Shown here one piece after another: positions 1 to 64,000 of a stretch of 64,000 nucleotides of DNA. A model generated the notes under the pieces. That model did no database searches and had not been told where the DNA came from. It saw nothing but the letters and a program-made list of their open reading frames with translations. Source of the DNA: Ramlibacter sp. GTDB taxonomy: Bacteria; Pseudomonadota; Gammaproteobacteria; Burkholderiales; Burkholderiaceae_C. How positions within the stretch are numbered: the stretch's first letter is position 1; each line of letters begins with the position of its first letter. The stretch spans positions 62,001-126,000 of the forward strand of contig JAQZBU010000005.1 in the NCBI GenBank assembly GCA_029237735.1. Reading direction: 5' to 3'. Made by a program: the position numbers and the translations under genes.

Positions 1-513
1 ATTGCGGCGCAGGATGGCCAGCGCCTCTTCCGGCGTGAGCGCATCGGTGATGAAGCGGAAGTCCAGGCAACGCACCAGCTCTTCCGGGCTCATGTCGGCC
101 AGCAGCTTCCAGACCGGCTTGCGCTCGGACTTGGCCCACAGGTCCCACACGGCGTTGACGATCGCGGCGGTGGCGAGGTGGATGACGCCCTTGTCCGGGC
201 CCAGCCAGCGCAACTGGCTGTCGCCGGTGGTGATGTTGCGCCAGAAGGCGCCCATGTCGCCGGTGATCTCTTCCAGTGTCTTGCCGACGACGAAGGGCGC
301 CAGCGAATTGACGGCGGCGACGCAGATCTCGTTGCCGCGACCGATGGTGAACGTGAGGCCGTGGCCTTCGATGCCCGACTTGGCGTCGGTGTGCAGGGTG
401 ACGTAGGTCGCGGAATAGTCCGGCGCGGCGTTCATCGCGTCCGAACCGTCGAGCGAGCGGGAGGTCGGGAAGCGGATGTCCCGAACGGAAAGATGGGTGA
501 TGTGCGTAGCCAC
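1..513 (-). CDS. fucD: L-fuconate dehydratase-like enzyme (enolase superfamily), N-terminal part only
   Basis: The gene reads leftward out of the window, so only the first 171 codons are visible and no stop is seen. The start is a GTG at 511-513 with an AAGG a few bases upstream. The visible protein carries the family's TSRSLDGSDAMN segment near residue 15, FTIGRGNE near residue 57, SQLRWLGPDKGV near residue 100, and the NAVWDLWAKSE and RCLDFRF segments after it. From memory this matches bacterial L-fuconate dehydratases closely. These enzymes dehydrate a sugar acid to its 2-keto-3-deoxy acid. The catalytic lysine, histidine and metal ligands lie beyond the window edge and cannot be checked. 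It is divergent from the LysR gene, and the shared palindrome at 570-611 lies between them. The true substrate may be a related C5 or C6 sugar acid. Confidence 0.85.
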   Translation of the reverse strand, partial: MATHITHLSVRDIRFPTSRSLDGSDAMNAAPDYSATYVTLHTDAKSGIEGHGLTFTIGRGNEICVAAVNSLAPFVVGKTLEEITGDMGAFWRNITTGDSQLRWLGPDKGVIHLATAAIVNAVWDLWAKSERKPVWKLLADMSPEELVRCLDFRFITDALTPEEALAILRRN

Positions 514-569
514 GGTTGCCTTGTGGGGTGGGTGAAAGACGGGCAAGGATAGGCCGCGCCCCGATAAGC

Positions 570-611
570 ATCCAATCGTCATTTGGTATATTGCGATACG
601 AGTTTTTGGAT
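570..611. promoter_or_regulatory. Predicted LysR operator, copy 1 (fucD/LysR intergenic)
   Basis: This 42-bp element has outer arms ATCCAA (570-575) and TTGGAT (606-611). It matches the element at 8684-8725 at 33 of 42 positions with exactly the same arm spacing: the first 11 bases are identical and 15 of the last 17 match. On the minus strand the TTGGAT formed by the left arm can serve as a -35 box, followed 18 bases later by TATCCT. That places the site where a LysR-type activator would contact RNA polymerase at the fucD promoter. The right arm ends 4 bases before the LysR ATG at 616, which also fits autorepression. The binding protein is inferred. Confidence 0.7.
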
Positions 612-615
612 AGCC

Positions 616-1584
616 ATGAACGATGCCGACGCCCCGCCGGTCCTCCCCGCCAGCCAGTTCCGGCGCCTGCGCATCAAGAGCCAGCAGATCATGCTGCTCA
701 ACGCCCTGGATGAGCACCGCAACCTGCGCCGTGCGGCCGCCGCCATCCACACCACCCAGCCCGCGGCCACCGCCTTGTTGCAGCAGCTCGAGGAAGGGCT
801 GGGCGTGACGCTGTTCGAGCGCCATCCGCGCGGGATGGAGCCCACGGTCTACGGGGACGTGATGATTCGCTACGCGCGCGGCGTGCTGCACGATTTCGAG
901 TACGCCGGCGAAGAGATGGCCGCGTTGGCATCGGGCGCCGCCGGGCTGGTGCGCATCGGCAGCGTCATGGGCGCCACGCCGGTCATGCTGACCAATGGCC
1001 TGGCACGCTTCAAGACCGGCAACCCGCGCGTGCGCATCACGTTGCAGGTGGACACCAGCGATCAGCTCATGCCCGCCCTGCTGCGGGGCGACCTGGATGT
1101 GGTGCTGGGGCGCCTGCCCGACCAGTTCTACGACGAAGACCTGGACATCGAGCAGCTCGAAGGCGAACCGATGAGCGTGGTCGCGCGGCCGGGCCACCCG
1201 CTGTTCGACCTGCCCGAGGTGACGCTGGCCGACCTGGTGGTGCAGACCTGGATCCTGCACCCTCTGGGCAGCCCGATGCGCCGCAGGGTCGAGCAGGCTC
1301 TGCAGCACGCCAACCTCTCGGCGCCGCCGGACATCGTCGAGACCTCCTCCATCCTGGCCACCACCTCGCTGCTCGAAGCCAGCAACATGATCTCGGTAGT
1401 GCCGCTGGATGTGGCGCAGCACTACGCCAACTACGGCATGGTCGCCATCGTGGCGGTGCAGTTGCCCATTTCGATGGCCAACCTGGGGATCATCACGCGC
1501 AAGAAGAAAGAACTCGCTCCGGCAGTGAAGGGGTTCCTGCGGGCTTTGCGCGACAGCAACCTGGAGCGGCAGATCGCACGGTGA
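616..1584 (+). CDS. LysR-family transcriptional regulator
   Basis: A 322-aa regulator with an N-terminal winged helix-turn-helix (about residues 20-78: AAAAIHTTQPAATALLQQLE, then the LFERHPRG wing). A periplasmic-binding-protein-like effector domain follows at about 100-310. An upstream in-frame ATG at 583 would add 11 residues, but it lies inside the 570-611 palindrome, so the ATG at 616 is preferred. It is divergent from the fuconate dehydratase-like gene, the usual layout for a LysR activator and its target. The same palindrome also stands before the dehydrogenase/transporter operon at 8624, so this protein is the best candidate regulator of both. The effector is probably a sugar acid or keto-deoxy intermediate, by inference only. 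Confidence 0.9.
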   Translation: MNDADAPPVLPASQFRRLRIKSQQIMLLNALDEHRNLRRAAAAIHTTQPAATALLQQLEEGLGVTLFERHPRGMEPTVYGDVMIRYARGVLHDFEYAGEEMAALASGAAGLVRIGSVMGATPVMLTNGLARFKTGNPRVRITLQVDTSDQLMPALLRGDLDVVLGRLPDQFYDEDLDIEQLEGEPMSVVARPGHPLFDLPEVTLADLVVQTWILHPLGSPMRRRVEQALQHANLSAPPDIVETSSILATTSLLEASNMISVVPLDVAQHYANYGMVAIVAVQLPISMANLGIITRKKKELAPAVKGFLRALRDSNLERQIAR

Positions 1585-1853
1585 TGCGTGGCCTCTGGCA
1601 GGCACGCATTCGTCGAACGCCAACCTGGTATCTCGCGCGACCAGGGAACGAATTTCTTCCAACCGTTACTGATGTCTGAGATAGGTAGGGGAGCTGTTGG
1701 GTTTGTTTTTTCAGAAAGGCGGCAGTCTTGCCTTCAAGTGACCCAGGCGCAAGCAATTAACTGATCCGAAGCAGGTCAGCCGACCCCGGCGGTATTCAAA
1801 GCCGTGGGGTCGCTCGTGTGGTGATCCGGCAAGATTTGGCGCATGGTCGCATC
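1585..1853. other. Intergenic region before the type III chaperone gene
   Basis: No coding sequence, RNA gene or clear terminator is visible here. The stretch is less GC-rich than its surroundings and includes a T-rich run around 1700-1711. I looked for a TTCG-N16-TTCG plant-inducible-promoter type element, which often precedes type III secretion genes in Burkholderiales, and did not find one. Confidence 0.5.
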
Positions 1854-2357
1854 ATGGCTGTAGCTAGTTTTGAGGATTTGTGCGCGGGTTTTTGCGAGAT
1901 TGTCAAAGTCCCACTCCCCGTACTCAAGGCAGACGACCGAGGCTTGGTCGCATTTCATGTGGTGTTGCGCGACGCCACCGTCAATCTGGTGCATCGCCCG
2001 GACAAGAGTCCGGACCACGTCTTCATCCTATTCGAGTTCGGCCCCGTGGGGCTGAACGGCCCCGCATCGCTCGCGGAGCTACAGGCCCTGCTCGACGCCA
2101 ATTTCGCCTTGCTGGAGGTGCATACGCCCGTGATCAGCCGCAACCCCGCCAACGGCGAAGCGGTGATGCAGTGCGTCTATCCACTTTTTGAAGCCACGCC
2201 CAGCGGCCTGTATGAACTGATCGACAAGGGTATCGATCAGGCTTCGCAATGGCGAAAAGATCTTTCATTGCGTTCGCCGGATGGCAGCGACCCCACCGCC
2301 GCAGAAAGTTCTGCGCAGGCGATGTCCAACTTTTCACATCAATCCATGAGGGCTTGA
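1854..2357 (+). CDS. CesT-family type III secretion chaperone
   Basis: A 167-aa acidic protein with the layout of class I type III secretion chaperones. It has an N-terminal helix (ASFEDLCAGFCEIV), paired strands ending in VFILFEFGPVG, and a helix with the conserved ALLDANFAL segment. A strand with PVISRNPANGEAVMQ and a C-terminal helix containing QASQWRKD follow. The ATG at 1854 is preferred over an upstream GTG at 1818 because it gives the usual family N terminus. The next gene starts 2 bases after this stop, the typical chaperone-effector pairing. No secretion apparatus genes are in the window, so the machinery must lie elsewhere or be lost. The family call rests on pattern recognition and should be confirmed with PF05932. 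Confidence 0.75.
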   Translation: MAVASFEDLCAGFCEIVKVPLPVLKADDRGLVAFHVVLRDATVNLVHRPDKSPDHVFILFEFGPVGLNGPASLAELQALLDANFALLEVHTPVISRNPANGEAVMQCVYPLFEATPSGLYELIDKGIDQASQWRKDLSLRSPDGSDPTAAESSAQAMSNFSHQSMRA

Positions 2358-2359
2358 AA

Positions 2360-2824
2360 ATGAAAGCTCTCCCCAATCGCACTCCAGCACGTTTCACCTT
2401 TCCCGTCGCACACCAGCCGTCCTCTTCTCAAGTCACGTCCAAGAGCACGCCTAGCGATTCGCCTCGGGTTTTGGCAGGCACAGGTTCTTCGTTTCCGACG
2501 AATCTGGTCACCCCACGAGACGCATCCCCGGCAACTCTGCAAAGGGGACCCACTCAGGCCCAGGGTCCGGCACGCGAGGGCATTTCCGCCAGCATCAGCT
2601 GCCTGCTCCAGAGCATCAAAAACGACGAGCCGGCACCTCCTGCTCCGTTCCCGACCCCGGAACAATTCAGAGCCAGGGTCGCGCATTTGAATGTCGATAC
2701 CAAAATCGATACCAAAATCGATACCATATTCGTGCTGCCGACTCCGACGCCCGCCACGCCCATCGCCTCGGTGCCGCTCGATGCTCTACCCCCGGATTTT
2801 TTCAACGAGCCTACGCCTGAGTAG
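2360..2824 (+). CDS. Putative type III secreted effector partnered with the upstream chaperone
   Basis: A 154-aa protein with no recognised domain. The first ~85 residues are rich in Ser, Thr, Pro and Ala and poor in acidic residues, as expected of a type III secretion signal region. Residues ~75-85 (ISASISCLLQSIKN) could form a short helix. A tandem DTKI repeat near residues 113-121 is encoded by a 12-bp DNA repeat at 2694-2725, and the C terminus is Pro/Thr-rich. The start at 2360 lies 2 bases after the chaperone stop. An ORF running in from 2249 overlaps the chaperone in another frame and is ignored. The effector role is inferred from position and composition only. Confidence 0.5.
   Translation: MKALPNRTPARFTFPVAHQPSSSQVTSKSTPSDSPRVLAGTGSSFPTNLVTPRDASPATLQRGPTQAQGPAREGISASISCLLQSIKNDEPAPPAPFPTPEQFRARVAHLNVDTKIDTKIDTIFVLPTPTPATPIASVPLDALPPDFFNEPTPE
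2694..2725 (+). repeat. 12-bp tandem repeat inside the putative effector gene
   Basis: The unit TCGATACCAAAA occurs twice in full (2694-2705, 2706-2717) and a third time for its first 8 bases (2718-2725). It is in frame and encodes a DTKI repeat, so copy-number change would alter the protein by 4-residue steps without a frameshift. Confidence 0.9.
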
Positions 2825-2831
2825 CGCCAGT

Positions 2832-2851
2832 GGGTCAAGCCCGCAATGACA
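2832..2851. repeat. REP-like element supplying the lactonase stop codon
   Basis: This 20-base segment matches 31260-31279 at 18 of 20 positions (GGGTC, then AAG or TTG, then CCCGCAATGACA). Only one half of the longer palindrome at 31252-31279 is present here. On the minus strand it encodes the last residues and the TGA stop of the lactonase gene, so a dispersed palindrome appears to form that protein's C terminus. Confidence 0.6.
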
Positions 2852-3758
2852 GACCTGCCGTCATGCGATAAATGCGCAGCGCGTTATCGTGGAACAGCTT
2901 GCGACGATCCTCAGCCGAAAAGTCGGCAACGATGCTCTCGAAGCCCTTGAAGATGTCCGCGAACGAAGCGCACAGGCTGTCGACCGGGAAGTTGCTGGCG
3001 AACATGCAGCGGTTCGCGCCGAACAGCTCTATCGTGTCCAGCACCACCGGGCGATTCGCCTCCACCGTCCAGAGGCCGCCCGGCTGCCCGATGCCGCTGA
3101 TCTTCACGAATACGTTGGGGCACTGGGCAATGCCTCGCATCGCCTGCCGCCAACTCGCCAAGCCAAACACGCTGCGGTCCGATGGCATGCCGGCGTGATT
3201 GATGATGATGGGCGTGCCGGGGAAATCGCGCGCCAGTACCTGCGCCTCATGCAGATGCCACCACGGCGTCTGCAGTTCGAAGTGCAGGCCATGGCTTGCC
3301 AGCAGCGCGTAGCCCCGGCGCCACTCGCTGTCCATCATGCCGCCGGGCCGTGCATCGCCCGGCGACGGGTTGGCGCGGGGCTTGTGGCGGATACCTCTGA
3401 CGAATGCGAAGGCCGACACTTGCTCCAGCGTGCGTTCCACATCCGGCTGGTCCAGCCAGGCTTGGGCGACGGCAACTGCCGGCCAGCCGCTCTGCCGGCG
3501 CAGGCCCTCGATGTAGCGCATCTCGCCGATCGGGTCATGCGGGTCCCATTCGGCTTCCACATACACGCTGCCTGCGATCTCGAACGCGGCCGTGTCGCGC
3601 AGGTAATCGGCAGGCAGGTAAGGCCGGCAGATCGCAGCGTGATCGCCATAGCGATGCGGCGGACGATCCGCATCGCACAACCACGGGTAGTAGTTGGCGA
3701 CAGGGTCCCAGAAGTGGTGGTGGGCGTCGACGATGCGGATGCCCGACAGTGCGTTCAT
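2835..3758 (-). CDS. Amidohydrolase-family sugar lactonase (COG3618 type)
   Basis: A 307-aa cytoplasmic TIM-barrel hydrolase of the PF04909 group. Visible markers are DAHHHFWDP at residues ~11-19, VYVEAEWD near 65, RGIRHKP near 121, the INHAGMPSDR segment near 186 and the FASNFPVDS metal/active-site segment near 253. Proteins of this type hydrolyse sugar-acid lactones such as L-fucono- or L-rhamnono-lactone before a dehydratase acts. That fits the fuconate dehydratase-like gene at the window's left end. It is the last gene of a seven-gene minus-strand operon, 18 bases after the AraD1-family gene. Its final codons come from a REP-like repeat. The lactone substrate is unknown. Confidence 0.8.
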   Translation of the reverse strand: MNALSGIRIVDAHHHFWDPVANYYPWLCDADRPPHRYGDHAAICRPYLPADYLRDTAAFEIAGSVYVEAEWDPHDPIGEMRYIEGLRRQSGWPAVAVAQAWLDQPDVERTLEQVSAFAFVRGIRHKPRANPSPGDARPGGMMDSEWRRGYALLASHGLHFELQTPWWHLHEAQVLARDFPGTPIIINHAGMPSDRSVFGLASWRQAMRGIAQCPNVFVKISGIGQPGGLWTVEANRPVVLDTIELFGANRCMFASNFPVDSLCASFADIFKGFESIVADFSAEDRRKLFHDNALRIYRMTAGLSLRA

Positions 3759-3776
3759 GCAAATCCCGTGGTGGCT

Positions 3777-4787
3777 TCAGGCAGCCTGCATGCTGCCGAA
3801 GCGAAACGCGTTCTCGACGCGACGAATGCCGTTGACCAGCGCCCGTCCGAAAGGCGGCGCAGAAATCTCGAAGCGGCAGGCCGCATCGACCTTGATGCCT
3901 TCGGCGAACGACAGTGTGGCGGTGCCGAAGTAATGCACGTGCACGTCGCCCGGCACCAGGAACTGGTCGTACTTGAAGTGGTGGAACTCGATGTTGCCGA
4001 TCGAGTGCGACATGTTGTCCTCGCCGGTCAGGAAGGGCTTTTCCCAACGCTTGCGTCCCTTGCGCATGATGCGCGAGGTGCCTTCGACACTGGCCGGCAG
4101 TTCGTCCAGCAGCAACTCGGGGCCGAATGAGCTGCCGCACAGCTTCGAGTGCGCGATCAGCCCCGTGTTGCTGCGTTCGGTGATGTGGTCGGACAGCTCG
4201 TTGCCGAGCGCGAAGCCGAGCCGCCGCGGCATGCCGTCGGCGCCGATCAGGTAGAGGCCCGCCAACTCGGGCTCCTCGCTCGCATCCTCGGAGAACGACG
4301 CCACCGGGAAATCCTGGTAGGGGTGGATCACCGAGTGACCCGTTCCCTTGAAGTGCCACTCGGGCGCCACGCCCGGCACGCCGTCACCGCTGGGGCGGCC
4401 CTGCTCGAGCCCCAACTTGAAAAGGCGCAGCGTATCGGAGAGCGTGGCTTCGTCCGCCTGCAAGGCTCTACGCAGGTGCTTTCGCGTGCTTTCGCTGCCC
4501 AGGTGCGTCAGCCCGGAGCTGCTGACCAGCATGTGCGCCGGGTCCGGATGGTCCAGCGGCACCAGCACGGCTTTGCGCTCCACCAGTGCGTCGTAGTCGA
4601 CGCGCTCCGCCGAGGCGAGGTTCTCCGCGAGTTGCGCCAGGGGCACCTGCTCGGCCAACGCCTGCGCGGCGAGCGCGTAGGTGCTGTTGCAGCCCGCCAG
4701 CACCCGCACGCAGGCGGCCGACTCCACGAGCCCGACCGCCCGGCTGCCGTCGGGGCGGCGGAACTGCAACAGGCGCGACGCGGCCAT
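3777..4787 (-). CDS. AraD1/GguC-family protein (FAH-like fold)
   Basis: A 336-aa protein related to the fumarylacetoacetate hydrolase superfamily. It shows the typical RLLQFRRPDG N terminus, the DHPDPAHMLVSSSGLTHLGS segment near residue 90, PEWHFKGTGHSV near 146 and the EDASEEPELAG metal-binding segment near 168. This subfamily is found in sugar-acid loci and is thought to act on 2-keto-3-deoxy sugar acids or their oxidised products. The exact reaction here (hydrolysis or dehydration) cannot be read from sequence. The ATG at 4787 is preferred over a GTG at 4790. The binding-protein gene upstream ends 10 bases before, so the two are co-transcribed. Confidence 0.8.
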   Translation of the reverse strand: MAASRLLQFRRPDGSRAVGLVESAACVRVLAGCNSTYALAAQALAEQVPLAQLAENLASAERVDYDALVERKAVLVPLDHPDPAHMLVSSSGLTHLGSESTRKHLRRALQADEATLSDTLRLFKLGLEQGRPSGDGVPGVAPEWHFKGTGHSVIHPYQDFPVASFSEDASEEPELAGLYLIGADGMPRRLGFALGNELSDHITERSNTGLIAHSKLCGSSFGPELLLDELPASVEGTSRIMRKGRKRWEKPFLTGEDNMSHSIGNIEFHHFKYDQFLVPGDVHVHYFGTATLSFAEGIKVDAACRFEISAPPFGRALVNGIRRVENAFRFGSMQAA

Positions 4788-4797
4788 CACGCAAGCC

Positions 4798-5598
4798 TTA
4801 CTTCAGCCACTTCTCGAGCGCCTCGGCCGGGATGTCCGCACCGTGGTACTTCTTGAAGATTTCGTTGAGCTTGCCGTTCTTGTGGTTGGCCCGCACCCAG
4901 TCGTTTACCCAGGCCAGCAGCTTCGTGTCTTCCTTGCGCACGCCGATGCCGAGGTCGTTGGTGCGCAGGATGAACTTGGGCTCCAGCTGCCGGTTCGGCG
5001 CCTTCTGCGTCATCGTCTGGAACAGCGCGGCGGAGGTGCCCACCAGGTCGGCCTGGCCGGTGACCACGGCGGTGATCACGCCGGCATCGTCGTCGTAGCG
5101 CACCACGGTGGCACCCTTGGCGTTCTGCGTGAGGTCGCTGTCCTGCGTGGTGCTGCGGTTCACCGCCACGCTCTTGCCGGCCAGGTCGGCCATGCTCTTG
5201 ACCTGGATGCCCTTGATGCCGCCCACCAGCGAGATCTGCGGGGCGTAGGGCACGGAATAGTCGACCACCTTGGCGCGGTCGGCCGTCCAGGCCAGGGTGG
5301 AGATGATGATGTCGGCCTTGCCGGTCTGCAGGTTGGGGATGCGCGTGGCACCGACGGTGGGCACCACTTCCAGGGCGACGCCCAGGTCCTTGGCCAGCAG
5401 CACCGCCACGTCGTAGTCGGAGCCGGTGGGCTTCATGTTGGCGTCGGTCATGCCCGAGGGCGGCACCGCGAGGTCGACCGAGATGCGGATCTTCTTGGCC
5501 GCGCGGATGTTGTCCAGCGTGTCGGCCTGGGCGGCGAAGCCGCAGGCAGCCACGGCCAGCACGAGTGCGCTGCGAGTGATGAAAGAGATGGGTTTCAT
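4798..5598 (-). CDS. ABC transporter substrate-binding protein, polar-amino-acid family
   Basis: A 266-aa periplasmic binding protein (SBP_bac_3 type) with a clear signal peptide at residues 1-25 ending after GFAAQA. Family markers include VDLAVPPSGM near residue 40 and GKADIIISTLAWTADRAKVVDYSVPY around 93-118. The Arg in TADRA normally holds the ligand carboxylate. It belongs with the two permeases and the ATPase encoded just upstream. Homologues usually import amino acids. In this locus, surrounded by sugar-acid enzymes, a sugar acid with a free carboxylate is a reasonable alternative ligand (inference). Confidence 0.88.
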   Translation of the reverse strand: MKPISFITRSALVLAVAACGFAAQADTLDNIRAAKKIRISVDLAVPPSGMTDANMKPTGSDYDVAVLLAKDLGVALEVVPTVGATRIPNLQTGKADIIISTLAWTADRAKVVDYSVPYAPQISLVGGIKGIQVKSMADLAGKSVAVNRSTTQDSDLTQNAKGATVVRYDDDAGVITAVVTGQADLVGTSAALFQTMTQKAPNRQLEPKFILRTNDLGIGVRKEDTKLLAWVNDWVRANHKNGKLNEIFKKYHGADIPAEALEKWLK

Positions 5599-5616
5599 GT
5601 GATGTTTCCTCTTGGT

Positions 5617-6345
5617 TTACAAGCCGTTGTCGACAAATTGCTGCAGTTCGGCGGTCTGCGGATTCAGGATCATGTCGCCCGTCCCGGTTTCCCAGATGCG
5701 GCCTTCATGCATGAAGATGACGGTGTCCGCGACCTTGCGCGCGAACGCCATTTCGTGAGTGACCAGCACCATGGTCATGCCGCCGGCCGCCAGGTCTTCG
5801 ATGACCTTCAGCACCTCGCCGGTGAGCTGCGGATCGAGCGCCGAAGTGACCTCATCGAACAGCATCACCTGCGGCTCCATCGCGAGCGAGCGGGCGATGG
5901 CCACGCGTTGCTGCTGGCCGCCCGAGAGCTGCTCGGGATAGGCCTGGGCCTTGTCCGCCAGGCCGACCTGGCGCAGCACCGTGGCGGCGATCGCCAGCGC
6001 CTGCGCTTTCGTCTTGCCCTTGGCGGCGCGCGGCGCCAGCGTGATGTTTTGTTCCACCGTCAGGTGCGGGAACAGGTTGTAGCTCTGGAACACGATGCCG
6101 ACATCGCGCCGCAGGCTGCGCAGGTCCAGCGCCGGGTCGTCCACCCGATGGCCGCACACCTCGATGTGCCCGCTGTCGATGGCTTCCAGCCGGTTGATGC
6201 AGCGCAGGGCCGTGCTCTTGCCCGATCCGCTGCGACCGATGATGGCCACCACCTCGCCCTTCTTCACCTGGAACGACACGCCCTTGAGCACGTTCAGGCT
6301 GCCGAAGCTCTTGTGCACGCCTTCAAGATTCACAATACTGGACAT
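5617..6345 (-). CDS. ABC transporter ATP-binding protein, amino-acid type
   Basis: A 242-aa ATPase with Walker A GRSGSGKST (residues 37-45), Q-loop FQSYNLFPH (86-94), signature LSGGQQQR (140-147), Walker B MLFDE (161-165) and the H-loop VTHEM further on. The ATG at 6345 has AAGGA about 8 bases upstream and is preferred over a TTG at 6351. It overlaps the end of the upstream permease gene by 23 bases, which implies translational coupling. It energises import by the adjacent permease pair. Confidence 0.92.
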   Translation of the reverse strand: MSSIVNLEGVHKSFGSLNVLKGVSFQVKKGEVVAIIGRSGSGKSTALRCINRLEAIDSGHIEVCGHRVDDPALDLRSLRRDVGIVFQSYNLFPHLTVEQNITLAPRAAKGKTKAQALAIAATVLRQVGLADKAQAYPEQLSGGQQQRVAIARSLAMEPQVMLFDEVTSALDPQLTGEVLKVIEDLAAGGMTMVLVTHEMAFARKVADTVIFMHEGRIWETGTGDMILNPQTAELQQFVDNGL

Positions 6346-7027
6346 CGCCAATTCCTTTCTTCGTTTCAGGCACGCTCTTGCGCACCACGAGCAAACGGTC
6401 CTCGAGTTTTCGGGCCCACCACGAGAGCGGGTAACACAGCAGGAAGTACAGGCCGGCCACCAGCATGTAGACCATGAAGGGCTCGAACAGCGAGTTGTTG
6501 ATCACCTGGCCGGCCCGCGCCAATTCGACGAAACCCACCACCGAAGCGAGCGACGTGTTCTTGACGATCTGCACCATGAAGCCGACGGTGGGGGGCGTGG
6601 CGATGCGCAGGGCCTGCGGCAGGATCACCATGAAAAGGCGCTGGCTGCGCGTGAGCGCCAGGCACTCGGCTGCTTCCCATTGGGTCCTGGGTACGGCTTC
6701 GATGCAGCCGCGCCAGATCTCGCCGATATAGGCGCTGACGTAGATGGTCATCGAGATGCCCGCGGCGACGATGGCCGGCAGGGAGAGGCCCATGATGCTC
6801 AGGCCGAAATAGGCCAGGAACATCAGGATCAGGAGCGGCGTGCCTTGCACCAGTTGCACATAGCCCAGCGAGAGCCAGCGCAGCCAGCGCCAGCGCGAGA
6901 TGCGCGCCAGCGCCACGCCGAAGCCGACCAGGCCGCCGCCCGCGAATGCCATCAGCGACAGGATGATCGTCCAGCCGGCGCCCTGCAGCAGGAACTGCAG
7001 GTGGTTGATGTTGAATTCGTTGTTCAT
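6323..7027 (-). CDS. ABC transporter permease, amino-acid type (second permease)
   Basis: A 234-aa inner-membrane protein with about five hydrophobic segments and the HisM/GlnP-type loop: the EAAECLAL motif near residue 132, followed by the ILPQALRIATPP segment. The ATG at 7027 is preferred. A longer reading from 7195 runs back through the preceding permease gene in another frame and has an unlikely Cys/Ser/Arg-rich N terminus. The gap to the first permease gene is 10 bases. It pairs with the gene at 7038-7721 as a heterodimeric channel. Confidence 0.9.
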   Translation of the reverse strand: MNNEFNINHLQFLLQGAGWTIILSLMAFAGGGLVGFGVALARISRWRWLRWLSLGYVQLVQGTPLLILMFLAYFGLSIMGLSLPAIVAAGISMTIYVSAYIGEIWRGCIEAVPRTQWEAAECLALTRSQRLFMVILPQALRIATPPTVGFMVQIVKNTSLASVVGFVELARAGQVINNSLFEPFMVYMLVAGLYFLLCYPLSWWARKLEDRLLVVRKSVPETKKGIGDVQYCES

Positions 7028-7037
7028 GGTGCTGCTC

Positions 7038-7721
7038 TCACATCGGCGTGCCGAGGCGGCGGCGGCGGGTGAACACCGCCTGGCCGATGGCCCAGAACGC
7101 TGCGCGCATGGCCAGCGACAGCATGAGGTAGAACACCGCCACCACGATATAGGTCTCGAAGGATCGGTAGGTGTCGGACTGCACGCGGTTGGCAATGGCC
7201 GTCAACTCCTCCGCCGAGATCTGCGAGGTGATCGACGAAGCCAGCATCAGCAGCACGAACTGGCTGGTGAGCGCCGGGTACACACGCTCCATCGCGGGCC
7301 GCAGGATCACGTGCCAGTACACCTGCACTCTCGACAGCGCCAGGCACTGCGCCGCCTCGATCTGCCCCTTGTGGATGGAGTCGATGCCGGCGCGCATGAT
7401 CTCGGTGGTGTATGCCCCGATGTTGATCACCAGCGCCGCGATGGCCGCGGCGTAGGCCGGCACCTTCCAGCCCAGGCTGGACAGGCCGAAGTAGACGATG
7501 AAAATCTGCACCAGCAGCGGCGTGTTGCGGATGATCTCCACGTACAGACTGCAGGTGCGGGCCACCCACGGGTTGTGGCTGCCGCGGCCGAAGGCGCACA
7601 GCGTGCCGATCAGGAAGCCCAGCAGCGTGGCGATCACCGACAGCTGGATCGTGAGCCAGGCGCCGTGCAGGAACAGCGGCCACTGCGCGAGCACGCCCGA
7701 AAAGTCGAATTTGTAGGTCAT
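7038..7721 (-). CDS. ABC transporter permease, amino-acid type (first permease)
   Basis: A 227-aa inner-membrane permease with five or so hydrophobic segments. It carries the EAAQCLALSRVQVYWHVILRPA coupling loop near residues 132-153 that contacts the ATPase, and an N-terminal segment typical of the His/Glu/Gln family. It lies 15 bases after the stop of the dehydrogenase gene, second in the operon, and works with the next permease, the ATPase at 5617-6345 and the binding protein at 4798-5598. Confidence 0.9.
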   Translation of the reverse strand: MTYKFDFSGVLAQWPLFLHGAWLTIQLSVIATLLGFLIGTLCAFGRGSHNPWVARTCSLYVEIIRNTPLLVQIFIVYFGLSSLGWKVPAYAAAIAALVINIGAYTTEIMRAGIDSIHKGQIEAAQCLALSRVQVYWHVILRPAMERVYPALTSQFVLLMLASSITSQISAEELTAIANRVQSDTYRSFETYIVVAVFYLMLSLAMRAAFWAIGQAVFTRRRRLGTPM

Positions 7722-7736
7722 GGTCGTCGCGGCGAA

Positions 7737-8624
7737 TCAGGCGGCAGGACGGTACGAGTTCACGATCGAAGCCGTGTCCTTCATTCCGTTGCCCTGCCCC
7801 ACGTAGTCAGCGTAGCGGCGGGTCGCGGCTTCGAGCATGGGCAGGCTGAGCGCCAGTTGGTGCGCCTCTGCCGTCACAGCCTTCAGGTCCTTCAGCAACT
7901 GCCGCGCGTAGGCGCGTGGCGGGTCGAAATCGCGCGCCTGCATCTGCGGGTAAAGGTGCTTGAGCAGGGTGCTGTCCGCGTGGCCACCGGCCAGGCATTG
8001 CGGCAGCCGGCTGGCGTCCACGCCGGCCGCTTCGGCCAGGGTCAGCGCCTCGGCCAGCACCACATACGTGCTGCCGACGATCAGCTGGTTGATCATCTTG
8101 GCGGTCTGTCCGGCGCCGCTGGGGCCGATGTGGGTGAAGTTCGCGGCCAGGTCGGCCATGACGGGGCGAATGGCTTCGATGTCGCGGGCGTCGCCGCCGG
8201 CCATGATCGTCAGCGTGCCGGAGCGCGATTGCACCGGCCCGCCGCTCACGGGGGCATCGACCCAGCCCATGCCGGACTTCGCCTGGAGTTGGGTCGCCAT
8301 CTCACGCGTGGCCGCCGGATCGATGGTGGAGTGATCGATCAGGATCTTGTCCGCGCCGGCCGCAGCCGCGATGCCTTGCGCGCCGAACACGCATTCGCGC
8401 ACGGCGTCCGTGTGCAGCACACACATGATGACGATGTCGCTGGTCCTGGTTACCTGCTCGGGCGACTGCGCCGCCACCGCCCCGGCCGCGACGAGGGGCG
8501 GCACGCGTTCGGGCTCGAGGTTCCACACCGTGACCGGCCAGCCCTGCTCCAGCAGCCGCAGCGTCATCGCCGTGCCCATGATGCCCAGCCCTACAAAACC
8601 GATCCGGGCTCTTTCTGCCGCCAT
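7737..8624 (-). CDS. Beta-hydroxyacid dehydrogenase (GarR / 3-hydroxyisobutyrate dehydrogenase family)
   Basis: A 295-aa NAD(P)-dependent oxidoreductase. It shows the Rossmann motif GFVGLGIMG (residues 9-17), the substrate-site DAPVSGG (123-129), and the GAGQTAKMINQ segment whose Lys176 is the family's catalytic lysine. Relatives reduce tartronate semialdehyde or oxidise 3-hydroxy acids. The ATG at 8624 has GGAG seven bases upstream. An ATG at 8636 and a longer reading from 8762 are possible but less well supported, and the latter would run through the 8684-8725 palindrome. It is the first gene of the sugar-acid operon. If it makes D-glycerate, the divergent kinase and enolase paralogue would be natural next steps (inference). 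Confidence 0.87.
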   Translation of the reverse strand: MAAERARIGFVGLGIMGTAMTLRLLEQGWPVTVWNLEPERVPPLVAAGAVAAQSPEQVTRTSDIVIMCVLHTDAVRECVFGAQGIAAAAGADKILIDHSTIDPAATREMATQLQAKSGMGWVDAPVSGGPVQSRSGTLTIMAGGDARDIEAIRPVMADLAANFTHIGPSGAGQTAKMINQLIVGSTYVVLAEALTLAEAAGVDASRLPQCLAGGHADSTLLKHLYPQMQARDFDPPRAYARQLLKDLKAVTAEAHQLALSLPMLEAATRRYADYVGQGNGMKDTASIVNSYRPAA

Positions 8625-8683
8625 GCTTGTCTCCATTTCCACTTCTGATGTGGTGCGCAAGCTTAAGAACCGGAGCGATTCGC

Positions 8684-8725
8684 ATCCAATCGTCTTTTGT
8701 GATTCACCGATACGGGTTCTTGGAT
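8684..8725. promoter_or_regulatory. Predicted LysR operator, copy 2 (dehydrogenase/kinase intergenic)
   Basis: This second copy of the 42-bp palindromic element has ATCCAA at 8684-8689 and TTGGAT at 8720-8725. It lies between the divergent starts at 8624 (minus) and 8787 (plus), 59 and 61 bases from them. At copy 1 the distance to the fucD start is 56 bases. The TTGGAT on the minus strand is again placed as a possible -35 box. The conserved position suggests one regulator controls fucD, the transporter/lactonase operon and perhaps the kinase/enolase operon. Confidence 0.7.
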
Positions 8726-8786
8726 AAGGGGTAACCCGCGCCCGTTCCACAGATGACTTCACCGCGGCAGGGTAAATTCAGGGTTT

Positions 8787-9800
8787 ATGGCGTATGTGGA
8801 TCTCTCCCAGGATGCGGCGGCGATCAGCCGCATCTTCGTGACCTTGGGCCTCGCGGCGGCGGATGAGCCCGTTCATGCGACGGCGCTTGCCGGTGGCGTG
8901 TCTTCCGGCATCTATCGCATCGACCTGTGCTCGGGCAGCTACTGCCTGAAGCAGGCGCTGCCGCGGCTCAAGGTCGCCAAGGAATGGAACGTGCCGGTCG
9001 AACGCGTGTTCGCGGAAATTGATTGGCTCCAGGCAGCGGGGCGCATCGCGCCCGGGCACGTGCCGCGCGTGCTGGGGCAGGACGACGCAAGCAAGTGCTT
9101 CGTCATGGAGTTCCTGGGCCCCGAGTATCACAACTGGAAGTCGGAGATGCTGGCCGGCCACATCGACGTTGCCGTGGCTCGCGACGTCGGCGACGTGTTG
9201 GGACGCATCCATGCGGCCACGGCCGACGATGCAGCGCTGGCAAGCCGCTTTGCCACCGACGCCAATTTTTACGCCATCCGCCTGGAGCCCTACCTGGTGG
9301 AGACCGCGCGCGTGCACCCTGCCCTGTCCGACACGCTGCTGGCCACCGTGGCGCGCACCGCGGACACAAGGCGCGTGCTGGTGCATGGCGATGTCAGCCC
9401 CAAGAACATCATGATCGGGCCGAACGGGCCGGTGTTGCTGGACGCGGAATGCGCGTGGTTCGGCGACCCGGCGTTCGACCTGGCGTTCTGCCTCAACCAC
9501 TTCCTGCTCAAGGCGGCACACATGCCGCAGCGCATCGCCGATTTGATGGCCAGTTATCGCGCATTCGGCGATGCGTACTGGCCGCATGTGCACTGGGAGC
9601 CGAGGGCGGCTCTGGAGGCGCGCGTGGCCACGCTGCTGCCGTGCCTCACGCTGGCGCGCGTGGACGGCAAGTCGCCGGTCGAGTACCTGGGTGAGCCCCA
9701 GCGCGAGGAGGTGCGCCGTGTCGCGGTGGTGCTGCTTCAGGACACACCGGTCACACTTGAAGGTATTGCGGCCCATTGGGCTGGGGAATTCGAAGCATGA
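8787..9800 (+). CDS. Aminoglycoside-phosphotransferase-fold kinase of small metabolite
   Basis: A 337-aa kinase of the APH/choline-kinase fold (PF01636). It has the nucleotide loop LAGGVSSGIYRI near residues 34-44, a lysine region YCLKQ near 54, the catalytic Brenner motif HGDVSPKN (200-207) and the metal-binding Asp219 in LLDAE. No antibiotic-resistance context is present. Its stop overlaps the start of the enolase paralogue by 4 bases (9797-9800), so the two products are made together and probably act in sequence: phosphorylate, then eliminate or isomerise. Glycerate from the divergent dehydrogenase is one candidate substrate; a sugar acid is another. Confidence 0.85.
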   Translation: MAYVDLSQDAAAISRIFVTLGLAAADEPVHATALAGGVSSGIYRIDLCSGSYCLKQALPRLKVAKEWNVPVERVFAEIDWLQAAGRIAPGHVPRVLGQDDASKCFVMEFLGPEYHNWKSEMLAGHIDVAVARDVGDVLGRIHAATADDAALASRFATDANFYAIRLEPYLVETARVHPALSDTLLATVARTADTRRVLVHGDVSPKNIMIGPNGPVLLDAECAWFGDPAFDLAFCLNHFLLKAAHMPQRIADLMASYRAFGDAYWPHVHWEPRAALEARVATLLPCLTLARVDGKSPVEYLGEPQREEVRRVAVVLLQDTPVTLEGIAAHWAGEFEA

Positions 9801-11059
9801 ACATCAAGCAGGTTGCGGCGCGCCGTATCTGGGACTCGCGGGGCCGGCCCACCGTGGAGGTGGAGGTTGTCAATGAAGACGGCACCTTCGGGCTCGGCAT
9901 CGCGCCCGCAGGCGCGTCCATGGGCACGCGCGAAGCCGTCGAATTGCGCGACGGCGGCACGCGCTTCAAAGGCCTGGACGTGCAGAACGCGTTGCGAGGT
10001 ATCGTCGGCGAGATCGCGCCTACTCTCGTGGGCCGCGACGTCACCCGGCAGGCCGACATCGATGGCGCGCTGATCGCATTGGACGGCACGCCGACGAAGT
10101 CGCGGCTGGGCGGCAACGCCTTGATCGCCACGTCGCTGGCCGTGCTGCACGCCGCGGCGGCCCACCTGCCGCTGTGGCAATACCTCGCGCAGGGGCGCCC
10201 CGTGCGGCTGCCGCTGCCGCAGATCCAGATCTTCGGTGGCGGCGCGCACGCAGGGCGGCGCGTGGACGTGCAGGACTTCATGGTCATCGCAACGGCAGCA
10301 ACATCCTTCTCGCAGGCGCTGGAAATGACGGCGGAGGTCTATCGTGCAGCCGGCGAGCTGATGGCTTCGCGCGGCCAACTCGCGGGTGTGGCGGACGAAG
10401 GCGGCTGGTGGCCCAGCTTCGCGCGCAACGAGGAGGCGCTCGACGCGCTGGTCGCCTCCATCGAGAAGGCCGGCTTCGTCCCGGGACAGGATGTGGCGAT
10501 CGCGCTGGACATCGCAGCCTCGGAGTTCGGGCGCGGCGGCAAGTACAGGCTGGCCCTCGAAGGGCAAGAGCTGGATACCGACGCGCTGTGCGAGCGGCTC
10601 GTTCGCTGGACGGAGAAGTACCCCATCGTCTCGATCGAAGACCCGCTGGCCGAGGACGACGAAGCCGGCCTCGTCGCGTTCACGCGCGCCGTGGGCGGGC
10701 GCGTGCAGGTGGTCGGCGACGATTACCTCGTCACCAACGCCGACCGCGTGCGCGCTGCTGCCACGGTGGGCGCGTGCAATTGCGCTCTCATCAAGCCGAA
10801 CCAGGCCGGCACCGTCACGCAGACACTGGCCGCACTGGAGGCGGCCAGGGCCGAGGGCTACGCAACCATCGTGTCGGCGCGCTCGGGCGAGACGGAAGAC
10901 GTGGCCATCGTGCACCTCGCCACGGGCTGGAACGCCGGCCAGCTGAAGGTGGGCTCGTTCGCGCGTTCCGAGCGCATGGCGAAGTGGAACGAGGGCATCA
11001 GGATTGAATCACGCGCCGGCGCGCCCTCGGGCTTCGCCGGCAGGGCCGCCCTTGCGTAA
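9797..11059 (+). CDS. Divergent enolase paralogue
   Basis: A 420-aa enolase-family protein. By position against yeast enolase, conserved residues are Ser41 (S39), His151 (H159), Glu201 (E211), metal ligands Asp238, Glu281 and Asp308, Lys333 (K345), Arg362-Ser363 (phosphate binding) and Lys384 (K396). Two active-site positions differ: His373 is Ala361 (VSARSGETED) and Glu168 is Asp160 (VQDFM). The loop PSGASTG is PAGASMG. Genuine glycolytic enolase keeps these, so this is unlikely to be the housekeeping enzyme, and its gene lies in a catabolic operon with a kinase. It may act on a phosphorylated sugar acid or be a weakened enolase. The ATG overlaps the kinase stop. Confidence 0.85.
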   Translation: MNIKQVAARRIWDSRGRPTVEVEVVNEDGTFGLGIAPAGASMGTREAVELRDGGTRFKGLDVQNALRGIVGEIAPTLVGRDVTRQADIDGALIALDGTPTKSRLGGNALIATSLAVLHAAAAHLPLWQYLAQGRPVRLPLPQIQIFGGGAHAGRRVDVQDFMVIATAATSFSQALEMTAEVYRAAGELMASRGQLAGVADEGGWWPSFARNEEALDALVASIEKAGFVPGQDVAIALDIAASEFGRGGKYRLALEGQELDTDALCERLVRWTEKYPIVSIEDPLAEDDEAGLVAFTRAVGGRVQVVGDDYLVTNADRVRAAATVGACNCALIKPNQAGTVTQTLAALEAARAEGYATIVSARSGETEDVAIVHLATGWNAGQLKVGSFARSERMAKWNEGIRIESRAGAPSGFAGRAALA

Positions 11060-11945
11060 GGCGATTCCGCTCGTCGTGCTCCTCACGCTGGTGTGGGGCA
11101 CCGCCTGGCAGCTGTTTCCGATGGCGGTGCGCGAGGTCTCGGTGTGGACCTTTCGCGCCGTGAGCCTGGTCATCGCGGGCCTGCTGCTGCTGGCCGTCGC
11201 GCGGCTGCGCGGCGAGTCGTTGCGCGTCCCGCGATCCCACTGGGGCACCGTGGTGGCCGCGTCATGGGTTTACCTGGTGGTCTGGAACGTCGCGAGCACC
11301 TATGCCGCCATCCTCATTCCATCGGGCCAGGCTGCGATCCTCGGGTTCACCATGCCGCTGTGGGCGGCGCTGGCCGCGTGGGCCCTGCTGGGCCAGCGCC
11401 CGGGCGTTCGAGTGCTGCTGGCCCTGGTTTTCGGCGGCCTGGGGGTGGGCCTGCTGATCTACGACGGCATCGGCGTGTATGCGCAGGCACCGGTCGGCTT
11501 CGCGCTGGGTTTGCTGTCGGGTCTCGGCTGGGCGCTGGGCACGCTCCTCCTGAAGCGCCGGCCTGTTCCGGTCTCTTCACTGGTGCTGACGGGGTGGCAG
11601 CTTCTGGCTGCTGCGGCGCCGGTCGTATTGATCGCGTTCGTGCGGGGCGACGGCGTGTGGTTCATGCCGTCCGCGACCACGATCGCCGTCATCGGCTACA
11701 TCATTTTGATGCCCATGGCGTTGGGCAACGTGACCTGGTTCGCGATCGTCGGACTGTTGCCGGCGAACATTGCCGGCCTGTCGTCGGTGATGGTGCCGGT
11801 GGTGGCCATGATCTCCGGCGCCGTCATCCTGCGCGAGCCACTGGGGCCTGTCCAGTGGACGGCGATGCTGTGCTGCGCGGTCGGCTTCGGCCTGGCGCTG
11901 CTGAAACCCCACCGGCCGCGAGATAGTACGATTCCTGTCCCATGA
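11052..11945 (+). CDS. EamA/DMT-family transporter
   Basis: A 297-aa inner-membrane protein with about ten hydrophobic segments in two EamA repeats; LVWGTAWQLFPMAV near the N terminus and the second-repeat segment around GYIILMPMALGNVTW are typical. The start is uncertain: a TTG at 11052 overlaps the enolase stop, and a longer TTG reading from 11004 adds 16 residues. It is the third gene of the kinase/enolase operon and could export or import a pathway metabolite. Its last codon overlaps the start of the broken EVE gene by 4 bases. Confidence 0.85.
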   Translation: MRKAIPLVVLLTLVWGTAWQLFPMAVREVSVWTFRAVSLVIAGLLLLAVARLRGESLRVPRSHWGTVVAASWVYLVVWNVASTYAAILIPSGQAAILGFTMPLWAALAAWALLGQRPGVRVLLALVFGGLGVGLLIYDGIGVYAQAPVGFALGLLSGLGWALGTLLLKRRPVPVSSLVLTGWQLLAAAAPVVLIAFVRGDGVWFMPSATTIAVIGYIILMPMALGNVTWFAIVGLLPANIAGLSSVMVPVVAMISGAVILREPLGPVQWTAMLCCAVGFGLALLKPHRPRDSTIPVP

Positions 11946-12240
11946 AAAACTACTGGCTGATGAAATCCGAACCCAGCGAGGCGTGGCTTCGACGCCGTAT
12001 CCCGATCCGACGCAATTCGACAAGAAGTCGAAGTACTACGACGCCGCGTCGAAGCAAGAGGAGCCGCGCTGGCAGCTCGTGGACGTGCAGCTGTTGAAGA
12101 AGACGCGCACGCTGGGCCTGCCGGAGCTGCGCTCCACGCCGGAGTTGGAAGACATGGTCGTGCTGCGCAAGGGAAACCGCCTCTCCATCACGCCAGTGGA
12201 GGCGAAGCACTGGAAGAAGATCCTCAAGATGCTGGGATGA
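11942..12240 (+). pseudogene. EVE-domain protein gene with internal deletion and frameshift
   Basis: The first 13 codons (MKNYWLMKSEPSE) are the standard N terminus of EVE-domain proteins. From 11983 a different frame continues with the standard second half (VASTPYPDPTQFD, the SKYYDA segment, PRWQLVDVQ, VLRKGNRLSITPV) to the stop at 12240. Intact relatives have about 150-155 codons; roughly 50-55 residues that carry much of the base-binding pocket are missing and the frame is broken at about 11980. The surviving half could be translated from the GTG at 11983 as an 85-aa remnant. EVE domains bind modified bases. The overlap with the transporter stop suggests it was the operon's last gene. Confidence 0.8.
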
Positions 12241-12251
12241 CTTCGTGTCGC

Positions 12252-13037
12252 TCAGGCATCCGTGGGCCGCGTCGTTCCAGCTAATGCGGTAGCGGTCGTT
12301 TGCTGCGCCCGGCGGTGCTTGTAGAAGTGGTACACGCAGTGCAGGCCGACACCCATCGACACTCCTCCTCCCCCGAGCAGGGCGACGCTTTGCCCCGTGT
12401 CGTCGCCGCCGTCCAGGACACCCGCCTGCCACAAGCCGCCGACGACCAGCGACGCCGCCCCGCCCAGAAGCATGACCACGCCTGCTCGGCCGATGACATT
12501 CGGCGCGCAGTCCAGCTTGCCGCCGGAGCCCTTGTGAGGAACATGAGGGCGATGACCCGGATAGTGTGACTCGTACTTGAACATCGTCGGCACGGGCGCC
12601 GCTGTGTAGTTGTTCGCGTCCACTTGGGCAGGATGTTCTAACTCGAAAGTGAAGAACATGGGCACGCGCGCTCGAGTCTTGGCGAACTCGCTGGGCGGCT
12701 CCGGCGTCGCCCCCGGCTCATCGGTGTAGGAGAACCCGGCAATGTCGTTCCCTGCCATATGCCCTCCGGGGACGATAAGCCATTGGGGGACGGGCAGGGG
12801 CACCATGAAGATATTACCCATGTCTTTGGAAGCAGGCACGTCGATCTTCAAGGCCGGCTTGATCGATTGCATTTCCCTGGGTGGATCACCCATCGACAAC
12901 AGGCGCTCGGACTCGTGCGCCAGGGATGCGCTTTCCGAAACCCTGCCCGACTCGAGGTCTGGAGCGGAGTAGACGTGGGACTTGCCGGGCGCTTGAGAGA
13001 TTTTTGTCATGGCGATTGCATTGATGTGAGTCCGCAT
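12252..13037 (-). CDS. Orphan protein with C-terminal membrane hairpin
   Basis: A 261-aa protein (235 aa if started at the ATG at 13010) that I cannot place in a family. The N-terminal ~170 residues are hydrophilic and Ser/Pro-rich, with segments such as SAPDLESGRVSES and HYPGHRPHVPHKGSGG. Two glycine-rich hydrophobic segments near the C terminus (AGVVMLLGGAASLVVGG and VALLGGGGVSMGVGL) flank a short polar turn, GVLDGGDDTGQ, followed by a basic tail. No signal peptide is visible. A Ser/Pro-rich N terminus with a membrane hairpin occurs among type III effectors, and a chaperone/effector pair sits at 1854-2824, but the link is speculative. Neither start has a convincing ribosome site. Confidence 0.55.
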   Translation of the reverse strand: MRTHINAIAMTKISQAPGKSHVYSAPDLESGRVSESASLAHESERLLSMGDPPREMQSIKPALKIDVPASKDMGNIFMVPLPVPQWLIVPGGHMAGNDIAGFSYTDEPGATPEPPSEFAKTRARVPMFFTFELEHPAQVDANNYTAAPVPTMFKYESHYPGHRPHVPHKGSGGKLDCAPNVIGRAGVVMLLGGAASLVVGGLWQAGVLDGGDDTGQSVALLGGGGVSMGVGLHCVYHFYKHRRAQQTTATALAGTTRPTDA

Positions 13038-13093
13038 ATCAAAGCAAGGATCGGACCGGATATCTGCCTGCCCCAACCCACGGCGCCATTGTT

Positions 13094-13714
13094 TCAGCGT
13101 GCGATGAGGGCGATGCAATAGCCCAACGCGAGGCCCAGGCCCGTTGCGAACACAACCAGCCACGCCGGTACCGGCGCGCCGAGCCCTCCACCCGGAAAGA
13201 CGGGCGGCGCTCCAGCCGCTGCCGGCACTCCAGCTGCTGCGGGGACGGCCACCACCTCTGGCACACCGGTGCCGCCGAGCTGCCGCGCGAAGGCCGAGAA
13301 AAAGTCATCGGCGTTCTTCTTTGCCACCGTCTGCAACAAGCGGCTGCCGACGCTGGCCAGCTTGCCGCCGATTTCGGCCTGCGCCGCATAGGTGAGCAGG
13401 GTTTCGAGACCTTCGTCCCTGAGGGAGACCCGGGCGCTCATGCGCGCGAAACCGGCGGCGCCCCCCTGTCCCTGGCCGGTCAGCGTATAGCCGTTGGGCG
13501 GGTCCAGCTCGGACAGGTTCACCGCGCCTCGGAAGGTCGCGGCCACCGGGCCAACCTTGGTGACGACGATGGCCGTGAATTCGGTATCCGATACCTTGTC
13601 GAGCTGTTTGCAGCCGGCGATGCATGCCTTGAGCACGCCCGGATCATTCAACGCCTCCCAGACCGCTTGCCTCGCTGCGGGAACCCGGTACTCACCGGTG
13701 ATTTCCATGCTCAT
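13094..13714 (-). CDS. CoxG-family (SRPBCC) protein
   Basis: A 206-aa protein with an SRPBCC/CoxG domain at residues 1-150 (VPAARQAVWEALNDPGVLKACIAGC at about 9-33 and AKKNADDFFSAFA near 135). A Pro/Ala/Val linker and a C-terminal membrane anchor (LVVFATGLGLALGYCIALIA) follow. CoxG proteins accompany molybdenum hydroxylases of the CO-dehydrogenase family and are thought to help maturation or membrane attachment of the enzyme. It is the last gene of the nine-gene operon, and its ATG overlaps the dehydrogenase stop by 4 bases (13711-13714). Confidence 0.88.
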   Translation of the reverse strand: MSMEITGEYRVPAARQAVWEALNDPGVLKACIAGCKQLDKVSDTEFTAIVVTKVGPVAATFRGAVNLSELDPPNGYTLTGQGQGGAAGFARMSARVSLRDEGLETLLTYAAQAEIGGKLASVGSRLLQTVAKKNADDFFSAFARQLGGTGVPEVVAVPAAAGVPAAAGAPPVFPGGGLGAPVPAWLVVFATGLGLALGYCIALIAR

Positions 13715-14592
13715 GATCGTGCCTCGTAGTGCTTGAACAGGGCTTGGGTGCCAAGTCGCGAATGTCCCTGGTCCACCAAGCCGGTGTACAGCTTGCGGGC
13801 CAGGGCCAGCGCGGGCAAATCCAGCTGCATGCGCTGCGCTTCTGCCAGGGCAATACCCAGGTCCTTGACGAAGTGCTCGATGAAGAAGCCCGGCGCGAAG
13901 TCGCCTTCGATGATCTTGCCGCCCATCACGCTCAGCTGGAAACCGCCCGCCGCACCCGCGCCGATGGACTTGAGCACCGTGGGCAGGTCCAGGCCCGCCG
14001 CCTTGCCATAGGCCAGTCCCTCGCACACGCCCATGATGGTGGACGCGATGACAATCTGGTTGCACATCTTGGTGTGCTGGCCGGCGCCCGCCTCGCCCTG
14101 GCGGACGATGTTCGCTCCCATCAGTTGCAGCAGGGGCAGCGCGGCGTCGAAGGCGTCCTGCGCGCCACCCACCATGATCGAGAGTTTCGCGTCACGCGCC
14201 CCGACTTCGCCACCCGACACCGGCGCATCCAGCGCACGGCATGCGCGCTGCGCCGCCTCGGCGGCAAGCCGCCGGGCCAGCTCGGGGCTGGAGGTGGTCA
14301 TGTCGATCAGCAGGGCATCGCGAGCGCCTGCCAGCACGCCGTCGGCGCCGAGCCAGACCTGCTCCACGTCGCTCGGATTGCCCACCATGGTGATGACCAC
14401 CTCCGATTGGGCGGCGACCGCGGCGGGCGTATCGCACCACGTCGCGCCCGCGGCCAGCGTCTCTGCCGCCTTCTCGCGCGAACGGTTGTACACCCACAGC
14501 GGATGTCCGGCCGCCAGGATATGGCCGGCCATGCTGCGGCCCATGATGCCCAGGCCGATGAATCCAACGCGTGTGTTCTTGGTGTCTGTCAT
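13711..14592 (-). CDS. Beta-hydroxyacid dehydrogenase (3-hydroxyisobutyrate dehydrogenase family)
   Basis: A 293-aa NAD(P)-dependent dehydrogenase with GFIGLGIMG at residues 10-18, LDAPVSGGEVGA near 120 and GAGQHTKMCNQ near 165, where the Lys is catalytic. It is a second member of the family in this window (the other is at 7737-8624), and the two loops differ enough that they probably use different substrates. It lies 13 bases after the large molybdenum subunit gene and overlaps coxG. In this operon it likely interconverts a hydroxy acid and a semialdehyde made or used by the hydroxylase. Confidence 0.87.
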   Translation of the reverse strand: MTDTKNTRVGFIGLGIMGRSMAGHILAAGHPLWVYNRSREKAAETLAAGATWCDTPAAVAAQSEVVITMVGNPSDVEQVWLGADGVLAGARDALLIDMTTSSPELARRLAAEAAQRACRALDAPVSGGEVGARDAKLSIMVGGAQDAFDAALPLLQLMGANIVRQGEAGAGQHTKMCNQIVIASTIMGVCEGLAYGKAAGLDLPTVLKSIGAGAAGGFQLSVMGGKIIEGDFAPGFFIEHFVKDLGIALAEAQRMQLDLPALALARKLYTGLVDQGHSRLGTQALFKHYEARS

Positions 14593-14605
14593 TTGTTCTG
14601 CCTCT

Positions 14606-16966
14606 TCAATCAGGTTGCCGGCCGCGCAGCAAGTCGCGCAGGTACATGGGAGTCAGCGGCTGGCGCGTGGCCGTCACGCCGAACGGGGCGATCGCATCGT
14701 TCACGGCATTGGTAACAGCGCCGATCGCGCCCATCACGCCGCCTTCGGCCATGCCCTTGATGCCGGCGGGCGTGGCCTTGTTGGGCGTATGCATCGAGAC
14801 AATCTCGAAATGCGGCAGCTCGTGGGCCGTCGCCACGAGGTATTCGGCCAGCGAGCCGGAGAGGTTTTGCCCGTTGGCGTCGTATTCGACGTGCTCGAAC
14901 AGGGATCCCGACAGTCCCATGGCAATCGCGCCATGCTGCTGCCCTTCCACCACGACAGGGCTGAGCACGGTGCCGCAGTCCTCGGCCACAAGGTAGCGAT
15001 CGAAGCCGATGGCACCGGTGTTCGCATCCACACGCACCTCGCACACGTGCGTGGAGTTGGAATAGGTCATCGGCGGCGGCTCGTAGGTCTTGTGGAACTC
15101 CAGGCCCGGGCCCATGCCTTGCGGCAAGGCGAGCGGGTCCAGGTAAGCGGTGCGCGCGACGTCCGCCAGGCCCAGGCCGGTGACGCGCCACTGCGAGTCG
15201 CGGAACTGCTCGACACAGCCGTCGCGCATCCGCAGGTTTTCGCAGGACGCGAGGCCCAGGCGCTGCGCGGCGATGGCCAGCACCTTGGCTCTCGCGTCCA
15301 GCGCGCACAGGTACAGCGTTCCGCCGCCGGCCGTGCCGCCGCGCGCGCCGCGGCTGCCCATGCCATAGGGCGCGACGTCGGTGTGGCCAAGCTGTATCTG
15401 GACACACGAGGGATCGACCCCCAGCCCTTCGGCCACCGCGTTGGACAGCGCCGTCTCGTAGCCCTGCCCTGTCGCGCCCAGCCCGCAGGAGGCATTCACG
15501 ACGCCCGACGGCTCGATGCGCACCCACGCCGCCTCATGTCCCGACCCGGGAATGCCCGCCGCTTTGTAGAACTTCGACCCATAGGTGGTGGACTCGACGA
15601 CGGTGCAGATGCCCAAGCCCAGGTACACGCCCTGCGCCCGCGCGCCACGCTGCCGCGCACGGAAATCCTCGTAGTCGATCGCGGCCAGTGCCGCCTCCAT
15701 GGTTTCGCGCGGCGTGATGTCGGCCAGCACTTCGCCGGTCGCCATGGTGTAGGGCAACTCACCGGCCTCGATCATGTTGATGCGGCGCACGGCCACCGGA
15801 TCGAGCTGCAGGCTGCGCGCGACGGCGTCCAGCGTGCCCTCCATCACCCAGCTGGTGACGGACATGGGAGCGCGCATCGGCCCGTTGCCGACCTTGTTGG
15901 ACAGCACTACTTTCACGTCGTAGCTGTAGTTCTGTATCTTGTAAGGGCCGGTGAGGATCATCGCCACCACGCGGGCCAGGTAGTTGCCGGGGTAGAAGCT
16001 GTAGGCGCCGAAGTCTTCGACGATCTCCAGCTCCAGCGCCAGCACGCGCCCCTGCGCGTCTACGGCGGCGCGGGTGCGGCAGTGGTCCTCCCGCGCCTGC
16101 GACGAGGCCAGCAGGTTTTCCATGCGGTCCTCGCGCCAGCGCACGGGGCGCTTGAGGTGCCGCGCCACGGCTGCGACCGTGAGCTCCTCGCGGTACAGGG
16201 CGATCTTCTGCCCGAAGCCGCCGCCCACGTCCGGCGAGATGACGGTGACCTGCGATTCCGACAGCCGCAGCCGGCCGGCGAGCGTCGTGCGGTAAGGATG
16301 CGGGACCTGCGTGCCGACATGGAAGGTGAGGTGCTGGCGTCCTTCGTCCCACACCGCGATGCAGCCGCGCGTCTCGATCGGCAGGTGGGTCTGGCGGTGC
16401 TGCGAAAAAACGCTTTCGACCACGCGGTGGGCCCTTTCCATCTGCGAGGCCACATCGCCGTGCTGCGCGTGCTGGTGCGAGAGCAGGTTGGACAGCAGCG
16501 TCTCGTCGACCCGCGGCGACACCGGGTCGAGCGCCTCCCACATCGTCGTGACGGCAGGCAGCGCCTCGTAGGTTACGGCCACTGCTTCGGCGGCGTCTTC
16601 GGCCAGGTAGCGGTCCTGGGCGATCACGCAGGCAACGGGGTCACCCTGAAAGCGGGCCTTGTCGATGGGCATCGTGTCCATCTCCACAGGCTGCAGGCCA
16701 TCGATGGGCGGCGCCATGCGGTGGCGCGTGGTCCAGGCGGCGACGTCCTTGCCGCTTACGACCGCGACCACGCCAGGCATGTCGAGCGCGGCCTGCGCGT
16801 CGATGGAAACGATGCGGGCGTGCGCGTGCGGCGAGCGCACGAAGCACGCGTGCAAGGCGCCCTCAACGGAGATGTCGTCGATGTAGCGCCCACGCCCGGT
16901 CAGCAACCGCTCATCTTCCTTGCGCGGCGTGTACGAGCCGATATGACGAAACTTATCGTCACCCAT
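14606..16966 (-). CDS. Molybdenum hydroxylase large subunit (xanthine dehydrogenase / CoxL family)
   Basis: A 786-aa molybdopterin-binding subunit. Visible markers are GRYIDDISVEGALHACFVRSPHAHARI near the N terminus (about 26-50), the VGGGFGQKI cofactor loop near 240, the GATGQGYET segment near 495 and KGMAEGGVMGAIG near 740, which carries the catalytic glutamate. The CO-dehydrogenase signature AYRCSFR is absent, and the matching active-site loop reads GNGPMRAPMSV, unlike the common AYRGxGRPE form, so the substrate is unlikely to be CO and may be unusual. The ATG at 16966 overlaps the 2Fe-2S gene's stop by 8 bases; a longer reading from 17062 is rejected as it overlaps more. Confidence 0.9.
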   Translation of the reverse strand: MGDDKFRHIGSYTPRKEDERLLTGRGRYIDDISVEGALHACFVRSPHAHARIVSIDAQAALDMPGVVAVVSGKDVAAWTTRHRMAPPIDGLQPVEMDTMPIDKARFQGDPVACVIAQDRYLAEDAAEAVAVTYEALPAVTTMWEALDPVSPRVDETLLSNLLSHQHAQHGDVASQMERAHRVVESVFSQHRQTHLPIETRGCIAVWDEGRQHLTFHVGTQVPHPYRTTLAGRLRLSESQVTVISPDVGGGFGQKIALYREELTVAAVARHLKRPVRWREDRMENLLASSQAREDHCRTRAAVDAQGRVLALELEIVEDFGAYSFYPGNYLARVVAMILTGPYKIQNYSYDVKVVLSNKVGNGPMRAPMSVTSWVMEGTLDAVARSLQLDPVAVRRINMIEAGELPYTMATGEVLADITPRETMEAALAAIDYEDFRARQRGARAQGVYLGLGICTVVESTTYGSKFYKAAGIPGSGHEAAWVRIEPSGVVNASCGLGATGQGYETALSNAVAEGLGVDPSCVQIQLGHTDVAPYGMGSRGARGGTAGGGTLYLCALDARAKVLAIAAQRLGLASCENLRMRDGCVEQFRDSQWRVTGLGLADVARTAYLDPLALPQGMGPGLEFHKTYEPPPMTYSNSTHVCEVRVDANTGAIGFDRYLVAEDCGTVLSPVVVEGQQHGAIAMGLSGSLFEHVEYDANGQNLSGSLAEYLVATAHELPHFEIVSMHTPNKATPAGIKGMAEGGVMGAIGAVTNAVNDAIAPFGVTATRQPLTPMYLRDLLRGRQPD

Positions 16967-17447
16967 CCACTGTCTCCTGGCGCATGCGCTGCGCCGCCAG
17001 CTGGATCGCCGCGACGATGTTCTGGTAGCCGGTGCAGCGGCACAGGTTGCCCGACAGCGCATCGCGGATCTGTTCCTCCGTCGGCTCGGGATGGTCCTTG
17101 AGGAAGGCCTCGAACGTCATCACGATGCCCGGCGTGCAGAAGCCGCACTGCAGGCCGTGCAGCTCGTGCATCGCCTGCTGCAGCACCGACAGCGCGCCGT
17201 GCTCGCCGACGGACTCGATGGTCGAGATCTCGTGCCCCTCCATCTGGATGGCGTAGGTCAGGCAGGCGCGTGCGGGCCGGCCATCGACCAGCACGGTGCA
17301 GGCGCCGCACACTCCATGCTCGCAGCCGACATGGGTGCCGGTGAGCTGGCAATCCTCGCGCAGCGCGTCCGACAACAGCTTGCGCGGCTCGGCCTGGAAC
17401 TCGATGTTGCGGCCGTTGACGGTGAGCGTGATGCTTTGCTTGTCCAT
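16959..17447 (-). CDS. Molybdenum hydroxylase 2Fe-2S subunit
   Basis: A 162-aa small subunit with both iron-sulfur centres complete. The plant-ferredoxin type centre has Cys42, Cys47, Cys50 and Cys62 (GCEHGVCGAC), and the second centre has Cys101, Cys104, Cys136 and Cys138 (QCGFCTPG and CRCTGY). It passes electrons from the molybdenum site in the large subunit to the FAD subunit. The gene lies 3 bases from the FAD-subunit stop and overlaps the large-subunit start. Confidence 0.95.
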   Translation of the reverse strand: MDKQSITLTVNGRNIEFQAEPRKLLSDALREDCQLTGTHVGCEHGVCGACTVLVDGRPARACLTYAIQMEGHEISTIESVGEHGALSVLQQAMHELHGLQCGFCTPGIVMTFEAFLKDHPEPTEEQIRDALSGNLCRCTGYQNIVAAIQLAAQRMRQETVDG

Positions 17448-17450
17448 AAG

Positions 17451-18317
17451 TCAGTGATTCAACTTCGCGAGGGCGCGGCCCAGCGCGTTGGTGACGAGGG
17501 ACTCCGTCAGCTCGCGGCGATACAGCGCCGAAATCCTGCCGTCGTCCTCGGGCGAGATCGAATCGCGGGCGGCGGCGGCGAGTTGCGCCACCCATGGCTC
17601 GTCGGGAACGCGACCGCAAAAGGTTTGTGCGAGTTCGCGCAGCGACAGCGGCATCGGCGCGACGCCGCTCACGCCCAAGCGCAAAGCAGCCACTTGATCG
17701 CCGGCCAGCGCCACGGTCGCCGCCACCGCGACGATGGCGTAGTCGCCGTGCCGGCGGTTGAACATCCTGAAAGACGCCGCCTCCTGCGCGGCAGCCTTGG
17801 GAAATTGCACCGATAGCACCAGCTCGTCGGGTGCCAGCACCGTCGTCATGGCGGACTGGAAAAAATCAGCGGCCTGTACCCACCTGTGACCTGCCGCCCG
17901 CACCAGCTTCAGGCGTGCCCCCAGCGTGACAGCGACCAGGGCCAGCTGTGCCGCCGGATCGGCATGGGCCAGGCTGCCGCCCAGGGTGCCGCGTTGGCGG
18001 ATGGCGTAATGACCGATCGTCGGCGCGGCCTGCTCCAGCAAGGGGCAGAACCGGCGCACCAGCGCCGATTCGGCGACCTGGTAATGCCGCGTGAGGGCGC
18101 CGATCTCGATCCAGTCGCCGGCCTCGCGGATGTAGGCCAGCTCGGTCAGGTCGTTCAGGTCGATCAGTTGCGCTGGAGCAGCCAGCCGCATGTTCATCAT
18201 CGGGCCCAGGCTCTGCCCGCCCGCGATCACCTTGGCACCCGGCCCCAGCCGGGCCAGCTGGTCCAGCGCTTCCTCCAGGGATGCGGGGCGAAGATAGACG
18301 AAGGCGGCAGGCTTCAC
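17451..18317 (-). CDS. Molybdenum hydroxylase FAD-binding subunit
   Basis: A 288-aa medium subunit (CoxM-like) with the FAD pyrophosphate motif AGGQSLGPMMNMRLA (about residues 32-46), GALTRHYQVAES near 93, the second FAD motif IRQRGTLGGSLAHADPA (about 124-140) and a C-terminal CO_deh_flav_C domain. The start is a GTG at 18317, chosen because it yields the family N terminus KPAAFVYLRP. Longer readings enter the ABC ATPase gene. Gene order here is FAD, 2Fe-2S, Mo. The upstream ATPase gene ends 8 bases earlier. Confidence 0.92.
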   Translation of the reverse strand: MKPAAFVYLRPASLEEALDQLARLGPGAKVIAGGQSLGPMMNMRLAAPAQLIDLNDLTELAYIREAGDWIEIGALTRHYQVAESALVRRFCPLLEQAAPTIGHYAIRQRGTLGGSLAHADPAAQLALVAVTLGARLKLVRAAGHRWVQAADFFQSAMTTVLAPDELVLSVQFPKAAAQEAASFRMFNRRHGDYAIVAVAATVALAGDQVAALRLGVSGVAPMPLSLRELAQTFCGRVPDEPWVAQLAAAARDSISPEDDGRISALYRRELTESLVTNALGRALAKLNH

Positions 18318-18324
18318 CGCTGGT

Positions 18325-19425
18325 TCAATTCCACACCAGGCTGGCGCTGGTCTGCTTGTCGAACAGGTGCAGGCGATTGAGGTTGACGGCGAGGGCGGTG
18401 TTGTCGCCAACCTTGTGATGCGCTTCCTTGCCCAGGCGGAAGAACAGCTTCGTGCCTTCGACCTCCAGCTCGTAGAACTGGTCAGAGCCCACCGGAAGCA
18501 CCGAGATGATCCGGCCCTGCAGGCTTGCGGCCGCCACACCTTGCGGCACCTCGGCCACGTCTTCGGCACGAATGCCTAGCACCACTTCGCGGCCCATGTC
18601 CCCACCAACACGCTGCGCGAGCGTGTCGGGCAAGGCAAGCGCCAGTTGCCCGCGCCGGAACACGACACTCCCGCCCTCCATGGCGAGCTGTCCTTCCAGG
18701 AAGTTGATCGGCGGATTGCCAAGGAAAGACGCCACGAACATGTTGCGCGGCTGCTCGTAGATGGCGTCCGGCGTGCCGATCTGCTGCACCACGCCGCTTC
18801 GCATCACGACGATACGGTCGGCCAGCGTCAGCGCCTCGGCCTGGTCGTGCGTGACGTACACGAAGGTGGTCTGCATCACCTGGTGCAGTTGCTTGATCTC
18901 GGCGCGCATCGAAATGCGCAGGGCGGCGTCCAGGTTGGAAAGCGGCTCGTCCATCAGGAACACGGCCGGCTGGCGCACCATGGCGCGGCCGAGTGCTACG
19001 CGCTGTCGCTGGCCGCCTGACAGCTGGTCCGGACGGCGCTCCAGCAGGGGTTCGATCTCGAGCCTGCGCGCCGCGTCCCTCACCCGGCGGTCGATCTCGT
19101 CCTTCGGGTGCTTGCGCATGCGCAAGCCGAAGGCGATGTTCTCGTAGACGGTCTTGTGCGGATAGAGCGCGTAGCTCTGAAACACCATGGCCACGTCGCG
19201 CCGGTGCGGCGGAACCGTGTTCATGACATCCCTGTCGAAGAACAGGTTGCCGTCGGTCACGTCCTCCAGGCCCGCGATCATGTTCAGGGTGGTGGACTTG
19301 CCGCAGCCGGACGGGCCGAGCAGCACCAGGAACTCCTTGTCGCCGATGTCGAGGTTGAGGTCCTCCAGCGCGATGAAGCCGTTGGGGTACTTCTTGCCCA
19401 CCGATTCGAACCTGATCCTGGCCAT
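18325..19425 (-). CDS. ABC transporter ATP-binding protein, UgpC/MalK type
   Basis: A 366-aa carbohydrate-type ATPase with Walker A GPSGCGKST (37-45), Q-loop FQSYALYPH (82-90), signature LSGGQRQR (135-142), Walker B FLMDE near 156 and a C-terminal OB-fold regulatory domain (about 235-366, with LGIRAEDV). The ATG at 19425 follows the permease gene by 11 bases. It powers the importer formed by the two permeases and the Tat-exported binding protein upstream in the operon. Confidence 0.93.
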   Translation of the reverse strand: MARIRFESVGKKYPNGFIALEDLNLDIGDKEFLVLLGPSGCGKSTTLNMIAGLEDVTDGNLFFDRDVMNTVPPHRRDVAMVFQSYALYPHKTVYENIAFGLRMRKHPKDEIDRRVRDAARRLEIEPLLERRPDQLSGGQRQRVALGRAMVRQPAVFLMDEPLSNLDAALRISMRAEIKQLHQVMQTTFVYVTHDQAEALTLADRIVVMRSGVVQQIGTPDAIYEQPRNMFVASFLGNPPINFLEGQLAMEGGSVVFRRGQLALALPDTLAQRVGGDMGREVVLGIRAEDVAEVPQGVAAASLQGRIISVLPVGSDQFYELEVEGTKLFFRLGKEAHHKVGDNTALAVNLNRLHLFDKQTSASLVWN

Positions 19426-19436
19426 GAATGTTTCCT

Positions 19437-20363
19437 TTAACCCTTCACGGCACCGGCCGTGAGTCCCGAGACGATGTAGCGCTCGAAGAGAATGGCGATG
19501 ACGACAGGCGGGACGATCGCGAGCACGCCGGCGGCATTGATGAACGAGAAACTGATGTTGAAATCCGACGTGAACGAGGCCACCACGATCGGCATGGTCT
19601 GCGAAGCCGGTGTCTGCGTGAACATCAGCGCCAGCAGGAACTCGTTCCAGCTCGTGAGGAACGTGAACAGCACCACCGCCACCAGCGACGGCAGCGCCAG
19701 CGGCAGGTAGACCAGCACCAGGGTCTGCAAGCGCGAGCAGCCGTCCACGCGCGCCGCCTTGTCCAATTCGTCCGGCAGCGATTCGAAATAGCCCGTCAGG
19801 ATGAAGATGCTGAAGGGAATCGTGATGGCCAGATAGGTGATGACGAGCGACAGCAGGTTGTCCATCAGCCCCAGCTTCTGCACGAACAGGAAGAACGGCA
19901 CCACCAGCGCGATGTCGGGGATGACGCGCGAGGTCAGCATGAAATAGATGGACGTGGAACGCCCGATGAAGCGAATCTTGGCCAGCGCATAGGCGGCCGG
20001 TACGCTCACCAGCAGGTTGAGCACGACGACCGAGATCGCCACGATGAGGCTGTTCCACATGCCCGGCAGCAGGTTGGCCGCAGTGGAAGGTATGAAGCCG
20101 CCGGTGGCGGTGTCACCCTGCTTGCGGTTCTCGTAGGTGACGACCGCCTCCTTGGCCTGGAAGATCGCAGTGAAGTTCTGCGCCGTGGGCTGGTGTGGAA
20201 TCCAGTGCGGCGGCACCGAGGTGATTTCCACCTCGGACTGGAAAGCGGACGACACCAGCCACGCCACCGGTGCCAGCACGTAGACGGCCAGCAGCAGCGA
20301 GGCCAGCAGCAGCAGCACGGGGCGGCCGATGCGGCGGATGGGTAGGGGCAGGATGGCTTGCAT
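19437..20363 (-). CDS. Carbohydrate ABC transporter permease (MalG type)
   Basis: A 308-aa inner-membrane permease with about six hydrophobic segments and the EAA-loop variant ELDKAARVDGCSRLQT near residue 205 that docks on the ATPase. An unusually long periplasmic stretch (about residues 40-105) separates the first two membrane segments. Its start and the preceding permease's stop share one base (20363). It partners the MalF-type gene at 20363-21310. Confidence 0.92.
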   Translation of the reverse strand: MQAILPLPIRRIGRPVLLLLASLLLAVYVLAPVAWLVSSAFQSEVEITSVPPHWIPHQPTAQNFTAIFQAKEAVVTYENRKQGDTATGGFIPSTAANLLPGMWNSLIVAISVVVLNLLVSVPAAYALAKIRFIGRSTSIYFMLTSRVIPDIALVVPFFLFVQKLGLMDNLLSLVITYLAITIPFSIFILTGYFESLPDELDKAARVDGCSRLQTLVLVYLPLALPSLVAVVLFTFLTSWNEFLLALMFTQTPASQTMPIVVASFTSDFNISFSFINAAGVLAIVPPVVIAILFERYIVSGLTAGAVKG

Positions 20364-21310
20364 CAGAGCTTCCGGCTGGTGCTGCGGATGATGAAAAAAG
20401 CCAGCGTGAAGGTCGCGATGGCCATGATGTAGGCCAGCGCCGCACCGGTGCCAAAGGCCAGTTTGCGGAAGGTCTCGACGTACACCTGCCAGGCCACCAC
20501 GTGCGACGCCTCGGCTGGCCCGCCCTCGGTCAGGATGAAGAAGAGGTCGAAATGGCGAATCGCCATCATCGTCTCGTAGATCATCACCAGCGCGAAGCCG
20601 GGCACCAGCGAAGGCAGCGTGATGTGGACGAAACGTTGCCAGACGTTGGCGCCGTCCACCTTGGCGGCGCTGTAAAGGTCCGGGCGGATCGACTTGAGCG
20701 TGACCAGCAGCAGGATGGTGGCCAAGGGCACTTCTTTCCAGACAAAGGCATTGGTGATCAGTGCCAGCGTCTTGTCCACGTCGCCCAGCCAGACGAGGTA
20801 TTTGGAGATGAAGCCCAGCTGCAGGAGCAGGCCGTTGAGCGCGCCATAGCCCGAGTCATAAATCCATTTCCACATCAGGCCATTGGCCACGTAGGGAATG
20901 GCCCAGGGGATGAGCAGGATGGCGGAGAGCACGCGGCGGCCGGGGAACTCCTCGTTGAGCAACAAGGCCACGAGCGTGGCGAGCACCATGATGGCGGCCA
21001 CCGACATGACCGTGAAGCTGGTGGTCCGCCCCACCGACTCCCAGAACAGCGAATCCTGGAAGATCTTAAGGTAGTTGTCGAACCAGACGAAGGGCGCTCG
21101 ATGCGGCCGGGTCAGCTTCAAGTCGAACAGGCTGATCCAGAAAGAATAGACGACCGGGAACACCGCCACGACGGTGAGCACGATCATCATCGGCGCCAAG
21201 AACAGCATGGCGCTCTTCTGGTCGTAGGCGCTCACGGGCTGCCCGAACGGGCGCCAGCGTTTGCGCGCCGCCGCCGCCGGCGCCACTTCCCCCGCCACGA
21301 CTTGCGTCAT
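20363..21310 (-). CDS. Carbohydrate ABC transporter permease (MalF type)
   Basis: A 315-aa inner-membrane permease with a cytoplasmic N-terminal tail, six or so hydrophobic segments and the coupling loop DLYSAAKVDGANVWQRF near residue 228. The PWAIPYVANGLMWKW segment near 150 is typical of sugar-importer permeases (UgpA/MalF). It begins one base after the stop of the binding-protein gene (21312). Confidence 0.92.
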   Translation of the reverse strand: MTQVVAGEVAPAAAARKRWRPFGQPVSAYDQKSAMLFLAPMMIVLTVVAVFPVVYSFWISLFDLKLTRPHRAPFVWFDNYLKIFQDSLFWESVGRTTSFTVMSVAAIMVLATLVALLLNEEFPGRRVLSAILLIPWAIPYVANGLMWKWIYDSGYGALNGLLLQLGFISKYLVWLGDVDKTLALITNAFVWKEVPLATILLLVTLKSIRPDLYSAAKVDGANVWQRFVHITLPSLVPGFALVMIYETMMAIRHFDLFFILTEGGPAEASHVVAWQVYVETFRKLAFGTGAALAYIMAIATFTLAFFIIRSTSRKL

Positions 21311-21311
21311 G

Positions 21312-22640
21312 TCACGCCTGCTTGCGCATGTCGTTCCACGCCTGCGCCGACTTCTTCAGCGCGTCCGCGGGCGTGCTCTTGCCGATGATCGCGGACTGCC
21401 AGGCCGTGCCGTTCACTTCGTCCCACTCGCCGAACCAGCGGGCGATCACGTCCTTCTTGCGGGCCAGGTGCTGCTGCTTCTCGAACATGGCGATGTCCGA
21501 ATATTTCTGGTAGTTGGCCTGGATGTCCGGGTCCTTGAACAGCTCCTTGACGCCGAAGCCCGAGCCCAGGTCCTGGAACAGCATCTTCTGGAACTGGTAC
21601 TGGCTGCCTGCCTTGCCGCCGAACCATTCGATCAGCTTGACGGCGTTGGCGGCACGTGCCTTGTCCGCCGCGGCGTGCGTGGTCATCGCGTGGAAGCGCA
21701 TCCAGCCGACGGTGGCGTGCGAGCCGCCCGGGCCGGCAGGCATCAGCGCCTGCTTGACGCGCCCGGCGATCTGCGACTGCTTGGGGTCGTTGAGCGTGCG
21801 AATGCGGTAGCGGCCGAGCATGGCGAACGCGTGGTTGCCCGAACCGAAGGACTTGAGGCCGTTCAGCTCACCGATCTCCACGCAGGCGGGCGAGACGATC
21901 TTGTGCTTGTTGACCGCGTCCGTCACCCACTGCAGTGCCTGCAGTGCGCCTCGCTTGGGGTCGGCCATCACCGCGACGCCGTTGTCGTCGGTGAAGCGGC
22001 CGCCGTTGGAATAGACCATGGCCGTGAGGAACTCGATCAGCCAGCTTTCACGGGCCATCGACAGCATGAGCGGGTACTCCGACAAACCGGCCTTCTTGAT
22101 CGTGGCGGACTGCTGCACCACCTCGTCCCAGGTCTGCGGCGGCGCCTTGATGCCGGCCTTCTTCAGCATCTCCTCGTCGTAGAAGAAAGCCATGTAGTCC
22201 GAGTAGTAGGTCAGGCCGTACTGCTTGCCCTTGTACTGCATCGACTTGGTGCAGAAGTCGTCGGTCGCCGCGTTGTACTTCATCAGCTCGGGGTAGCCGT
22301 TGATGGGCGCGATCCAGCCGGCATCGGCCCATTCCGGCAGCCAGCTGTCAGAGACCCACAGGGCATCGATCGGCGCCTTGCCGACGAACTTGGTGACCAT
22401 GGCGTCGCGGTACTGCGCCCAGGGGGCGTTGCTGTAATTGACCTTGATGCCGGTCGTGGCCTCGAACGCAGTGAGATGGCTCTTGACCAGATCGACCGCG
22501 GCCGACCAGGTGTAGTAGTTCAGCGGCGCGCCCTGTGCGTCGCTGGCCAGGGGCAACATGCCCGTGCCGACCGCGCCCGCCGCAGCCGTCAGCTTGAGGA
22601 AATCACGGCGATTCGAACCCGGGGTCCATATCGTGCTCAT
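21312..22640 (-). CDS. Extracellular sugar-type solute-binding protein, Tat-exported
   Basis: A 442-aa binding protein of the SBP_bac_1 type. The N terminus carries a twin-arginine signal (SNRRDFLKLTAAAGAVG, residues 9-25) followed by a hydrophobic stretch and an AQA-like cleavage region. The mature protein shows the typical ITGIKVNY-like and FFYDEEMLKKAG segments (near 80 and 145). Export in a folded state by Tat is less common than Sec export for this class. It is the first gene of the nine-gene operon; the promoter at 22745-22774 is overlapped by the TetR-type palindrome. The ligand is unknown. Confidence 0.9.
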   Translation of the reverse strand: MSTIWTPGSNRRDFLKLTAAAGAVGTGMLPLASDAQGAPLNYYTWSAAVDLVKSHLTAFEATTGIKVNYSNAPWAQYRDAMVTKFVGKAPIDALWVSDSWLPEWADAGWIAPINGYPELMKYNAATDDFCTKSMQYKGKQYGLTYYSDYMAFFYDEEMLKKAGIKAPPQTWDEVVQQSATIKKAGLSEYPLMLSMARESWLIEFLTAMVYSNGGRFTDDNGVAVMADPKRGALQALQWVTDAVNKHKIVSPACVEIGELNGLKSFGSGNHAFAMLGRYRIRTLNDPKQSQIAGRVKQALMPAGPGGSHATVGWMRFHAMTTHAAADKARAANAVKLIEWFGGKAGSQYQFQKMLFQDLGSGFGVKELFKDPDIQANYQKYSDIAMFEKQQHLARKKDVIARWFGEWDEVNGTAWQSAIIGKSTPADALKKSAQAWNDMRKQA

Positions 22641-22744
22641 CTCGAACTCTCCTTGGGTGGCGACGGCTGACAGGGGTCGTGCCCTGGCCTGGCCATATCG
22701 GTGCGCAAATCGCCAGCCACTCGCCGCCGACTCGACCGGATGGC

Positions 22745-22774
22745 ATTATTGTTGATGTGGTTTTATATCGTCAA
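22745..22774 (-). promoter_or_regulatory. Predicted promoter of the transporter/molybdenum-hydroxylase operon
   Basis: Read on the minus strand, a -35 box TTGACG (22774-22769) is followed after 18 bases by a -10 box AATAAT (22750-22745). Each box matches the sigma-70 consensus at 5 of 6 positions. It sits about 105 bases upstream of the binding-protein start. The -35 box lies inside the palindrome at 22768-22781, so a bound repressor would block RNA polymerase. Confidence 0.6.
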
Positions 22775-22781
22775 GTGACGA
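22768..22781. promoter_or_regulatory. Predicted TetR operator, copy 1
   Basis: A perfect palindrome TCGTCA-AG-TGACGA overlapping the -35 box of the operon promoter. The same palindrome, differing only in one central base, stands beside the TetR gene at 24367-24380. No other copy was noticed in the window. Confidence 0.75.
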
Positions 22782-22803
22782 CTTAAACTTTTTTTGATCG
22801 GGC

Positions 22804-23984
22804 TCAACATGCGACCACGCTCACGGCCAGGCCACCCAGCGATGTCTCTTTGTACTTATGGTGCATGTCGGCACCGGTCTGCTTCATCGTCGCGATGACA
22901 CGGTCGAGCGAGACGTGGTGCAACCCATTGCCGGAAAGCGCCAGGTAGGCTGCGTTGATAGCCTTCACGGCGCCCATGGCGTTGCGCTCGATGCAGGGGA
23001 TCTGGACCAGCCCGCCCACCGGGTCGCAGGTCAGCCCCAGGTTGTGCTCCATCCCGATTTCGGCCGCGTTCTCGATCTGCTCGTTGCTGGCGCCCAGCGC
23101 CGCGGCGAGGCCGGCCGCAGCCATCGACGAGGCCACGCCCACCTCGCCCTGGCAGCCGACCTCGGCTCCGGAGATCGAGGCGTTTTCCTTGTACAGCGAC
23201 CCGATCGCAGCCGCCGTCAACAGAAAGTCACGGCTGGCCTCGGGCCCGGCCGGATTGCAGAACTTCTCGTAGAAGCGCAGCACGGCAGAAAACCCTCTTG
23301 CCGCAAGCCGCGGTCCATGCACTCGAACATGGCCCGGCGGATGCCGTCGAGGCCTTGCTCGACCTCGGATTGCGTGCGCAACGTGAGCTCGTTTTCCAGC
23401 GCGATCGCGGCGATGGTGCGGTTGCGCTCCCTGCAGCGCTGCAGCAGTTCGGCCGCAGACCTGTACGGGTGCGCCCAGGCGTGGCGCGCAGGCGCGGCAG
23501 CAGACAGGAAATCCGCCTCGCCGGCGACGAACCCGCCCCCGATGGAGAACATGGTCGTGTCGGCCAGGACATTGCCCTCATCGTCTTCAGCCAACAGCCG
23601 CATGCCGTTGGGGTGCTGCGGCAGGGTCTCGCACGCATGAAATACCAGTTGCGTCGCTTCATGGAAATCGATCGCGTGCAGGCCGGCAAGCGCCAGCCCG
23701 CGCCGCTCGCGCGCCCGAACGATGAGCGAATCGGCGGCGTCGATGTCAACGGTGTCGGGCGCCTGGCCCATCAACCCGAGCAGCACCGCGCGGTCTGTCC
23801 CGTGGCCGCGCCCGGTGAGGGCCAGCGATCCGTACAGGTGGACTTCGACGCGCGCCACCCTGTGAAGCACGCCGCGGTCTTGCAACGACTGCACGAACTG
23901 CAGCGCGATGCGCATCGGCCCCACGGTGTGCGAACTGGACGGGCCGATGCCCACCTTGAACAGGTCGAACGCGCTGACCGGCAC
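22804..23984 (-). pseudogene. sdaA: L-serine ammonia-lyase gene with internal deletion
   Basis: The first part (GTG start at 23984) encodes the N-terminal domain with FDLFKVGIGPSSSHTVGPMR and continues to [12 protein letters not shown], near residue 240 of the family. A different frame then resumes with AVLRFYEKF and runs to the end, including the cluster-binding segments [10 protein letters not shown] and [19 protein letters not shown]. About 75 residues of the catalytic domain are missing at the junction (about 23281-23290), including the invariant TAPTNGAAG segment, and the frame is broken. An intact enzyme would use a 4Fe-4S cluster to convert serine to pyruvate and ammonia. This copy cannot be functional as drawn. 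A GC-rich GCCG match at the junction is compatible with a microhomology deletion or an assembly error. Confidence 0.85.
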
Positions 23985-23993
23985 GGCCTGCGC

Positions 23994-24305
23994 CTACTTG
24001 AGCGGAGAGAATGCCGCCGGGCTGAGGAACACGCTTTCCTGGTGGACCAGGTAGGGCAGCATCGACGGCACGAAGGAGATCCACTGCGCGTCTTGCGCGA
24101 GCTTGGCACGCTGGCTCCCGCGATGCCCGAGGTCTTCATAGGCCCAGACGAACACCACCGAATTGAGCACACCCGACTCCTTGGTCCAGCACCCGATGAG
24201 CGTGGCATAGCGGGTGATGATGCCCAGCCCCTGCTCCTGGTACATCTTGAGGAACTCGGACGCCTTGCCCGGCTGCACCTGGTAGGTGCGCATCTCGTAG
24301 ATCAT
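23994..24305 (-). CDS. NIPSNAP-family protein
   Basis: A 103-aa protein of the dimeric alpha/beta-barrel NIPSNAP family; MIYEMRTYQVQPGKASEFLKMY at the start and the later VFVWAYEDLGHRGS segment are characteristic. The biochemical role of the family is poorly defined; members often sit in catabolic operons. It is divergent from the TetR gene with the palindrome at 24367-24380 between them, so it may be repressed by the same TetR protein, and it probably leads a short operon with the broken sdaA gene 9 bases downstream. Confidence 0.85.
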   Translation of the reverse strand: MIYEMRTYQVQPGKASEFLKMYQEQGLGIITRYATLIGCWTKESGVLNSVVFVWAYEDLGHRGSQRAKLAQDAQWISFVPSMLPYLVHQESVFLSPAAFSPLK

Positions 24306-24366
24306 GGCTTCTCCAGTGTGATGGAATTCTCGCGAAAGACTTGTCGCCAGCAGCGCATTCTATACT

Positions 24367-24380
24367 TCGTCAACTGACGA
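24367..24380. promoter_or_regulatory. Predicted TetR operator, copy 2
   Basis: A perfect palindrome TCGTCA-AC-TGACGA between the divergent NIPSNAP gene (start 24305) and the TetR gene (start 24451). It is followed on the plus strand by TATATT (24381-24386), a good -10 candidate for the TetR gene. Placement here suggests autorepression. Confidence 0.75.
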
Positions 24381-24450
24381 TATATTACGCGCTACAGTGC
24401 TCGATCGTTCACCTTGGCGACGCACCTGCCGCCCCTTATTCGCTGCCTCA

Positions 24451-25173
24451 ATGAAAGCCAAATCAGACCTCCTTGCCGCCAAACGACAAGAGGCGCCCAC
24501 CCGGCTCAAGCAGGGCAAGCGCCGCCCGACGGCTCGCCTGCCCGCGGCCGAACGTCGCGCCCAGATCCTGGAGAAGGCCTTCGAGTTCTTCTCGGAAAAC
24601 GGGCTCACGGCACAGACGCGTGGCCTGGCGGAGGCATGTGGCGTTTCCCAGCGGCTGCTCTACAGCGCCTTCCCGAACAAGGCCGCGCTGATCAACGCCG
24701 TGTACGACGCCAATATCGCGGGCCCGTTCAAGGCAATCTGGTTCGTGCACCTTCGTGACCGCAGCAAGCCGCTGGAGCAGCGGCTGCGGGAGTTCTACCA
24801 GGAGTATTACGACACCATCCTGACCCGCAAGTGGCTGCGGCTCTTCCTGTACGCCTCACTGGCAGAAGTGGAGATGGCGCCGACCTATATCGCCGCGATC
24901 ATCAGGACCTTGCTGGAGACGGTAGTACATGAAGCCGCAGGGGACGCTCATCTCGTCATGCCCGCCGACAGGGCGCTGATCCAGGAGCTGGGGTGGACTC
25001 TGCACGGCAACGTTTCGCACCTGGCCATTCGCAGGCATATCTATCACGACGCCACCACGCTGGAGGTAGACCGGGTGATCGCCTTGCACGTGGCCGCATT
25101 TCTCGCGGGTATCAGGTCGATCCTCGGCACGGGCGAAGGAACGGCTCCGCCGAAGGCCAAGGCTGCCGGCTGA
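24451..25173 (+). CDS. TetR-family transcriptional regulator
   Basis: A 240-aa repressor. A basic N-terminal tail leads into the DNA-binding helix-turn-helix (about residues 38-80: RRAQILEKAFEFFSENG, then TRGLAEACGVSQRLLYSAFPNKAAL). A ligand-binding helical domain follows, and the C-terminal tail is Lys/Ala-rich. The ATG at 24451 is preferred; a GTG at 24397 would add 18 residues. Neither has a clear Shine-Dalgarno sequence. The palindromes at 24367 and 22768 make it the probable repressor of itself, the NIPSNAP gene and the large transporter/molybdenum-hydroxylase operon. Confidence 0.88.
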   Translation: MKAKSDLLAAKRQEAPTRLKQGKRRPTARLPAAERRAQILEKAFEFFSENGLTAQTRGLAEACGVSQRLLYSAFPNKAALINAVYDANIAGPFKAIWFVHLRDRSKPLEQRLREFYQEYYDTILTRKWLRLFLYASLAEVEMAPTYIAAIIRTLLETVVHEAAGDAHLVMPADRALIQELGWTLHGNVSHLAIRRHIYHDATTLEVDRVIALHVAAFLAGIRSILGTGEGTAPPKAKAAG

Positions 25174-25188
25174 CGCGCCCGCAAAAGA

Positions 25189-25210
25189 AAAGCCGCCCGA
25201 AGGCGGCTTT
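25189..25210. terminator. Bidirectional terminator between TetR gene and clpA
   Basis: A 9-bp perfect stem AAAGCCGCC / GGCGGCTTT with a CGAA loop, flanked by A-rich and T-containing sequence. It lies between the convergent TetR gene (stop 25173) and clpA (stop 25232) and can serve both. Confidence 0.85.
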
Positions 25211-25231
25211 CTGGTTTGATGCATCGACGGC

Positions 25232-27577
<2,346 letters not shown>

Positions 27578-27640
27578 GAGGTTTCCTTTTGCCTTAGCTT
27601 CACTGACACTCTAAATGCTTCAGATGGGTATGACTCGGCT

Positions 27641-28009
27641 TTACTCAACCGGTTCACTCACGCACTGCAGTGGATGTCCTGCCTGGCGGGCGGCTTCCTG
27701 CACCTGCTCTACCTTCGTTGCCGCCACGTCCCTCGAATAGACGCCGCAGATCCCTTTGCCGTCAAGGTGGATCTTCAGCATGATCTGGGTTGCCGTCTCC
27801 CTGTCCTTGTTGAAAAACTCCTGGATCACCACCACCACGAACTCCATGGGGGTGTAGTCGTCGTTGAGCATGACGACCTGGTACATCTGCGGCGGCTTGG
27901 TCTTCTGGGTTCTGCGCTCGAGCACCACGGACCCACCGTCGTCGTCCTTCGGGCGCGTCTTGGGCGCGACCGGGGCAGGTGTGGGTGTTTTACTGGCCAT
28001 GAAATTCAT
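27641..28009 (-). CDS. clpS: ATP-dependent Clp protease adapter ClpS
   Basis: A 122-aa adapter (119 aa if the ATG at 28000 is used). The disordered N-terminal tail precedes the core with [17 protein letters not shown] around residues 43-59, where the Asn-Asp-Asp and Met residues form the N-degron pocket. The [21 protein letters not shown] segment contacts the ClpA N domain. It delivers substrates with destabilising N-terminal residues to ClpAP, encoded just downstream. Confidence 0.97.
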
Positions 28010-28180
28010 TCTATCGAGCGCGCTTTACGGATGCAGGGTCATGGTGAATTGGTGACGCAATCGTCACATTCAAGCGACAAGCCGGCGACCCATGAAACGC
28101 TCCATTCTTGCGCATGCGCGAGGCCCGAATCGGGCGCCGAGCCCTGGCCAGCCCGCCGAAAACTTTAGTTCGTGAAAATG

Positions 28181-28209
28181 TTGACAGCCGCACCCGGAAT
28201 CGTGACACT
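28181..28209 (+). promoter_or_regulatory. Predicted promoter of the cold-shock gene
   Basis: A perfect -35 box TTGACA (28181-28186) is followed after 17 bases by a weak -10 candidate GACACT (28204-28209). This would leave an untranslated leader of about 35 bases, shorter than the long structured leader of E. coli cspA, so classical RNA-based cold induction is not evident. Confidence 0.45.
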
Positions 28210-28250
28210 CCGAATTCGTCAAGAGGGAAAAACGGAAGGTCGAACAAAAA

Positions 28251-28571
28251 ATGGCGACAGGCACAGTCAAATGGTTCAACGACGCAAAAGGCTTCGGGTT
28301 CATTGAGCCCGACGGCGGCGGAGCGGATGTGTTCGCGCATTTCTCCGCCATCGCCATGGAGGGCTTCAAGACCCTCAAGCAGGGCTCGCGCGTCACTTTC
28401 GAGATCACCGAGGGCCCCAAGGGCCAACTCGCCCAGAACATCCAGTCCGAGGCGCCTATCGGCCGCATCGAGACCCAGCCGGGCCAACCCATCGAGCGGC
28501 CCCAGCGGCACTCCAAGGTGCGTGCTCCGCAGTTCCATGCGTCGGGGCATGGTGACTTGATGACTAAATAA
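28251..28571 (+). CDS. Cold-shock-domain protein with C-terminal extension
   Basis: A 106-aa protein. Residues 1-68 form a complete cold-shock domain with RNP1 KGFGFIEP (about 13-20) and RNP2 DVFAHFSAI (about 26-34). The remaining ~38 residues ([20 protein letters not shown] and onward) are an unusual polar, basic tail not present in standard ~67-aa CspA proteins. It binds single-stranded RNA and DNA and may act as an RNA chaperone. It is divergent from clpS and followed by a strong terminator. Confidence 0.92.
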
Positions 28572-28577
28572 CGCAAA

Positions 28578-28608
28578 AAAGCCCCGATGGCTCGCGCCTC
28601 GGGGCTTT
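28578..28608. terminator. Bidirectional terminator between csp and icd
   Basis: A 10-bp perfect stem AAAGCCCCGA / TCGGGGCTTT with an 11-base loop, preceded by an A-run on the plus strand (a T-run for the minus strand). It separates the convergent cold-shock and icd genes. Confidence 0.85.
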
Positions 28609-28633
28609 GCTGGGTTCCGCGCCTGGGCGCAGC

Positions 28634-29887
28634 TTACATGTTCTCGATCATCACCTGCCCGAAGCCCGAGCAGCTGACCTGCGTCGCGCCCTCCATCAGG
28701 CGCGCGAAGTCGTACGTGACCTTCTTGGACAGGATCGACTTTTCCATCGAGCTGATGATCAGGTCGGCGGCTTCGGTCCAGCCCATGTGGCGCAGCATCA
28801 TCTCGGCCGAGAGGATTTCCGACCCCGGGTTCACATAGTCCTTGCCGGCGTACTTGGGGGCCGTGCCGTGGGTGGCTTCGAACATCGCGACGGTATCGCT
28901 CAGGTTCGCGCCAGGGGCGATGCCGATGCCGCCAACCTGGGCCGCCAGCGCGTCGGACACGTAGTCGCCGTTCAGGTTCAGCGTGGCGATGACGCTGTAT
29001 TCGGCCGGGCGCAGAAGGATCTGCTGCAGGAAGGCGTCGGCGATCGAGTCCTTGACGATGATGTCCTTGCCCGTCTTCGGGTTCTTGAACTTGCACCACG
29101 GGCCCCCGTCGATCAGCTCAGCGCCGAATTCCTTCTGGGCGAGGCCGTAGGCCCAGTCACGGAAGCCACCTTCGGTGAACTTCATGATGTTGCCCTTGTG
29201 CACGATGGTGACGCTGGGCTTGTCATTGTCGATGGCGTACTGGATGGCTTTGCGAACCAGGCGCTCGGTGCCTTCGCGAGAAACGGGCTTGATGCCGATG
29301 CCGGAAGTGTTCGGGAAGCGGATCTTCTTGACGCCGAACTCCTCCTGCAGGATCTTGATCAGCTTCTTGGCCTTTTCGCTCTCGGCCTCGAACTCGATGC
29401 CGGCGTAGATGTCTTCCGAGTTCTCGCGGAAGATGACCATGTTGGTCTTGTGCGGCTCCTTCACCGGGGAAGGCACGCCGTCGAAATACTGGATGGGGCG
29501 CAGGCAGACGTACAGGTCCAGCTCCTGGCGCAGGGCGACGTTCAGCGAGCGAATGCCGCCGCCGACGGGCGTCGTCAACGGGCCCTTGATCGACACGACG
29601 TAGTCGCGCACGGCGTGCAGGGTTTCCTCGGGCAGCCAGACATCCGGGCCGTACACCTTGGTCGACTTCTCGCCGGCGTAGACCTCCATCCAGTGGATCT
29701 TCTTCTTGCCGCCGTAGGCCTTGGCAACGGCCGCGTCGACCACCTTGAGCATGACGGGGGTGATGTCCATGCCGGTGCCGTCGCCCTCAATGAAGGGGAT
29801 GATCGGCTGGTCAGGCACGTTGAGCGACATGTCGGCGTTGACGGTGATCTTCTGGCCCTGGGCAGGGACCTTGATGTGCTGGTACAT
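28634..29887 (-). CDS. icd: NADP-dependent isocitrate dehydrogenase
   Basis: A 417-aa cytosolic TCA-cycle enzyme of the E. coli Icd type. Markers are [15 protein letters not shown] (30-44), [25 protein letters not shown] (about 104-128), with the Ser that AceK can phosphorylate and the substrate arginines, [12 protein letters not shown] near 153, and [13 protein letters not shown] in the NADP site near 340. The ATG at 29887 is preferred over a longer reading from 29950. Length and motifs are complete. Confidence 0.97.
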
Positions 29888-30116
29888 GGGGGATTCGTCT
29901 CCGGAAGAGGAACAGGGCTTGTGGCTATTTTTTGCAGTGCGCAAAACCAACGAATTCTAGCTGCGAAACCGTCCCCCACCTTACGAAACGCGGCCCGCGG
30001 CCATGACGCTTGTCAACCTTCGGGCAGGCTGGCGCGTTGCCGTTGAGGTTTGCCTCGATTTCGCAGTACGTGGGCAACCGTTTTTTCGAAGAAACAATCT
30101 ACCTAAGGACTCACCC

Positions 30117-30302
30117 ATGAACAAGCTCGTCGCTGGCCTCGTCGCCGGTCTCTTCGCAGCCGCCACCTTCGCCGCCTCGCACGCCGGCGCCCCAATGGCA
30201 GCCGCCTCCGGTGCCAAGGCCGCCGCTTCCGGCGCCAAGGCCGCTGCCCCCGCTGCCAAGGCCGCTGCCAAGCCGGCTCCGGCCGCTTCCGCCAAGAAGT
30301 AA
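30117..30302 (+). CDS. Small Ala/Lys-rich exported protein (paralogue 1)
   Basis: A 61-aa protein with a Sec-type signal peptide (MNKLVAGLVAGLFAAATFAASHA) and a mature part made almost only of Ala, Lys, Ser, Gly and Pro with repeated GAKAAA units. AAGGA lies about 9 bases before the ATG and a strong terminator follows. It resembles the next gene in signal peptide, ribosome site (a shared AGGACTCA) and composition, so the two look like a tandem duplication. No function is known to me. A basic, low-complexity periplasmic product could bind envelope polyanions. Confidence 0.75.
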   Translation: MNKLVAGLVAGLFAAATFAASHAGAPMAAASGAKAAASGAKAAAPAAKAAAKPAPAASAKK

Positions 30303-30320
30303 TCCTCCGGCAAGCAGCGA

Positions 30321-30346
30321 AACGCCCGCCCCTGGCGGGCGTTTTT
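30321..30346 (+). terminator. Rho-independent terminator after small protein 1
   Basis: A 10-bp stem AACGCCCGCC / GGCGGGCGTT with a 3-base loop followed by a T-run, 19 bases after the stop codon. Confidence 0.9.
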
Positions 30347-30460
30347 GTTTCGGTATGCCCGTGTCAACCGCAAAGCTGCACGCGCCGTTACGGAGGGGCC
30401 TTCCGATTATTGGGAGGATCTTTCGAAGAAATCGGCTCCGCCACCCTTTAGGACTCAGAA

Positions 30461-30706
30461 ATGAACAAACTCATCGCCACCCTGATCGCTTCGCTGTTCG
30501 TCGCCTCGACCGCGTTCGCGCAAGCCACGCCGGCCACCCCCGCCACGCCTGCTACCCCGGCCAAGCCTGCCGCTGCCGCCTCCGCCGCCGCCCCGAAGGC
30601 TGAAGCCAAGGCCGAAGCGAAGACCGAGAAGAAGGCCGCCAAGAAGACCGCCAAGGCTTCGAAGAAGACCGACAAGGCCGTCGCCAAGGAAGAAAAGAAG
30701 TCGTAA
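30461..30706 (+). CDS. Small Ala/Lys/Pro-rich exported protein (paralogue 2)
   Basis: An 81-aa protein with a signal peptide (MNKLIATLIASLFVASTAFAQA). Its mature region is split in two: ATPATPATPATP repeats, then a Lys/Glu/Ala segment resembling a histone-H1-like tail (AEAKTEKKAAKKTAKASKKT). The signal peptide argues for the envelope rather than the nucleoid. The leader shares TTTCGAAGAAA and AGGACTCA with the upstream paralogue. It has its own terminator, so it is a single-gene unit. Confidence 0.75.
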   Translation: MNKLIATLIASLFVASTAFAQATPATPATPATPAKPAAAASAAAPKAEAKAEAKTEKKAAKKTAKASKKTDKAVAKEEKKS

Positions 30707-30730
30707 TTCGCACGACGGCTTTTGCCTCCG

Positions 30731-30758
30731 AAATGCCCGCCTCGCGCGGGCATTTTTT
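30731..30758 (+). terminator. Rho-independent terminator after small protein 2
   Basis: A 10-bp stem AAATGCCCGC / GCGGGCATTT with a 5-base loop and a T-run, 25 bases after the stop codon. Confidence 0.9.
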
Positions 30759-30780
30759 AATGGCGCGCCACAATAGCCGT

Positions 30781-31233
30781 ATGAAGAAGATCACCAACGC
30801 ACTCGCCGCGCTGGCATTGTCCGCCGCGTTCGGATCGGCCGCAGCGCAGGCGCCGCAGATGGACTTGCCGCGGGTGGCGCTGTCCGCGGGCATGCACCGC
30901 ATCGACGCCCAGGTGGCGCAGACGCCCGCCCAGCGCAGCACCGGCTTGATGTACCGCAAGGAAATGCCTCAGCACGAGGGCATGCTTTTTATCTTCGAGT
31001 ACCCCTCGCAGCAGTGCTTCTGGATGCAGAACACGTACCTCCCGCTCACGGCCGCCTTCCTCGAGGATGACGGCACCATCGTGAACCTCGCCGACATGAA
31101 GCCGCGCACGACGGATTCGCATTGCTCGGCCAAACCGGTGCGCTATGTGCTGGAGATGAACCAGGGCTGGTTCGCGAAGAAAGGCCTGAAGGCCGGCACA
31201 AGGCTGGCAGGCCCGCCCTTCGAGCGTCGCTAG
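30781..31233 (+). CDS. DUF192-family exported protein
   Basis: A 150-aa protein with a signal peptide (residues 1-23, ending SAAAQA) and a DUF192 domain. Markers are AQTPAQRSTGLMYRKEMPQHEGMLF (about 46-70), a CFWMQNTYLPL segment near 80 and VRYVLEMNQGWF near 122. The biochemical role of DUF192 is undefined. It lies between the small-protein genes and a REP-like palindrome, convergent with sodB. Confidence 0.85.
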   Translation: MKKITNALAALALSAAFGSAAAQAPQMDLPRVALSAGMHRIDAQVAQTPAQRSTGLMYRKEMPQHEGMLFIFEYPSQQCFWMQNTYLPLTAAFLEDDGTIVNLADMKPRTTDSHCSAKPVRYVLEMNQGWFAKKGLKAGTRLAGPPFERR

Positions 31234-31251
31234 CATGCTGGCATGCCGACA

Positions 31252-31279
31252 TGGATTGCGGGTCTTGCCCGCAATGACA
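31252..31279. repeat. REP-like palindrome
   Basis: An 8-bp stem ATTGCGGG / CCCGCAAT with a 5-base loop, flanked by GG and GACA. It lies between the convergent DUF192 and sodB genes and lacks a T-run, so it is more likely a dispersed repeat than a terminator. A partial copy, 18 of 20 bases matching, lies at 2832-2851. Confidence 0.6.
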
Positions 31280-31289
31280 AGCTCGGGCC

Positions 31290-31871
31290 TTAGCCGAAAT
31301 TCTTCTCGGCGAATGACCAGTTCACCAGCTTGTCGAGGAAGGTCTCGACGTACTTCGGGCGAAGGTTGCGGTAATCGATGTAGTACGCGTGCTCCCACAC
31401 GTCCACGGTCAGCAAAGCCTTGTCCGCAGTAGTGAGCGGCGTGCCGGCGGCCCCCGTGTTGACGATGTCGACGGTGCCGTCGGGCTTCTTGACCAGCCAC
31501 GTCCAGCCGGAGCCGAAGTTACCCACGGCCGACTTCACGAACGCGTCGCGGAACGCGGTGTAGCTGCCCCACTTACTATTGATCGCCGCAGCCAGCGCGC
31601 CGGATGGCTCGCCGCCGCCGGCGGGTTTCATGCAGTTCCAGAAGAACGTGTGGTTCCAGACCTGGGCCGAGTTGTTGTAGATGCCGCCGGAGGATTTCTT
31701 GATGATCTCCTCCAGGGTCATGTTCTCGAATTCGGTGCCCTTTTGCAGGTTGTTGAGGTTCACCACATAGGCGTTGTGGTGCTTGCCGTGGTGATACTCC
31801 AGCGTCTCCTTCGAGTAGTGGGGCGCGAGCGAATCGATCGGGAACGGGAGCGGAGGCAGAGTGTGTTCCAT
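31290..31871 (-). CDS. sodB: Superoxide dismutase (Fe type)
   Basis: A 193-aa cytoplasmic enzyme of normal length. Metal ligands by position are His27 (in EYHHGKHH), His74 (WNHTFFW), Asp157 and His161 (DVWEHAYY). Gln70 in [10 protein letters not shown] is the position that marks Fe rather than Mn enzymes. It converts superoxide to oxygen and hydrogen peroxide. It is convergent with the DUF192 gene. Confidence 0.96.
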
Positions 31872-31927
31872 GGTTTTTCCTCTTGGTATGTTCGGGTCTG
31901 CTGAAGCCGCTGATTCTAAGAACTAAA

Positions 31928-33214
31928 TCAAGGCGGTGGAGATACGGTAAGAGCAACCTCGCCATCGGCAAGGGTTGCCCGCAGCGACTGGCCCGCCCGC
32001 GTCTGGTGCACGCTCGTGACCGCAGTGCCCATCTCATCGGTCAGGAGCGCATAGCCACGCTGGAGCACGAGGCGTGGGTCGAGCAGTTCCAGCCTGAGGC
32101 GCGAGCGCTCGAGCGCCTGCGCGGCTCGTTCGCAGCGTAGCTGCACAGCGCGCTTGAGCTGCCCCTCGAAAAGCGGCATGCGCGCGCTCGCCCGTTCGAG
32201 GCGGCCCAGCACCGCGTAGCGCAGGCGATGTGCCGTGCGGCCGAGCCGCATGTGCTGCTCGCCCATGCGCGCAAGCGGGCGGCCCAGTCGCGACGCAGCC
32301 ACATCGAGCCGCTGCGCTCCCGTATCCAGCCTGCGCCGCAGCGCGTCCTGCAAGCGTTCTTCGCATCGCTCGATGCCGTCCAGCCAGCTGGCCTGCGCCT
32401 TCGCCGCAAGCTCGGCTGCGGCGGTGGGCGTGGGGGCGCGCAAGTCGGCGCAGAAGTCGGCGATGGTGAAATCGGTTTCGTGGCCGACACCGCAGATGAG
32501 CGGTACCGGGCTCTGCACGATGGTGCGTGCCAGCTGCTCGTCGTTGAAGGCCCAGAGGTCCTCGATCGACCCGCCGCCGCGAACCAGCAGGATCACATCC
32601 AGCGTGCCTGCTTCGGCCAGCCGGTACAGCGCTGTCAATGCACGCACGAGTTCGGCCGGGGCCTGGGCGCCCTGCACCGCCGCCGGCGCGAAGACGACTG
32701 GAACATGCGGCGCGCGCCGTGCCAGGGCAGTGACGACGTCGTGCAGAGCCGCAGCGCCGGGCGAGGTCACCAGGCCGATTCCGCGCGGGAGGGCCGGCGC
32801 CGCGCGCTTGCGCGCTGCATCGAACAGGCCTTCCGCCTCCAGCTTGGCCTTCAGGCGCATGAACTGCTCGAACAGCGCGCCTTGGCCCGCCCGCGTCATG
32901 CTCTCGACGATCAATTGCAGGTCGCCACGCGGTTCGTAGACGCCCAGGCGCCCCGTCACCTCGACCATCTCGCCATCTCGCGGTTGAAAATCCATCAGGC
33001 TGGCCGCGCGGCGGAACATGGCGCAACGCAGCTGTCCTTGCGGGTCTTTCAGCGAGAAGTAGCAATGCCCGCTGGACGCGCGCGAGAAGCCCGAAACCTC
33101 GCCGCGCACCGCGACGGGATTGAATCTCGACTCCAGTGCCTCAGCAACGGCGCGGCATAGCGCCCCGACTTGCCAGATTCGCGGCGCCAATCCTGGATGG
33201 GCTGTGTCGGCCAT
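31928..33214 (-). CDS. xseA: Exodeoxyribonuclease VII large subunit
   Basis: A 428-aa protein with the N-terminal OB fold (residues ~10-110: WQVGALCRAVAEALESRF, GEVSGFSRASSGHCYFSLKD). The catalytic domain follows, with GIGLVTSPGAAALHDVV near 145, the VILLVRGGGSIEDLWAFND segment near 207 and GVGHETDFTIADFCADLRAPTP near 245. A coiled-coil C-terminal region follows. It degrades single-stranded DNA together with XseB, which is not in the window. Confidence 0.96.
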   Translation of the reverse strand: MADTAHPGLAPRIWQVGALCRAVAEALESRFNPVAVRGEVSGFSRASSGHCYFSLKDPQGQLRCAMFRRAASLMDFQPRDGEMVEVTGRLGVYEPRGDLQLIVESMTRAGQGALFEQFMRLKAKLEAEGLFDAARKRAAPALPRGIGLVTSPGAAALHDVVTALARRAPHVPVVFAPAAVQGAQAPAELVRALTALYRLAEAGTLDVILLVRGGGSIEDLWAFNDEQLARTIVQSPVPLICGVGHETDFTIADFCADLRAPTPTAAAELAAKAQASWLDGIERCEERLQDALRRRLDTGAQRLDVAASRLGRPLARMGEQHMRLGRTAHRLRYAVLGRLERASARMPLFEGQLKRAVQLRCERAAQALERSRLRLELLDPRLVLQRGYALLTDEMGTAVTSVHQTRAGQSLRATLADGEVALTVSPPP

Positions 33215-33545
33215 CAGTAACCGCGCAGGTCGCGGCTCGGCTGGACGATGAATTTAGTCCACAGGGCTCGCAGTCGCGTCTCCGCCCGATTGAGCGGCCT
33301 GCCGAGTGCTGATTTTTCCGAGCAAGTAATTGATTTCATTGAAGAATTTGCTGCTCAATTTGTAATCGTTTTGTCATATCTGAGGCTTGGCGCGGCCTCG
33401 CGGTCTGCGGGGGCGTATTTCTGCACAAAGTTATCCACAACTTCTGTGAGTCTTGTCCTACGGCGCACGGATGTTTTCCTACAGCCAGCCGAGTACACGA
33501 TAATCGGCCGCTACTTGCACTCGCAGTCGCGCGGAGACCGTCCCT
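33215..33545. other. Gap between xseA and exbB with one DnaA-box match
   Basis: These 331 bases hold no convincing gene. The centre (about 33300-33380) is clearly more AT-rich than its surroundings and must contain the divergent promoters of xseA and exbB. A perfect DnaA-box sequence TTATCCACA lies at 33431-33439, but it is alone, with no cluster to suggest an origin. Confidence 0.6.
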
Positions 33546-34178
33546 TTGTTTTCGATCATACAAGCCGCAGGCTGGCCAATCTGGCCCTTGATTGCCTGCT
33601 CCATCCTCGCGCTCGCGCTCGTCATCGAGCGTTTCTTGAGCCTCAAAACCACCAAAGTTGCACCGCCCAGGTTGCTCGATGAAGCGCTGGCCGTGTCGCG
33701 CACCTCGGTGCCGACCCCGGACGTGGTGACGCAGCTCGAGCAGAATTCGGCGTTGGGTGAGGTGCTGGCCAGCGGGTTTCGGGCCCTGAACTCCGACCCG
33801 CGCTGCACCGAGGTGGACTTGCGCGCGACGATGGAAAACACCGGCCGCGCCGTGGCGCATCGGCTGGAGCGCTACCTGAGCGCGCTGGCGACGATCGCGT
33901 CCGCCGCGCCTCTGCTGGGGCTGCTCGGAACGGTGATCGGCATGATCGAAATATTCGGCTCACAGTCGTCCGCCGGCGGCGCGCCCGGCGGCAACCCGGC
34001 GCAGCTGGCCCACGGGATTTCCGTGGCGCTGTACAACACGGCCTTCGGCCTGATCATCGCGATACCGGCGCTCATCTTCTGGCGTTACTTCCGCGGGCGG
34101 GTGGACGAATACTTGCTCACGCTGGAACTCTCGGCAGAGCGGTTCGTGCGCCACCTCAACACCTTGCGCGGCAAGTGA
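33546..34178 (+). CDS. exbB: MotA/TolQ/ExbB-family proton channel protein
   Basis: A 210-aa inner-membrane protein. The start is a TTG at 33546 with GGAGA about 9 bases upstream; it gives the standard MFSIIQAAGWPIWPL N terminus. Hydrophobic segments lie at about 8-26, 112-135 and 158-182, with the family pattern LGLLGTVIGMIEIF and the later YNTAFGLIIAIPALI. With the ExbD protein 13 bases downstream it uses the proton motive force to drive TonB or a similar transducer. No tonB gene is adjacent. Confidence 0.9.
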   Translation: MFSIIQAAGWPIWPLIACSILALALVIERFLSLKTTKVAPPRLLDEALAVSRTSVPTPDVVTQLEQNSALGEVLASGFRALNSDPRCTEVDLRATMENTGRAVAHRLERYLSALATIASAAPLLGLLGTVIGMIEIFGSQSSAGGAPGGNPAQLAHGISVALYNTAFGLIIAIPALIFWRYFRGRVDEYLLTLELSAERFVRHLNTLRGK

Positions 34179-34191
34179 CGAGGCGCTTGCG

Positions 34192-34620
34192 ATGAATTTC
34201 CGACCGCGCCAGAAGGAAGAGCCGGAGATCAACCTCATCCCGTTCATCGACGTGCTGCTGGTGATCCTGATCTTCCTCATGCTCACCACCACCTATAGCA
34301 AGTTCAGGGAGCTGCAACTCAAGCTGCCGGTGGCGGATGCGGACGCGCAGCGCGACTATCCCAAGGAAGTGATCGTCGCCGTTGGCAGCGACGGCCGCTA
34401 CTCGATCAAGGGCACGCCCGTGCCCGGCCGCAGTGTCGATGCAATCGCCCAGGCGCTGAGCGCGGCCGCGACAGCGGGAAAAGACAGCGTCGTGATCATC
34501 AGCGCCGATGCCACGGCGCCGCACCAGTCCGTCATCAACGTGATGGAGGCGGCACGCCGAACCGGCATCGTGCACATCACCTTCGCCACGCAATCCTCGG
34601 CGCAGGCCGGGTCCCGCTAG
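34192..34620 (+). CDS. exbD: ExbD/TolR-family biopolymer transport protein
   Basis: A 142-aa protein with one N-terminal transmembrane helix (about 15-33) bearing the proton-carrying Asp20 in the [14 protein letters not shown] segment, and a periplasmic domain (about 45-142). It forms the stator complex with ExbB encoded just upstream. The stop codon is followed 2 bases later by lpxK, so the stator genes and lipid A genes are co-transcribed, as in many Burkholderiales. Confidence 0.92.
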
Positions 34621-34622
34621 AC

Positions 34623-35618
34623 ATGGGCCGCGCCCTGCAGCGCGCTTGGCTGCGCCGCGGCGTGTTGGCCTGGTTGCTCTGGCCTGTCTCGCTCATCTTC
34701 GGCCTGCTGGCCGCCCTGCGGCGCACGGCCTATCGGCGGGGATGGTCGAAGACGTACCGCGTTTCCGTGCCGGTGGTGGTCGTGGGCAACGTGGTAGCGG
34801 GCGGAGCCGGCAAGACGCCGGTGGTCATGCGCGTGGTCGATCACCTTCAGGCGCGAGGCCTCGCGACCGGCGTCATTTCGCGCGGCTACGGGCGCAGCAG
34901 CGCGGATTGCCGTGAGGTGTCGGCCGGCAGCCGCGCCGCGGAGGTCGGTGACGAGCCCCTGCTGGTCGCGCGAAGCTGCGGCGTGCCGGTTTTCGTGGCC
35001 CCGCGCCGCATCGATGCTGCCAATGCGCTGCTGGCGGCGTACCCGGCTACGCGCGTGATCGTCTGCGACGACGGCTTGCAGCACCTGGGCCTTCATCGCG
35101 ATGTCGAGATCTGCGTGTTCGACGAGCGCGGCGTCGGCAACGGCTGGCTGCTGCCGGCCGGGCCGCTGCGTGAACACTGGCCGCGGCCCGTCGACCTCGT
35201 GCTGCGCACGGGCGCGCCCGAGGGCATCGACGGGTTCGACGCGTCGCGTCGACTCGCCGCCTACACCACGCGGGCCGATGGCAAGCGGGTGCCGCTCGCT
35301 TCGCTCAAGGGCCGGCCGCTCACCGCAATCGCGGGCGTCGCGCGTCCGGAAGCTTTCTTCGACATGTTGCGTGGGGAAGGCCTGCGCCTCGTGCGGACGA
35401 TCGCGCTGCCGGACCATCACGACTTCCGTGGCGACGCGATAGCTTCCGGCAGTGCCGAGCTGGTCTGCACCGAGAAGGATGCCGTCAAGCTCTGGCGATT
35501 GCGGCCGGGCGCATGGGCCGTGCCCCTTGAGCTGGATGTCGATCCTGCGTTCTGGACGGCGCTGGATAGCCTGCTCGATGCGAAGCTATCATCCGCGGAT
35601 GGACCCCAAACTTCTTGA
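34623..35618 (+). CDS. lpxK: Tetraacyldisaccharide 4'-kinase
   Basis: A 331-aa membrane-associated kinase. It has an N-terminal amphipathic/hydrophobic segment ([18 protein letters not shown], about 16-33), the P-loop [15 protein letters not shown] (53-67), RGYGRSS near 93 and [10 protein letters not shown] near 148. It phosphorylates the 4' position of the tetraacyl disaccharide to give lipid IVA. The 3' end overlaps the trm112-like gene by 20 bases. Confidence 0.96.
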
Positions 35619-35805
35619 GCTGCTCGTCTGCCCCGTGACCAAGGGGCACCTGGACTACGACCGGGAGCGGCAGGAACTGCTGTCGCGTTCCGCGCGCCTG
35701 GCCTATCCCATCCGGGACGGCATGCCCATCCTGCTGGAAGAGGAAGCGCGCACGCTGAGCGACGAAGAGCTGGAGCGGCTGCCGGCGCGCACGCCGCTCG
35801 TATAG
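35599..35805 (+). CDS. Trm112-family protein (YcaR-like)
   Basis: A 68-aa protein with the family core [19 protein letters not shown] (about 5-23) and [17 protein letters not shown] (35-51). It overlaps lpxK by 20 bases and precedes kdsB by 12 bases, the usual lpxK-ycaR-kdsB order. Only one Cys of the zinc-ribbon pair seen in eukaryotic Trm112 is present, as is common in bacterial members. The bacterial role is not firmly known. Confidence 0.92.
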
Positions 35806-35817
35806 CCGAAGGCGCCG

Positions 35818-36582
35818 GTGGGCTTCACCGTCCTGATTCCCGCGAGGCTGGCCTCCACCCGCCTGCCCGACAAGCCGCTCGCCGACATCGCGGGCCGGCC
35901 CATGGTCGTGCGCGTTGCCGAGCGGGCGCTGAAGTCTTCCGCAGTCCGCGTCGTGGTCGCCGCAGACAGCGCCCGCATCATCGACGCCTGCGCGGCGCAC
36001 CGCGTGGAGGCGGTGCTTACGCGCGCCGATCACCCCTCCGGCAGCGACAGGCTGGCCGAGGCGTGCGAACTGCTGGGCTTGTCGGGTCAGGACGTTGTGG
36101 TCAACGTCCAGGGCGACGAGCCGCTGATCGACCCGGCGCTCATCGATGCGGTCGCGGCGCTGTTGGAAGCCCGCCTCGGCGCGAGCATGAGCACGGCCGC
36201 GCATCCGATCTCCGACTTTGGCGAATTCACGAACCCGAACGTGGTGAAAACCGTCCTGGATTCGCAGGGCCTGGCCTTGTACTTCAGCCGTGCGCCGATC
36301 CCATGGTGGCGCGACGGCTTCGCCGAGGGTTCAAAGGCGTTGCCCGAGCCGCGCCCGCTGCGGCACGTGGGCATCTACGCGTACCGGGCGGGCTTCCTGC
36401 GGCTGTTCCCGCAGCTTGGGCCCGCGCCGATGGAGCAGATCGAGGCGCTGGAGCAGCTTCGGGCGATGTGGCACGGCCACCGGATCGCGGTGCATGTGAC
36501 GGCTTCGGCCCCCGGTGTCGGCGTGGACACGCCAGGGGACCTGGAGCGCGTGCGCACCCTCTGGAAATCAGACTTTACGTAA
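35818..36582 (+). CDS. kdsB: 3-deoxy-manno-octulosonate cytidylyltransferase
   Basis: A 254-aa cytoplasmic enzyme that makes CMP-KDO for lipopolysaccharide. Markers are [20 protein letters not shown] near residues 6-25, [10 protein letters not shown] near 95-104, [13 protein letters not shown] near 154 and HVGIYAYR near 181. The start is a GTG at 35818, set by the family N terminus. It ends 109 bases before adk. Confidence 0.96.
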
Positions 36583-36676
36583 GCAGGGCGGAAGGGCACG
36601 CATGCTATCCTTTGCCGCAACGAAGCGCGAAGGCTGGCAGCGTCACGTCCAGCCCGCAGCGCCCTGCGATATCTAA

Positions 36677-37348
<672 letters not shown>

Positions 37349-37355
37349 GGGCACG

Positions 37356-38291
37356 TCAGGCCAGCAGCTCCAGCATCAGGGCGATGCGCGCCTTCACGGG
37401 CGAGAGCCCGTCCGAATCGGGCAGCCGGGCGCCTGCGGGCGACAACACCCTGCCCTGCACGCATCGGGTCGCGCGAACCACCTTCACGCCGCGTGACTGC
37501 GCATCAAGCAGCGCGGCCTCGAGCTCGTGGTGCAGCGTGCCATTGCCGGTGCCCGCCGCCACCAGGCCATCCACCCCCTGCGCTACGAGTGCCTCCACGA
37601 TGGCCGCACTGGCGCCAGCGTAGTTCATGACGATCTCCACACGGGGCCAGCGCGTTGCCGCGGTGGATTTGGAGTACAGAGCCGGCGCGCTCGCGTGCGG
37701 CGAGGGCCAGTCCCGCAGCAAACGCAGCCGCCCTTCTTCGACGTAACCGATGGGGCCGGCGTCCCCCGACGAAAACGCGTCGAGGCGATAGGTGTGCTGC
37801 TTGGCGACGTCGTGCGCGCCGTGAATCGTGCCGGCGCATACCGCCACCACGCCACGGGCGCCCTCGGCCGCCGCCACCGCCAGCGCATCGACGATGTTCT
37901 GCGGGCCATCGGGCGCCAGCGCCGTCGCGGGTCGCATCGCGCAGGTCAACACGACAGGCTTGGCGGGGCCCAGCACGGACTGGAGGAAATACGCCGTCTC
38001 CTCCAGTGTGTCAGTGCCGTGAGTAATCACCAGGCCAGACACGTCCTCCTGCGCCAGCCAGTGCGCGCAGCGCAGCGCCAACTGGCTCCAGAGGCCGAAG
38101 CTCATGTCCTTGCTGTCGACTTGCGCCACCTGCTCCGCCACTATCGGGGTGCCTGCGAGTGCGGGAATCGCGGCCAGCAGCTCCTCGATCCCGAGCTGCG
38201 CCGCCGTGTAGCCAATGTTGTCGCCGCGGCTGGCGGCCTTGCCCGCCAATGTGCCGCCGGTCGCCAGGACCGCTATTTTTTTGCCTGCCAC
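37356..38291 (-). CDS. Type II-like L-asparaginase
   Basis: A 311-aa asparaginase with both catalytic threonine motifs: ATGGTLAG (residues 10-17, Thr14) and VITHGTDTLEETAYF (near 88-102). It lacks a signal peptide, so it is predicted to be cytoplasmic even though the motifs follow the AnsB-like pattern. It is divergent from lexA, with two SOS boxes in the 77-base gap between them, so its promoter could also feel LexA. Confidence 0.92.
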   Translation of the reverse strand: MAGKKIAVLATGGTLAGKAASRGDNIGYTAAQLGIEELLAAIPALAGTPIVAEQVAQVDSKDMSFGLWSQLALRCAHWLAQEDVSGLVITHGTDTLEETAYFLQSVLGPAKPVVLTCAMRPATALAPDGPQNIVDALAVAAAEGARGVVAVCAGTIHGAHDVAKQHTYRLDAFSSGDAGPIGYVEEGRLRLLRDWPSPHASAPALYSKSTAATRWPRVEIVMNYAGASAAIVEALVAQGVDGLVAAGTGNGTLHHELEAALLDAQSRGVKVVRATRCVQGRVLSPAGARLPDSDGLSPVKARIALMLELLA

Positions 38292-38308
38292 TTGCGCACT
38301 TTCAAAAA

Positions 38309-38324
38309 CTGTTTAAAAATACAG
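38309..38324. promoter_or_regulatory. LexA (SOS) box 1
   Basis: The sequence CTGTTTAAAAATACAG is an exact CTGT-N8-ACAG SOS box, 45 bases upstream of the lexA ATG. It fits the LexA recognition helix, which keeps the E. coli-type NAAEEHL residues. Confidence 0.92.
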
Positions 38325-38327
38325 ATA

Positions 38328-38343
38328 CTGGATATTAAGACAG
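38328..38343. promoter_or_regulatory. LexA (SOS) box 2
   Basis: The sequence CTGGATATTAAGACAG matches CTG-N10-CAG and starts 19 bases after box 1, so two LexA dimers could bind on nearly the same face of the helix. It ends 25 bases before the lexA ATG. It is a weaker match than box 1 (CTGG instead of CTGT). Confidence 0.75.
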
Positions 38344-38368
38344 TGGGTCATCTAGATGGAGAAGCAGC

Positions 38369-39043
38369 ATGCTCGATTCGCCCAAGCTCACAGCCCGCCA
38401 GCAACAGATTCTGGACCTGATCCAGAGCGCCATCGCGCGCACCGGCGCACCCCCCACCCGCGCTGAAATAGCCGCTGAACTCGGGTTCAAGTCCGCTAAC
38501 GCGGCCGAGGAGCACCTGCAGGCACTCGCGCGCAAGGGCGTGATCGAACTCGTGAGCGGCACATCGCGCGGGATCCGACTGCAAAGCGAAGCGCTGCGCT
38601 CCATCAACGAATCGCGCAACAGGCAGTTCTCGCTGCCCCTGCAAAACCTCGCCCAGCTCGCGTTGCCCCTCATCGGCCGCGTCGCCGCGGGCTCGCCAAT
38701 TCTTGCGCAGGAACATGTCGACCAGACCTATTACGTCGAGAGCAGCCTGTTCCAGCGCCGGCCCGATTACCTGCTGAAAGTGCGCGGCATGTCCATGCGC
38801 GACGCCGGCATCATGGACGGCGACCTGCTCGCCGTGCAGGCCACCAAAGACGCAAAGAACGGCCAGATCATCGTTGCACGCCTGGGCGACGACGTCACCG
38901 TCAAGCGCTTCCGCCGCAACAAGCATTTGATCGAACTGCACGCGGAGAACCCCGACTACCCCACCATCATCGTCGAGCCGGGCGAGCCGTTCGAGATCGA
39001 GGGCCTCGCCGTCGGCCTGATCCGAAACACGATGCTGATGTAG
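38369..39043 (+). CDS. lexA: SOS repressor LexA
   Basis: A 224-aa repressor. The winged helix DNA-binding domain spans residues 1-70 ([26 protein letters not shown]), the autocleavage site Ala107-Gly108 lies in VAAGSP, and the catalytic dyad is Ser142 and Lys179. GGAG lies about 10 bases before the ATG. Two SOS boxes upstream provide autorepression. Confidence 0.97.
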
Positions 39044-39163
39044 CGCCACTTCCGGGAGCCGCCGCAGGTGGCGGGCGTATGGCACCGATTGCCATCACCC
39101 TGCGGCGCTCCTCGCCTCACCAATCCTGCCTGTGTTCAACCTCTGAAGTTCAAGGAGAGTCGC

Positions 39164-39490
39164 ATGGGAATCGCTTTTTTCACTTTCGGTGGCATGTTCA
39201 GCCCGCTGCACAGCCTCATGGGGTGGTTGGGTCACCGGCCACGCCACGCGGAGGCATTGCCGCAGGCCCGCCACGTACCCAAGCACTTGCAAGCAGCACG
39301 GGCCCGAGCGGTGCGACCGTCCGCGCCGGCACGGCCCTGCGAAAAGGCACGCAGGCCCCTTCGCGTCGTTCGAGTGCTCGACACCAGCGCCGCGACCGCC
39401 AGCGCGGGCCGAATGTTCATGTCCGGCTGCATGGCCGACGTGTGCGCCGAGCTCGATCGACTCGCCGCACTTGAAGCGACCGCCGGGTAG
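39164..39490 (+). CDS. Small hypothetical protein downstream of lexA
   Basis: A 108-aa protein. The ATG at 39164 has an excellent ribosome site (AAGGAG, 8 bases upstream); an upstream reading from 39068 lacks one. The N terminus MGIAFFTFGGMFSPLHSLMGWLG is hydrophobic, the middle is rich in Arg, Ala and Pro, and the C terminus has the segment MSGCMADVCAELDRLAALE. No domain is recognised. It stands 120 bases after lexA and could be part of the SOS message or a separate gene. Confidence 0.55.
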   Translation: MGIAFFTFGGMFSPLHSLMGWLGHRPRHAEALPQARHVPKHLQAARARAVRPSAPARPCEKARRPLRVVRVLDTSAATASAGRMFMSGCMADVCAELDRLAALEATAG

Positions 39491-39514
39491 AGGGTCCACG
39501 CTGCTTGCTCGCCT

Positions 39515-39720
39515 GCAAATCCGCGTGTGGGTGGGCTGGGGTACCCTTCACTCGACAACCTCGCGGGCAAATCCGCGTGGGGGCGGGCGCGTAAGCGCTT
39601 CGTTTCTGACTCGCCGTAGCTGTTTGAGCGAAGAGCCGAAGGCGCGTAGCGAGTTCTACGGCGCCGTCCCCAGGCCGAGACGCTTCGCGAAGTCGTAGCG
39701 AAGCGAAGACCGCCACAGTA
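39515..39720. repeat. Dispersed intergenic repeat remnant
   Basis: A non-coding stretch with a direct repeat GCAAATCCGCGTG at 39515-39527 and 39567-39579. Several short palindromes follow, built from CCGTAG/CTACGG and GCTTCGC/GCGAAGC words (about 39610-39705). The wording resembles intergenic repeats I associate with Comamonadaceae genomes. No coding potential was seen on either strand; apparent readings across it are Arg/Ser-rich noise. Confidence 0.5.
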
Positions 39721-39770
39721 TGAGCCGATGCCGGGTACCGCCCGCCGCGGCGCGAGCGCCCGGTCCCCCG

Positions 39771-40286
39771 TCAGGCCTGGGCGCCTGCCAGGTAATCGGC
39801 TTTGCCCAGCTCCACGCCGTTGTGGCGCAGGATCGCGTAGGCCATCGTGATGTGGAAGTGGAAATTGGCCAGCACCCAGTGCTTCAGGTAGGCCTCGCCC
39901 TTCATGGTGCGCGACTTGTCGCGGCCGACCGGAAAAGTGATCTCCTTGTCCTCCGTGCCATCGATGCGGTCGTGTGGCACGCTGGCAAGGTAATCCAGCG
40001 TCTTCTGGATCCGAGCCTTCAGCTCGGGGAACGTCGCTTCCGTGTCGTCGAACTTGGGCGCTTCCACCCCCGAGATTCGGGCGATGCCATTCTTGGCGCC
40101 GTCGCACGCAATCAACACCTGCCGGGTAAAGGGCAGCATGTCGGGCGCAAGCCTGTACTGCAGCAGCACGGCTTGGTCGAACTTCCGGGCCTGCGCATGG
40201 GCCTCTCCCTTGTCGAGGATGTGGCTCAAATTGGAGAGCATGGTCTTGAAGACCGGCAGGCTCGCGGAAGACATCGAAATCGTCAT
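39771..40286 (-). CDS. DUF1993-family protein
   Basis: A 171-aa helical-bundle protein. MTISMSSASLPVFKTMLSNLSHILDKGEAHA at the start and the C-terminal segment VLANFHFHITMAYAILRHNG are typical of the DUF1993 (DinB-like) family. The His residues in NFHFHITMAY could bind a metal. Role unknown. It is divergent from the 2-hydroxyacid dehydrogenase gene, with about 100 bases between. Confidence 0.85.
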   Translation of the reverse strand: MTISMSSASLPVFKTMLSNLSHILDKGEAHAQARKFDQAVLLQYRLAPDMLPFTRQVLIACDGAKNGIARISGVEAPKFDDTEATFPELKARIQKTLDYLASVPHDRIDGTEDKEITFPVGRDKSRTMKGEAYLKHWVLANFHFHITMAYAILRHNGVELGKADYLAGAQA

Positions 40287-40389
40287 GGATGGGCACTCCT
40301 GGGTAACAGAACGAAAGCACGCATGCTAACGGCCCCGGGCAATCTTTGCTGGCGGCAGCGGCGTGCGCGCGCCGAGGCACAATCCATGC

Positions 40390-41397
40390 ATGAACATTGT
40401 GATCCTCGACGATTACCAGGATGCGGTGCGCAAACTTCGTTGCGCGTCCAAGCTGGAAGCGTATCCCGCCAAGGTCTACACCAACACTGTCAAAGGCATC
40501 GGGCAGCTGTCCGTGCGGCTGCGCGACGCGGACGTGATCGTGCTGATCCGGGAACGCACCCATATCTCGCGGCAACTCCTGGAAAAACTCCCGCGCTTGC
40601 GGCTTATCGCCCAGACCGGCCGCGTCGGTGCCCATATCGACGTGCAGGCCTGTACCGAACGCGGTATCGCCGTCGCGGAAGGCGTCGGCTCGCCGATAGC
40701 GCCGGCCGAACTGACCTGGGCGCTCGTCATGGCCGCGATGCGGCGCCTGCCGCAGTACATCGCCACGCTGAAGCATGGCGGCTGGCAGCAATCGGGCCTG
40801 AAGTCGGCGTCGATGCCACCCAATTTCGGGTTAGGCGTGGTGCTGCGTGGCCGCACTCTGGGCATCTGGGGCTACGGCAAGGTCGGCCAGCTGGTGGCGG
40901 GCTATGGCAAGGCCTTCGGCATGCAGGTGATGGTCTGGGGCAGCCAGGAGGCGCGTGAGAAGGCGGCGAATGACGGCTACCAGGTGGCGGGTTCGCGCGA
41001 AGAACTGTTCTCCGTGAGCGACGTCTTGAGCCTGCATTTGCGTCTCGCAGACGAGACGGCGGGCGTCGTCACACTGGAAGACCTGGGGCGGATGAAGCCC
41101 ACTGCACTGCTGGTGAACACCTCCCGCGCCGAGCTCATCGAGCACGACGCCCTGATCGCCGCGCTCAACCGCGGCCGTCCGGGGATGGCCGCGGTGGATG
41201 TCTTCGAGAGCGAGCCTATCCTGCAGGGACATGCGCTGCTGCGGTTGGAGAACTGTATCTGTACGCCTCATATCGGCTATGTGGAGCTGGACAGCTACGA
41301 GCTCTACTTCGGCGCTGCCTTCGACAACGTGGTGAATTTCATCAGGGGCACGCCGACCAACATCGTGAATCCCGGCGCGCTGCAGATGCGCCGGTAG
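40390..41397 (+). CDS. D-2-hydroxyacid dehydrogenase family protein
   Basis: A 335-aa NAD-dependent enzyme. The Rossmann motif GIWGYGKVG lies near 157, and the catalytic triad is represented by Arg in NTSRAELI near 236, Glu in FESEPI near 267 and His in TPHIGY near 290. It reduces 2-keto acids to D-2-hydroxy acids or the reverse. It is followed 8 bases later by an MFS transporter gene, suggesting a two-gene unit that handles a hydroxy or keto acid. Confidence 0.9.
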   Translation: MNIVILDDYQDAVRKLRCASKLEAYPAKVYTNTVKGIGQLSVRLRDADVIVLIRERTHISRQLLEKLPRLRLIAQTGRVGAHIDVQACTERGIAVAEGVGSPIAPAELTWALVMAAMRRLPQYIATLKHGGWQQSGLKSASMPPNFGLGVVLRGRTLGIWGYGKVGQLVAGYGKAFGMQVMVWGSQEAREKAANDGYQVAGSREELFSVSDVLSLHLRLADETAGVVTLEDLGRMKPTALLVNTSRAELIEHDALIAALNRGRPGMAAVDVFESEPILQGHALLRLENCICTPHIGYVELDSYELYFGAAFDNVVNFIRGTPTNIVNPGALQMRR

Positions 41398-41405
41398 CAT
41401 CAGGC

Positions 41406-42566
41406 ATGGCCATGCCGGCGGTGCTCTGGCCGCTGCTGTTCGGCAACTTCGTCATCGGCACGGGCGTCATGGTCGTGCCTGGCACGCTCAATGAGATCAG
41501 CGGCTCCCTCGACGTGTCGGTGGCCACCGCCGGGCAGTTGATATCCGCCGGCGCGGTGCTGATGGCCCTGGGCGCGCCGCTGCTCGCAGCGCTTGTGGCG
41601 GGCTGGGACCGGCGGCGCCTGCTGGCGCTGTCAATGGTCTGGTACGGGGCACTGCACCTGGCGTGCACCTTCGCACCGACTTTCGCCGCGCTGCTGCCTC
41701 TGCGCGTGCTGACCATGATCGCGCCGGCGATCTTCACGCCGCAGGCGGCTGCGTGCGTCGGGCTGCTGGTGCCCACCGAGCAGCGCGGCCGCGCCATTAC
41801 ATTCATTTTCCTGGGCTGGTCGCTGGCCTCGGTGCTGGGCATGCCGATCGGCGCGTTCGTGGGCGGAACCCTGGGCTGGCGCATCGCGTTCGGCGCCGTG
41901 GTTTTGCTGAGCCTGGTGAGCGCCTTCTGGGTGTGGCGCACGATGCCGGACGGCGTGAAACCGCCCGCGCTCTCAGCCGCGGCGTGGCGCGAGACTTTCC
42001 GTTCTCGCGCGCTAATGCTGTGCGTGCTCGTGACGGTGTTGTACTCGGCTGGGCAGTTCGTGCTCTTCTCGTATTTCGCGCCCTACTACAAGCTCAAGAT
42101 CGGAATCACCCCCGTACAGCTCAGCCTTCTGTTCATGTGGTTCGGCGCTTTCGGTTTCCTGGGCAACATGCTCATGTCACGCCATGTGGACCGCATCGGC
42201 GCACCACGCGCCGTCATGCTGGGCGTTGGCTCCATGGCCGTGAGCCTGCTTATCTTCCCGCTGGGTACGAGCCTGATCCTGGCGGCGCTGGTGTCAATCC
42301 CGTGGGCGCTGGGCTGCTTCTCCTCCAACTCGGCGCAGCAGGCCCGGCTGGTCGCCATCGCTCCGGCATTGGCCTCGGCGTCAATTGCGTTGAACTCATC
42401 CGCGATGTACGCCGGGCAGGCCATTGGCGCGGCCAGCGGTGGCTGGCTCATCGCGCGCGGCAGCATGGACATGCTGCACTGGGCCGGGTTCGTGGGATTG
42501 CTGCTCGCCATGGGCGTCAGCGCGCTGGCGACGCGCTACCAGGGGACCCACCGCGCTACGGGATAA
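41406..42566 (+). CDS. MFS transporter
   Basis: A 386-aa inner-membrane protein with about twelve hydrophobic segments. The loop between segments 2 and 3 contains WDRRRLLALSM, a degenerate form of the GxxxDRxGRR signature, and the second half repeats it as SRHVDRIGAPRAVM. It resembles drug/arabinose efflux permeases. The substrate is unknown; its position after the 2-hydroxyacid dehydrogenase suggests an organic acid. Confidence 0.88.
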   Translation: MAMPAVLWPLLFGNFVIGTGVMVVPGTLNEISGSLDVSVATAGQLISAGAVLMALGAPLLAALVAGWDRRRLLALSMVWYGALHLACTFAPTFAALLPLRVLTMIAPAIFTPQAAACVGLLVPTEQRGRAITFIFLGWSLASVLGMPIGAFVGGTLGWRIAFGAVVLLSLVSAFWVWRTMPDGVKPPALSAAAWRETFRSRALMLCVLVTVLYSAGQFVLFSYFAPYYKLKIGITPVQLSLLFMWFGAFGFLGNMLMSRHVDRIGAPRAVMLGVGSMAVSLLIFPLGTSLILAALVSIPWALGCFSSNSAQQARLVAIAPALASASIALNSSAMYAGQAIGAASGGWLIARGSMDMLHWAGFVGLLLAMGVSALATRYQGTHRATG

Positions 42567-42574
42567 TCGGCGGC

Positions 42575-44095
42575 ATGACTTCTATCTACGACACCGTGGG
42601 CGTGGTGGGCGCCGGAGCGATGGGCCGCGGCATCGCCCAGATCGCGGCGCAAGGCGGCAGCACCGTGAGGCTGTTCGACACCCAGCCCGAAGCCGTTGCC
42701 AAGGCACGCAACGAAATCTTTTCCCAATGGGACCGCCTGCTCGAAAAGGGCCGCATGGATGCAACATCGGTGCGGGCCTGCAAGGCGCGCCTGCAGGCTG
42801 CCGATACGCTGCAGTCGATGTCCGATTGCGCCCTGGTGGTCGAGGCCATCGTCGAGCGGCTGGACGTGAAGGCCTCGCTCTTCGCGCAACTGGAAGCCGT
42901 GGTCGGGCCCGATACGGTTCTCGCCACCAACACTTCGTCGCTCTCAGTGACTTCCATCGCCGCCGGCCTGAAGCGGCCGCAGCGCTTTGCCGGTTACCAC
43001 TTCTTCAACCCCGTGCCGCTCATGAAGGTGGTGGAGGTTGTCGCCGGGCTGAAAACCGACCCGGCGGTGTGCGAGGCGCTTGCTGCCTACGCCCGCCAGA
43101 TGGGCCACACGCCGGTGCAGGCGCAGGACACGCCGGGTTTCATCGTCAACCATGCGGGCCGCGGCTACGGCACCGAGGCCCTGCGTATCGTGGGCGAAGG
43201 CATCGCCGATTTCGCGACGGTGGACCGCATCCTGCGGGACCAGGTCGGTTTCAAGCTCGGCCCCTTCGAGCTGATGGACCTCACTGCGCTGGATGTGTCC
43301 CATCCGGTGATGGAATCGATTTACCGCCAGTACTACGACGAGCCGCGCTACCGGCCCAGCGTCATCACGGCGCAGCGGCTTGCGGGCGGCGTGGTGGGCA
43401 AGAAGGTCGGCGAAGGCTTTTACCGATACGAGGGCGGAAAAGCCCAGGTGGCGGCCGAGCCGCCCGTACCGCAGGTGGCCGACCTGCCGCCCGTTTGGGT
43501 CTCCACGCGGGCGGCCCGCCGCAGCGAGCTGTTCCAGTTGCTGAAAGACCTGGGCGCCAAAATCGAAACCGGGCAATCGCCTTCGCCCACCGCGCTCTCG
43601 CTGGTGGCCCCGCTCGGCTTCGACGTGACGACGGTCGCGGTGGTCGAGCGGCTCGATCCGGCTCGCACGCTGGGCATCGACATGCTGGTGGAAGACTCCG
43701 CGACCAAGCGGCGCGTGCTGGCCACCAACCCTGCAACCCGCGCCGACATGCGCGACGCGGCGCACGCACTCTTCGCGCGCGACGGCAAGGCCGTAAGCGT
43801 GATCCGCGACTCGGGCGGTTTCGTGACGCAGCGCGTCGTCGCGACGATCGTGAATATCGCCTCCGACATCTGCCAGCAGCGCATCTGCACCCCGAAAGAC
43901 CTTGAAACCGCCGTGACGCTGGGGTTGGGCTACCCGCTCGGGCCGCTCGCGATGGGAAACCGCTGGGGGCCCACCAACGTGCTGGAAGTTCTCTTCAACA
44001 TGCAGACGGTTTATGGCGATCCGCGCTACCGTCCCAGCCCCTGGTTGCGCCGTCGCGGCGCGATCGGGCTCTCACTTCTGCACGAGGAAGACTAG
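42575..44095 (+). CDS. 3-hydroxyacyl-CoA dehydrogenase (PaaH-type, two C-terminal domains)
   Basis: A 506-aa enzyme. The NAD-binding motif is GVVGAGAMGRGIAQ (about 9-22). The GYHFFNPVPLMKVVEVV segment near 139 and a first C-terminal domain (about 190-290) follow, with a second one near 410-495. This ~500-residue layout is that of phenylacetate-pathway-like 3-hydroxyacyl-CoA dehydrogenases. It oxidises 3-hydroxyacyl-CoA to 3-ketoacyl-CoA. The enoyl-CoA hydratase gene follows by 3 bases. Confidence 0.92.
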   Translation: MTSIYDTVGVVGAGAMGRGIAQIAAQGGSTVRLFDTQPEAVAKARNEIFSQWDRLLEKGRMDATSVRACKARLQAADTLQSMSDCALVVEAIVERLDVKASLFAQLEAVVGPDTVLATNTSSLSVTSIAAGLKRPQRFAGYHFFNPVPLMKVVEVVAGLKTDPAVCEALAAYARQMGHTPVQAQDTPGFIVNHAGRGYGTEALRIVGEGIADFATVDRILRDQVGFKLGPFELMDLTALDVSHPVMESIYRQYYDEPRYRPSVITAQRLAGGVVGKKVGEGFYRYEGGKAQVAAEPPVPQVADLPPVWVSTRAARRSELFQLLKDLGAKIETGQSPSPTALSLVAPLGFDVTTVAVVERLDPARTLGIDMLVEDSATKRRVLATNPATRADMRDAAHALFARDGKAVSVIRDSGGFVTQRVVATIVNIASDICQQRICTPKDLETAVTLGLGYPLGPLAMGNRWGPTNVLEVLFNMQTVYGDPRYRPSPWLRRRGAIGLSLLHEED

Positions 44096-44098
44096 GCC

Positions 44099-44878
44099 AT
44101 GCCCGCTGAACTGAAGAGCACGAGCCGCGGCCGAACGATGGTTCTCACGCTGAGCAATCCGGAGCATCGCAACGCGCTCGGGCCGGAGATGTACGCCGCC
44201 GGTATCGAGGCGCTCAGCGTCGCCGAAAGCAGCCCTGACGTTCGCAGCGTAGTGATCACGGGTGAGGGCAGCCTCTTTTCGGCGGGCGGCAACCTTCAGC
44301 GCCTGCAGGCCAACAGGCAAGAACCGCCGGAAGTGCAGGCGCAAAGCATCGAAGGCCTTCATGGCTGGATCGAGTCGGTGCGCACCTTCCCTAAACCGGT
44401 GATCGCGGCCGTGGAAGGCGCTGCCGCCGGCGCCGGGTTCTCGCTGGCGCTGGCCTGCGACCTGATCGTCGCCGCCGAAGACGCCATTTTCGTGATGGCC
44501 TACAGCAACATCGCGTTGTCGCCCGACGGCGGCGCCACCTGGAGCTTGTCGCGCGCCCTGCCCCGGCAGCTCGCGGCCGAGCTATTGATGACAGGCGAGC
44601 GCCTGGGCGCCCGCCGCCTGCATGAGCTGGGGCTGGTCAATCGCACCACCGCTCCCGGCGCCGCGCTCGACGAGGCGCTGGCCTTGGCCGAGCGGCTCAA
44701 CGACCGCGCGCCCAATGCGCTGGCCAGCATCAAGGAACTGCTGAACGATGCCGACGGCGCCACACTGAGCCGGCACCTTGCCAACGAGCGGGATCACTTC
44801 GTGCGCAACCTGCACCATGCGAATGCCGGCATTGGCATCGCCGCGTTCCTGGCGAAGCAGCCGCCGCGTTACGAATAA
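44099..44878 (+). CDS. Enoyl-CoA hydratase/isomerase family protein
   Basis: A 259-aa crotonase-fold protein. The oxyanion-hole segments are GEGSLFSAGGNLQRL near 57-71 and AVEGAAAGAGFSLALACDLIVAA near 103-125. The glutamates of classical hydratases are not both obvious: the position after GGGA is replaced by SPDGGATWSL, which is the pattern of the PaaG/isomerase-like branch. It likely hydrates or isomerises an enoyl-CoA in concert with the preceding dehydrogenase. Confidence 0.9.
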   Translation: MPAELKSTSRGRTMVLTLSNPEHRNALGPEMYAAGIEALSVAESSPDVRSVVITGEGSLFSAGGNLQRLQANRQEPPEVQAQSIEGLHGWIESVRTFPKPVIAAVEGAAAGAGFSLALACDLIVAAEDAIFVMAYSNIALSPDGGATWSLSRALPRQLAAELLMTGERLGARRLHELGLVNRTTAPGAALDEALALAERLNDRAPNALASIKELLNDADGATLSRHLANERDHFVRNLHHANAGIGIAAFLAKQPPRYE

Positions 44879-44975
44879 CTCTCCCACCGGCGAACGTTCG
44901 GGGTACAACCCCGTTGTTGCCAACGGTCCCGCACGCGACAATGATCGCGAGCCCCAGTCACGCAAAAGACAGCCC

Positions 44976-45695
44976 ATGGACGACCCCATTCTTACCATTG
45001 AAGAACGCGAGGCGATCAATTCCGGTCGCTGGTTTTCCTCACTCTCACCATCTCTGCGACACGACATCCTCCGATGCGCCTATGTGAAACGCTACAAGGA
45101 CGGCGAACTGATCGCCGCCCGCGGCGACCCGCCGGAACAGTGGATCGCCTGCGCGAAGGGGGCCGTGCGGGTGAGTTCGACGGCGATCTCGGGCAAGCAG
45201 GTGACCTTGACGTACGTGGAGCCGGGGATCTGGTTCGGCGATGTCGCTATCTTCGACGGGGACCGGCGCACGCACGATGCCTATGCGCACGGCGACACCA
45301 CGATTCTTTGCGTGGCGCGCGGCGACCTGCGCAAGATTCTCAGCCAGCACGTCGAGCTGTACGAGGCCCTGCTGCGGCTGCACGCGCGGCGCATCCGCCA
45401 GCTGTACGGCCTGGTGGAAGACCTCAACACACTGCCCCTGCGCGCGCGCCTGGCCAAGCAGCTGACCCACCTTGTGCGCAGCTACGGCGTGCCGTCGCTG
45501 TCAGATGGGCGCGAGGTGCGAATAGGCCTGCAGCTGGCGCAGGAAGAGCTTGCACAGCTGCTGGGCGCATCGCGCCAGCGCGTGAACCAGGAGCTCAAGG
45601 CCATGGAACGCGAGGACGTGATCCGAATCGAGCCGGGCGGCCTGGTCGTGCGCAATCGCGAGGCGTTGGCTCGCATCGTCGAAGCCGACAACTGA
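44976..45695 (+). CDS. Crp/Fnr-family transcriptional regulator
   Basis: A 239-aa regulator with an N-terminal cyclic-nucleotide-binding-like domain (about 20-145; GIWFGDVAIFDGDRRTHDAYA near 89) and a C-terminal helix-turn-helix (about 165-225; QLAQEELAQLLGASRQRVNQELKAME). No Fnr-type cysteine cluster is present, so oxygen sensing by a 4Fe-4S centre is unlikely. It is followed 10 bases later by the kinase/acyl-CoA dehydrogenase pair and may regulate it. Confidence 0.9.
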   Translation: MDDPILTIEEREAINSGRWFSSLSPSLRHDILRCAYVKRYKDGELIAARGDPPEQWIACAKGAVRVSSTAISGKQVTLTYVEPGIWFGDVAIFDGDRRTHDAYAHGDTTILCVARGDLRKILSQHVELYEALLRLHARRIRQLYGLVEDLNTLPLRARLAKQLTHLVRSYGVPSLSDGREVRIGLQLAQEELAQLLGASRQRVNQELKAMEREDVIRIEPGGLVVRNREALARIVEADN

Positions 45696-45705
45696 CGGCG
45701 CACAC

Positions 45706-46812
45706 ATGAACGAATTCGACCACTTCATCGGCACCCGCCCTGTCTCCGACAAGCATGCGTTCGACACTGCTGCCCTCACGGCATGGCTGTACAAGAACCT
45801 CGAGGGCTTCACCGGCCCTCCGACGGTGGAGATGTTCAAGGGCGGCCAGTCCAACCCGACGTACAAGCTGGTGACGCCGGGCCGCAGCTACGTGATGCGT
45901 TCCAAACCCGGCCCGGTGGCCAAGCTGTTGCCTTCGGCGCACGCCATCGAGCGCGAATTCGCCGTGATGAGCGGCCTGCACGGCACGGACGTTCCGGTGC
46001 CCCGCATGTACTGCCTGTGCGAGGACGAATCGGTGATCGGCCGAGCCTTCTACGTGATGGAGTTCATGCAAGGCCGTGTCATGTGGGACCAGGCCCTGCC
46101 CGGCATGACATCCCCGCAGCGAGCTGAAATATACGACGAGATGAACCGCGTGATCTCCGCGCTGCACAGCGTGAATTTCGCGGAGCGCGGCCTGGCCGAC
46201 TACGGCAAGCCCGGCAATTACTTCGACCGCCAGATCGGCCGCTGGAGCAAGCAGTACAAGGCGTCCACCGACGGCGCCGGGCCCATGTCGCAGCCCATTC
46301 CCGAGATGGAGCGGCTCGTCGAGTGGCTGCCCGCCCACGTGCCGGCGGCCGCGCGCGACGAGAGCAAGGTGTCCATCGTCCATGGCGACTATCGCCTGGA
46401 CAACCTGATGTTCCACGCCACCGAGCCGCGTGTCATTGCCGTGCTCGACTGGGAACTGTCCACGCTCGGCCACCCGCTGGCCGACTTCAGTTATCACTGC
46501 ATGTCCTGGCACATCCCGCATGGGCCGGGCTCACGCGGCATCGGCGGGCTGAACCACGCCGCCCTGGGCATTCCGGCCGAAGAGGATTACATGCGCCGCT
46601 ATTGCGAGCGCACAGGCCTCGCTACCGTCGCCGAACTGATGGCCGACTGGAACTTCTACCTGGCCTACAACCTGTTCCGCATCGCGGCCATCCTGCAAGG
46701 CATCGCCAAGCGCGTCGAGGCCGGCACGGCATCCAGCGCGCAAGCGGCGGCCTCCGGCGCCGGCGCCCGGCCGATGGCTGAACTGGCCTGGAAGTTCGCG
46801 CAGCAGGCCTGA
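45706..46812 (+). CDS. APH-type kinase of the ACAD10/LvaA group
   Basis: A 368-aa phosphotransferase-fold protein. Key motifs are [12 protein letters not shown] near residues 45-56, YVMRSKPGP near 64, the catalytic [11 protein letters not shown] near 225 and the metal Asp in [19 protein letters not shown] near 247. Relatives form the kinase part of ACAD10/ACAD11 and the bacterial LvaA protein, which phosphorylate the hydroxyl of 4-hydroxyacyl-CoAs. The acyl-CoA dehydrogenase-like partner follows 31 bases later, as expected. Confidence 0.9.
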
Positions 46813-46843
46813 CCCCCGACAAGCATTACCCGAAGGAAGCACC

Positions 46844-48118
46844 ATGGATTTCGAATACTCACCCAAGACCAAGGAACTTCAGGCCAGGCTGCTGAAGTTC
46901 ATGGACGACTACATCTATCCCGCCGAACGGGAGTACGAGCAGGAACTCGCCGCGAACACCGCGGCGGGCAAGCGCTGGAGCGCGCTCAAGACCATCGAGA
47001 ACCTCAAGCCCAAGGCTCGCGCCGCGGGCCTGTGGAACCTGTTCCTGCCGGTGGACAGCGCTTCGGCCTCGGGCTACGAAGGCGCGGGCCTCACCAACCA
47101 GGAGTACGCGCCCCTGGCCGAGATCATGGGCCGCGTGCAGTGGTCCAGCGAGGTCTTCAACTGCTCGGCGCCCGACACCGGCAACATGGAGACGATCGCC
47201 CGGTACGGTTCCGCCGATATCAAGGCGCGCTGGCTCAAGCCGCTGCTGGAAGGCCAGATTCGCTCGGCCTTCGCGATGACCGAGCCGGAGGTCGCTTCAT
47301 CCGACGCGACCAACATCTGCACCCGCATCGAGCGCAAGGGCAATGAATACGTCATCAATGGCCATAAGTGGTGGATCTCCGGCGCCGCGGACCCGCGCTG
47401 CGCCGTTTTCATCACCATGGGCAAGACCGACCCGGACGCGCCACGGCATTCGCAGCAGAGCATGGTGATCGTGCCGGCCGATGCCAAGGGCATCCGCATC
47501 GAGCGCCCTCTGACAGTGTTCGGCTACGACGACGCGCCGCACGGCCACGTCGAGATGTACTTCGAGGATGTCCACGTGCCGGTTGACAACATCCTGCTGG
47601 GCGAGGGCCGTGGCTTCGAGATCGCCCAGGGCCGCCTCGGCCCCGGACGCATTCACCACTGCATGCGCCTGATCGGCCTGGCCGAGCGTGCGCTCGAGCT
47701 GATGTGCAAGCGCGCGTCCTCGCGTGTGGCTTTCGGCAAGACCATCGCGCAGCAGACGGTGACGCAAGAGCGCATCGCCGAGGCCCGCTGCAAGATCGAC
47801 ATGGCGCGCCTGTTGACTCTCAAGGCCGCATGGCTGATGGACGTGGCCGGCAACAAGGTCGCGAAGACAGAGATTGCGATGATCAAGGTGGTCGCGCCGA
47901 ACATGGCCTGCCAGGTGATCGACTGGGCGATTCAGGCCCATGGCGGCGGCGGCATCAGCGGCGACTTTCCGCTGGCCTCGGCCTATGCCGGCGCGCGTAC
48001 GCTGCGCTTCGCGGACGGTCCGGACGAAGTGCACCGCAACGCGATTGCGAAATGGGAACTGGGCAAGTACGGCAACTACGGGAAGGACGCACCGGCGCCC
48101 GTCACGCGCGGCGGCTGA
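46844..48118 (+). CDS. Acyl-CoA dehydrogenase, ACAD10/ACAD11 type
   Basis: A 424-aa FAD enzyme. The long N-terminal helical region has YIYPAERE near 22; [15 protein letters not shown] near 144 and the [19 protein letters not shown] segment near 175 form the FAD/substrate domain; [15 protein letters not shown] lies near 364. AAGG lies before the ATG. Together with the upstream kinase it would remove the phosphate from a 4-phosphoacyl-CoA to give an enoyl-CoA, which the hydratase and 3-hydroxyacyl-CoA dehydrogenase in this cluster could process (inference from the ACAD10/11 and Lva systems). Confidence 0.92.
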
Positions 48119-48121
48119 ACA

Positions 48122-48808
48122 TTACTTGCGGCCGAAGGCATCCAGTGCCGACTCGCATGCGCTGGTGAAAATCAGCGCGGCGTGCTGCAGCGTAAGCAAG
48201 TCCGCCGGCGTGTACTCCATGCGCAGGTAGGCCTTGCCATTGAGCAGCAGCACCATAAAAGGCACTTCGGCCGTCGACGCCGGCAACTGCCAGTTCATCA
48301 GCAGGTTCGCCAGGGGTGCATCCAGCCACGCCTGCGCATGCTCGCGCTTGTCGGTCATCACGCCGTAGCGTTCCCAGAAAGCGGGAGGCAGGGCATCCCA
48401 GCCCACTTCGCTGAACATGGCCAGCCAGCGCATTTCCTCGGGCAGTGTGCTGTCCACGGAGGTCTGCAGGTCGTCGGTGTAGATCTGGTAGGCGCGTTTT
48501 TCCAGCTTTTCCTTCAAGGGCCGGTTCATTACGAGGATGGCAATGTCCTGGGGGATGCCCAGTTCGCCACGCGCCCGCACTTCCTCCCCAAGGATGTAAT
48601 CGCGGGCGGGCCGGCCCAGTTGCAGCCGCCAGGGCCTGCCGCTGATCTTGCCTTCCAGCACAACGCCCTGCCCGTCTCCATCCACTGAAAACGCAAAGCC
48701 CTGGGTACCCGCCCATTCGGAGACCGGCCCATGAGGCATCTGCGACGGCGTGTCGTCTTGCGGCTTGCTGGCACCCTTCGAAAAGGCCTTCTTGATGCGG
48801 TCGAACAT
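48122..48808 (-). CDS. Conserved hypothetical cytoplasmic protein
   Basis: A 228-aa protein with no recognised domain. It begins with a short basic helix (MFDRIKKAFSKGAS) and contains GRPWRLQLGRPARDYILGEEVRARGELG near 60-87 and a C-terminal segment YTPADLLTLQHAALIFTSACESALDAF. It has no signal peptide or membrane segment. It is convergent with the acyl-CoA dehydrogenase gene (3 bases apart) and divergent from the glutathione transferase gene. Confidence 0.75.
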   Translation of the reverse strand: MFDRIKKAFSKGASKPQDDTPSQMPHGPVSEWAGTQGFAFSVDGDGQGVVLEGKISGRPWRLQLGRPARDYILGEEVRARGELGIPQDIAILVMNRPLKEKLEKRAYQIYTDDLQTSVDSTLPEEMRWLAMFSEVGWDALPPAFWERYGVMTDKREHAQAWLDAPLANLLMNWQLPASTAEVPFMVLLLNGKAYLRMEYTPADLLTLQHAALIFTSACESALDAFGRK

Positions 48809-48869
48809 GGTCCCGGCAATTCACCTAAAGTCGCATTATTAGTTCAATCCGGACTGCCACAGGACATCC

Positions 48870-49562
48870 ATGATCGACGTTTACTCCTGGCCGACGCCCA
48901 ACGGCCACAAGATCCACATCATGCTGGAGGAATGCGGCCTGCCTTACCGCGCAATTCCCGTGAACATCCGCGAGGGCGAGCAGTTCAAGCCCGAGTTCCT
49001 GAAGATCAGCCCCAACAATCGCATCCCCGCCATCACCGATCCGCAAGGCCCGGACGGCAAGCCGATCTCGCTGTTCGAGTCGGGAGCGATTCTGGTGTAC
49101 CTGGCCGCCAAGACCGGCAAGTTCATGCCGGCCATCGACAGGGCGAAGTACAAGGTGCTGGAGTGGCTGATGTTCCAGATGGGCGGGGTCGGCCCGATGC
49201 TGGGACAGAACCATCATTTCCGCCTGTATGCGCCTGAGAAACTCCCCTACGCCATCGACCGCTACACCAACGAGGCCAGGCGCCTGTACGGCGTCATGGA
49301 CCGGCGCCTCGCGCAAAGCGCTTACCTTGGAGGCGACGACTACTCCATCGCGGACATCGCAACCTTCCCCTGGCTGCGCACCTGGGAAAGGCAAGGCATT
49401 GTTCTGGCCGAGTATCCGCACCTGAAAGCCTGGTTCGAGAAGATCGCCGACCGGCCGGCGGTGCAGCGCGGCGTGAAGGTCATGGCTGAACTGCGCAAGC
49501 CCATCACCGACGAGAAGGCGCGCGAAATTCTGTTCGGGAAAACGCAGTACGAGAGGCGTTAG
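48870..49562 (+). CDS. Glutathione S-transferase (YfcG/Nu-class-like)
   Basis: A 230-aa protein. The thioredoxin-fold N-terminal domain carries SWPTPNGHKIHIMLEE (6-21), where the Thr-Pro-Asn triplet is the active-site pattern of YfcG/YghU disulfide-reducing transferases. NNRIPAITD near 50 holds the cis-proline and ESGAILVYLA near 70 binds glutathione. The all-helical C-terminal domain contains YSIADIATFPWLRTWERQ. It likely reduces small disulfides or peroxides using glutathione. Confidence 0.92.
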   Translation: MIDVYSWPTPNGHKIHIMLEECGLPYRAIPVNIREGEQFKPEFLKISPNNRIPAITDPQGPDGKPISLFESGAILVYLAAKTGKFMPAIDRAKYKVLEWLMFQMGGVGPMLGQNHHFRLYAPEKLPYAIDRYTNEARRLYGVMDRRLAQSAYLGGDDYSIADIATFPWLRTWERQGIVLAEYPHLKAWFEKIADRPAVQRGVKVMAELRKPITDEKAREILFGKTQYERR

Positions 49563-49850
49563 GGACTTCTGATCGATCCATGGCTGCGCCCGGCTACAAC
49601 CTCGCCCGTTTTGATTTCGTATCCATCCGTCTGGCAGTCGCCTGCGCCCAGACGAGCAGCCTGACGTCGGCGGCCCGGAACTGCAACCTGGTCAAAGTTG
49701 AACTACGCCTCCTCGGGCAACGGCTCCACCCAGCACATAGCAGGCGAATCGTTCAAGCAGATGACCTGAACATAGGGTTACAGAAGACTGAAAATAGCCG
49801 AGCACTCTATTTAGGATCAATGCACAAACCAGTAATGCACGGGAGCGTTT

Positions 49851-50828
49851 ATGGCCGGCGAGGCATTGCAGCGAGGTGATCTGGTCGAGGTGCGTAGCCC
49901 AGTAGAGGTCCTGGAGACTCTGGACGCGGCCGGGTCTCTGGAGATGCTCCCGTTCATGCCCGAAATGGCGGCCTATTGCGGGCTTCGCTTCGAGGTCGAT
50001 CGCCGCGCAGACCGAGTCTGCGACACCGTCAACGGAACAGGGACACGCAACCTCAAGAATTCCGTCTACCTGGAGGATCTGCGCTGCAGTGGCGAGTCTC
50101 ACGGCGGCTGCCAGGCCGAGTGCCGCTACTTCTGGAAAGAGGCCTGGTTGCGTCCCGTCACCGCGGAGACGCCGACCGCCCGGCCTTTGCCCGAAAGCGA
50201 TCGCCAGGCGCTTGTCGCGCGAGCGATGCCCGGCGTGCGGCAACAAGTTCCCGTTGAGGGCGGCGACCCACCCCGCTGGCGCTGCCAGGCTACCGACCTG
50301 CCCGCCGCGACGGCGAACGTCAGCCCCTGGAACCCGCTCAGCTACATCGGCGAGCTCACGGGCGGGAACGTCCCGCTCCAGCGTTTTGTCAGGGTCATGG
50401 GCCGTGCGGCCGTGCTGCAGCCGATGAGCAAGCTGGGCCTCATCTCACCGGTGCACTTGAAAGGTACTGGCGAGAAGCCCCTTGGCGGCCCGCCACTCGA
50501 CCTGCAGCCTGGCGAGCTGGTTCAGATCAAGTCAAAAGACGAGATCGCCGAGACCCTGACCAGGAATGGGCGCAACAGGGGGCTCTGGTTCGACCGCGAG
50601 ATGATGCTGCACTGCGGCCGGACTTTCCGGGTCCGGCGCCGCATTACCCGCTTCATCAACGATCAAAACGGCAAGATGATCGAGCTGAAGACCGACTGCG
50701 TCACGCTCGACGGATGCGTTTGCTCGGGAGAGCACAGCCTGTCCCGATGGTTCTGCGGCCGGGCGATCTATCCTTATTGGCGCGAGATCTGGCTGCGACG
50801 GGTCAACGCTCTCGAGCCAACCTCATGA
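49851..50828 (+). CDS. Protein with duplicated Cys-rich domain at the exopolysaccharide locus
   Basis: A 325-aa protein of no named family. Two copies of a ~95-residue domain are visible. Domain A (9-103) starts GDLVEVRSPVEVLETL and ends FWKEAWLRPV, with Cys43, 57, 79, 87 and 91. Domain B (221-317) starts GELVQIKSKDEIAETL and ends YWREIWLRRV, with Cys255, 283, 289, 291 and 302. Both share a C-G-x-x-F-x-V segment, a CSGE motif and the aromatic W-x-E-x-W-L-R ending. A linker (104-220) contains Cys145. The cysteines could bind metal. It has no signal peptide and sits next to polysaccharide genes. Confidence 0.7.
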   Translation: MAGEALQRGDLVEVRSPVEVLETLDAAGSLEMLPFMPEMAAYCGLRFEVDRRADRVCDTVNGTGTRNLKNSVYLEDLRCSGESHGGCQAECRYFWKEAWLRPVTAETPTARPLPESDRQALVARAMPGVRQQVPVEGGDPPRWRCQATDLPAATANVSPWNPLSYIGELTGGNVPLQRFVRVMGRAAVLQPMSKLGLISPVHLKGTGEKPLGGPPLDLQPGELVQIKSKDEIAETLTRNGRNRGLWFDREMMLHCGRTFRVRRRITRFINDQNGKMIELKTDCVTLDGCVCSGEHSLSRWFCGRAIYPYWREIWLRRVNALEPTS

Positions 50829-50850
50829 ACTAATCCGCCGGCCCTGAACT

Positions 50851-52284
50851 TCACTGGGTCGAAACCTGGATCGAGGTGCGCGCCGCGTTGCCCGAAGTAT
50901 CGATAGCCGTGGCCTCGAGGGTCGTGGGCCGCCGGTTGCGGTTGAGCTTCACGGTGCACTGGTATGGCGCGGCGCTGACTGCGCACACGAGGTTGCCGTC
51001 CTTGGCCAACCGAACCTCACGAATGCCGACGTTGTCCGTGGCACTGACGCTGACGCCGACCGTCGAGTTGCGCGGGTACGACGCGCCATTGGAGGGACTG
51101 GTGATCGAGACAGCCGGCACGGTCGTGTCAAGCGCGGGAGCAGGAGCGGGTGCAGGGGCCGGCGCAGGCGCTGGTGCCGGGGCGGGTGCCGGGGCGGGAG
51201 CGGGTGCCGCGACCAGCCGCAGCGAATCGATCTCGGCATCCGTCATAAGGCCTCGCCGGGTGATTTCGTAGCGCTCTGCTGAACTCAACGAGCCGCCGGC
51301 ATAGGCGGTAGCAAGATACAAGTGCGTCTTGGGCCGGTTCAGGTCGTACATCAGCCCGAAGCGGCCCTCGGCGCCGGCCTTGCTGGGGTCGTCCACCATT
51401 TCGTAGTGGATGATCGACTCGATATTGGCAATGGTCTGGGTGCGCAGGTCGTTCAGGTGCCGATCGGTCGACTTGAGGCAGTTCTCGGTGTTGGTGGCCC
51501 ACTCCTGGTTCTCGTAAGCCGAACCGTAGATCTCGCCACAGTTCCACTCGTTGATCGTGATCGGCTTGCCACGTTTGGCCAGCTGGGCGAGCGGACCGCC
51601 AGCGCCGTACCAGGTATCGGTGAGCAGGCTCGCGTCGTAGCTCCACGGGTAAATGTGATAGCCGGTCAAGTCCCAGGTCACGCCGCTTTGTGCTGCGAAG
51701 TCCAGGAAGCCGAAGTCGCGGTTGACGGCTCCCAGGATGCCTCGCAGGGGCAGCCCACTGCTGGCGCGAATGTCCCTCAGCGCCCGTGACATGCCGCGCA
51801 GGGCCGCCATGGCGGTGGCCACGCAGGGCTTGTTGGCGTACGCGCTGGCCAGTTGCCCGCTGCCGGGGGGCACTTCACGCTGGATTTCCGGGCGCAAGGT
51901 GATTTCGTTGAGATACTCGAAGTCGGTCACCACATCCTTGAGCTGGTTGATCATGTTGGACATGTCGGTATAGGCATTCGACTCGATCTGCCCCAGGTTC
52001 GGATTGCAGGAGTTGTCCCACTGGAAATTGATCTGCGCCGAAACTTGCGCGCGGCCGCCGTTGGCACGGATCCTTGTGATCATGTCGCGCGTCTGCGCGA
52101 TGTTCCAGGTATCCAGGCGGGCGTGCTTGATGTTGCGGTACTTCATGATGTCGGCAACCGTCTGATTACCGGTCGTGGTGCCTGTACCCGTGTGCAGGTT
52201 CAGGCCGAAGTCATGGGCAAACGCACCTGCCGACATGGCGGCTGAAATGGCGCAGGCAAGGGTGAGTTGTCGAATCGATTTCAT
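50851..52284 (-). CDS. Secreted glycoside hydrolase (clan GH-A type) with Pro-Ala linker and Ig-like domain
   Basis: A 477-aa protein with a signal peptide (1-23, ending AGAFA). The TIM-barrel domain spans about 25-375; the acid/base Glu is probably in DFEYLNEITLRP near 121 and the nucleophile in ITINEWNCGE near 250. A (Pro-Ala)n linker of about 26 residues follows near 377-403. A C-terminal Ig-like domain has SPSNGASYPRNSTVGVSVSA and ATDNVGIREVRL. It is predicted to act on a polysaccharide outside the cell, perhaps the one made by this locus. It is divergent from the chain-length gene. The ATG at 52284 is set by the signal peptide. Confidence 0.82.
   Translation of the reverse strand: MKSIRQLTLACAISAAMSAGAFAHDFGLNLHTGTGTTTGNQTVADIMKYRNIKHARLDTWNIAQTRDMITRIRANGGRAQVSAQINFQWDNSCNPNLGQIESNAYTDMSNMINQLKDVVTDFEYLNEITLRPEIQREVPPGSGQLASAYANKPCVATAMAALRGMSRALRDIRASSGLPLRGILGAVNRDFGFLDFAAQSGVTWDLTGYHIYPWSYDASLLTDTWYGAGGPLAQLAKRGKPITINEWNCGEIYGSAYENQEWATNTENCLKSTDRHLNDLRTQTIANIESIIHYEMVDDPSKAGAEGRFGLMYDLNRPKTHLYLATAYAGGSLSSAERYEITRRGLMTDAEIDSLRLVAAPAPAPAPAPAPAPAPAPAPAPAPALDTTVPAVSITSPSNGASYPRNSTVGVSVSATDNVGIREVRLAKDGNLVCAVSAAPYQCTVKLNRNRRPTTLEATAIDTSGNAARTSIQVSTQ
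51133..51209 (-). repeat. Low-complexity Pro-Ala linker-coding repeat
   Basis: About 13 repeats of a 6-bp GC-rich unit encode alternating Pro and Ala between the barrel and the Ig-like domain. Codon choice varies within the unit, so it is not a perfect DNA repeat, but it is a likely site of length variation. Confidence 0.8.
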
Positions 52285-52741
52285 CGGGCGGGTTCCGGGG
52301 TGGGGGTTGCAGAGATGCGGCTCGGGATCGAGCTCAGCCTTGGCCCGCATCCTACCCATACGGAAGAGCAGCAGCCCGACCGTAACGGCCCGAAACGTTA
52401 CCGGATGGGCTGCGTTCCTAACAATTGCTGAGGCGGAAATCTCAACAGTTGCGCGCCACAACTTGGCTCAGCTGCTGCCCGCGACTGCGCTGTAACAGAT
52501 CCAGCTCATCAAAAGTTACGGCTCGTTGCGAGCCTACGCGTTTAGTTACCGGCTGCGAGAAGACATTTGAAGGGACGGGGCGCGCACCCTGCCTTGCGCG
52601 CTGTCGAGCAAATGCTCAGATGGAAACGGGAGGTCTCCTAGGTATTAAGGGACATTTCGCCCATGGCTTTTAGGATTCGATGGATGTTAGAGTTTCATGC
52701 AACCACCAGGAGCGGCAAAAACAAACTTTGCACGAGGCCTT
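52285..52741. promoter_or_regulatory. Divergent exopolysaccharide promoter region with repeated GTTACSG motifs
   Basis: These 457 bases separate the secreted hydrolase from the chain-length gene and contain no supported gene. The motif CGTTACCGG occurs at 52396-52404, preceded by an imperfect inverted partner CCGTAACG at 52380-52387. AGTTACGGCT follows at 52514-52523 and AGTTACCGGCT at 52544-52554. The last two share further bases downstream (GCGAG). They look like binding sites for a locus regulator, which is not identified. The stretch is less GC-rich than the genes around it. Confidence 0.5.
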
Positions 52742-54097
52742 ATGCATGCATCCATGTCCTCCTCGAGGTTCGTATCGGTGATCGCCGGCAGGCGCGTGGC
52801 CTTTGTCGCCGCGCTTTCCTTTGTGGTGCTACTTGCGCTGCTCGGCAGCTATGCGGTGCCACCGCGCTACGTCGCAAAGGCGGAGGTGATAGTCGAAGGC
52901 CGAGGCGCACAGAACGGACAGGCGTTCTCAAGCCATCTGTCGACCGAGGCAGACCTGCTGCAAAGCGAACGCGTCTCCATCGCAGCGCTGCGCATCCTGG
53001 GGCTTCAGAATGACCCCGCGCTGCGTGCCGAATGGCAAGAGGCGGTCGGCGGCCGCGGCGACTTCGAATCGTGGGCCGCCGGAAACCTTTTGAAGAAACT
53101 CGATGTCAAGCCTGCCCGCAACTCCAACATACTCACGATATCGTATAGCTCGCCGGATCCGGAGCTGGCTGCCAGGACTGTGAATGGCTTTGTCAAAGCC
53201 TACGTGGAGACGATGCGCGAACTTCGCGAGGAAGGCGCCACGCAGTCCTCCGCCTCCTTCGAGAACAGGACCCGGAGCCTGAAGGCGGCGCTCGATCTGG
53301 CCCAGCATAAACTGGACGACTTCCAGAAGCAGAACGGCATTGCGTCCACCGATGAGCGTTACGACATAGAGAACCTCCGGCTGTCCGAACTCAATGCGCA
53401 GCTTGTCACGCTTCAGTCCGCCGCGGCGAATGCGGCCGGACGTCAAAGGGCAGCCTCCAATGGCTCCGGCATGCAGGAAGTCCTCAGTGACCCGCTGGTG
53501 TCATTGCTGGGTGCCGAGTTGGCGCGCCAGGAAGCCCGGTTGGGAGAGCTCAGGTCCAGGGCCGGGAGTCAGCACCCCGCCGTGGCCGACCAGAGCACCG
53601 CGGTCGATGAACTGCGTGCACGCCTGAACGCCGCCACCCGACGCGCTTCCTCGGCGATCGGCGCAGAGAGCCGGATCGCCTCTGAGCGAGCCGCGTCGGT
53701 GCAGGCCGCGCTCAGCGCGCAAAGGGCCAAGGTCATGGAGGCGAAATCCAGGCGCGACCAGGCGCAGGTGCTGCAGCGGGACCTTGAATCGGCCCGGCGC
53801 GCTTACGATGCCGCCGTAACCCGCACCAACGACGCCGTCCTGGACAGCGGCTCGTCTCGTGGCAACGTCTCGGTCGTGAAGGCGGCGACGGTGCCGGCCG
53901 TGCCGGCTTCTCCAAGAATCCTGGTCAACCTCGCTGCGTCCGTCGTGATTGGCTTGCTGCTCGCCGTCGTGGTCGCGTTCTGGGTCGAGTCGCGTGATCG
54001 CCGTCTGCGGCTGTACCAGGACATTCCCCAACTGCTCGACCAGCCGCTGCTTTGTGTGCTTTCCAGCGATAGAAAAACTGCAACTCCCATTGGGTGA
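52742..54097 (+). CDS. Exopolysaccharide chain-length determinant (EpsF/Wzz type)
   Basis: A 451-aa inner-membrane protein. The first transmembrane segment (about 17-38, VAFVAALSFVVLLALLGSYAV) is followed by a Wzz periplasmic domain with YVAKAEVIVEGRG near 43, a long coiled-coil region (about 165-375), and a second membrane segment near 398-420 (LVNLAASVVIGLLLAVVVAF). The ATG at 52742 has GAGG five bases upstream and is preferred over 52697. It sets polymer length and controls export together with the kinase encoded next, whose start overlaps this stop by one base. Confidence 0.88.
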   Translation: MHASMSSSRFVSVIAGRRVAFVAALSFVVLLALLGSYAVPPRYVAKAEVIVEGRGAQNGQAFSSHLSTEADLLQSERVSIAALRILGLQNDPALRAEWQEAVGGRGDFESWAAGNLLKKLDVKPARNSNILTISYSSPDPELAARTVNGFVKAYVETMRELREEGATQSSASFENRTRSLKAALDLAQHKLDDFQKQNGIASTDERYDIENLRLSELNAQLVTLQSAAANAAGRQRAASNGSGMQEVLSDPLVSLLGAELARQEARLGELRSRAGSQHPAVADQSTAVDELRARLNAATRRASSAIGAESRIASERAASVQAALSAQRAKVMEAKSRRDQAQVLQRDLESARRAYDAAVTRTNDAVLDSGSSRGNVSVVKAATVPAVPASPRILVNLAASVVIGLLLAVVVAFWVESRDRRLRLYQDIPQLLDQPLLCVLSSDRKTATPIG

Positions 54098-54954
54098 TGA
54101 CCGACATGGCCAATATGAACCGCCGCGCCGACGATCCAGGTTTCGACCCGTCAATGGGCGACTCGCGCCAACTCGTTCGCCGCAGGCCTGAGCTGGCGAA
54201 GGCGGACAGCGACCAGGTCGTGGCCTTGTGGCACGAGCACAAGCTTCGTTCGGCCGGCGTGGGAGCCGAGCTAAGGACGCAGCAGTACTACTATCCGTTC
54301 GATGTCCAGGGCATCGACGGTCAAACCCTCGCCGACGAGCTGGTCGCAGCCAGGGAACCGTTCTCCGACCGGGCGGAGGAGTTCCGGGCATTGCGGCGCT
54401 CGCTGCTGTCTGGGGTGTTTTCCGACGCCGTAAAACGGGCGGTCGCCGTGGTCAGCGCCGAAGAAGGTGTCGGGAAAACCTACATGGTGGCCAACCTGGC
54501 CGTCAGCTTCAGCCAGTTCACGGGCCGCACGCTGCTGATAGATGCCAACCTGCGGCAGCCCCGGCTCCACCGCCTCTTCGGAACGAGGGTTGAAGCGGGC
54601 TTGTCCAACTTGCTTTCGGGAGAGGTCAAGAACGAGGCGATCCTGCCGGTGGAGGTCCTGAAGGGACTGCATTTCCTTGCGGCGGGCGCAACAGACGATG
54701 ATCCCATTCGACTGCTCCATGGACCGCGCTTCAGCATGTTTCTCGAGCAGATGGCCGACAGCTTCGACTATGTGTTCCTGGACACGCCTTCCAATCGGTG
54801 TGGTCCGGACGCCCGCCTGATCGCGGCTCGCGCGGGGGCCGCCTTGCTGGTGGGCCGCGAAGGGCAAAGCCGCGTAGCCCGGCTCCAGCAGCTCGTGTCG
54901 CAGCTGCGTCGGGGCCCGGCGCTGGTGGCAGGCGTCGTGCTGAACCTGCACTGA
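54097..54954 (+). CDS. Exopolysaccharide tyrosine-kinase-like ATPase (EpsG type)
   Basis: A 285-aa BY-kinase/ParA-fold ATPase. The Walker A motif is SAEEGVGKTYMVANLAVSF near residues 125-143, Walker A' LLIDANLRQPRLHRLFG near 148-164 and Walker B YVFLDTPS near 226. The C-terminal Tyr cluster of Wzc-type kinases is absent; the protein ends GVVLNLH. Three consecutive tyrosines occur instead at 65-67 (QQYYYPFD). It should pair with the chain-length protein encoded just upstream. It is convergent with the glycosyltransferase operon, 3 bases away. Confidence 0.87.
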   Translation: MTDMANMNRRADDPGFDPSMGDSRQLVRRRPELAKADSDQVVALWHEHKLRSAGVGAELRTQQYYYPFDVQGIDGQTLADELVAAREPFSDRAEEFRALRRSLLSGVFSDAVKRAVAVVSAEEGVGKTYMVANLAVSFSQFTGRTLLIDANLRQPRLHRLFGTRVEAGLSNLLSGEVKNEAILPVEVLKGLHFLAAGATDDDPIRLLHGPRFSMFLEQMADSFDYVFLDTPSNRCGPDARLIAARAGAALLVGREGQSRVARLQQLVSQLRRGPALVAGVVLNLH

Positions 54955-54957
54955 TCG

Positions 54958-55917
54958 TCAAGGCGCGCTGCCGGCCCAGCCCAGCATCCTCTTGACCTCC
55001 GCCCGCAGGCAGACATCCAGCAGCCTGGAAAGCCAGTTCAGCCTGAATCCCGGACCCGGGTGGGACCTGACGACCGGCCACGCCCTGGAGAACATGGCGC
55101 GACGCAGTTGTCTCGGGGCGCGCCCGATTTCGGCGGCAACCTGCAGGATCATGTTGCGGCGGACAGTCCCCCAGTAATCCGCCTGCTCCGGGATGCGTTG
55201 GGCGGCCTCGTTTGCATTCGCCAGCAGATCGTCGATGTGCTTGTCGGTGACCGAACTGGTGATGCTTCCTGGCCGACAGCGGTAGCAATAGAGCTCCTCC
55301 TCGAGCGTTTCGATGTGGCAAGCCTTGACGTACAGTGTCGATACAACCGCGGCGTCCTCGTAGTAGCGCCGCGCAGGGAAGCTGACCCCGTCAAGCAGCC
55401 GGGTCTTGTAGACGCGGGCCCACGTGTGCCACTCGGCCAGGGCCGCCGCGTCCCGGGCCAGTTCGTCACGCGAGAAGTCCCCCCGGCCAGAGACGAGGCT
55501 ATGGGTCTGCAGCGCGCGCAACCGTCGTCCGGACATGTCCACCATGCTGGCGTTGAAGGCAATGATGTCCGCGCGGCCATCGTCAATGATGGGCATCACG
55601 ACGTCCAGGAAATCGCGGGCCCAGAGGTCGTCGCTGTCGAGGAAAGCGACGTAGGGCGTTCGAACCAGCCGAAGGCCGGTATTCCTCGCGCCACTGATGC
55701 CCTGATTCGGTTGTGTCACCAGCTCGCAGCTCACGCCTGGGTGGGCCGCGATTTCGGATCGGACAGTTTCAGCAGTGTCGTCGGTGGATCCGTCGTCGAC
55801 GACCAGGATATGCAGCCGGTCGACCCTGGGCTGGTTGAAGATCGATCGAAGGCAGGCAGCAATGAACGGCGCCACGTTGTAGCAGGCGACGATCACGGTC
55901 AGCGCAGGCTTGGACAT
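54958..55917 (-). CDS. Glycosyltransferase family 2
   Basis: A 319-aa GT-A enzyme. N-terminal TVIVACYNVAPFIAACLRSI, the nucleotide-binding VVDDGSTDDT near 39-48, GISGARNTGL near 72 and the metal-binding FLDSDD near 90 are all present. The C-terminal third has basic helices but no membrane span. It adds a sugar to the growing repeat unit on the cytoplasmic face. It is the last gene of the operon; the upstream glycosyltransferase stop is 2 bases from this ATG. Confidence 0.92.
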   Translation of the reverse strand: MSKPALTVIVACYNVAPFIAACLRSIFNQPRVDRLHILVVDDGSTDDTAETVRSEIAAHPGVSCELVTQPNQGISGARNTGLRLVRTPYVAFLDSDDLWARDFLDVVMPIIDDGRADIIAFNASMVDMSGRRLRALQTHSLVSGRGDFSRDELARDAAALAEWHTWARVYKTRLLDGVSFPARRYYEDAAVVSTLYVKACHIETLEEELYCYRCRPGSITSSVTDKHIDDLLANANEAAQRIPEQADYWGTVRRNMILQVAAEIGRAPRQLRRAMFSRAWPVVRSHPGPGFRLNWLSRLLDVCLRAEVKRMLGWAGSAP

Positions 55918-55919
55918 CT

Positions 55920-56741
55920 CTACTGCCGGCCGAAGCCCACGAGAAAATCGCGCAGCTTCGCATTGAACACCCCGAATTGGCGCCTTCGAAGCATCAGCAC
56001 GGCGCGCGAGAATTTTCCGCGCCAATAGTCCCGGAAAAGCGGCGAGAAAAAGCGGCCGCCGTGCCCGCGCGTCATCTTGCGCCCCTCGCTCCACAGCGCA
56101 TACTTGCGGACGGCCGAGAGCTGGCTGTCATGCAGGCGGAACGCGGCCCACCAGTCGTCCTCGAAATGTATTGGATATTCCCGGCTTATCCTGAGGAACA
56201 GGTCCCAGTCGGCGACCATCGGGTACCGCTTGTCGAGGGGCCCGACCCGCTCGAGGGCCTCGCGCCGCATGAAGGCTGTCTGCAACGGCACGTAGCATCG
56301 TTCATCCAGCAGTTCCCGAAAGCCCGCCGGCCTGCCTTGCTCGCGATCGACTTCGATGCTGTTCTCGTCCACGCGAAGATTGCTGCAGTAAACGAGCGCG
56401 GCATCGGGGTTGCGCTGCAACGCCGCGACGGCCCTGGAGATCGCACCGGGAAGGTAGTAGTCGTCGGCGCACAGCCAGGCCACGATGTCGCCGTGAGCGA
56501 TCGAAATCCCATGGTTGACTTTTTCGACGGGCCCCGCCGGCGCGGGACTGATCACGCGAACCGAGGGATAGCGGGACAGGATTTCCGCCGTCCCATCCGT
56601 GGACCCGGAATCCAGGACGATGTGCTCGATGCGCGGATAGTCCTGCATCTGGACGCTGCGCAGAGTCTCCTCGATATAGCGGCCGGTGTTGTAGGACGGC
56701 GTCACGATGGACACCAGGGGGGTTTCAGGCAAGGCTTTCAT
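55920..56741 (-). CDS. Glycosyltransferase family 2 (WcaA-like)
   Basis: A 273-aa GT-A enzyme with SIVTPSYNTGRYIEETLRSV near 11-30, the DSGSTDGT motif near 43-50, WLCADDYYLPGA near 89 where the DD pair binds metal, and PMVADWDLFLRIS near 183. The ATG at 56741 overlaps the stop of the upstream GT4 gene by 4 bases. A longer reading from 57215 is out of the GT4 frame and is rejected. Confidence 0.92.
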   Translation of the reverse strand: MKALPETPLVSIVTPSYNTGRYIEETLRSVQMQDYPRIEHIVLDSGSTDGTAEILSRYPSVRVISPAPAGPVEKVNHGISIAHGDIVAWLCADDYYLPGAISRAVAALQRNPDAALVYCSNLRVDENSIEVDREQGRPAGFRELLDERCYVPLQTAFMRREALERVGPLDKRYPMVADWDLFLRISREYPIHFEDDWWAAFRLHDSQLSAVRKYALWSEGRKMTRGHGGRFFSPLFRDYWRGKFSRAVLMLRRRQFGVFNAKLRDFLVGFGRQ

Positions 56742-57973
56742 GCGGGTCTCCTTCCCAATTGCCGCGGGAGTTCGTTGCCGGCAGGGGCCTGCGCCGCTTC
56801 CGAAAGAAGCTGCTGGTACTTTGCCTGCATCCTGTCCACCAGGAAATCGCGCGATTTCTCCAGCACCAGCGGCCGCATGTCCTCGACCAGTTGCCGGTTG
56901 CGCAGGATCCGGTCGATGACTTGCGCCAGGCCGCCGGCCTCGAGCGGCTCGTACACGAATCCGGTCCGGCCTTCGTCGACCATTTCGGGCAGCCCGCCCC
57001 GTCTCGACACGATCACGGGCACACCATGCAGATACGCTTCCAATACGGTCGTGGCGAGCGGCTCTTCCCAGAGCGAGGGCACGACCAGGACATCGATGGC
57101 GCGATAGAGCTCCTGCGGATCGATGAACCCCATGAGGCGCACGTTCCCGGGCGCCTCGGCGCGCAGTTGCGCCTCGTAATCGGCGGCGCCCCTGCCCGCC
57201 ACGCGCAACTCGCACTGCCCGTCCTGCCAGCGGCCCATCTGCCGTATCAGATCCGCTGTGCCTTTCTGCGGCGTGAGCTGCCCCACGTACCCGAGTTGCA
57301 GCGGCTGACCGGGTCGAACCTGACGCGCGGCGGCGGACGGTGAGCCGGGAAGGCCGTTATGGATCACGTGCGTTTGGCGAGCGGACTGGAAATACCCCGA
57401 GGCCAGGTGACGATCGAGCGTGAACCTGCTCACACCGACGACATGGTCGACTTCCTGCGACAAGCGCTTGCCCGGTGACTTGTAAAGGGCGCAGGTGGTG
57501 CACTGGCCCCGGCAGTTCCGGCCATCCTTGTACATCGATGTTTTTGGGCACATCAGGGAATAGTCGTGCAGGGTGTGGATGAGCGGGAAGCCCCGCGACT
57601 TCACGGCGCTCCAGGCAGCACACGAAAGCCCCGTCAGGTTGTGCGTGTTGACCACGTCGGGTTTTTCGCTGTCCAGCACCCGCGCCACCGCCCGCGCCAT
57701 GGGCAGGTTGTAGCTGTCGATGCCGTGCCAAATCGCCTTGGAGACGGCACGCCGCTGCGTCGGGGCGTAGGGCCAGTAGATGTTCTTCAATGCCAGGTAA
57801 TGGACCTTGACGCCATTGACATCAGCCACATGGTCAGCGCGACCATCGTGCGTCGTGACCACCACGGGCGTGTGGCCATGCACAAGCATGCTTTCGGCGA
57901 TGATGCGCACGACCTTCTCCGCCCCGCCGACCTGATTGGGATGGTAGAGGGAACTGATAAATAGCGGTTTCAT
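56738..57973 (-). CDS. Glycosyltransferase family 4
   Basis: A 411-aa GT-B enzyme. The N-terminal acceptor domain has HPNQVGGAEKVVRIIAESM near 10 and THNLTGLS near 107; four cysteines cluster in MCPKTSMYKDGRNCRGQCTTC (about 141-161). The C-terminal donor domain has GYVGQLTPQKG near 225 and the VVPSLWEEPLATTVLEAYLHG segment near 295 with the EX7E pattern. The ATG at 57973 overlaps the previous gene's stop by 4 bases. Confidence 0.93.
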   Translation of the reverse strand: MKPLFISSLYHPNQVGGAEKVVRIIAESMLVHGHTPVVVTTHDGRADHVADVNGVKVHYLALKNIYWPYAPTQRRAVSKAIWHGIDSYNLPMARAVARVLDSEKPDVVNTHNLTGLSCAAWSAVKSRGFPLIHTLHDYSLMCPKTSMYKDGRNCRGQCTTCALYKSPGKRLSQEVDHVVGVSRFTLDRHLASGYFQSARQTHVIHNGLPGSPSAAARQVRPGQPLQLGYVGQLTPQKGTADLIRQMGRWQDGQCELRVAGRGAADYEAQLRAEAPGNVRLMGFIDPQELYRAIDVLVVPSLWEEPLATTVLEAYLHGVPVIVSRRGGLPEMVDEGRTGFVYEPLEAGGLAQVIDRILRNRQLVEDMRPLVLEKSRDFLVDRMQAKYQQLLSEAAQAPAGNELPRQLGRRPA

Positions 57974-59115
57974 CGCCCCTCCCTTTCGGCGCCAAGCATG
58001 GGCCCAAGCATCGAGGCCAGCAACCCGGCAGTCTTGTCCCACGAAAATTGCGCAAGCCAGGCCCGCCGCGCAGCCTCGTCAAGCACGTGGTCGCCCTCCA
58101 TCCATCGCGCCAATGCTTCGGGGTCGTCGGGTTCGATCACATCAACCAAGGGCCCGCCGATTTCGACGCATGACGTCCCGCTCGCGACCACGACGGGGCA
58201 GCCGCACGCCAGCGACTCCAGCACCGGGATTCCGAAGCCCTCCGAGAAAGATGGGTAGAGCAGTCCCCGGGATTGGCGATACAGGGCGGGAAGCAGTTCC
58301 GACGGCACATAACTGATCTTGCGAAAATTGCTCGCCAATCCGCACGCTTCGATCCTTGCCCAATCGCCTTCATCGCGCCATCCCTTCGGGCCGGCCACGA
58401 CGACGCACGGTTTCCCTCCGCGCTCCTTCAGCCTTCTTGCCGCTTCGATGACCAGCGAGAGGTTCTTGCGCGGCGAAACACGCCCGACGAAGAGGTGATA
58501 GCTTCGTGGCTCGATGCCATAGGCTGCGAACAGCTCGTCGGCTTCCTTGTCCGCCGCGTGCGTCGAGTATCGGCTGGTGTCGAATCCGTTCGGGGAAACG
58601 ACGATCCGCTCGCCGTCCGCGTGCAGGACCTTCACCAGTTTGCGCGCCGTGTGGTCGCTGACCGTCGCAATGCGGCTGGCCGTGCGCAATACCCTGGGCA
58701 ACTGGATGCCGAAATAGAACCGCTTCAGCGATCCGTACTCGGCCGGGAATTCGAGCGGGCAGATATCGTGCACCGTAGCAACGCGAAACCCCGGCAGCAA
58801 GGCCTGGACCGGCAGCTTGTGGTCCAGGCTGTAGTAGCACCTCCATCCGCGCGACTGAAGCGGGAGCCGCAGGTAGATTTCGGCAAGCTTGCTCCTGGTG
58901 GATGCCGAGCCCGGAAGCAAGTTGACGACATCGCCACCTGCGTCGCGGACCTCATCGGCCAAGAGCGGCGCGTCCTGGCGAATGGCAACAGTCACGCCCA
59001 GCCGGTAGGGCTTCAAAAGGGCCGGCAGGCGCCGGGCCACCTCATAGGCGTAGACGCCCAGGCCGGAGCTTTGTGGACCCCATTGGTCAGCCACCAGGAA
59101 CAGGTCCTTGCTCAT
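57970..59115 (-). CDS. Glycosyltransferase family 4
   Basis: A 381-aa GT-B enzyme with VHDICPLEFPAEYGS near 116, the IATVSDHTARKL segment near 149, FVGRVSPRKNLSLVIEAA near 206 and LYPSFSEGFGIPVLESLACGCPVV near 287-310. The pattern is that of mannosyltransferases of the WbaZ/MtfB kind, though the sugar cannot be called. Both ends overlap neighbouring genes by 4 bases. Confidence 0.93.
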   Translation of the reverse strand: MSKDLFLVADQWGPQSSGLGVYAYEVARRLPALLKPYRLGVTVAIRQDAPLLADEVRDAGGDVVNLLPGSASTRSKLAEIYLRLPLQSRGWRCYYSLDHKLPVQALLPGFRVATVHDICPLEFPAEYGSLKRFYFGIQLPRVLRTASRIATVSDHTARKLVKVLHADGERIVVSPNGFDTSRYSTHAADKEADELFAAYGIEPRSYHLFVGRVSPRKNLSLVIEAARRLKERGGKPCVVVAGPKGWRDEGDWARIEACGLASNFRKISYVPSELLPALYRQSRGLLYPSFSEGFGIPVLESLACGCPVVVASGTSCVEIGGPLVDVIEPDDPEALARWMEGDHVLDEAARRAWLAQFSWDKTAGLLASMLGPMLGAEREGR

Positions 59116-60236
59116 GCGGGTGCAAGCCTCCGATACAGTTCATCCAGCTGCTGAACGACGCGTTCGGTGCGGAAGGATTCCAGAAAGCGGCGGCGGGCAT
59201 TGATGCCCATGGAGCGCAGCGTCGGCGCGTCCAGGCCGCCGAGGACGGCCACCAGCTGCGACGTCGCATCGACATCGATCAGCCTCCCCGTGACGCCGTC
59301 TTCAACGGCTTCGGGAATCCCCCCCACCCGCGTGGCAATCACCGGCAGGCCCGCGCGCATCGCTTCGACGGTGACCAGGCCGAATGCTTCCCATCTGGAC
59401 GGAACCACCAGGACATCCGCCGCGGCATAGAAACTTGCCGTCTGGGGCCGTGTACGCCATCCGAGCGCGCGTGCATTGGCGGGCGGCTGGGCAGGCGGCT
59501 CGTCGCAAACCACTGGCGTGCCGACGACAACACCGAACACCCCCTCACCCAGCTTGCGCAAGGCCTCATAGAAAACGTCGATGCCTTTCTGGTGGTCGAG
59601 CCTGCCCACGAAAAGGAGCCGGAGACAGCCCTGCGGCCATTCCCGCGCGGCGTCCTTCACGCTGTCCGAATCGGCGACCATGTCCGACACTCCGTTGAGC
59701 ACCACTGCCAGCAATGGCGGCCTGATACCCGCCGCACGGGCTTGACCGGCGTCGAAGCGCGACACGCAGACGATCGCATCGCAGAAGCGGGCAAGCACGC
59801 GCTCCACCAGCGCGATGGCACGGGTCTTCAGGCCCGTTCCCTTGCGGTCAAACGCCCATCCGTGGGGACAGTACACGACACGCGGCCTGTGGGGCATGAG
59901 GGCCAGCAGCGGCCTCATGACCAGGCCTGCGAAGGTGGAGTGCAGGTGCACCACCGCCGGACGCCACGTCCAGATCTGCAACATCGCCCGGCCCGCCATT
60001 CGCAGCGAGCTCGTCATGCGTCCACCGTCGCCGTTGCGAAAGGTCACCAGCCATTGCGGCTTCAAACCCGGAAACAGGTGGGCGTGCGCGTCGGGCAGCA
60101 CCACGCGGACCGCGTCCGCGCCATATAGCCGAGCCCAGTGGGGAACGATCTCTTCGAGATAGCTGCCGACGCCGCCCTGGGCTGTCTGCGCAACGTGGAG
60201 AACCTTCAAGGGAACGCGTGCGCCATTGGGGTTCAC
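59112..60236 (-). CDS. Glycosyltransferase family 4
   Basis: A 374-aa GT-B enzyme. It has VLHVAQTAQGGVGSYLEEIV near 11-30, VHLHSTFAGL near 89, the FVGRLDHQKGIDVFYEAL segment near 205 and VVPSRWEAFGLVTVEAMRAGLPVIAT near 282-307. The start is a GTG at 60236 that overlaps the upstream hydrolase stop by 4 bases (60233-60236); a longer reading from 60461 would overlap that gene extensively. The RVG-type loop near residue 309 is typical of the donor site. Confidence 0.92.
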   Translation of the reverse strand: MNPNGARVPLKVLHVAQTAQGGVGSYLEEIVPHWARLYGADAVRVVLPDAHAHLFPGLKPQWLVTFRNGDGGRMTSSLRMAGRAMLQIWTWRPAVVHLHSTFAGLVMRPLLALMPHRPRVVYCPHGWAFDRKGTGLKTRAIALVERVLARFCDAIVCVSRFDAGQARAAGIRPPLLAVVLNGVSDMVADSDSVKDAAREWPQGCLRLLFVGRLDHQKGIDVFYEALRKLGEGVFGVVVGTPVVCDEPPAQPPANARALGWRTRPQTASFYAAADVLVVPSRWEAFGLVTVEAMRAGLPVIATRVGGIPEAVEDGVTGRLIDVDATSQLVAVLGGLDAPTLRSMGINARRRFLESFRTERVVQQLDELYRRLAPA

Positions 60237-61543
60237 GATAGTTCCTCCACCTTCAACGCATTGCCCGCCGGAACGTCGATGACATGCACGCTGCCGGGCG
60301 CGAGGCGCACCGTCGCGGATCGGCCTTGCAGATCCACCTGCATCTGGGGTGCAGGCATTCCGCACAACGCCGGGGACGCGAAAGCCCTGGCAACTGCTGT
60401 CGTACTCTCGAGCCTGACCGATACGCTGCGCTGGCTTTTTCCGCGGGCCCATAGCAACCACCGATCGGTACTGCCATTGCGAAACCCGGCTACGCCCGAG
60501 GCACTGCCAGTGAAGAAGGCGAATGGCCTTTCCGCCAGCCTGGCGCCGAGTTCGCGCAGGGCGCAGCCGGCCGGCTTCTCTGTTCCGTCCCGACGCAGGA
60601 GACCGAATCGATGCTCCTGGTTCCGTGGGTCGTCACCGCCGTCCTGCAATTCATAGAACCAGACGCCGGCCACCCACGGGCGCACGCTCGCCTCCAGCAG
60701 AAAACGCAGCGAATGGGCAGCGGCCGCCGGCTCCGTGACACCGCAGCGTCCCTCGTGTGTCGGCCACCCAACCTCTGTGACGAACAGAGGCATCCGCGGA
60801 TACCCCGCCGCCCCGACAATCCCGTGAAGCGCGTCAAGGCGCCCGGCGAGCTCGTCCGAGCCCACCAGATCGGCCCGTACACAGTGGTTATACAAATGAA
60901 CCGCGACGCCATCGGTGTGGGCGAGCAGGCCGTGGCCGATCGCCTGCCGCATCCAGGGCCAGTCAGGCACGTCGTCTCCCGACGAGCCGGTAAGGACTCG
61001 GATTTCGGGGTGCGCAGCCTTCAGCCGCTGGTAGGTGGTTCTCGCCAGATCCACGTAGGATTTCGGGTTTCCGTCACCCCTCTCGCGCTCCGCCGGTGCC
61101 ACCAGATTCCACTCATTCCACACCTCCACCCAGCGCAGGTAAGGCTTGCCCTGGGATGTCACGAACTCCGCATAACGGGCGAATGCGCCCCGCGCCGCGT
61201 CGGACCTCGGCTGGCCTCCGGAGTCGTAGCTGGAGTGTCCATAGTCCAGGATGAGCAAACCCGAAAATGGGCTCGGCATGGACTTCCAGACCTCGTGCGA
61301 GCGCAGCGCGCCTCCCCGCAGCTGCAACGTTCCCGAGCCATCTTCGACATGGCCCCAGAACATTTCGTCGCGCGACGAGATGAAGCGTGAGCGCAGCATC
61401 CAGGCGCGGAAGGCAGCCATATCCGTACCCGGCGCGTCAAAACCGAAGTGCGTCTGGATGCCTATCGCCAGCGGTTCGGCCGTGCAGGGCAGCGGTGCCA
61501 GGCTCACGAGCGCTGCCGCCAGGAGGTTCGACAGGAATCTCAC
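60233..61543 (-). CDS. Exported glycoside hydrolase-like protein in the polysaccharide operon
   Basis: A 436-aa protein with a signal peptide (1-22, ending PCTA) from a GTG start at 61543. The barrel domain resembles clan GH-A (GH39-like); the acid/base Glu is probably in WVEVWNEWNLV near 130 and the nucleophile in FVTEVGWPTHEGRCG near 252. A beta-rich C-terminal region ends the protein. A hydrolase embedded among glycosyltransferases usually trims or cuts the polymer during export. Both ends overlap the neighbouring genes by 4 bases. A much longer reading from 62458 shadows the polymerase gene and is rejected. Confidence 0.85.
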   Translation of the reverse strand: MRFLSNLLAAALVSLAPLPCTAEPLAIGIQTHFGFDAPGTDMAAFRAWMLRSRFISSRDEMFWGHVEDGSGTLQLRGGALRSHEVWKSMPSPFSGLLILDYGHSSYDSGGQPRSDAARGAFARYAEFVTSQGKPYLRWVEVWNEWNLVAPAERERGDGNPKSYVDLARTTYQRLKAAHPEIRVLTGSSGDDVPDWPWMRQAIGHGLLAHTDGVAVHLYNHCVRADLVGSDELAGRLDALHGIVGAAGYPRMPLFVTEVGWPTHEGRCGVTEPAAAAHSLRFLLEASVRPWVAGVWFYELQDGGDDPRNQEHRFGLLRRDGTEKPAGCALRELGARLAERPFAFFTGSASGVAGFRNGSTDRWLLWARGKSQRSVSVRLESTTAVARAFASPALCGMPAPQMQVDLQGRSATVRLAPGSVHVIDVPAGNALKVEELS

Positions 61544-62853
61544 GTCTGCGCCTCCCGCACCCACGCGGCGGCTGCTGCGCCGCAGCACAGGCCGAAACAG
61601 ATGGAGAAAAAGCTCTCTTCGACCATGTTGATCGACATGCCGTAGCCATAGGCGATCAATAGCAGGGCGACATAGGCTCGGTGGACCGGTGCCGGCTGGC
61701 TGGCGGCAATCCTGCGCACCGACAAGGCCGGCGCCACGTAGTAGCACAGCCCCGGAAGCCCGAAGCTGATCATCATGAAGATCGAGAAATTGTCCGCGGC
61801 ATTCGCGCGGTGCGCAGCGTCGCCGAACATCTGCGGCGTGCCGATACTGCCAAGGCCGGCTCCCAGCAACGCGTGGGGCCCCTCTGGCAGAAGATCGAAG
61901 GCGTGAGGCCACATGTCGGAGAAGCGATCCCAGACCGAGAGCAGCACGTCTGGAAAACTGGAAGCGCGCAGCGCGGAGCCCAGATCCAGGTAGACGATCA
62001 CCAGCGGCAACCCCAGCGTTGCCGCGCACAGCGTCATCACGAGCCCACTGCCCTTCATCCAGGGGCTGTAATCCTCGAGCAGCAGCCAGAGCACGGCCAG
62101 CGGGAACACCAGCATCATGCCTTTGCTGGTCGTCAGGATGATGGCCGAGAAGGCGGCCGCCACGATCGCGAGCCGGGCCATCGGCTGGCGGAACCTGATC
62201 AGCGCCAGCAGTCCGGTGATGCCCAGGATCATGGCGGCGTTGAAAGAAGTCCGGGCGAAGCCCGGCAAGCGCGGGACCAAATCGCCCATCCACCACAGGC
62301 GCGTTGTCGAAACCGTCCCGAACGCGGTCTCGTACTCCAGGCCCTCCCATGGCAACCTCCCGAAAAAGAAGTTGGCGAACACGCCCGCCGCCGTCGCCAC
62401 GAACATGACGCAAGCCACTGTCAGGGCGGCGTCCAATCTCTGCCGCACCAAGGGCCACATTGCCATTCCATAGGGAATGAACATGAATATCTTGAGGCCG
62501 AAGGCGATCGCAAAGAAAGCGACGCCAACCACCGCCGAGTACGCGGCGTGGAACGCCAGTATTGCCGCGGGGACTGCGATGGTGAGGTCCACCTTGCCCT
62601 CGGCGAGCAGCGGGCGCAGGAAGAGCACGACCAGCGTCACCACGGGAATGGCGTCACGCAGGTAAATGGCATTCGGCAGGCCGGACGCAGCGAGTGCGTA
62701 GCGTAGCAACCCCTCGAATACGAGCGAGGCCAGGTAGATACCGAGCAATGCACAAAGAAGTGAATCGCCGGCGCGCGCGGCGGACACCGGAACCCGAGGC
62801 CCGTCGCGAGACGGGCGCAGCTCGAACGCAAGTCCATCCGCCCGCGCGTTCAT
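61540..62853 (-). CDS. O-antigen ligase / Wzy-like polysaccharide polymerase
   Basis: A 437-aa inner-membrane protein with about ten to twelve hydrophobic segments. A large periplasmic loop lies between residues ~320 and 375 (around the SVWDRFSDMWPHAFDLLPEG segment), as in Wzy and WaaL proteins, with GLGSIGTPQMFGDAAHRANAADN following it. The ATG at 62853 overlaps the flippase stop by 4 bases. It probably joins repeat units of the exopolysaccharide on the periplasmic face. Confidence 0.88.
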   Translation of the reverse strand: MNARADGLAFELRPSRDGPRVPVSAARAGDSLLCALLGIYLASLVFEGLLRYALAASGLPNAIYLRDAIPVVTLVVLFLRPLLAEGKVDLTIAVPAAILAFHAAYSAVVGVAFFAIAFGLKIFMFIPYGMAMWPLVRQRLDAALTVACVMFVATAAGVFANFFFGRLPWEGLEYETAFGTVSTTRLWWMGDLVPRLPGFARTSFNAAMILGITGLLALIRFRQPMARLAIVAAAFSAIILTTSKGMMLVFPLAVLWLLLEDYSPWMKGSGLVMTLCAATLGLPLVIVYLDLGSALRASSFPDVLLSVWDRFSDMWPHAFDLLPEGPHALLGAGLGSIGTPQMFGDAAHRANAADNFSIFMMISFGLPGLCYYVAPALSVRRIAASQPAPVHRAYVALLLIAYGYGMSINMVEESFFSICFGLCCGAAAAAWVREAQT

Positions 62854-64000
62854 TGATTCGCCTTTCGTTCGGCCTGGACTCGCGTCATGATCGTGTAGAC
62901 CAGGCCCGCGATCAGGAATCCCTGCGCACCGTAGGCTGCGATCACCGCACCCCGCCATCCGAGGAAGGGAACGAGCAGCAGGTTCAGCAGGAGGGCCAGT
63001 GCCGCGGTGAGCGCGTGCAGGAGGCTGACGCGAGGCTGCGCGTCGGCTCCGGACAAGGCTGCGGACCCCATCAATTGCACCACAACGAAGAAGGGCAGGA
63101 GACACAGCCACCTCAGGATATCGACGGTCAGCCGATACGACTCTCCCAGCAACGAGGGCACCGCGGGGGCAGCCATGTAAATGGCCACCGCCAGGAGCAG
63201 GCAGTACGCAGCCCCGATGTGCAGCAGTTGCCGCAGGGCATCGACAGTGCCAGTCAGTCCCCCCTCGCGTCCCCTGCGGAAGATTCGGGCCTGCAGCGAA
63301 AACAGGATTGCCGTGATCGGCAGGCAGGTCAGGCTGACGAGCCGGAACGCGGCCGTATACGTGCCCGCCGTGGAAGCGGAGGCCAATCGTGCCAGGACGA
63401 TCTTGTCCACATCCGTATGCACGCTTTTCGCGGAAAACAGGATGGAGAAGAACACGCCCTTGCGGATGTCGGCGATCGCGCTGGCGAATCGCGTGCGCGG
63501 CCGACCGAGCAGGCGCACGCTGACGAACAAAACCACGATCGTCGTGAGCACGCCTGCCGCGAGGTGCAACTGCGCCCATGCGAATGCGGTCTGGTGCGTC
63601 CACCCGAGGTAGAGCACCACCGCGCAGCCGGTGCGCAAGAACATCTGGAAGTTGTAGAAGAAAACCGCCACCAGCTGCCTTTCCAGTCCGAGGAATACGT
63701 GCGCTGCGATGTCCACACACTTGTTGAGCAGGATCTCCGAAACCGCGAAGAGGAGCACGATGCCCAGGACACCGGGCTCGTTCAGGAAGGTCCAGCCGAC
63801 CAACAGCGACAGCGCGATCCCGACTGCGGCAGTGAAGGTGGTGACGGCCAACCCATTGCCCAGCGACTCGTCGGCGCGCGCCTGGCCCCTCGTGAGGTGC
63901 ATGATCGCGACGTTGCCCAATCCCAGGCTGCAGAAGGGAACGAATGCCGACGTGATGGCCACGACACTCGCAACAATCCCGAACTCATGCGACCCCAACG
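62850..64000 (-). CDS. Polysaccharide flippase (Wzx type), C-terminal part
   Basis: The gene enters from the right edge of the window, and no credible start is visible; a TTG at 63998 is probably internal. The visible ~382 codons encode about eleven hydrophobic segments. The EFGIVASVVAITSAFVPFCSLGLGNV segment near the visible N terminus and RIATFRL-like family positions near the middle are typical of PST/MATE-type flippases. It moves lipid-linked repeat units across the inner membrane and is the first visible gene of the glycosyltransferase operon. It overlaps the polymerase start by 4 bases. Confidence 0.87.
   Translation of the reverse strand, partial: LGSHEFGIVASVVAITSAFVPFCSLGLGNVAIMHLTRGQARADESLGNGLAVTTFTAAVGIALSLLVGWTFLNEPGVLGIVLLFAVSEILLNKCVDIAAHVFLGLERQLVAVFFYNFQMFLRTGCAVVLYLGWTHQTAFAWAQLHLAAGVLTTIVVLFVSVRLLGRPRTRFASAIADIRKGVFFSILFSAKSVHTDVDKIVLARLASASTAGTYTAAFRLVSLTCLPITAILFSLQARIFRRGREGGLTGTVDALRQLLHIGAAYCLLLAVAIYMAAPAVPSLLGESYRLTVDILRWLCLLPFFVVVQLMGSAALSGADAQPRVSLLHALTAALALLLNLLLVPFLGWRGAVIAAYGAQGFLIAGLVYTIMTRVQAERKANQ

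Follow-up and report, generated by a model that had tools for sequence, protein, structure and literature searches.

Does the enolase-family protein encoded in this stretch of Ramlibacter DNA act in glycolysis, or does it serve another step together with the kinase whose gene overlaps its own? The window (the whole 64,000-nucleotide stretch that was analyzed) contains the following genes that bear on this question:

8787..9800, + strand: APH-fold small-molecule kinase, an ORF of 337 aa with an ATG start
9797..11059, + strand: enolase paralogue of the "SARSGETED" clade, 420 aa, ATG start (ORF, Pfam, NCBIfam, alignment, and tree)
11052..11945, + strand: EamA-family transporter (PF00892), overlapping the end of the enolase gene; start as called by the gene-calling script
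7737..8624, − strand: divergent beta-hydroxyacid dehydrogenase (PF03446/PF14833)
4798..7721, − strand: polar amino acid type ABC transporter (two permeases, ATPase, and binding protein), downstream of the dehydrogenase

The altered enolase and kinase genes travel together in many bacteria and some archaea. The genes, their pairing, the fixed residue changes, and the clade are directly established. The pair probably represents an undescribed step, in which a small hydroxy acid is phosphorylated and part of it is split off, so that the product feeds central metabolism.

The enolase paralogue and its active site

The paralogue matches both enolase domains in Pfam (Enolase_N, 146.7 bits, cut-off 35; Enolase_C, 286.2 bits, cut-off 21.5) and scores 455.5 bits against the eno model TIGR01060. 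The cut-off of the latter, 300, is exceeded, and automatic annotation would therefore name the protein phosphopyruvate hydratase. The alignment shows that Ser41, His151, Glu201, Asp238, Glu281, Asp308, Lys333, Arg362, Ser363, and Lys384 are kept. Asp238, Glu281, and Asp308 presumably correspond to the Mg ligands of yeast enolase, Lys333 and Lys384 to Lys345 and Lys396, Arg362-Ser363 to Arg374-Ser375, and Glu201 to Glu211, with the roles that these have in the yeast enzyme. By these residues the paralogue qualifies as an enolase (EC 4.2.1.11). By His373 and Glu168 it does not, having Ala361 and Asp160 instead, and it does not group with ordinary enolases in the tree. The alignment thus bears out the first-pass annotation, which had reported the retained metal ligands, both catalytic lysines, and Arg-Ser, as well as the changes at Ala361 and Asp160.

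Comparison of 105 full-length paralogues with 31 ordinary enolases places these changes in a clade-wide pattern:

10877..10879, + strand: codon of Ala361; A in 105/105 paralogues, H in 31/31 ordinary enolases
10274..10276, + strand: codon of Asp160; D in 104/105 paralogues, E in 31/31 ordinary enolases
10256..10258, + strand: codon of Arg154, in the loop after His151-Ala-Gly; R in 94/105 paralogues, N in 31/31 ordinary enolases
10391..10393, + strand: codon of Ala199, before Asp200-Glu201; A in 105/105 paralogues, G in 31/31 ordinary enolases

We take Ala361 and Asp160 to occupy the positions of yeast His373 and Glu168, and Ala199 that of the Gly preceding Asp-Glu211 in ordinary enolases; Glu is absent from the Glu168 position in all 105 paralogues. 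A further clade-specific change near a catalytic residue is Val385, which replaces a Thr, presumably the one after yeast Lys396. Thus, Ala361 is accompanied by four more changes near catalytic residues (Asp160, Arg154, Ala199, and Val385), the five being chosen from 23 columns that differ between paralogues and ordinary enolases. Three of them, Ala199, Arg154, and Val385, had been missed in the first-pass annotation.

In yeast enolase, the pocket for the leaving hydroxyl is formed by Glu168, His373, and Glu211. Judged by this yeast geometry, Asp160, Ala361, Ala199, and Val385 suggest a leaving-group pocket that would be roomier and less polar, with one Arg added.

The paralogues form a single clade, 37 of them being split from 18 other enolases with support of 100/99, and Ala361 and Ala199 are fixed across its two deep sub-clades. 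Haloarchaeal paralogues fall inside the clade, and a separate archaeal origin therefore finds no support in this tree, which was built without an ordinary archaeal enolase. The kinase tree intermingles the partners of both enolase sub-clades; it suggests an exchange of partners between them, which the well-supported branches do not force.

The kinase, its pairing, and neighboring genes

The kinase belongs to the APH phosphotransferase family (PF01636, 79.1 bits, cut-off 23.2), and its motifs HGDVSPKN (200-207) and DAECAWFGDP (219-228) are intact; His200-Gly-Asp202, Asn207, and Asp219 of the HGDxxxxN and D motifs are invariant in 18/18 aligned rows. It is neither an aminoglycoside resistance kinase of the APH(3') type (APH_3p of NCBIfam, 19.5 bits, cut-off 205) nor a methylthioribose kinase by model TIGR01767 (72.3 bits, cut-off 275), and no Pfam match to glycerate kinases of class I, II, or III (PF02595, PF13660, PF00485) was obtained at E 0.001. 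For the enolase ORF, the ORF lister gives a TTG at 9776 as an upstream alternative start.

Pairing was assessed in 113 kinase loci sampled from Burkholderiales, other Pseudomonadota, Rhodococcus, and haloarchaea. An enolase-family gene lies near the kinase in 112 of them, and 107 of these 112 genes carry the altered SARSG motif; the five others comprise four cut or frameshifted genes and one degenerate relative (L119). The two genes are on one strand and at most 60 bp apart in 94/113 loci, and they overlap by 4 bases in 65/113 when the start codon nearest the stop is taken. In the reverse test, performed on 399 genomes of the order, the altered motif occurs in 52, of which 50 have the kinase too (Fisher 3e-55, n = 399, a figure that ignores kinship). 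The kinase was found in none of 31 ordinary enolase loci of 3.5-3.9 kb each. The residue split of 105 versus 31 and the co-occurrence in 50/52 genomes show that neither the altered residues nor the pairing is due to chance. Conservation elsewhere was the check to which the first-pass annotation had exposed its proposal, and the pair is indeed conserved. The two ORFs and their 4-base overlap are also as that annotation gave them; the word "fused" in its title is wrong, the overlapping genes encoding separate proteins.

The EamA-family transporter is a possible third gene of the unit: a homologue 84% identical adjoins the pair in just one further locus, L065, while in 12 loci the pair is followed by genes of another family (EamA by eye). 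The best model for the divergent dehydrogenase is tartronate semialdehyde reductase TIGR01505, at 226.6 bits, below the cut-off of 340.75. Among the genes called in the other 112 loci, no homologue of this dehydrogenase was found at E 1e-20, and it was therefore rejected as a functional partner. The opposite dehydrogenase that the first-pass annotation had brought into its argument is present and divergent, but a functional link to it finds no support; other reductase families adjoin the pair elsewhere. The ABC binding protein (PF00497, 103 bits; TIGR01096, 134.9 bits, under the cut-off of 256.35) likewise lacks homologues in the other loci; the permeases and ATPase were assigned by eye from ORFs.

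In other loci, the pair shares its operon with a D-2-hydroxyacid dehydrogenase (17/113) or a PanE-like reductase (6/113, and within eight genes in 25). The family assignments were verified on representatives; both families make D-2-hydroxy acids. PEP carboxylase lies in the kinase operon on two Rhizobium plasmids and in two further genomes with the same gene cluster, probably all one lineage. Some pairs have nearby a galactarate-dehydratase-like protein (174 bits, cut-off 731), an RraA-like protein, or hydrolases of the 2,4-diketo-3-deoxy-acid type; one such hydrolase directly follows the pair in L117 and L192 (352.2 and 334.3 bits against the 2,4-didehydro-3-deoxy-L-rhamnonate hydrolase model NF053535, below its cut-off of 500), and in L192 there is also a gene resembling MR/MLE dehydratases (275.9 bits against the galactonate dehydratase model, whose cut-off is 311). 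In some loci, genes for LacI regulators and for sugar ABC transporters adjoin the pair. In L157, a C1 cassette does so (corrinoid protein, URO-D type methyltransferase, methyl-THF:corrinoid methyltransferase, activator, MTHFR, and formate-THF ligase), and in L007 a MetE-like methyltransferase. In 24/113 loci, the pair is alone or at a contig end. Taken together, the neighbors suggest conversion of a glycerate-like acid to phosphoenolpyruvate or a close analogue.

Three other routes were considered and set aside. Sulfolactate with elimination of sulfite (TauE/SafE-like neighbors, by eye, in four loci) is a weak candidate, because the acid residues serving the leaving hydroxyl are kept. A PRK07586 TPP enzyme, as for an acetolactate-type route, precedes the pair in only three loci (L060-L062), and in L123 the PEP-mutase-like gene close to the pair, as for a phosphonate route, scores far under the cut-offs.

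The proposed step and its alternatives

To the reading we prefer, we assign a probability of about 0.45; its reactions, substrate class, and product are what we infer from sequence. The APH-fold kinase would phosphorylate the 2-hydroxyl of a small glycerate-like acid; Lys333 of the paralogue, with Lys384 and two Mg2+, would abstract the C2 proton, and the C3 group would be expelled, yielding phosphoenolpyruvate or an analogue very close to it. D-Glycerate is probably not the acid in question, because the pocket for the leaving hydroxyl appears roomier and less polar, with an additional Arg. A candidate would be a 3-substituted lactate, e.g., 3-O-methylglycerate; in other loci, a 3-substituted pyruvate could be reduced to the acid by the adjoining D-2-hydroxyacid dehydrogenase or PanE-like reductase. 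The pairing, the retained catalytic Lys, Mg ligands, and Arg-Ser, the fixed Ala361 and Ala199, the reductases, PEP carboxylase, and the lone pairs all count in favor, as does the fact that an ordinary enolase, also encoded in the window genome, and genes of DUF4147 (the class II glycerate kinase family), present in 4/4 genomes tested, could already handle D-glycerate. The upstream genes, which differ greatly from locus to locus, count against it. A bolder version is quite unlikely: the enzyme would expel methanol or another small HX from a 2-phospho-3-X-lactate to give PEP, and the pair would be a general route into central metabolism for 3-substituted pyruvates, whether these stem from amino acids, from sugar acids, or from ring cleavage. 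The methyltransferase genes of L157 and L007 fit a methyl ether substrate, but prior removal of the methyl would leave plain glycerate.

Ordinary glycerate salvage is a real contender, if a doubtful one. Hydroxypyruvate or tartronate semialdehyde would be reduced to D-glycerate, the kinase would represent a fourth class of glycerate 2-kinase, one with the APH fold, and the paralogue would be a dedicated enolase isozyme that makes PEP. The adjoining reductases, of families that make D-2-hydroxy acids, agree with it, as do the resemblance of the window dehydrogenase to tartronate semialdehyde reductase and the PEP carboxylase adjoining the pair in four loci; the galactarate-dehydratase-like, RraA-like, and hydrolase neighbors would equally give plain glycerate, which weighs against the preferred reading. 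So does the precedent of dedicated lower-glycolysis isozymes in glycerate operons, the P. aeruginosa operon having its own pyruvate kinase, pykF, as described in PMC12694930. Given the DUF4147 gene in 4/4 genomes, however, a pair of isozymes for D-glycerate is not the simplest explanation, and the ordinary enolase of the window genome points the same way. A plain isozyme is unlikely to have lost His373 and Glu168 in 105/105 proteins each, and would not be expected to keep the same partner kinase in 50/52 genomes. The core of the first-pass proposal, phosphorylation followed by elimination on an acid other than ordinary D-glycerate, therefore fits the invariant changes, the pairing, the ordinary enolase, and the DUF4147 genes, with D-glycerate retained as a possible substrate.

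It is unlikely that the pair acts on a larger 2,3-dihydroxy acid, be it erythronate, threonate, or a sugar acid. Phosphorylation at O2 and dehydration would lead to a 2-keto-3-deoxy acid in its enol phosphate form, so that ATP would be spent to get around the sugar-acid dehydratases. With more room at C3, the pocket would fit a C4 group, which Arg154 could bind, and the LacI regulators, sugar ABC transporters, and the hydrolase-like gene of L117 and L192 are in keeping with this; L192 has, however, a dehydratase-like gene of its own, lone pairs lack sugar genes, and the adjacency of PEP carboxylase points to PEP itself. Salvage of L-glycerate by the kinase, with the altered enolase taking the other enantiomer, 2-phospho-L-glycerate, is highly improbable: this would explain the need for a separate kinase and enolase beside the ordinary ones, but the recurrent reductases are of D-2-hydroxyacid families, and nothing has changed at the phosphate and Lys positions. 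Least credible of all is a drifted or non-catalytic paralogue with an incidental pairing. Two residues near the leaving group are indeed lost, but the Mg ligands, both Lys, and Arg-Ser are kept, the changes are fixed rather than scattered, and co-occurrence is 50/52.

Significance and comparison with known systems

An enolase clade in Bacteria and Archaea thus passes the glycolytic model despite fixed active-site changes and a kinase of its own, and the annotated plasmid records examined name the paralogue as glycolytic enolase. If it does something else, those annotations are wrong, the pair constitutes a new catabolic step, a fourth fold is added to the hydroxy-acid 2-kinases, and enolase becomes one more enzyme that nature has turned to a different reaction. 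In our opinion, the question is directly testable, since two soluble proteins are involved. No description of the kinase-enolase pair was found in the literature searched, subscription papers being mostly outside its reach.

Ordinary enolase (TIGR01060) has the fold, both domains, the Mg ligands, the catalytic Lys pair, and the phosphate-binding Arg-Ser in common with the paralogue, which is 42-48% identical to 24 ordinary enolases. In yeast numbering, it differs from them in having Ala for His373, Asp for Glu168, Ala for Gly209, Arg for the Asn of the loop, and Val or Ile for Thr397; its separate clade and partner kinase set it apart as well. Among metabolite kinases of the APH superfamily, methylthioribose kinase shares the fold with the window kinase; it is the best NCBIfam match (72 bits), and PDB entries 2pyw and 2olc are matched by the sequence, although the score is far under the cut-off of 275.

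Three glycerate kinase classes (I, II, and III) are described in PMC2063504. Together with housekeeping enolase, they follow the logic proposed here, from hydroxy acid through 2-phospho acid to PEP; the window kinase is instead of PF01636, has a dedicated altered enolase, and occurs with a DUF4147 gene present besides. In the P. aeruginosa gcl cluster (PA1498-PA1502), glycerate is made and phosphorylated and pykF is a dedicated pyruvate kinase isozyme; its kinase is of a different family, its five listed ORFs include no enolase, and the word enolase is absent from the text of PMC12694930. The Salmonella plasmid operon eno-MFS-DUF4147-ligase-GntR-pyk (L236) is alike in that its divergent enolase has a DUF4147 gene and pyruvate kinase for neighbors. 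Its enolase, however, has Glu at the His373 position and lies outside the paralogue clade on a long branch in a quick tree, and its kinase is the DUF4147 protein.

The kinase-enolase pair and its distribution

In the window, the gene of an APH-fold kinase and that of an enolase paralogue overlap by 4 bases, as the first-pass annotation had stated. The genes of this region are:

4798–7721, − strand: ABC transporter, polar amino acid type
7737–8624, − strand: beta-hydroxyacid dehydrogenase, on the strand opposite to the pair
8787–9800, + strand: APH-family kinase, 337 residues (ORF and Pfam)
9797–11059, + strand: enolase paralogue, 420 residues (ORF and Pfam)
11052–11945, + strand: EamA transporter gene, overlapping the end of the paralogue gene (start from our own gene calling)

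The genome carrying the window, which lies within contig C132, measures 5.75 Mb and has an ordinary enolase on another contig (Enolase_C score of 430 bits vs. 288 for the paralogue). The kinase, whose closest named relatives are from three Ramlibacter metagenome assemblies (79–80% identity), keeps the motifs HGDxxxxN and DAE, unchanged in 18 of 18 aligned rows. At 13711–16966 of the window (− strand), a molybdenum hydroxylase large subunit gene adjoins a second beta-hydroxyacid dehydrogenase.

Genomes with the kinase number 28 of 60 (genus), 13 of 299 (family), 55 of 399 (order), 6 of 369 (class) and 9 of 398 (phylum), in samples that overlap one another. The kinase also occurs in 32 plasmid records, including those of Rhizobium, Rhodococcus, Azospirillum, Paracoccus and the haloarchaea Haladaptatus and Halomarina. 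We compared 113 loci: the window, L003, L007, 98 genome regions and 12 plasmid regions. The pair is indeed conserved elsewhere, with an enolase-family gene within the retrieved stretch of 112 of the 113 kinase loci; the sequence of the remaining one, L055, stops 78 bases past the kinase match. The motif SARSG is found in 107 of these 112, the other five being cut by contig ends (L144, L152, L180), frameshifted (L076) or without the motif (L119). When the start codon closest to the stop is used, 65 of 113 loci show the 4-base overlap, and 94 have both genes on one strand at most 60 bases apart. The kinase precedes the enolase in 96 loci and follows it in 12, and the genes are on opposite strands in 4. 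In L059, L115, L188 and L189 the pair is separated or on opposite strands, yet stays within one catabolic cluster.

Linkage also holds in the reverse direction. When the 399 genomes of the order were searched with a nucleotide pattern of the altered motif, 52 matched, and 50 of these fall among the 55 with the kinase (Fisher's exact test, 3e-55, kinship ignored). In the two motif-only genomes the motif lies at most 910 bases from the contig start; therefore the contig would not include the beginning of the enolase gene, nor any kinase gene preceding it. The five kinase-only genomes comprise three in which a contig end truncates the enolase (G470, G478, G704), one with just a kinase fragment (G736) and one with the variant motif SARSGESEC (G492). 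No kinase was found beside ordinary enolases at any of 31 loci (3.5–3.9 kb each).

On an Enterobacter chuandaensis plasmid (L119:7193–17826), a gene for a degenerate enolase-like protein is divergent from, and on the opposite strand to, that of a related APH kinase (36% identical), with U32 peptidase, aminotransferase, redox enzyme and MFS genes as neighbours; the pair may here serve biosynthesis. L175 has two kinases of the family (6024–6848 and 14311–15285), only one of them beside an enolase paralogue.

The altered active site

We aligned 105 full-length kinase-adjacent paralogues of the 112, leaving out 7 that were short, split, truncated or very distant, with 31 ordinary enolases (that of the window genome and the 30 best Enolase_C matches). 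As first annotated, the paralogue retains residues equivalent to the metal ligands of enolase, its two catalytic lysines and the phosphate-holding Arg-Ser; counterparts of the loop histidine, loop serine and Glu211 are likewise kept. The reported substitutions, Ala361 in place of yeast His373 and Asp160 in place of yeast Glu168, are present in the window protein and recur across the aligned paralogues. By the criterion used, 23 columns separate the two sets, and five of them adjoin catalytic residues:

Separating positions next to catalytic residues (paralogues vs. ordinary enolases)
361: Ala 105/105 vs. His 31/31
160: Asp 104/105 (one Asn) vs. Glu 31/31
199: Ala 105/105 vs. Gly 31/31
154: Arg 94/105 vs. 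Asn 31/31
385: Val or Ile 105/105 vs. Thr 31/31

These five changes are not scattered losses but have the look of an alternative active site that has become fixed. It should be added that some His373 mutants of yeast enolase reportedly retain part of their activity; therefore, Ala at this position is by itself no proof that ordinary activity is lost.

In the careful tree (55 rows after removal of three with long branches, the trait's own columns retained, and no archaeal enolase in the ordinary set), the paralogues form one side of a branch against 18 other enolases with support of 100/99; a quick tree with the three rows, counted in neither group, gave 93. Archaeal, actinobacterial and proteobacterial paralogues all fall inside the clade, which splits into two sub-clades. 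Their partners are partly intermingled in the kinase tree. This would suggest partner exchange and a shared intermediate; the well-supported kinase-tree branches do not require exchange.

Neighbouring genes

Neighbours were counted on the same strand within 100 bases and clustered by sequence similarity, family models being run on cluster representatives only. Among the genes called in the other 112 loci, no homologue (E 1e-20) was found of the beta-hydroxyacid dehydrogenase opposite the pair, to which the first-pass annotation had drawn attention, nor of the ABC binding protein; the dehydrogenase's link to the pair is not conserved across these loci. Of the 113 loci, 17 have a D-2-hydroxyacid dehydrogenase as neighbour, 7 a protein of the fumarylacetoacetate-hydrolase family and 6 a PanE-like reductase, the last lying at most 8 genes away on either strand in 25. 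PEP carboxylase is a neighbour in L115 (by annotation), L188 and L189, and in L245, outside the 113. In 24 of 113 loci the pair stands by itself or borders a contig end.

Several clusters are larger. In L117, L118, L192 and L193 a gene of the fumarylacetoacetate-hydrolase family and an SDR come after the pair; the closest model for the two hydrolases tested (L117, L192) is 2,4-didehydro-3-deoxy-L-rhamnonate hydrolase, below cut-off. L059 joins to the pair an HpaD-like dioxygenase, a zinc alcohol dehydrogenase, an FMN reductase and a weak cupin match; similar sets are annotated on plasmids of Rhizobium and Rhodococcus opacus, and one lacking the FMN reductase on a Sphingobium plasmid. L162 combines a galactarate-dehydratase-like protein with an RraA-like gene, and L158 has an RraA-like protein.

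A B12-dependent methyltransferase cassette lies on the strand of the pair at L157:478–14329, in a genome of the window's order. A corrinoid protein, a URO-D type methyltransferase, a methyl-THF:corrinoid methyltransferase, a RACo-type activator, MTHFR, DUF1638 and a PhyH protein precede the pair, and formate-THF ligase follows it. The same clusters recur in identical order in L165, and L175 has a shorter set with a URO-D protein.

Proposed substrate and relation to known systems

Because the lysines, metals and phosphate site are retained, the paralogue would act on a 2-phospho-carboxylic acid by abstracting the C2 proton, the 2-phosphate being supplied by the kinase. The changed positions are those that we take to lie round the leaving hydroxyl in yeast enolase structures, which most likely locates the substrate change at C3. 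Enzymes of the neighbouring reductase families convert 2-keto acids to D-series 2-hydroxy acids, and the adjoining reductases would do so here. The PEP carboxylase neighbour in a few loci, together with the lone pairs, suggests PEP as the product or as the point at which the product enters.

The first-pass annotation had proposed phosphorylation followed by elimination on a hydroxy acid other than, or besides, glycerate. A DUF4147 gene, of the class II glycerate kinase family, is present in all four genomes tested (G000, where the match spans 65–234 of 234 positions, G353, G091 and G017), although its presence is no proof of D-glycerate kinase activity; class I glycerate kinase is absent from the same four. 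Given these genes and the ordinary enolase of the window genome, a C3 acid other than D-glycerate is the favoured substrate. The reading as D-glycerate isozymes, against which the same genes speak, keeps a probability of roughly one in four, since P. aeruginosa has a described glycerate operon that includes a pyruvate kinase isozyme of its own (PMC12694930).

Other plasmids carry further divergent or extra enolases. In L236 (7992–15403, Salmonella), a divergent enolase whose His373 position holds Glu, an MFS transporter, a DUF4147 protein, a ligase, GntR and pyruvate kinase stand in a row, a second and unrelated kinase-enolase-pyruvate kinase set. In L237 (3988–9275, Vibrio europaeus), a paralogue with Arg at that position and without the Asp-Glu-Gly-Gly motif lies downstream of aconitase X and DUF126 genes. 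On the actinobacterial plasmids L238, L239 and L240, an extra enolase gene neighbours those of CrcB fluoride channels, and two of the three plasmids add inorganic diphosphatase and phosphoglycerate mutase; these sets look like fluoride resistance with spare target enzymes.

The first-pass annotation knew of no described pathway with this pair, and the literature searched likewise gave no account of it. Known glycerate kinases form three unrelated classes (PMC2063504, 2007), and the window kinase matches none of their families. We read the pair as enolase chemistry with a probably changed substrate and a kinase of its own.
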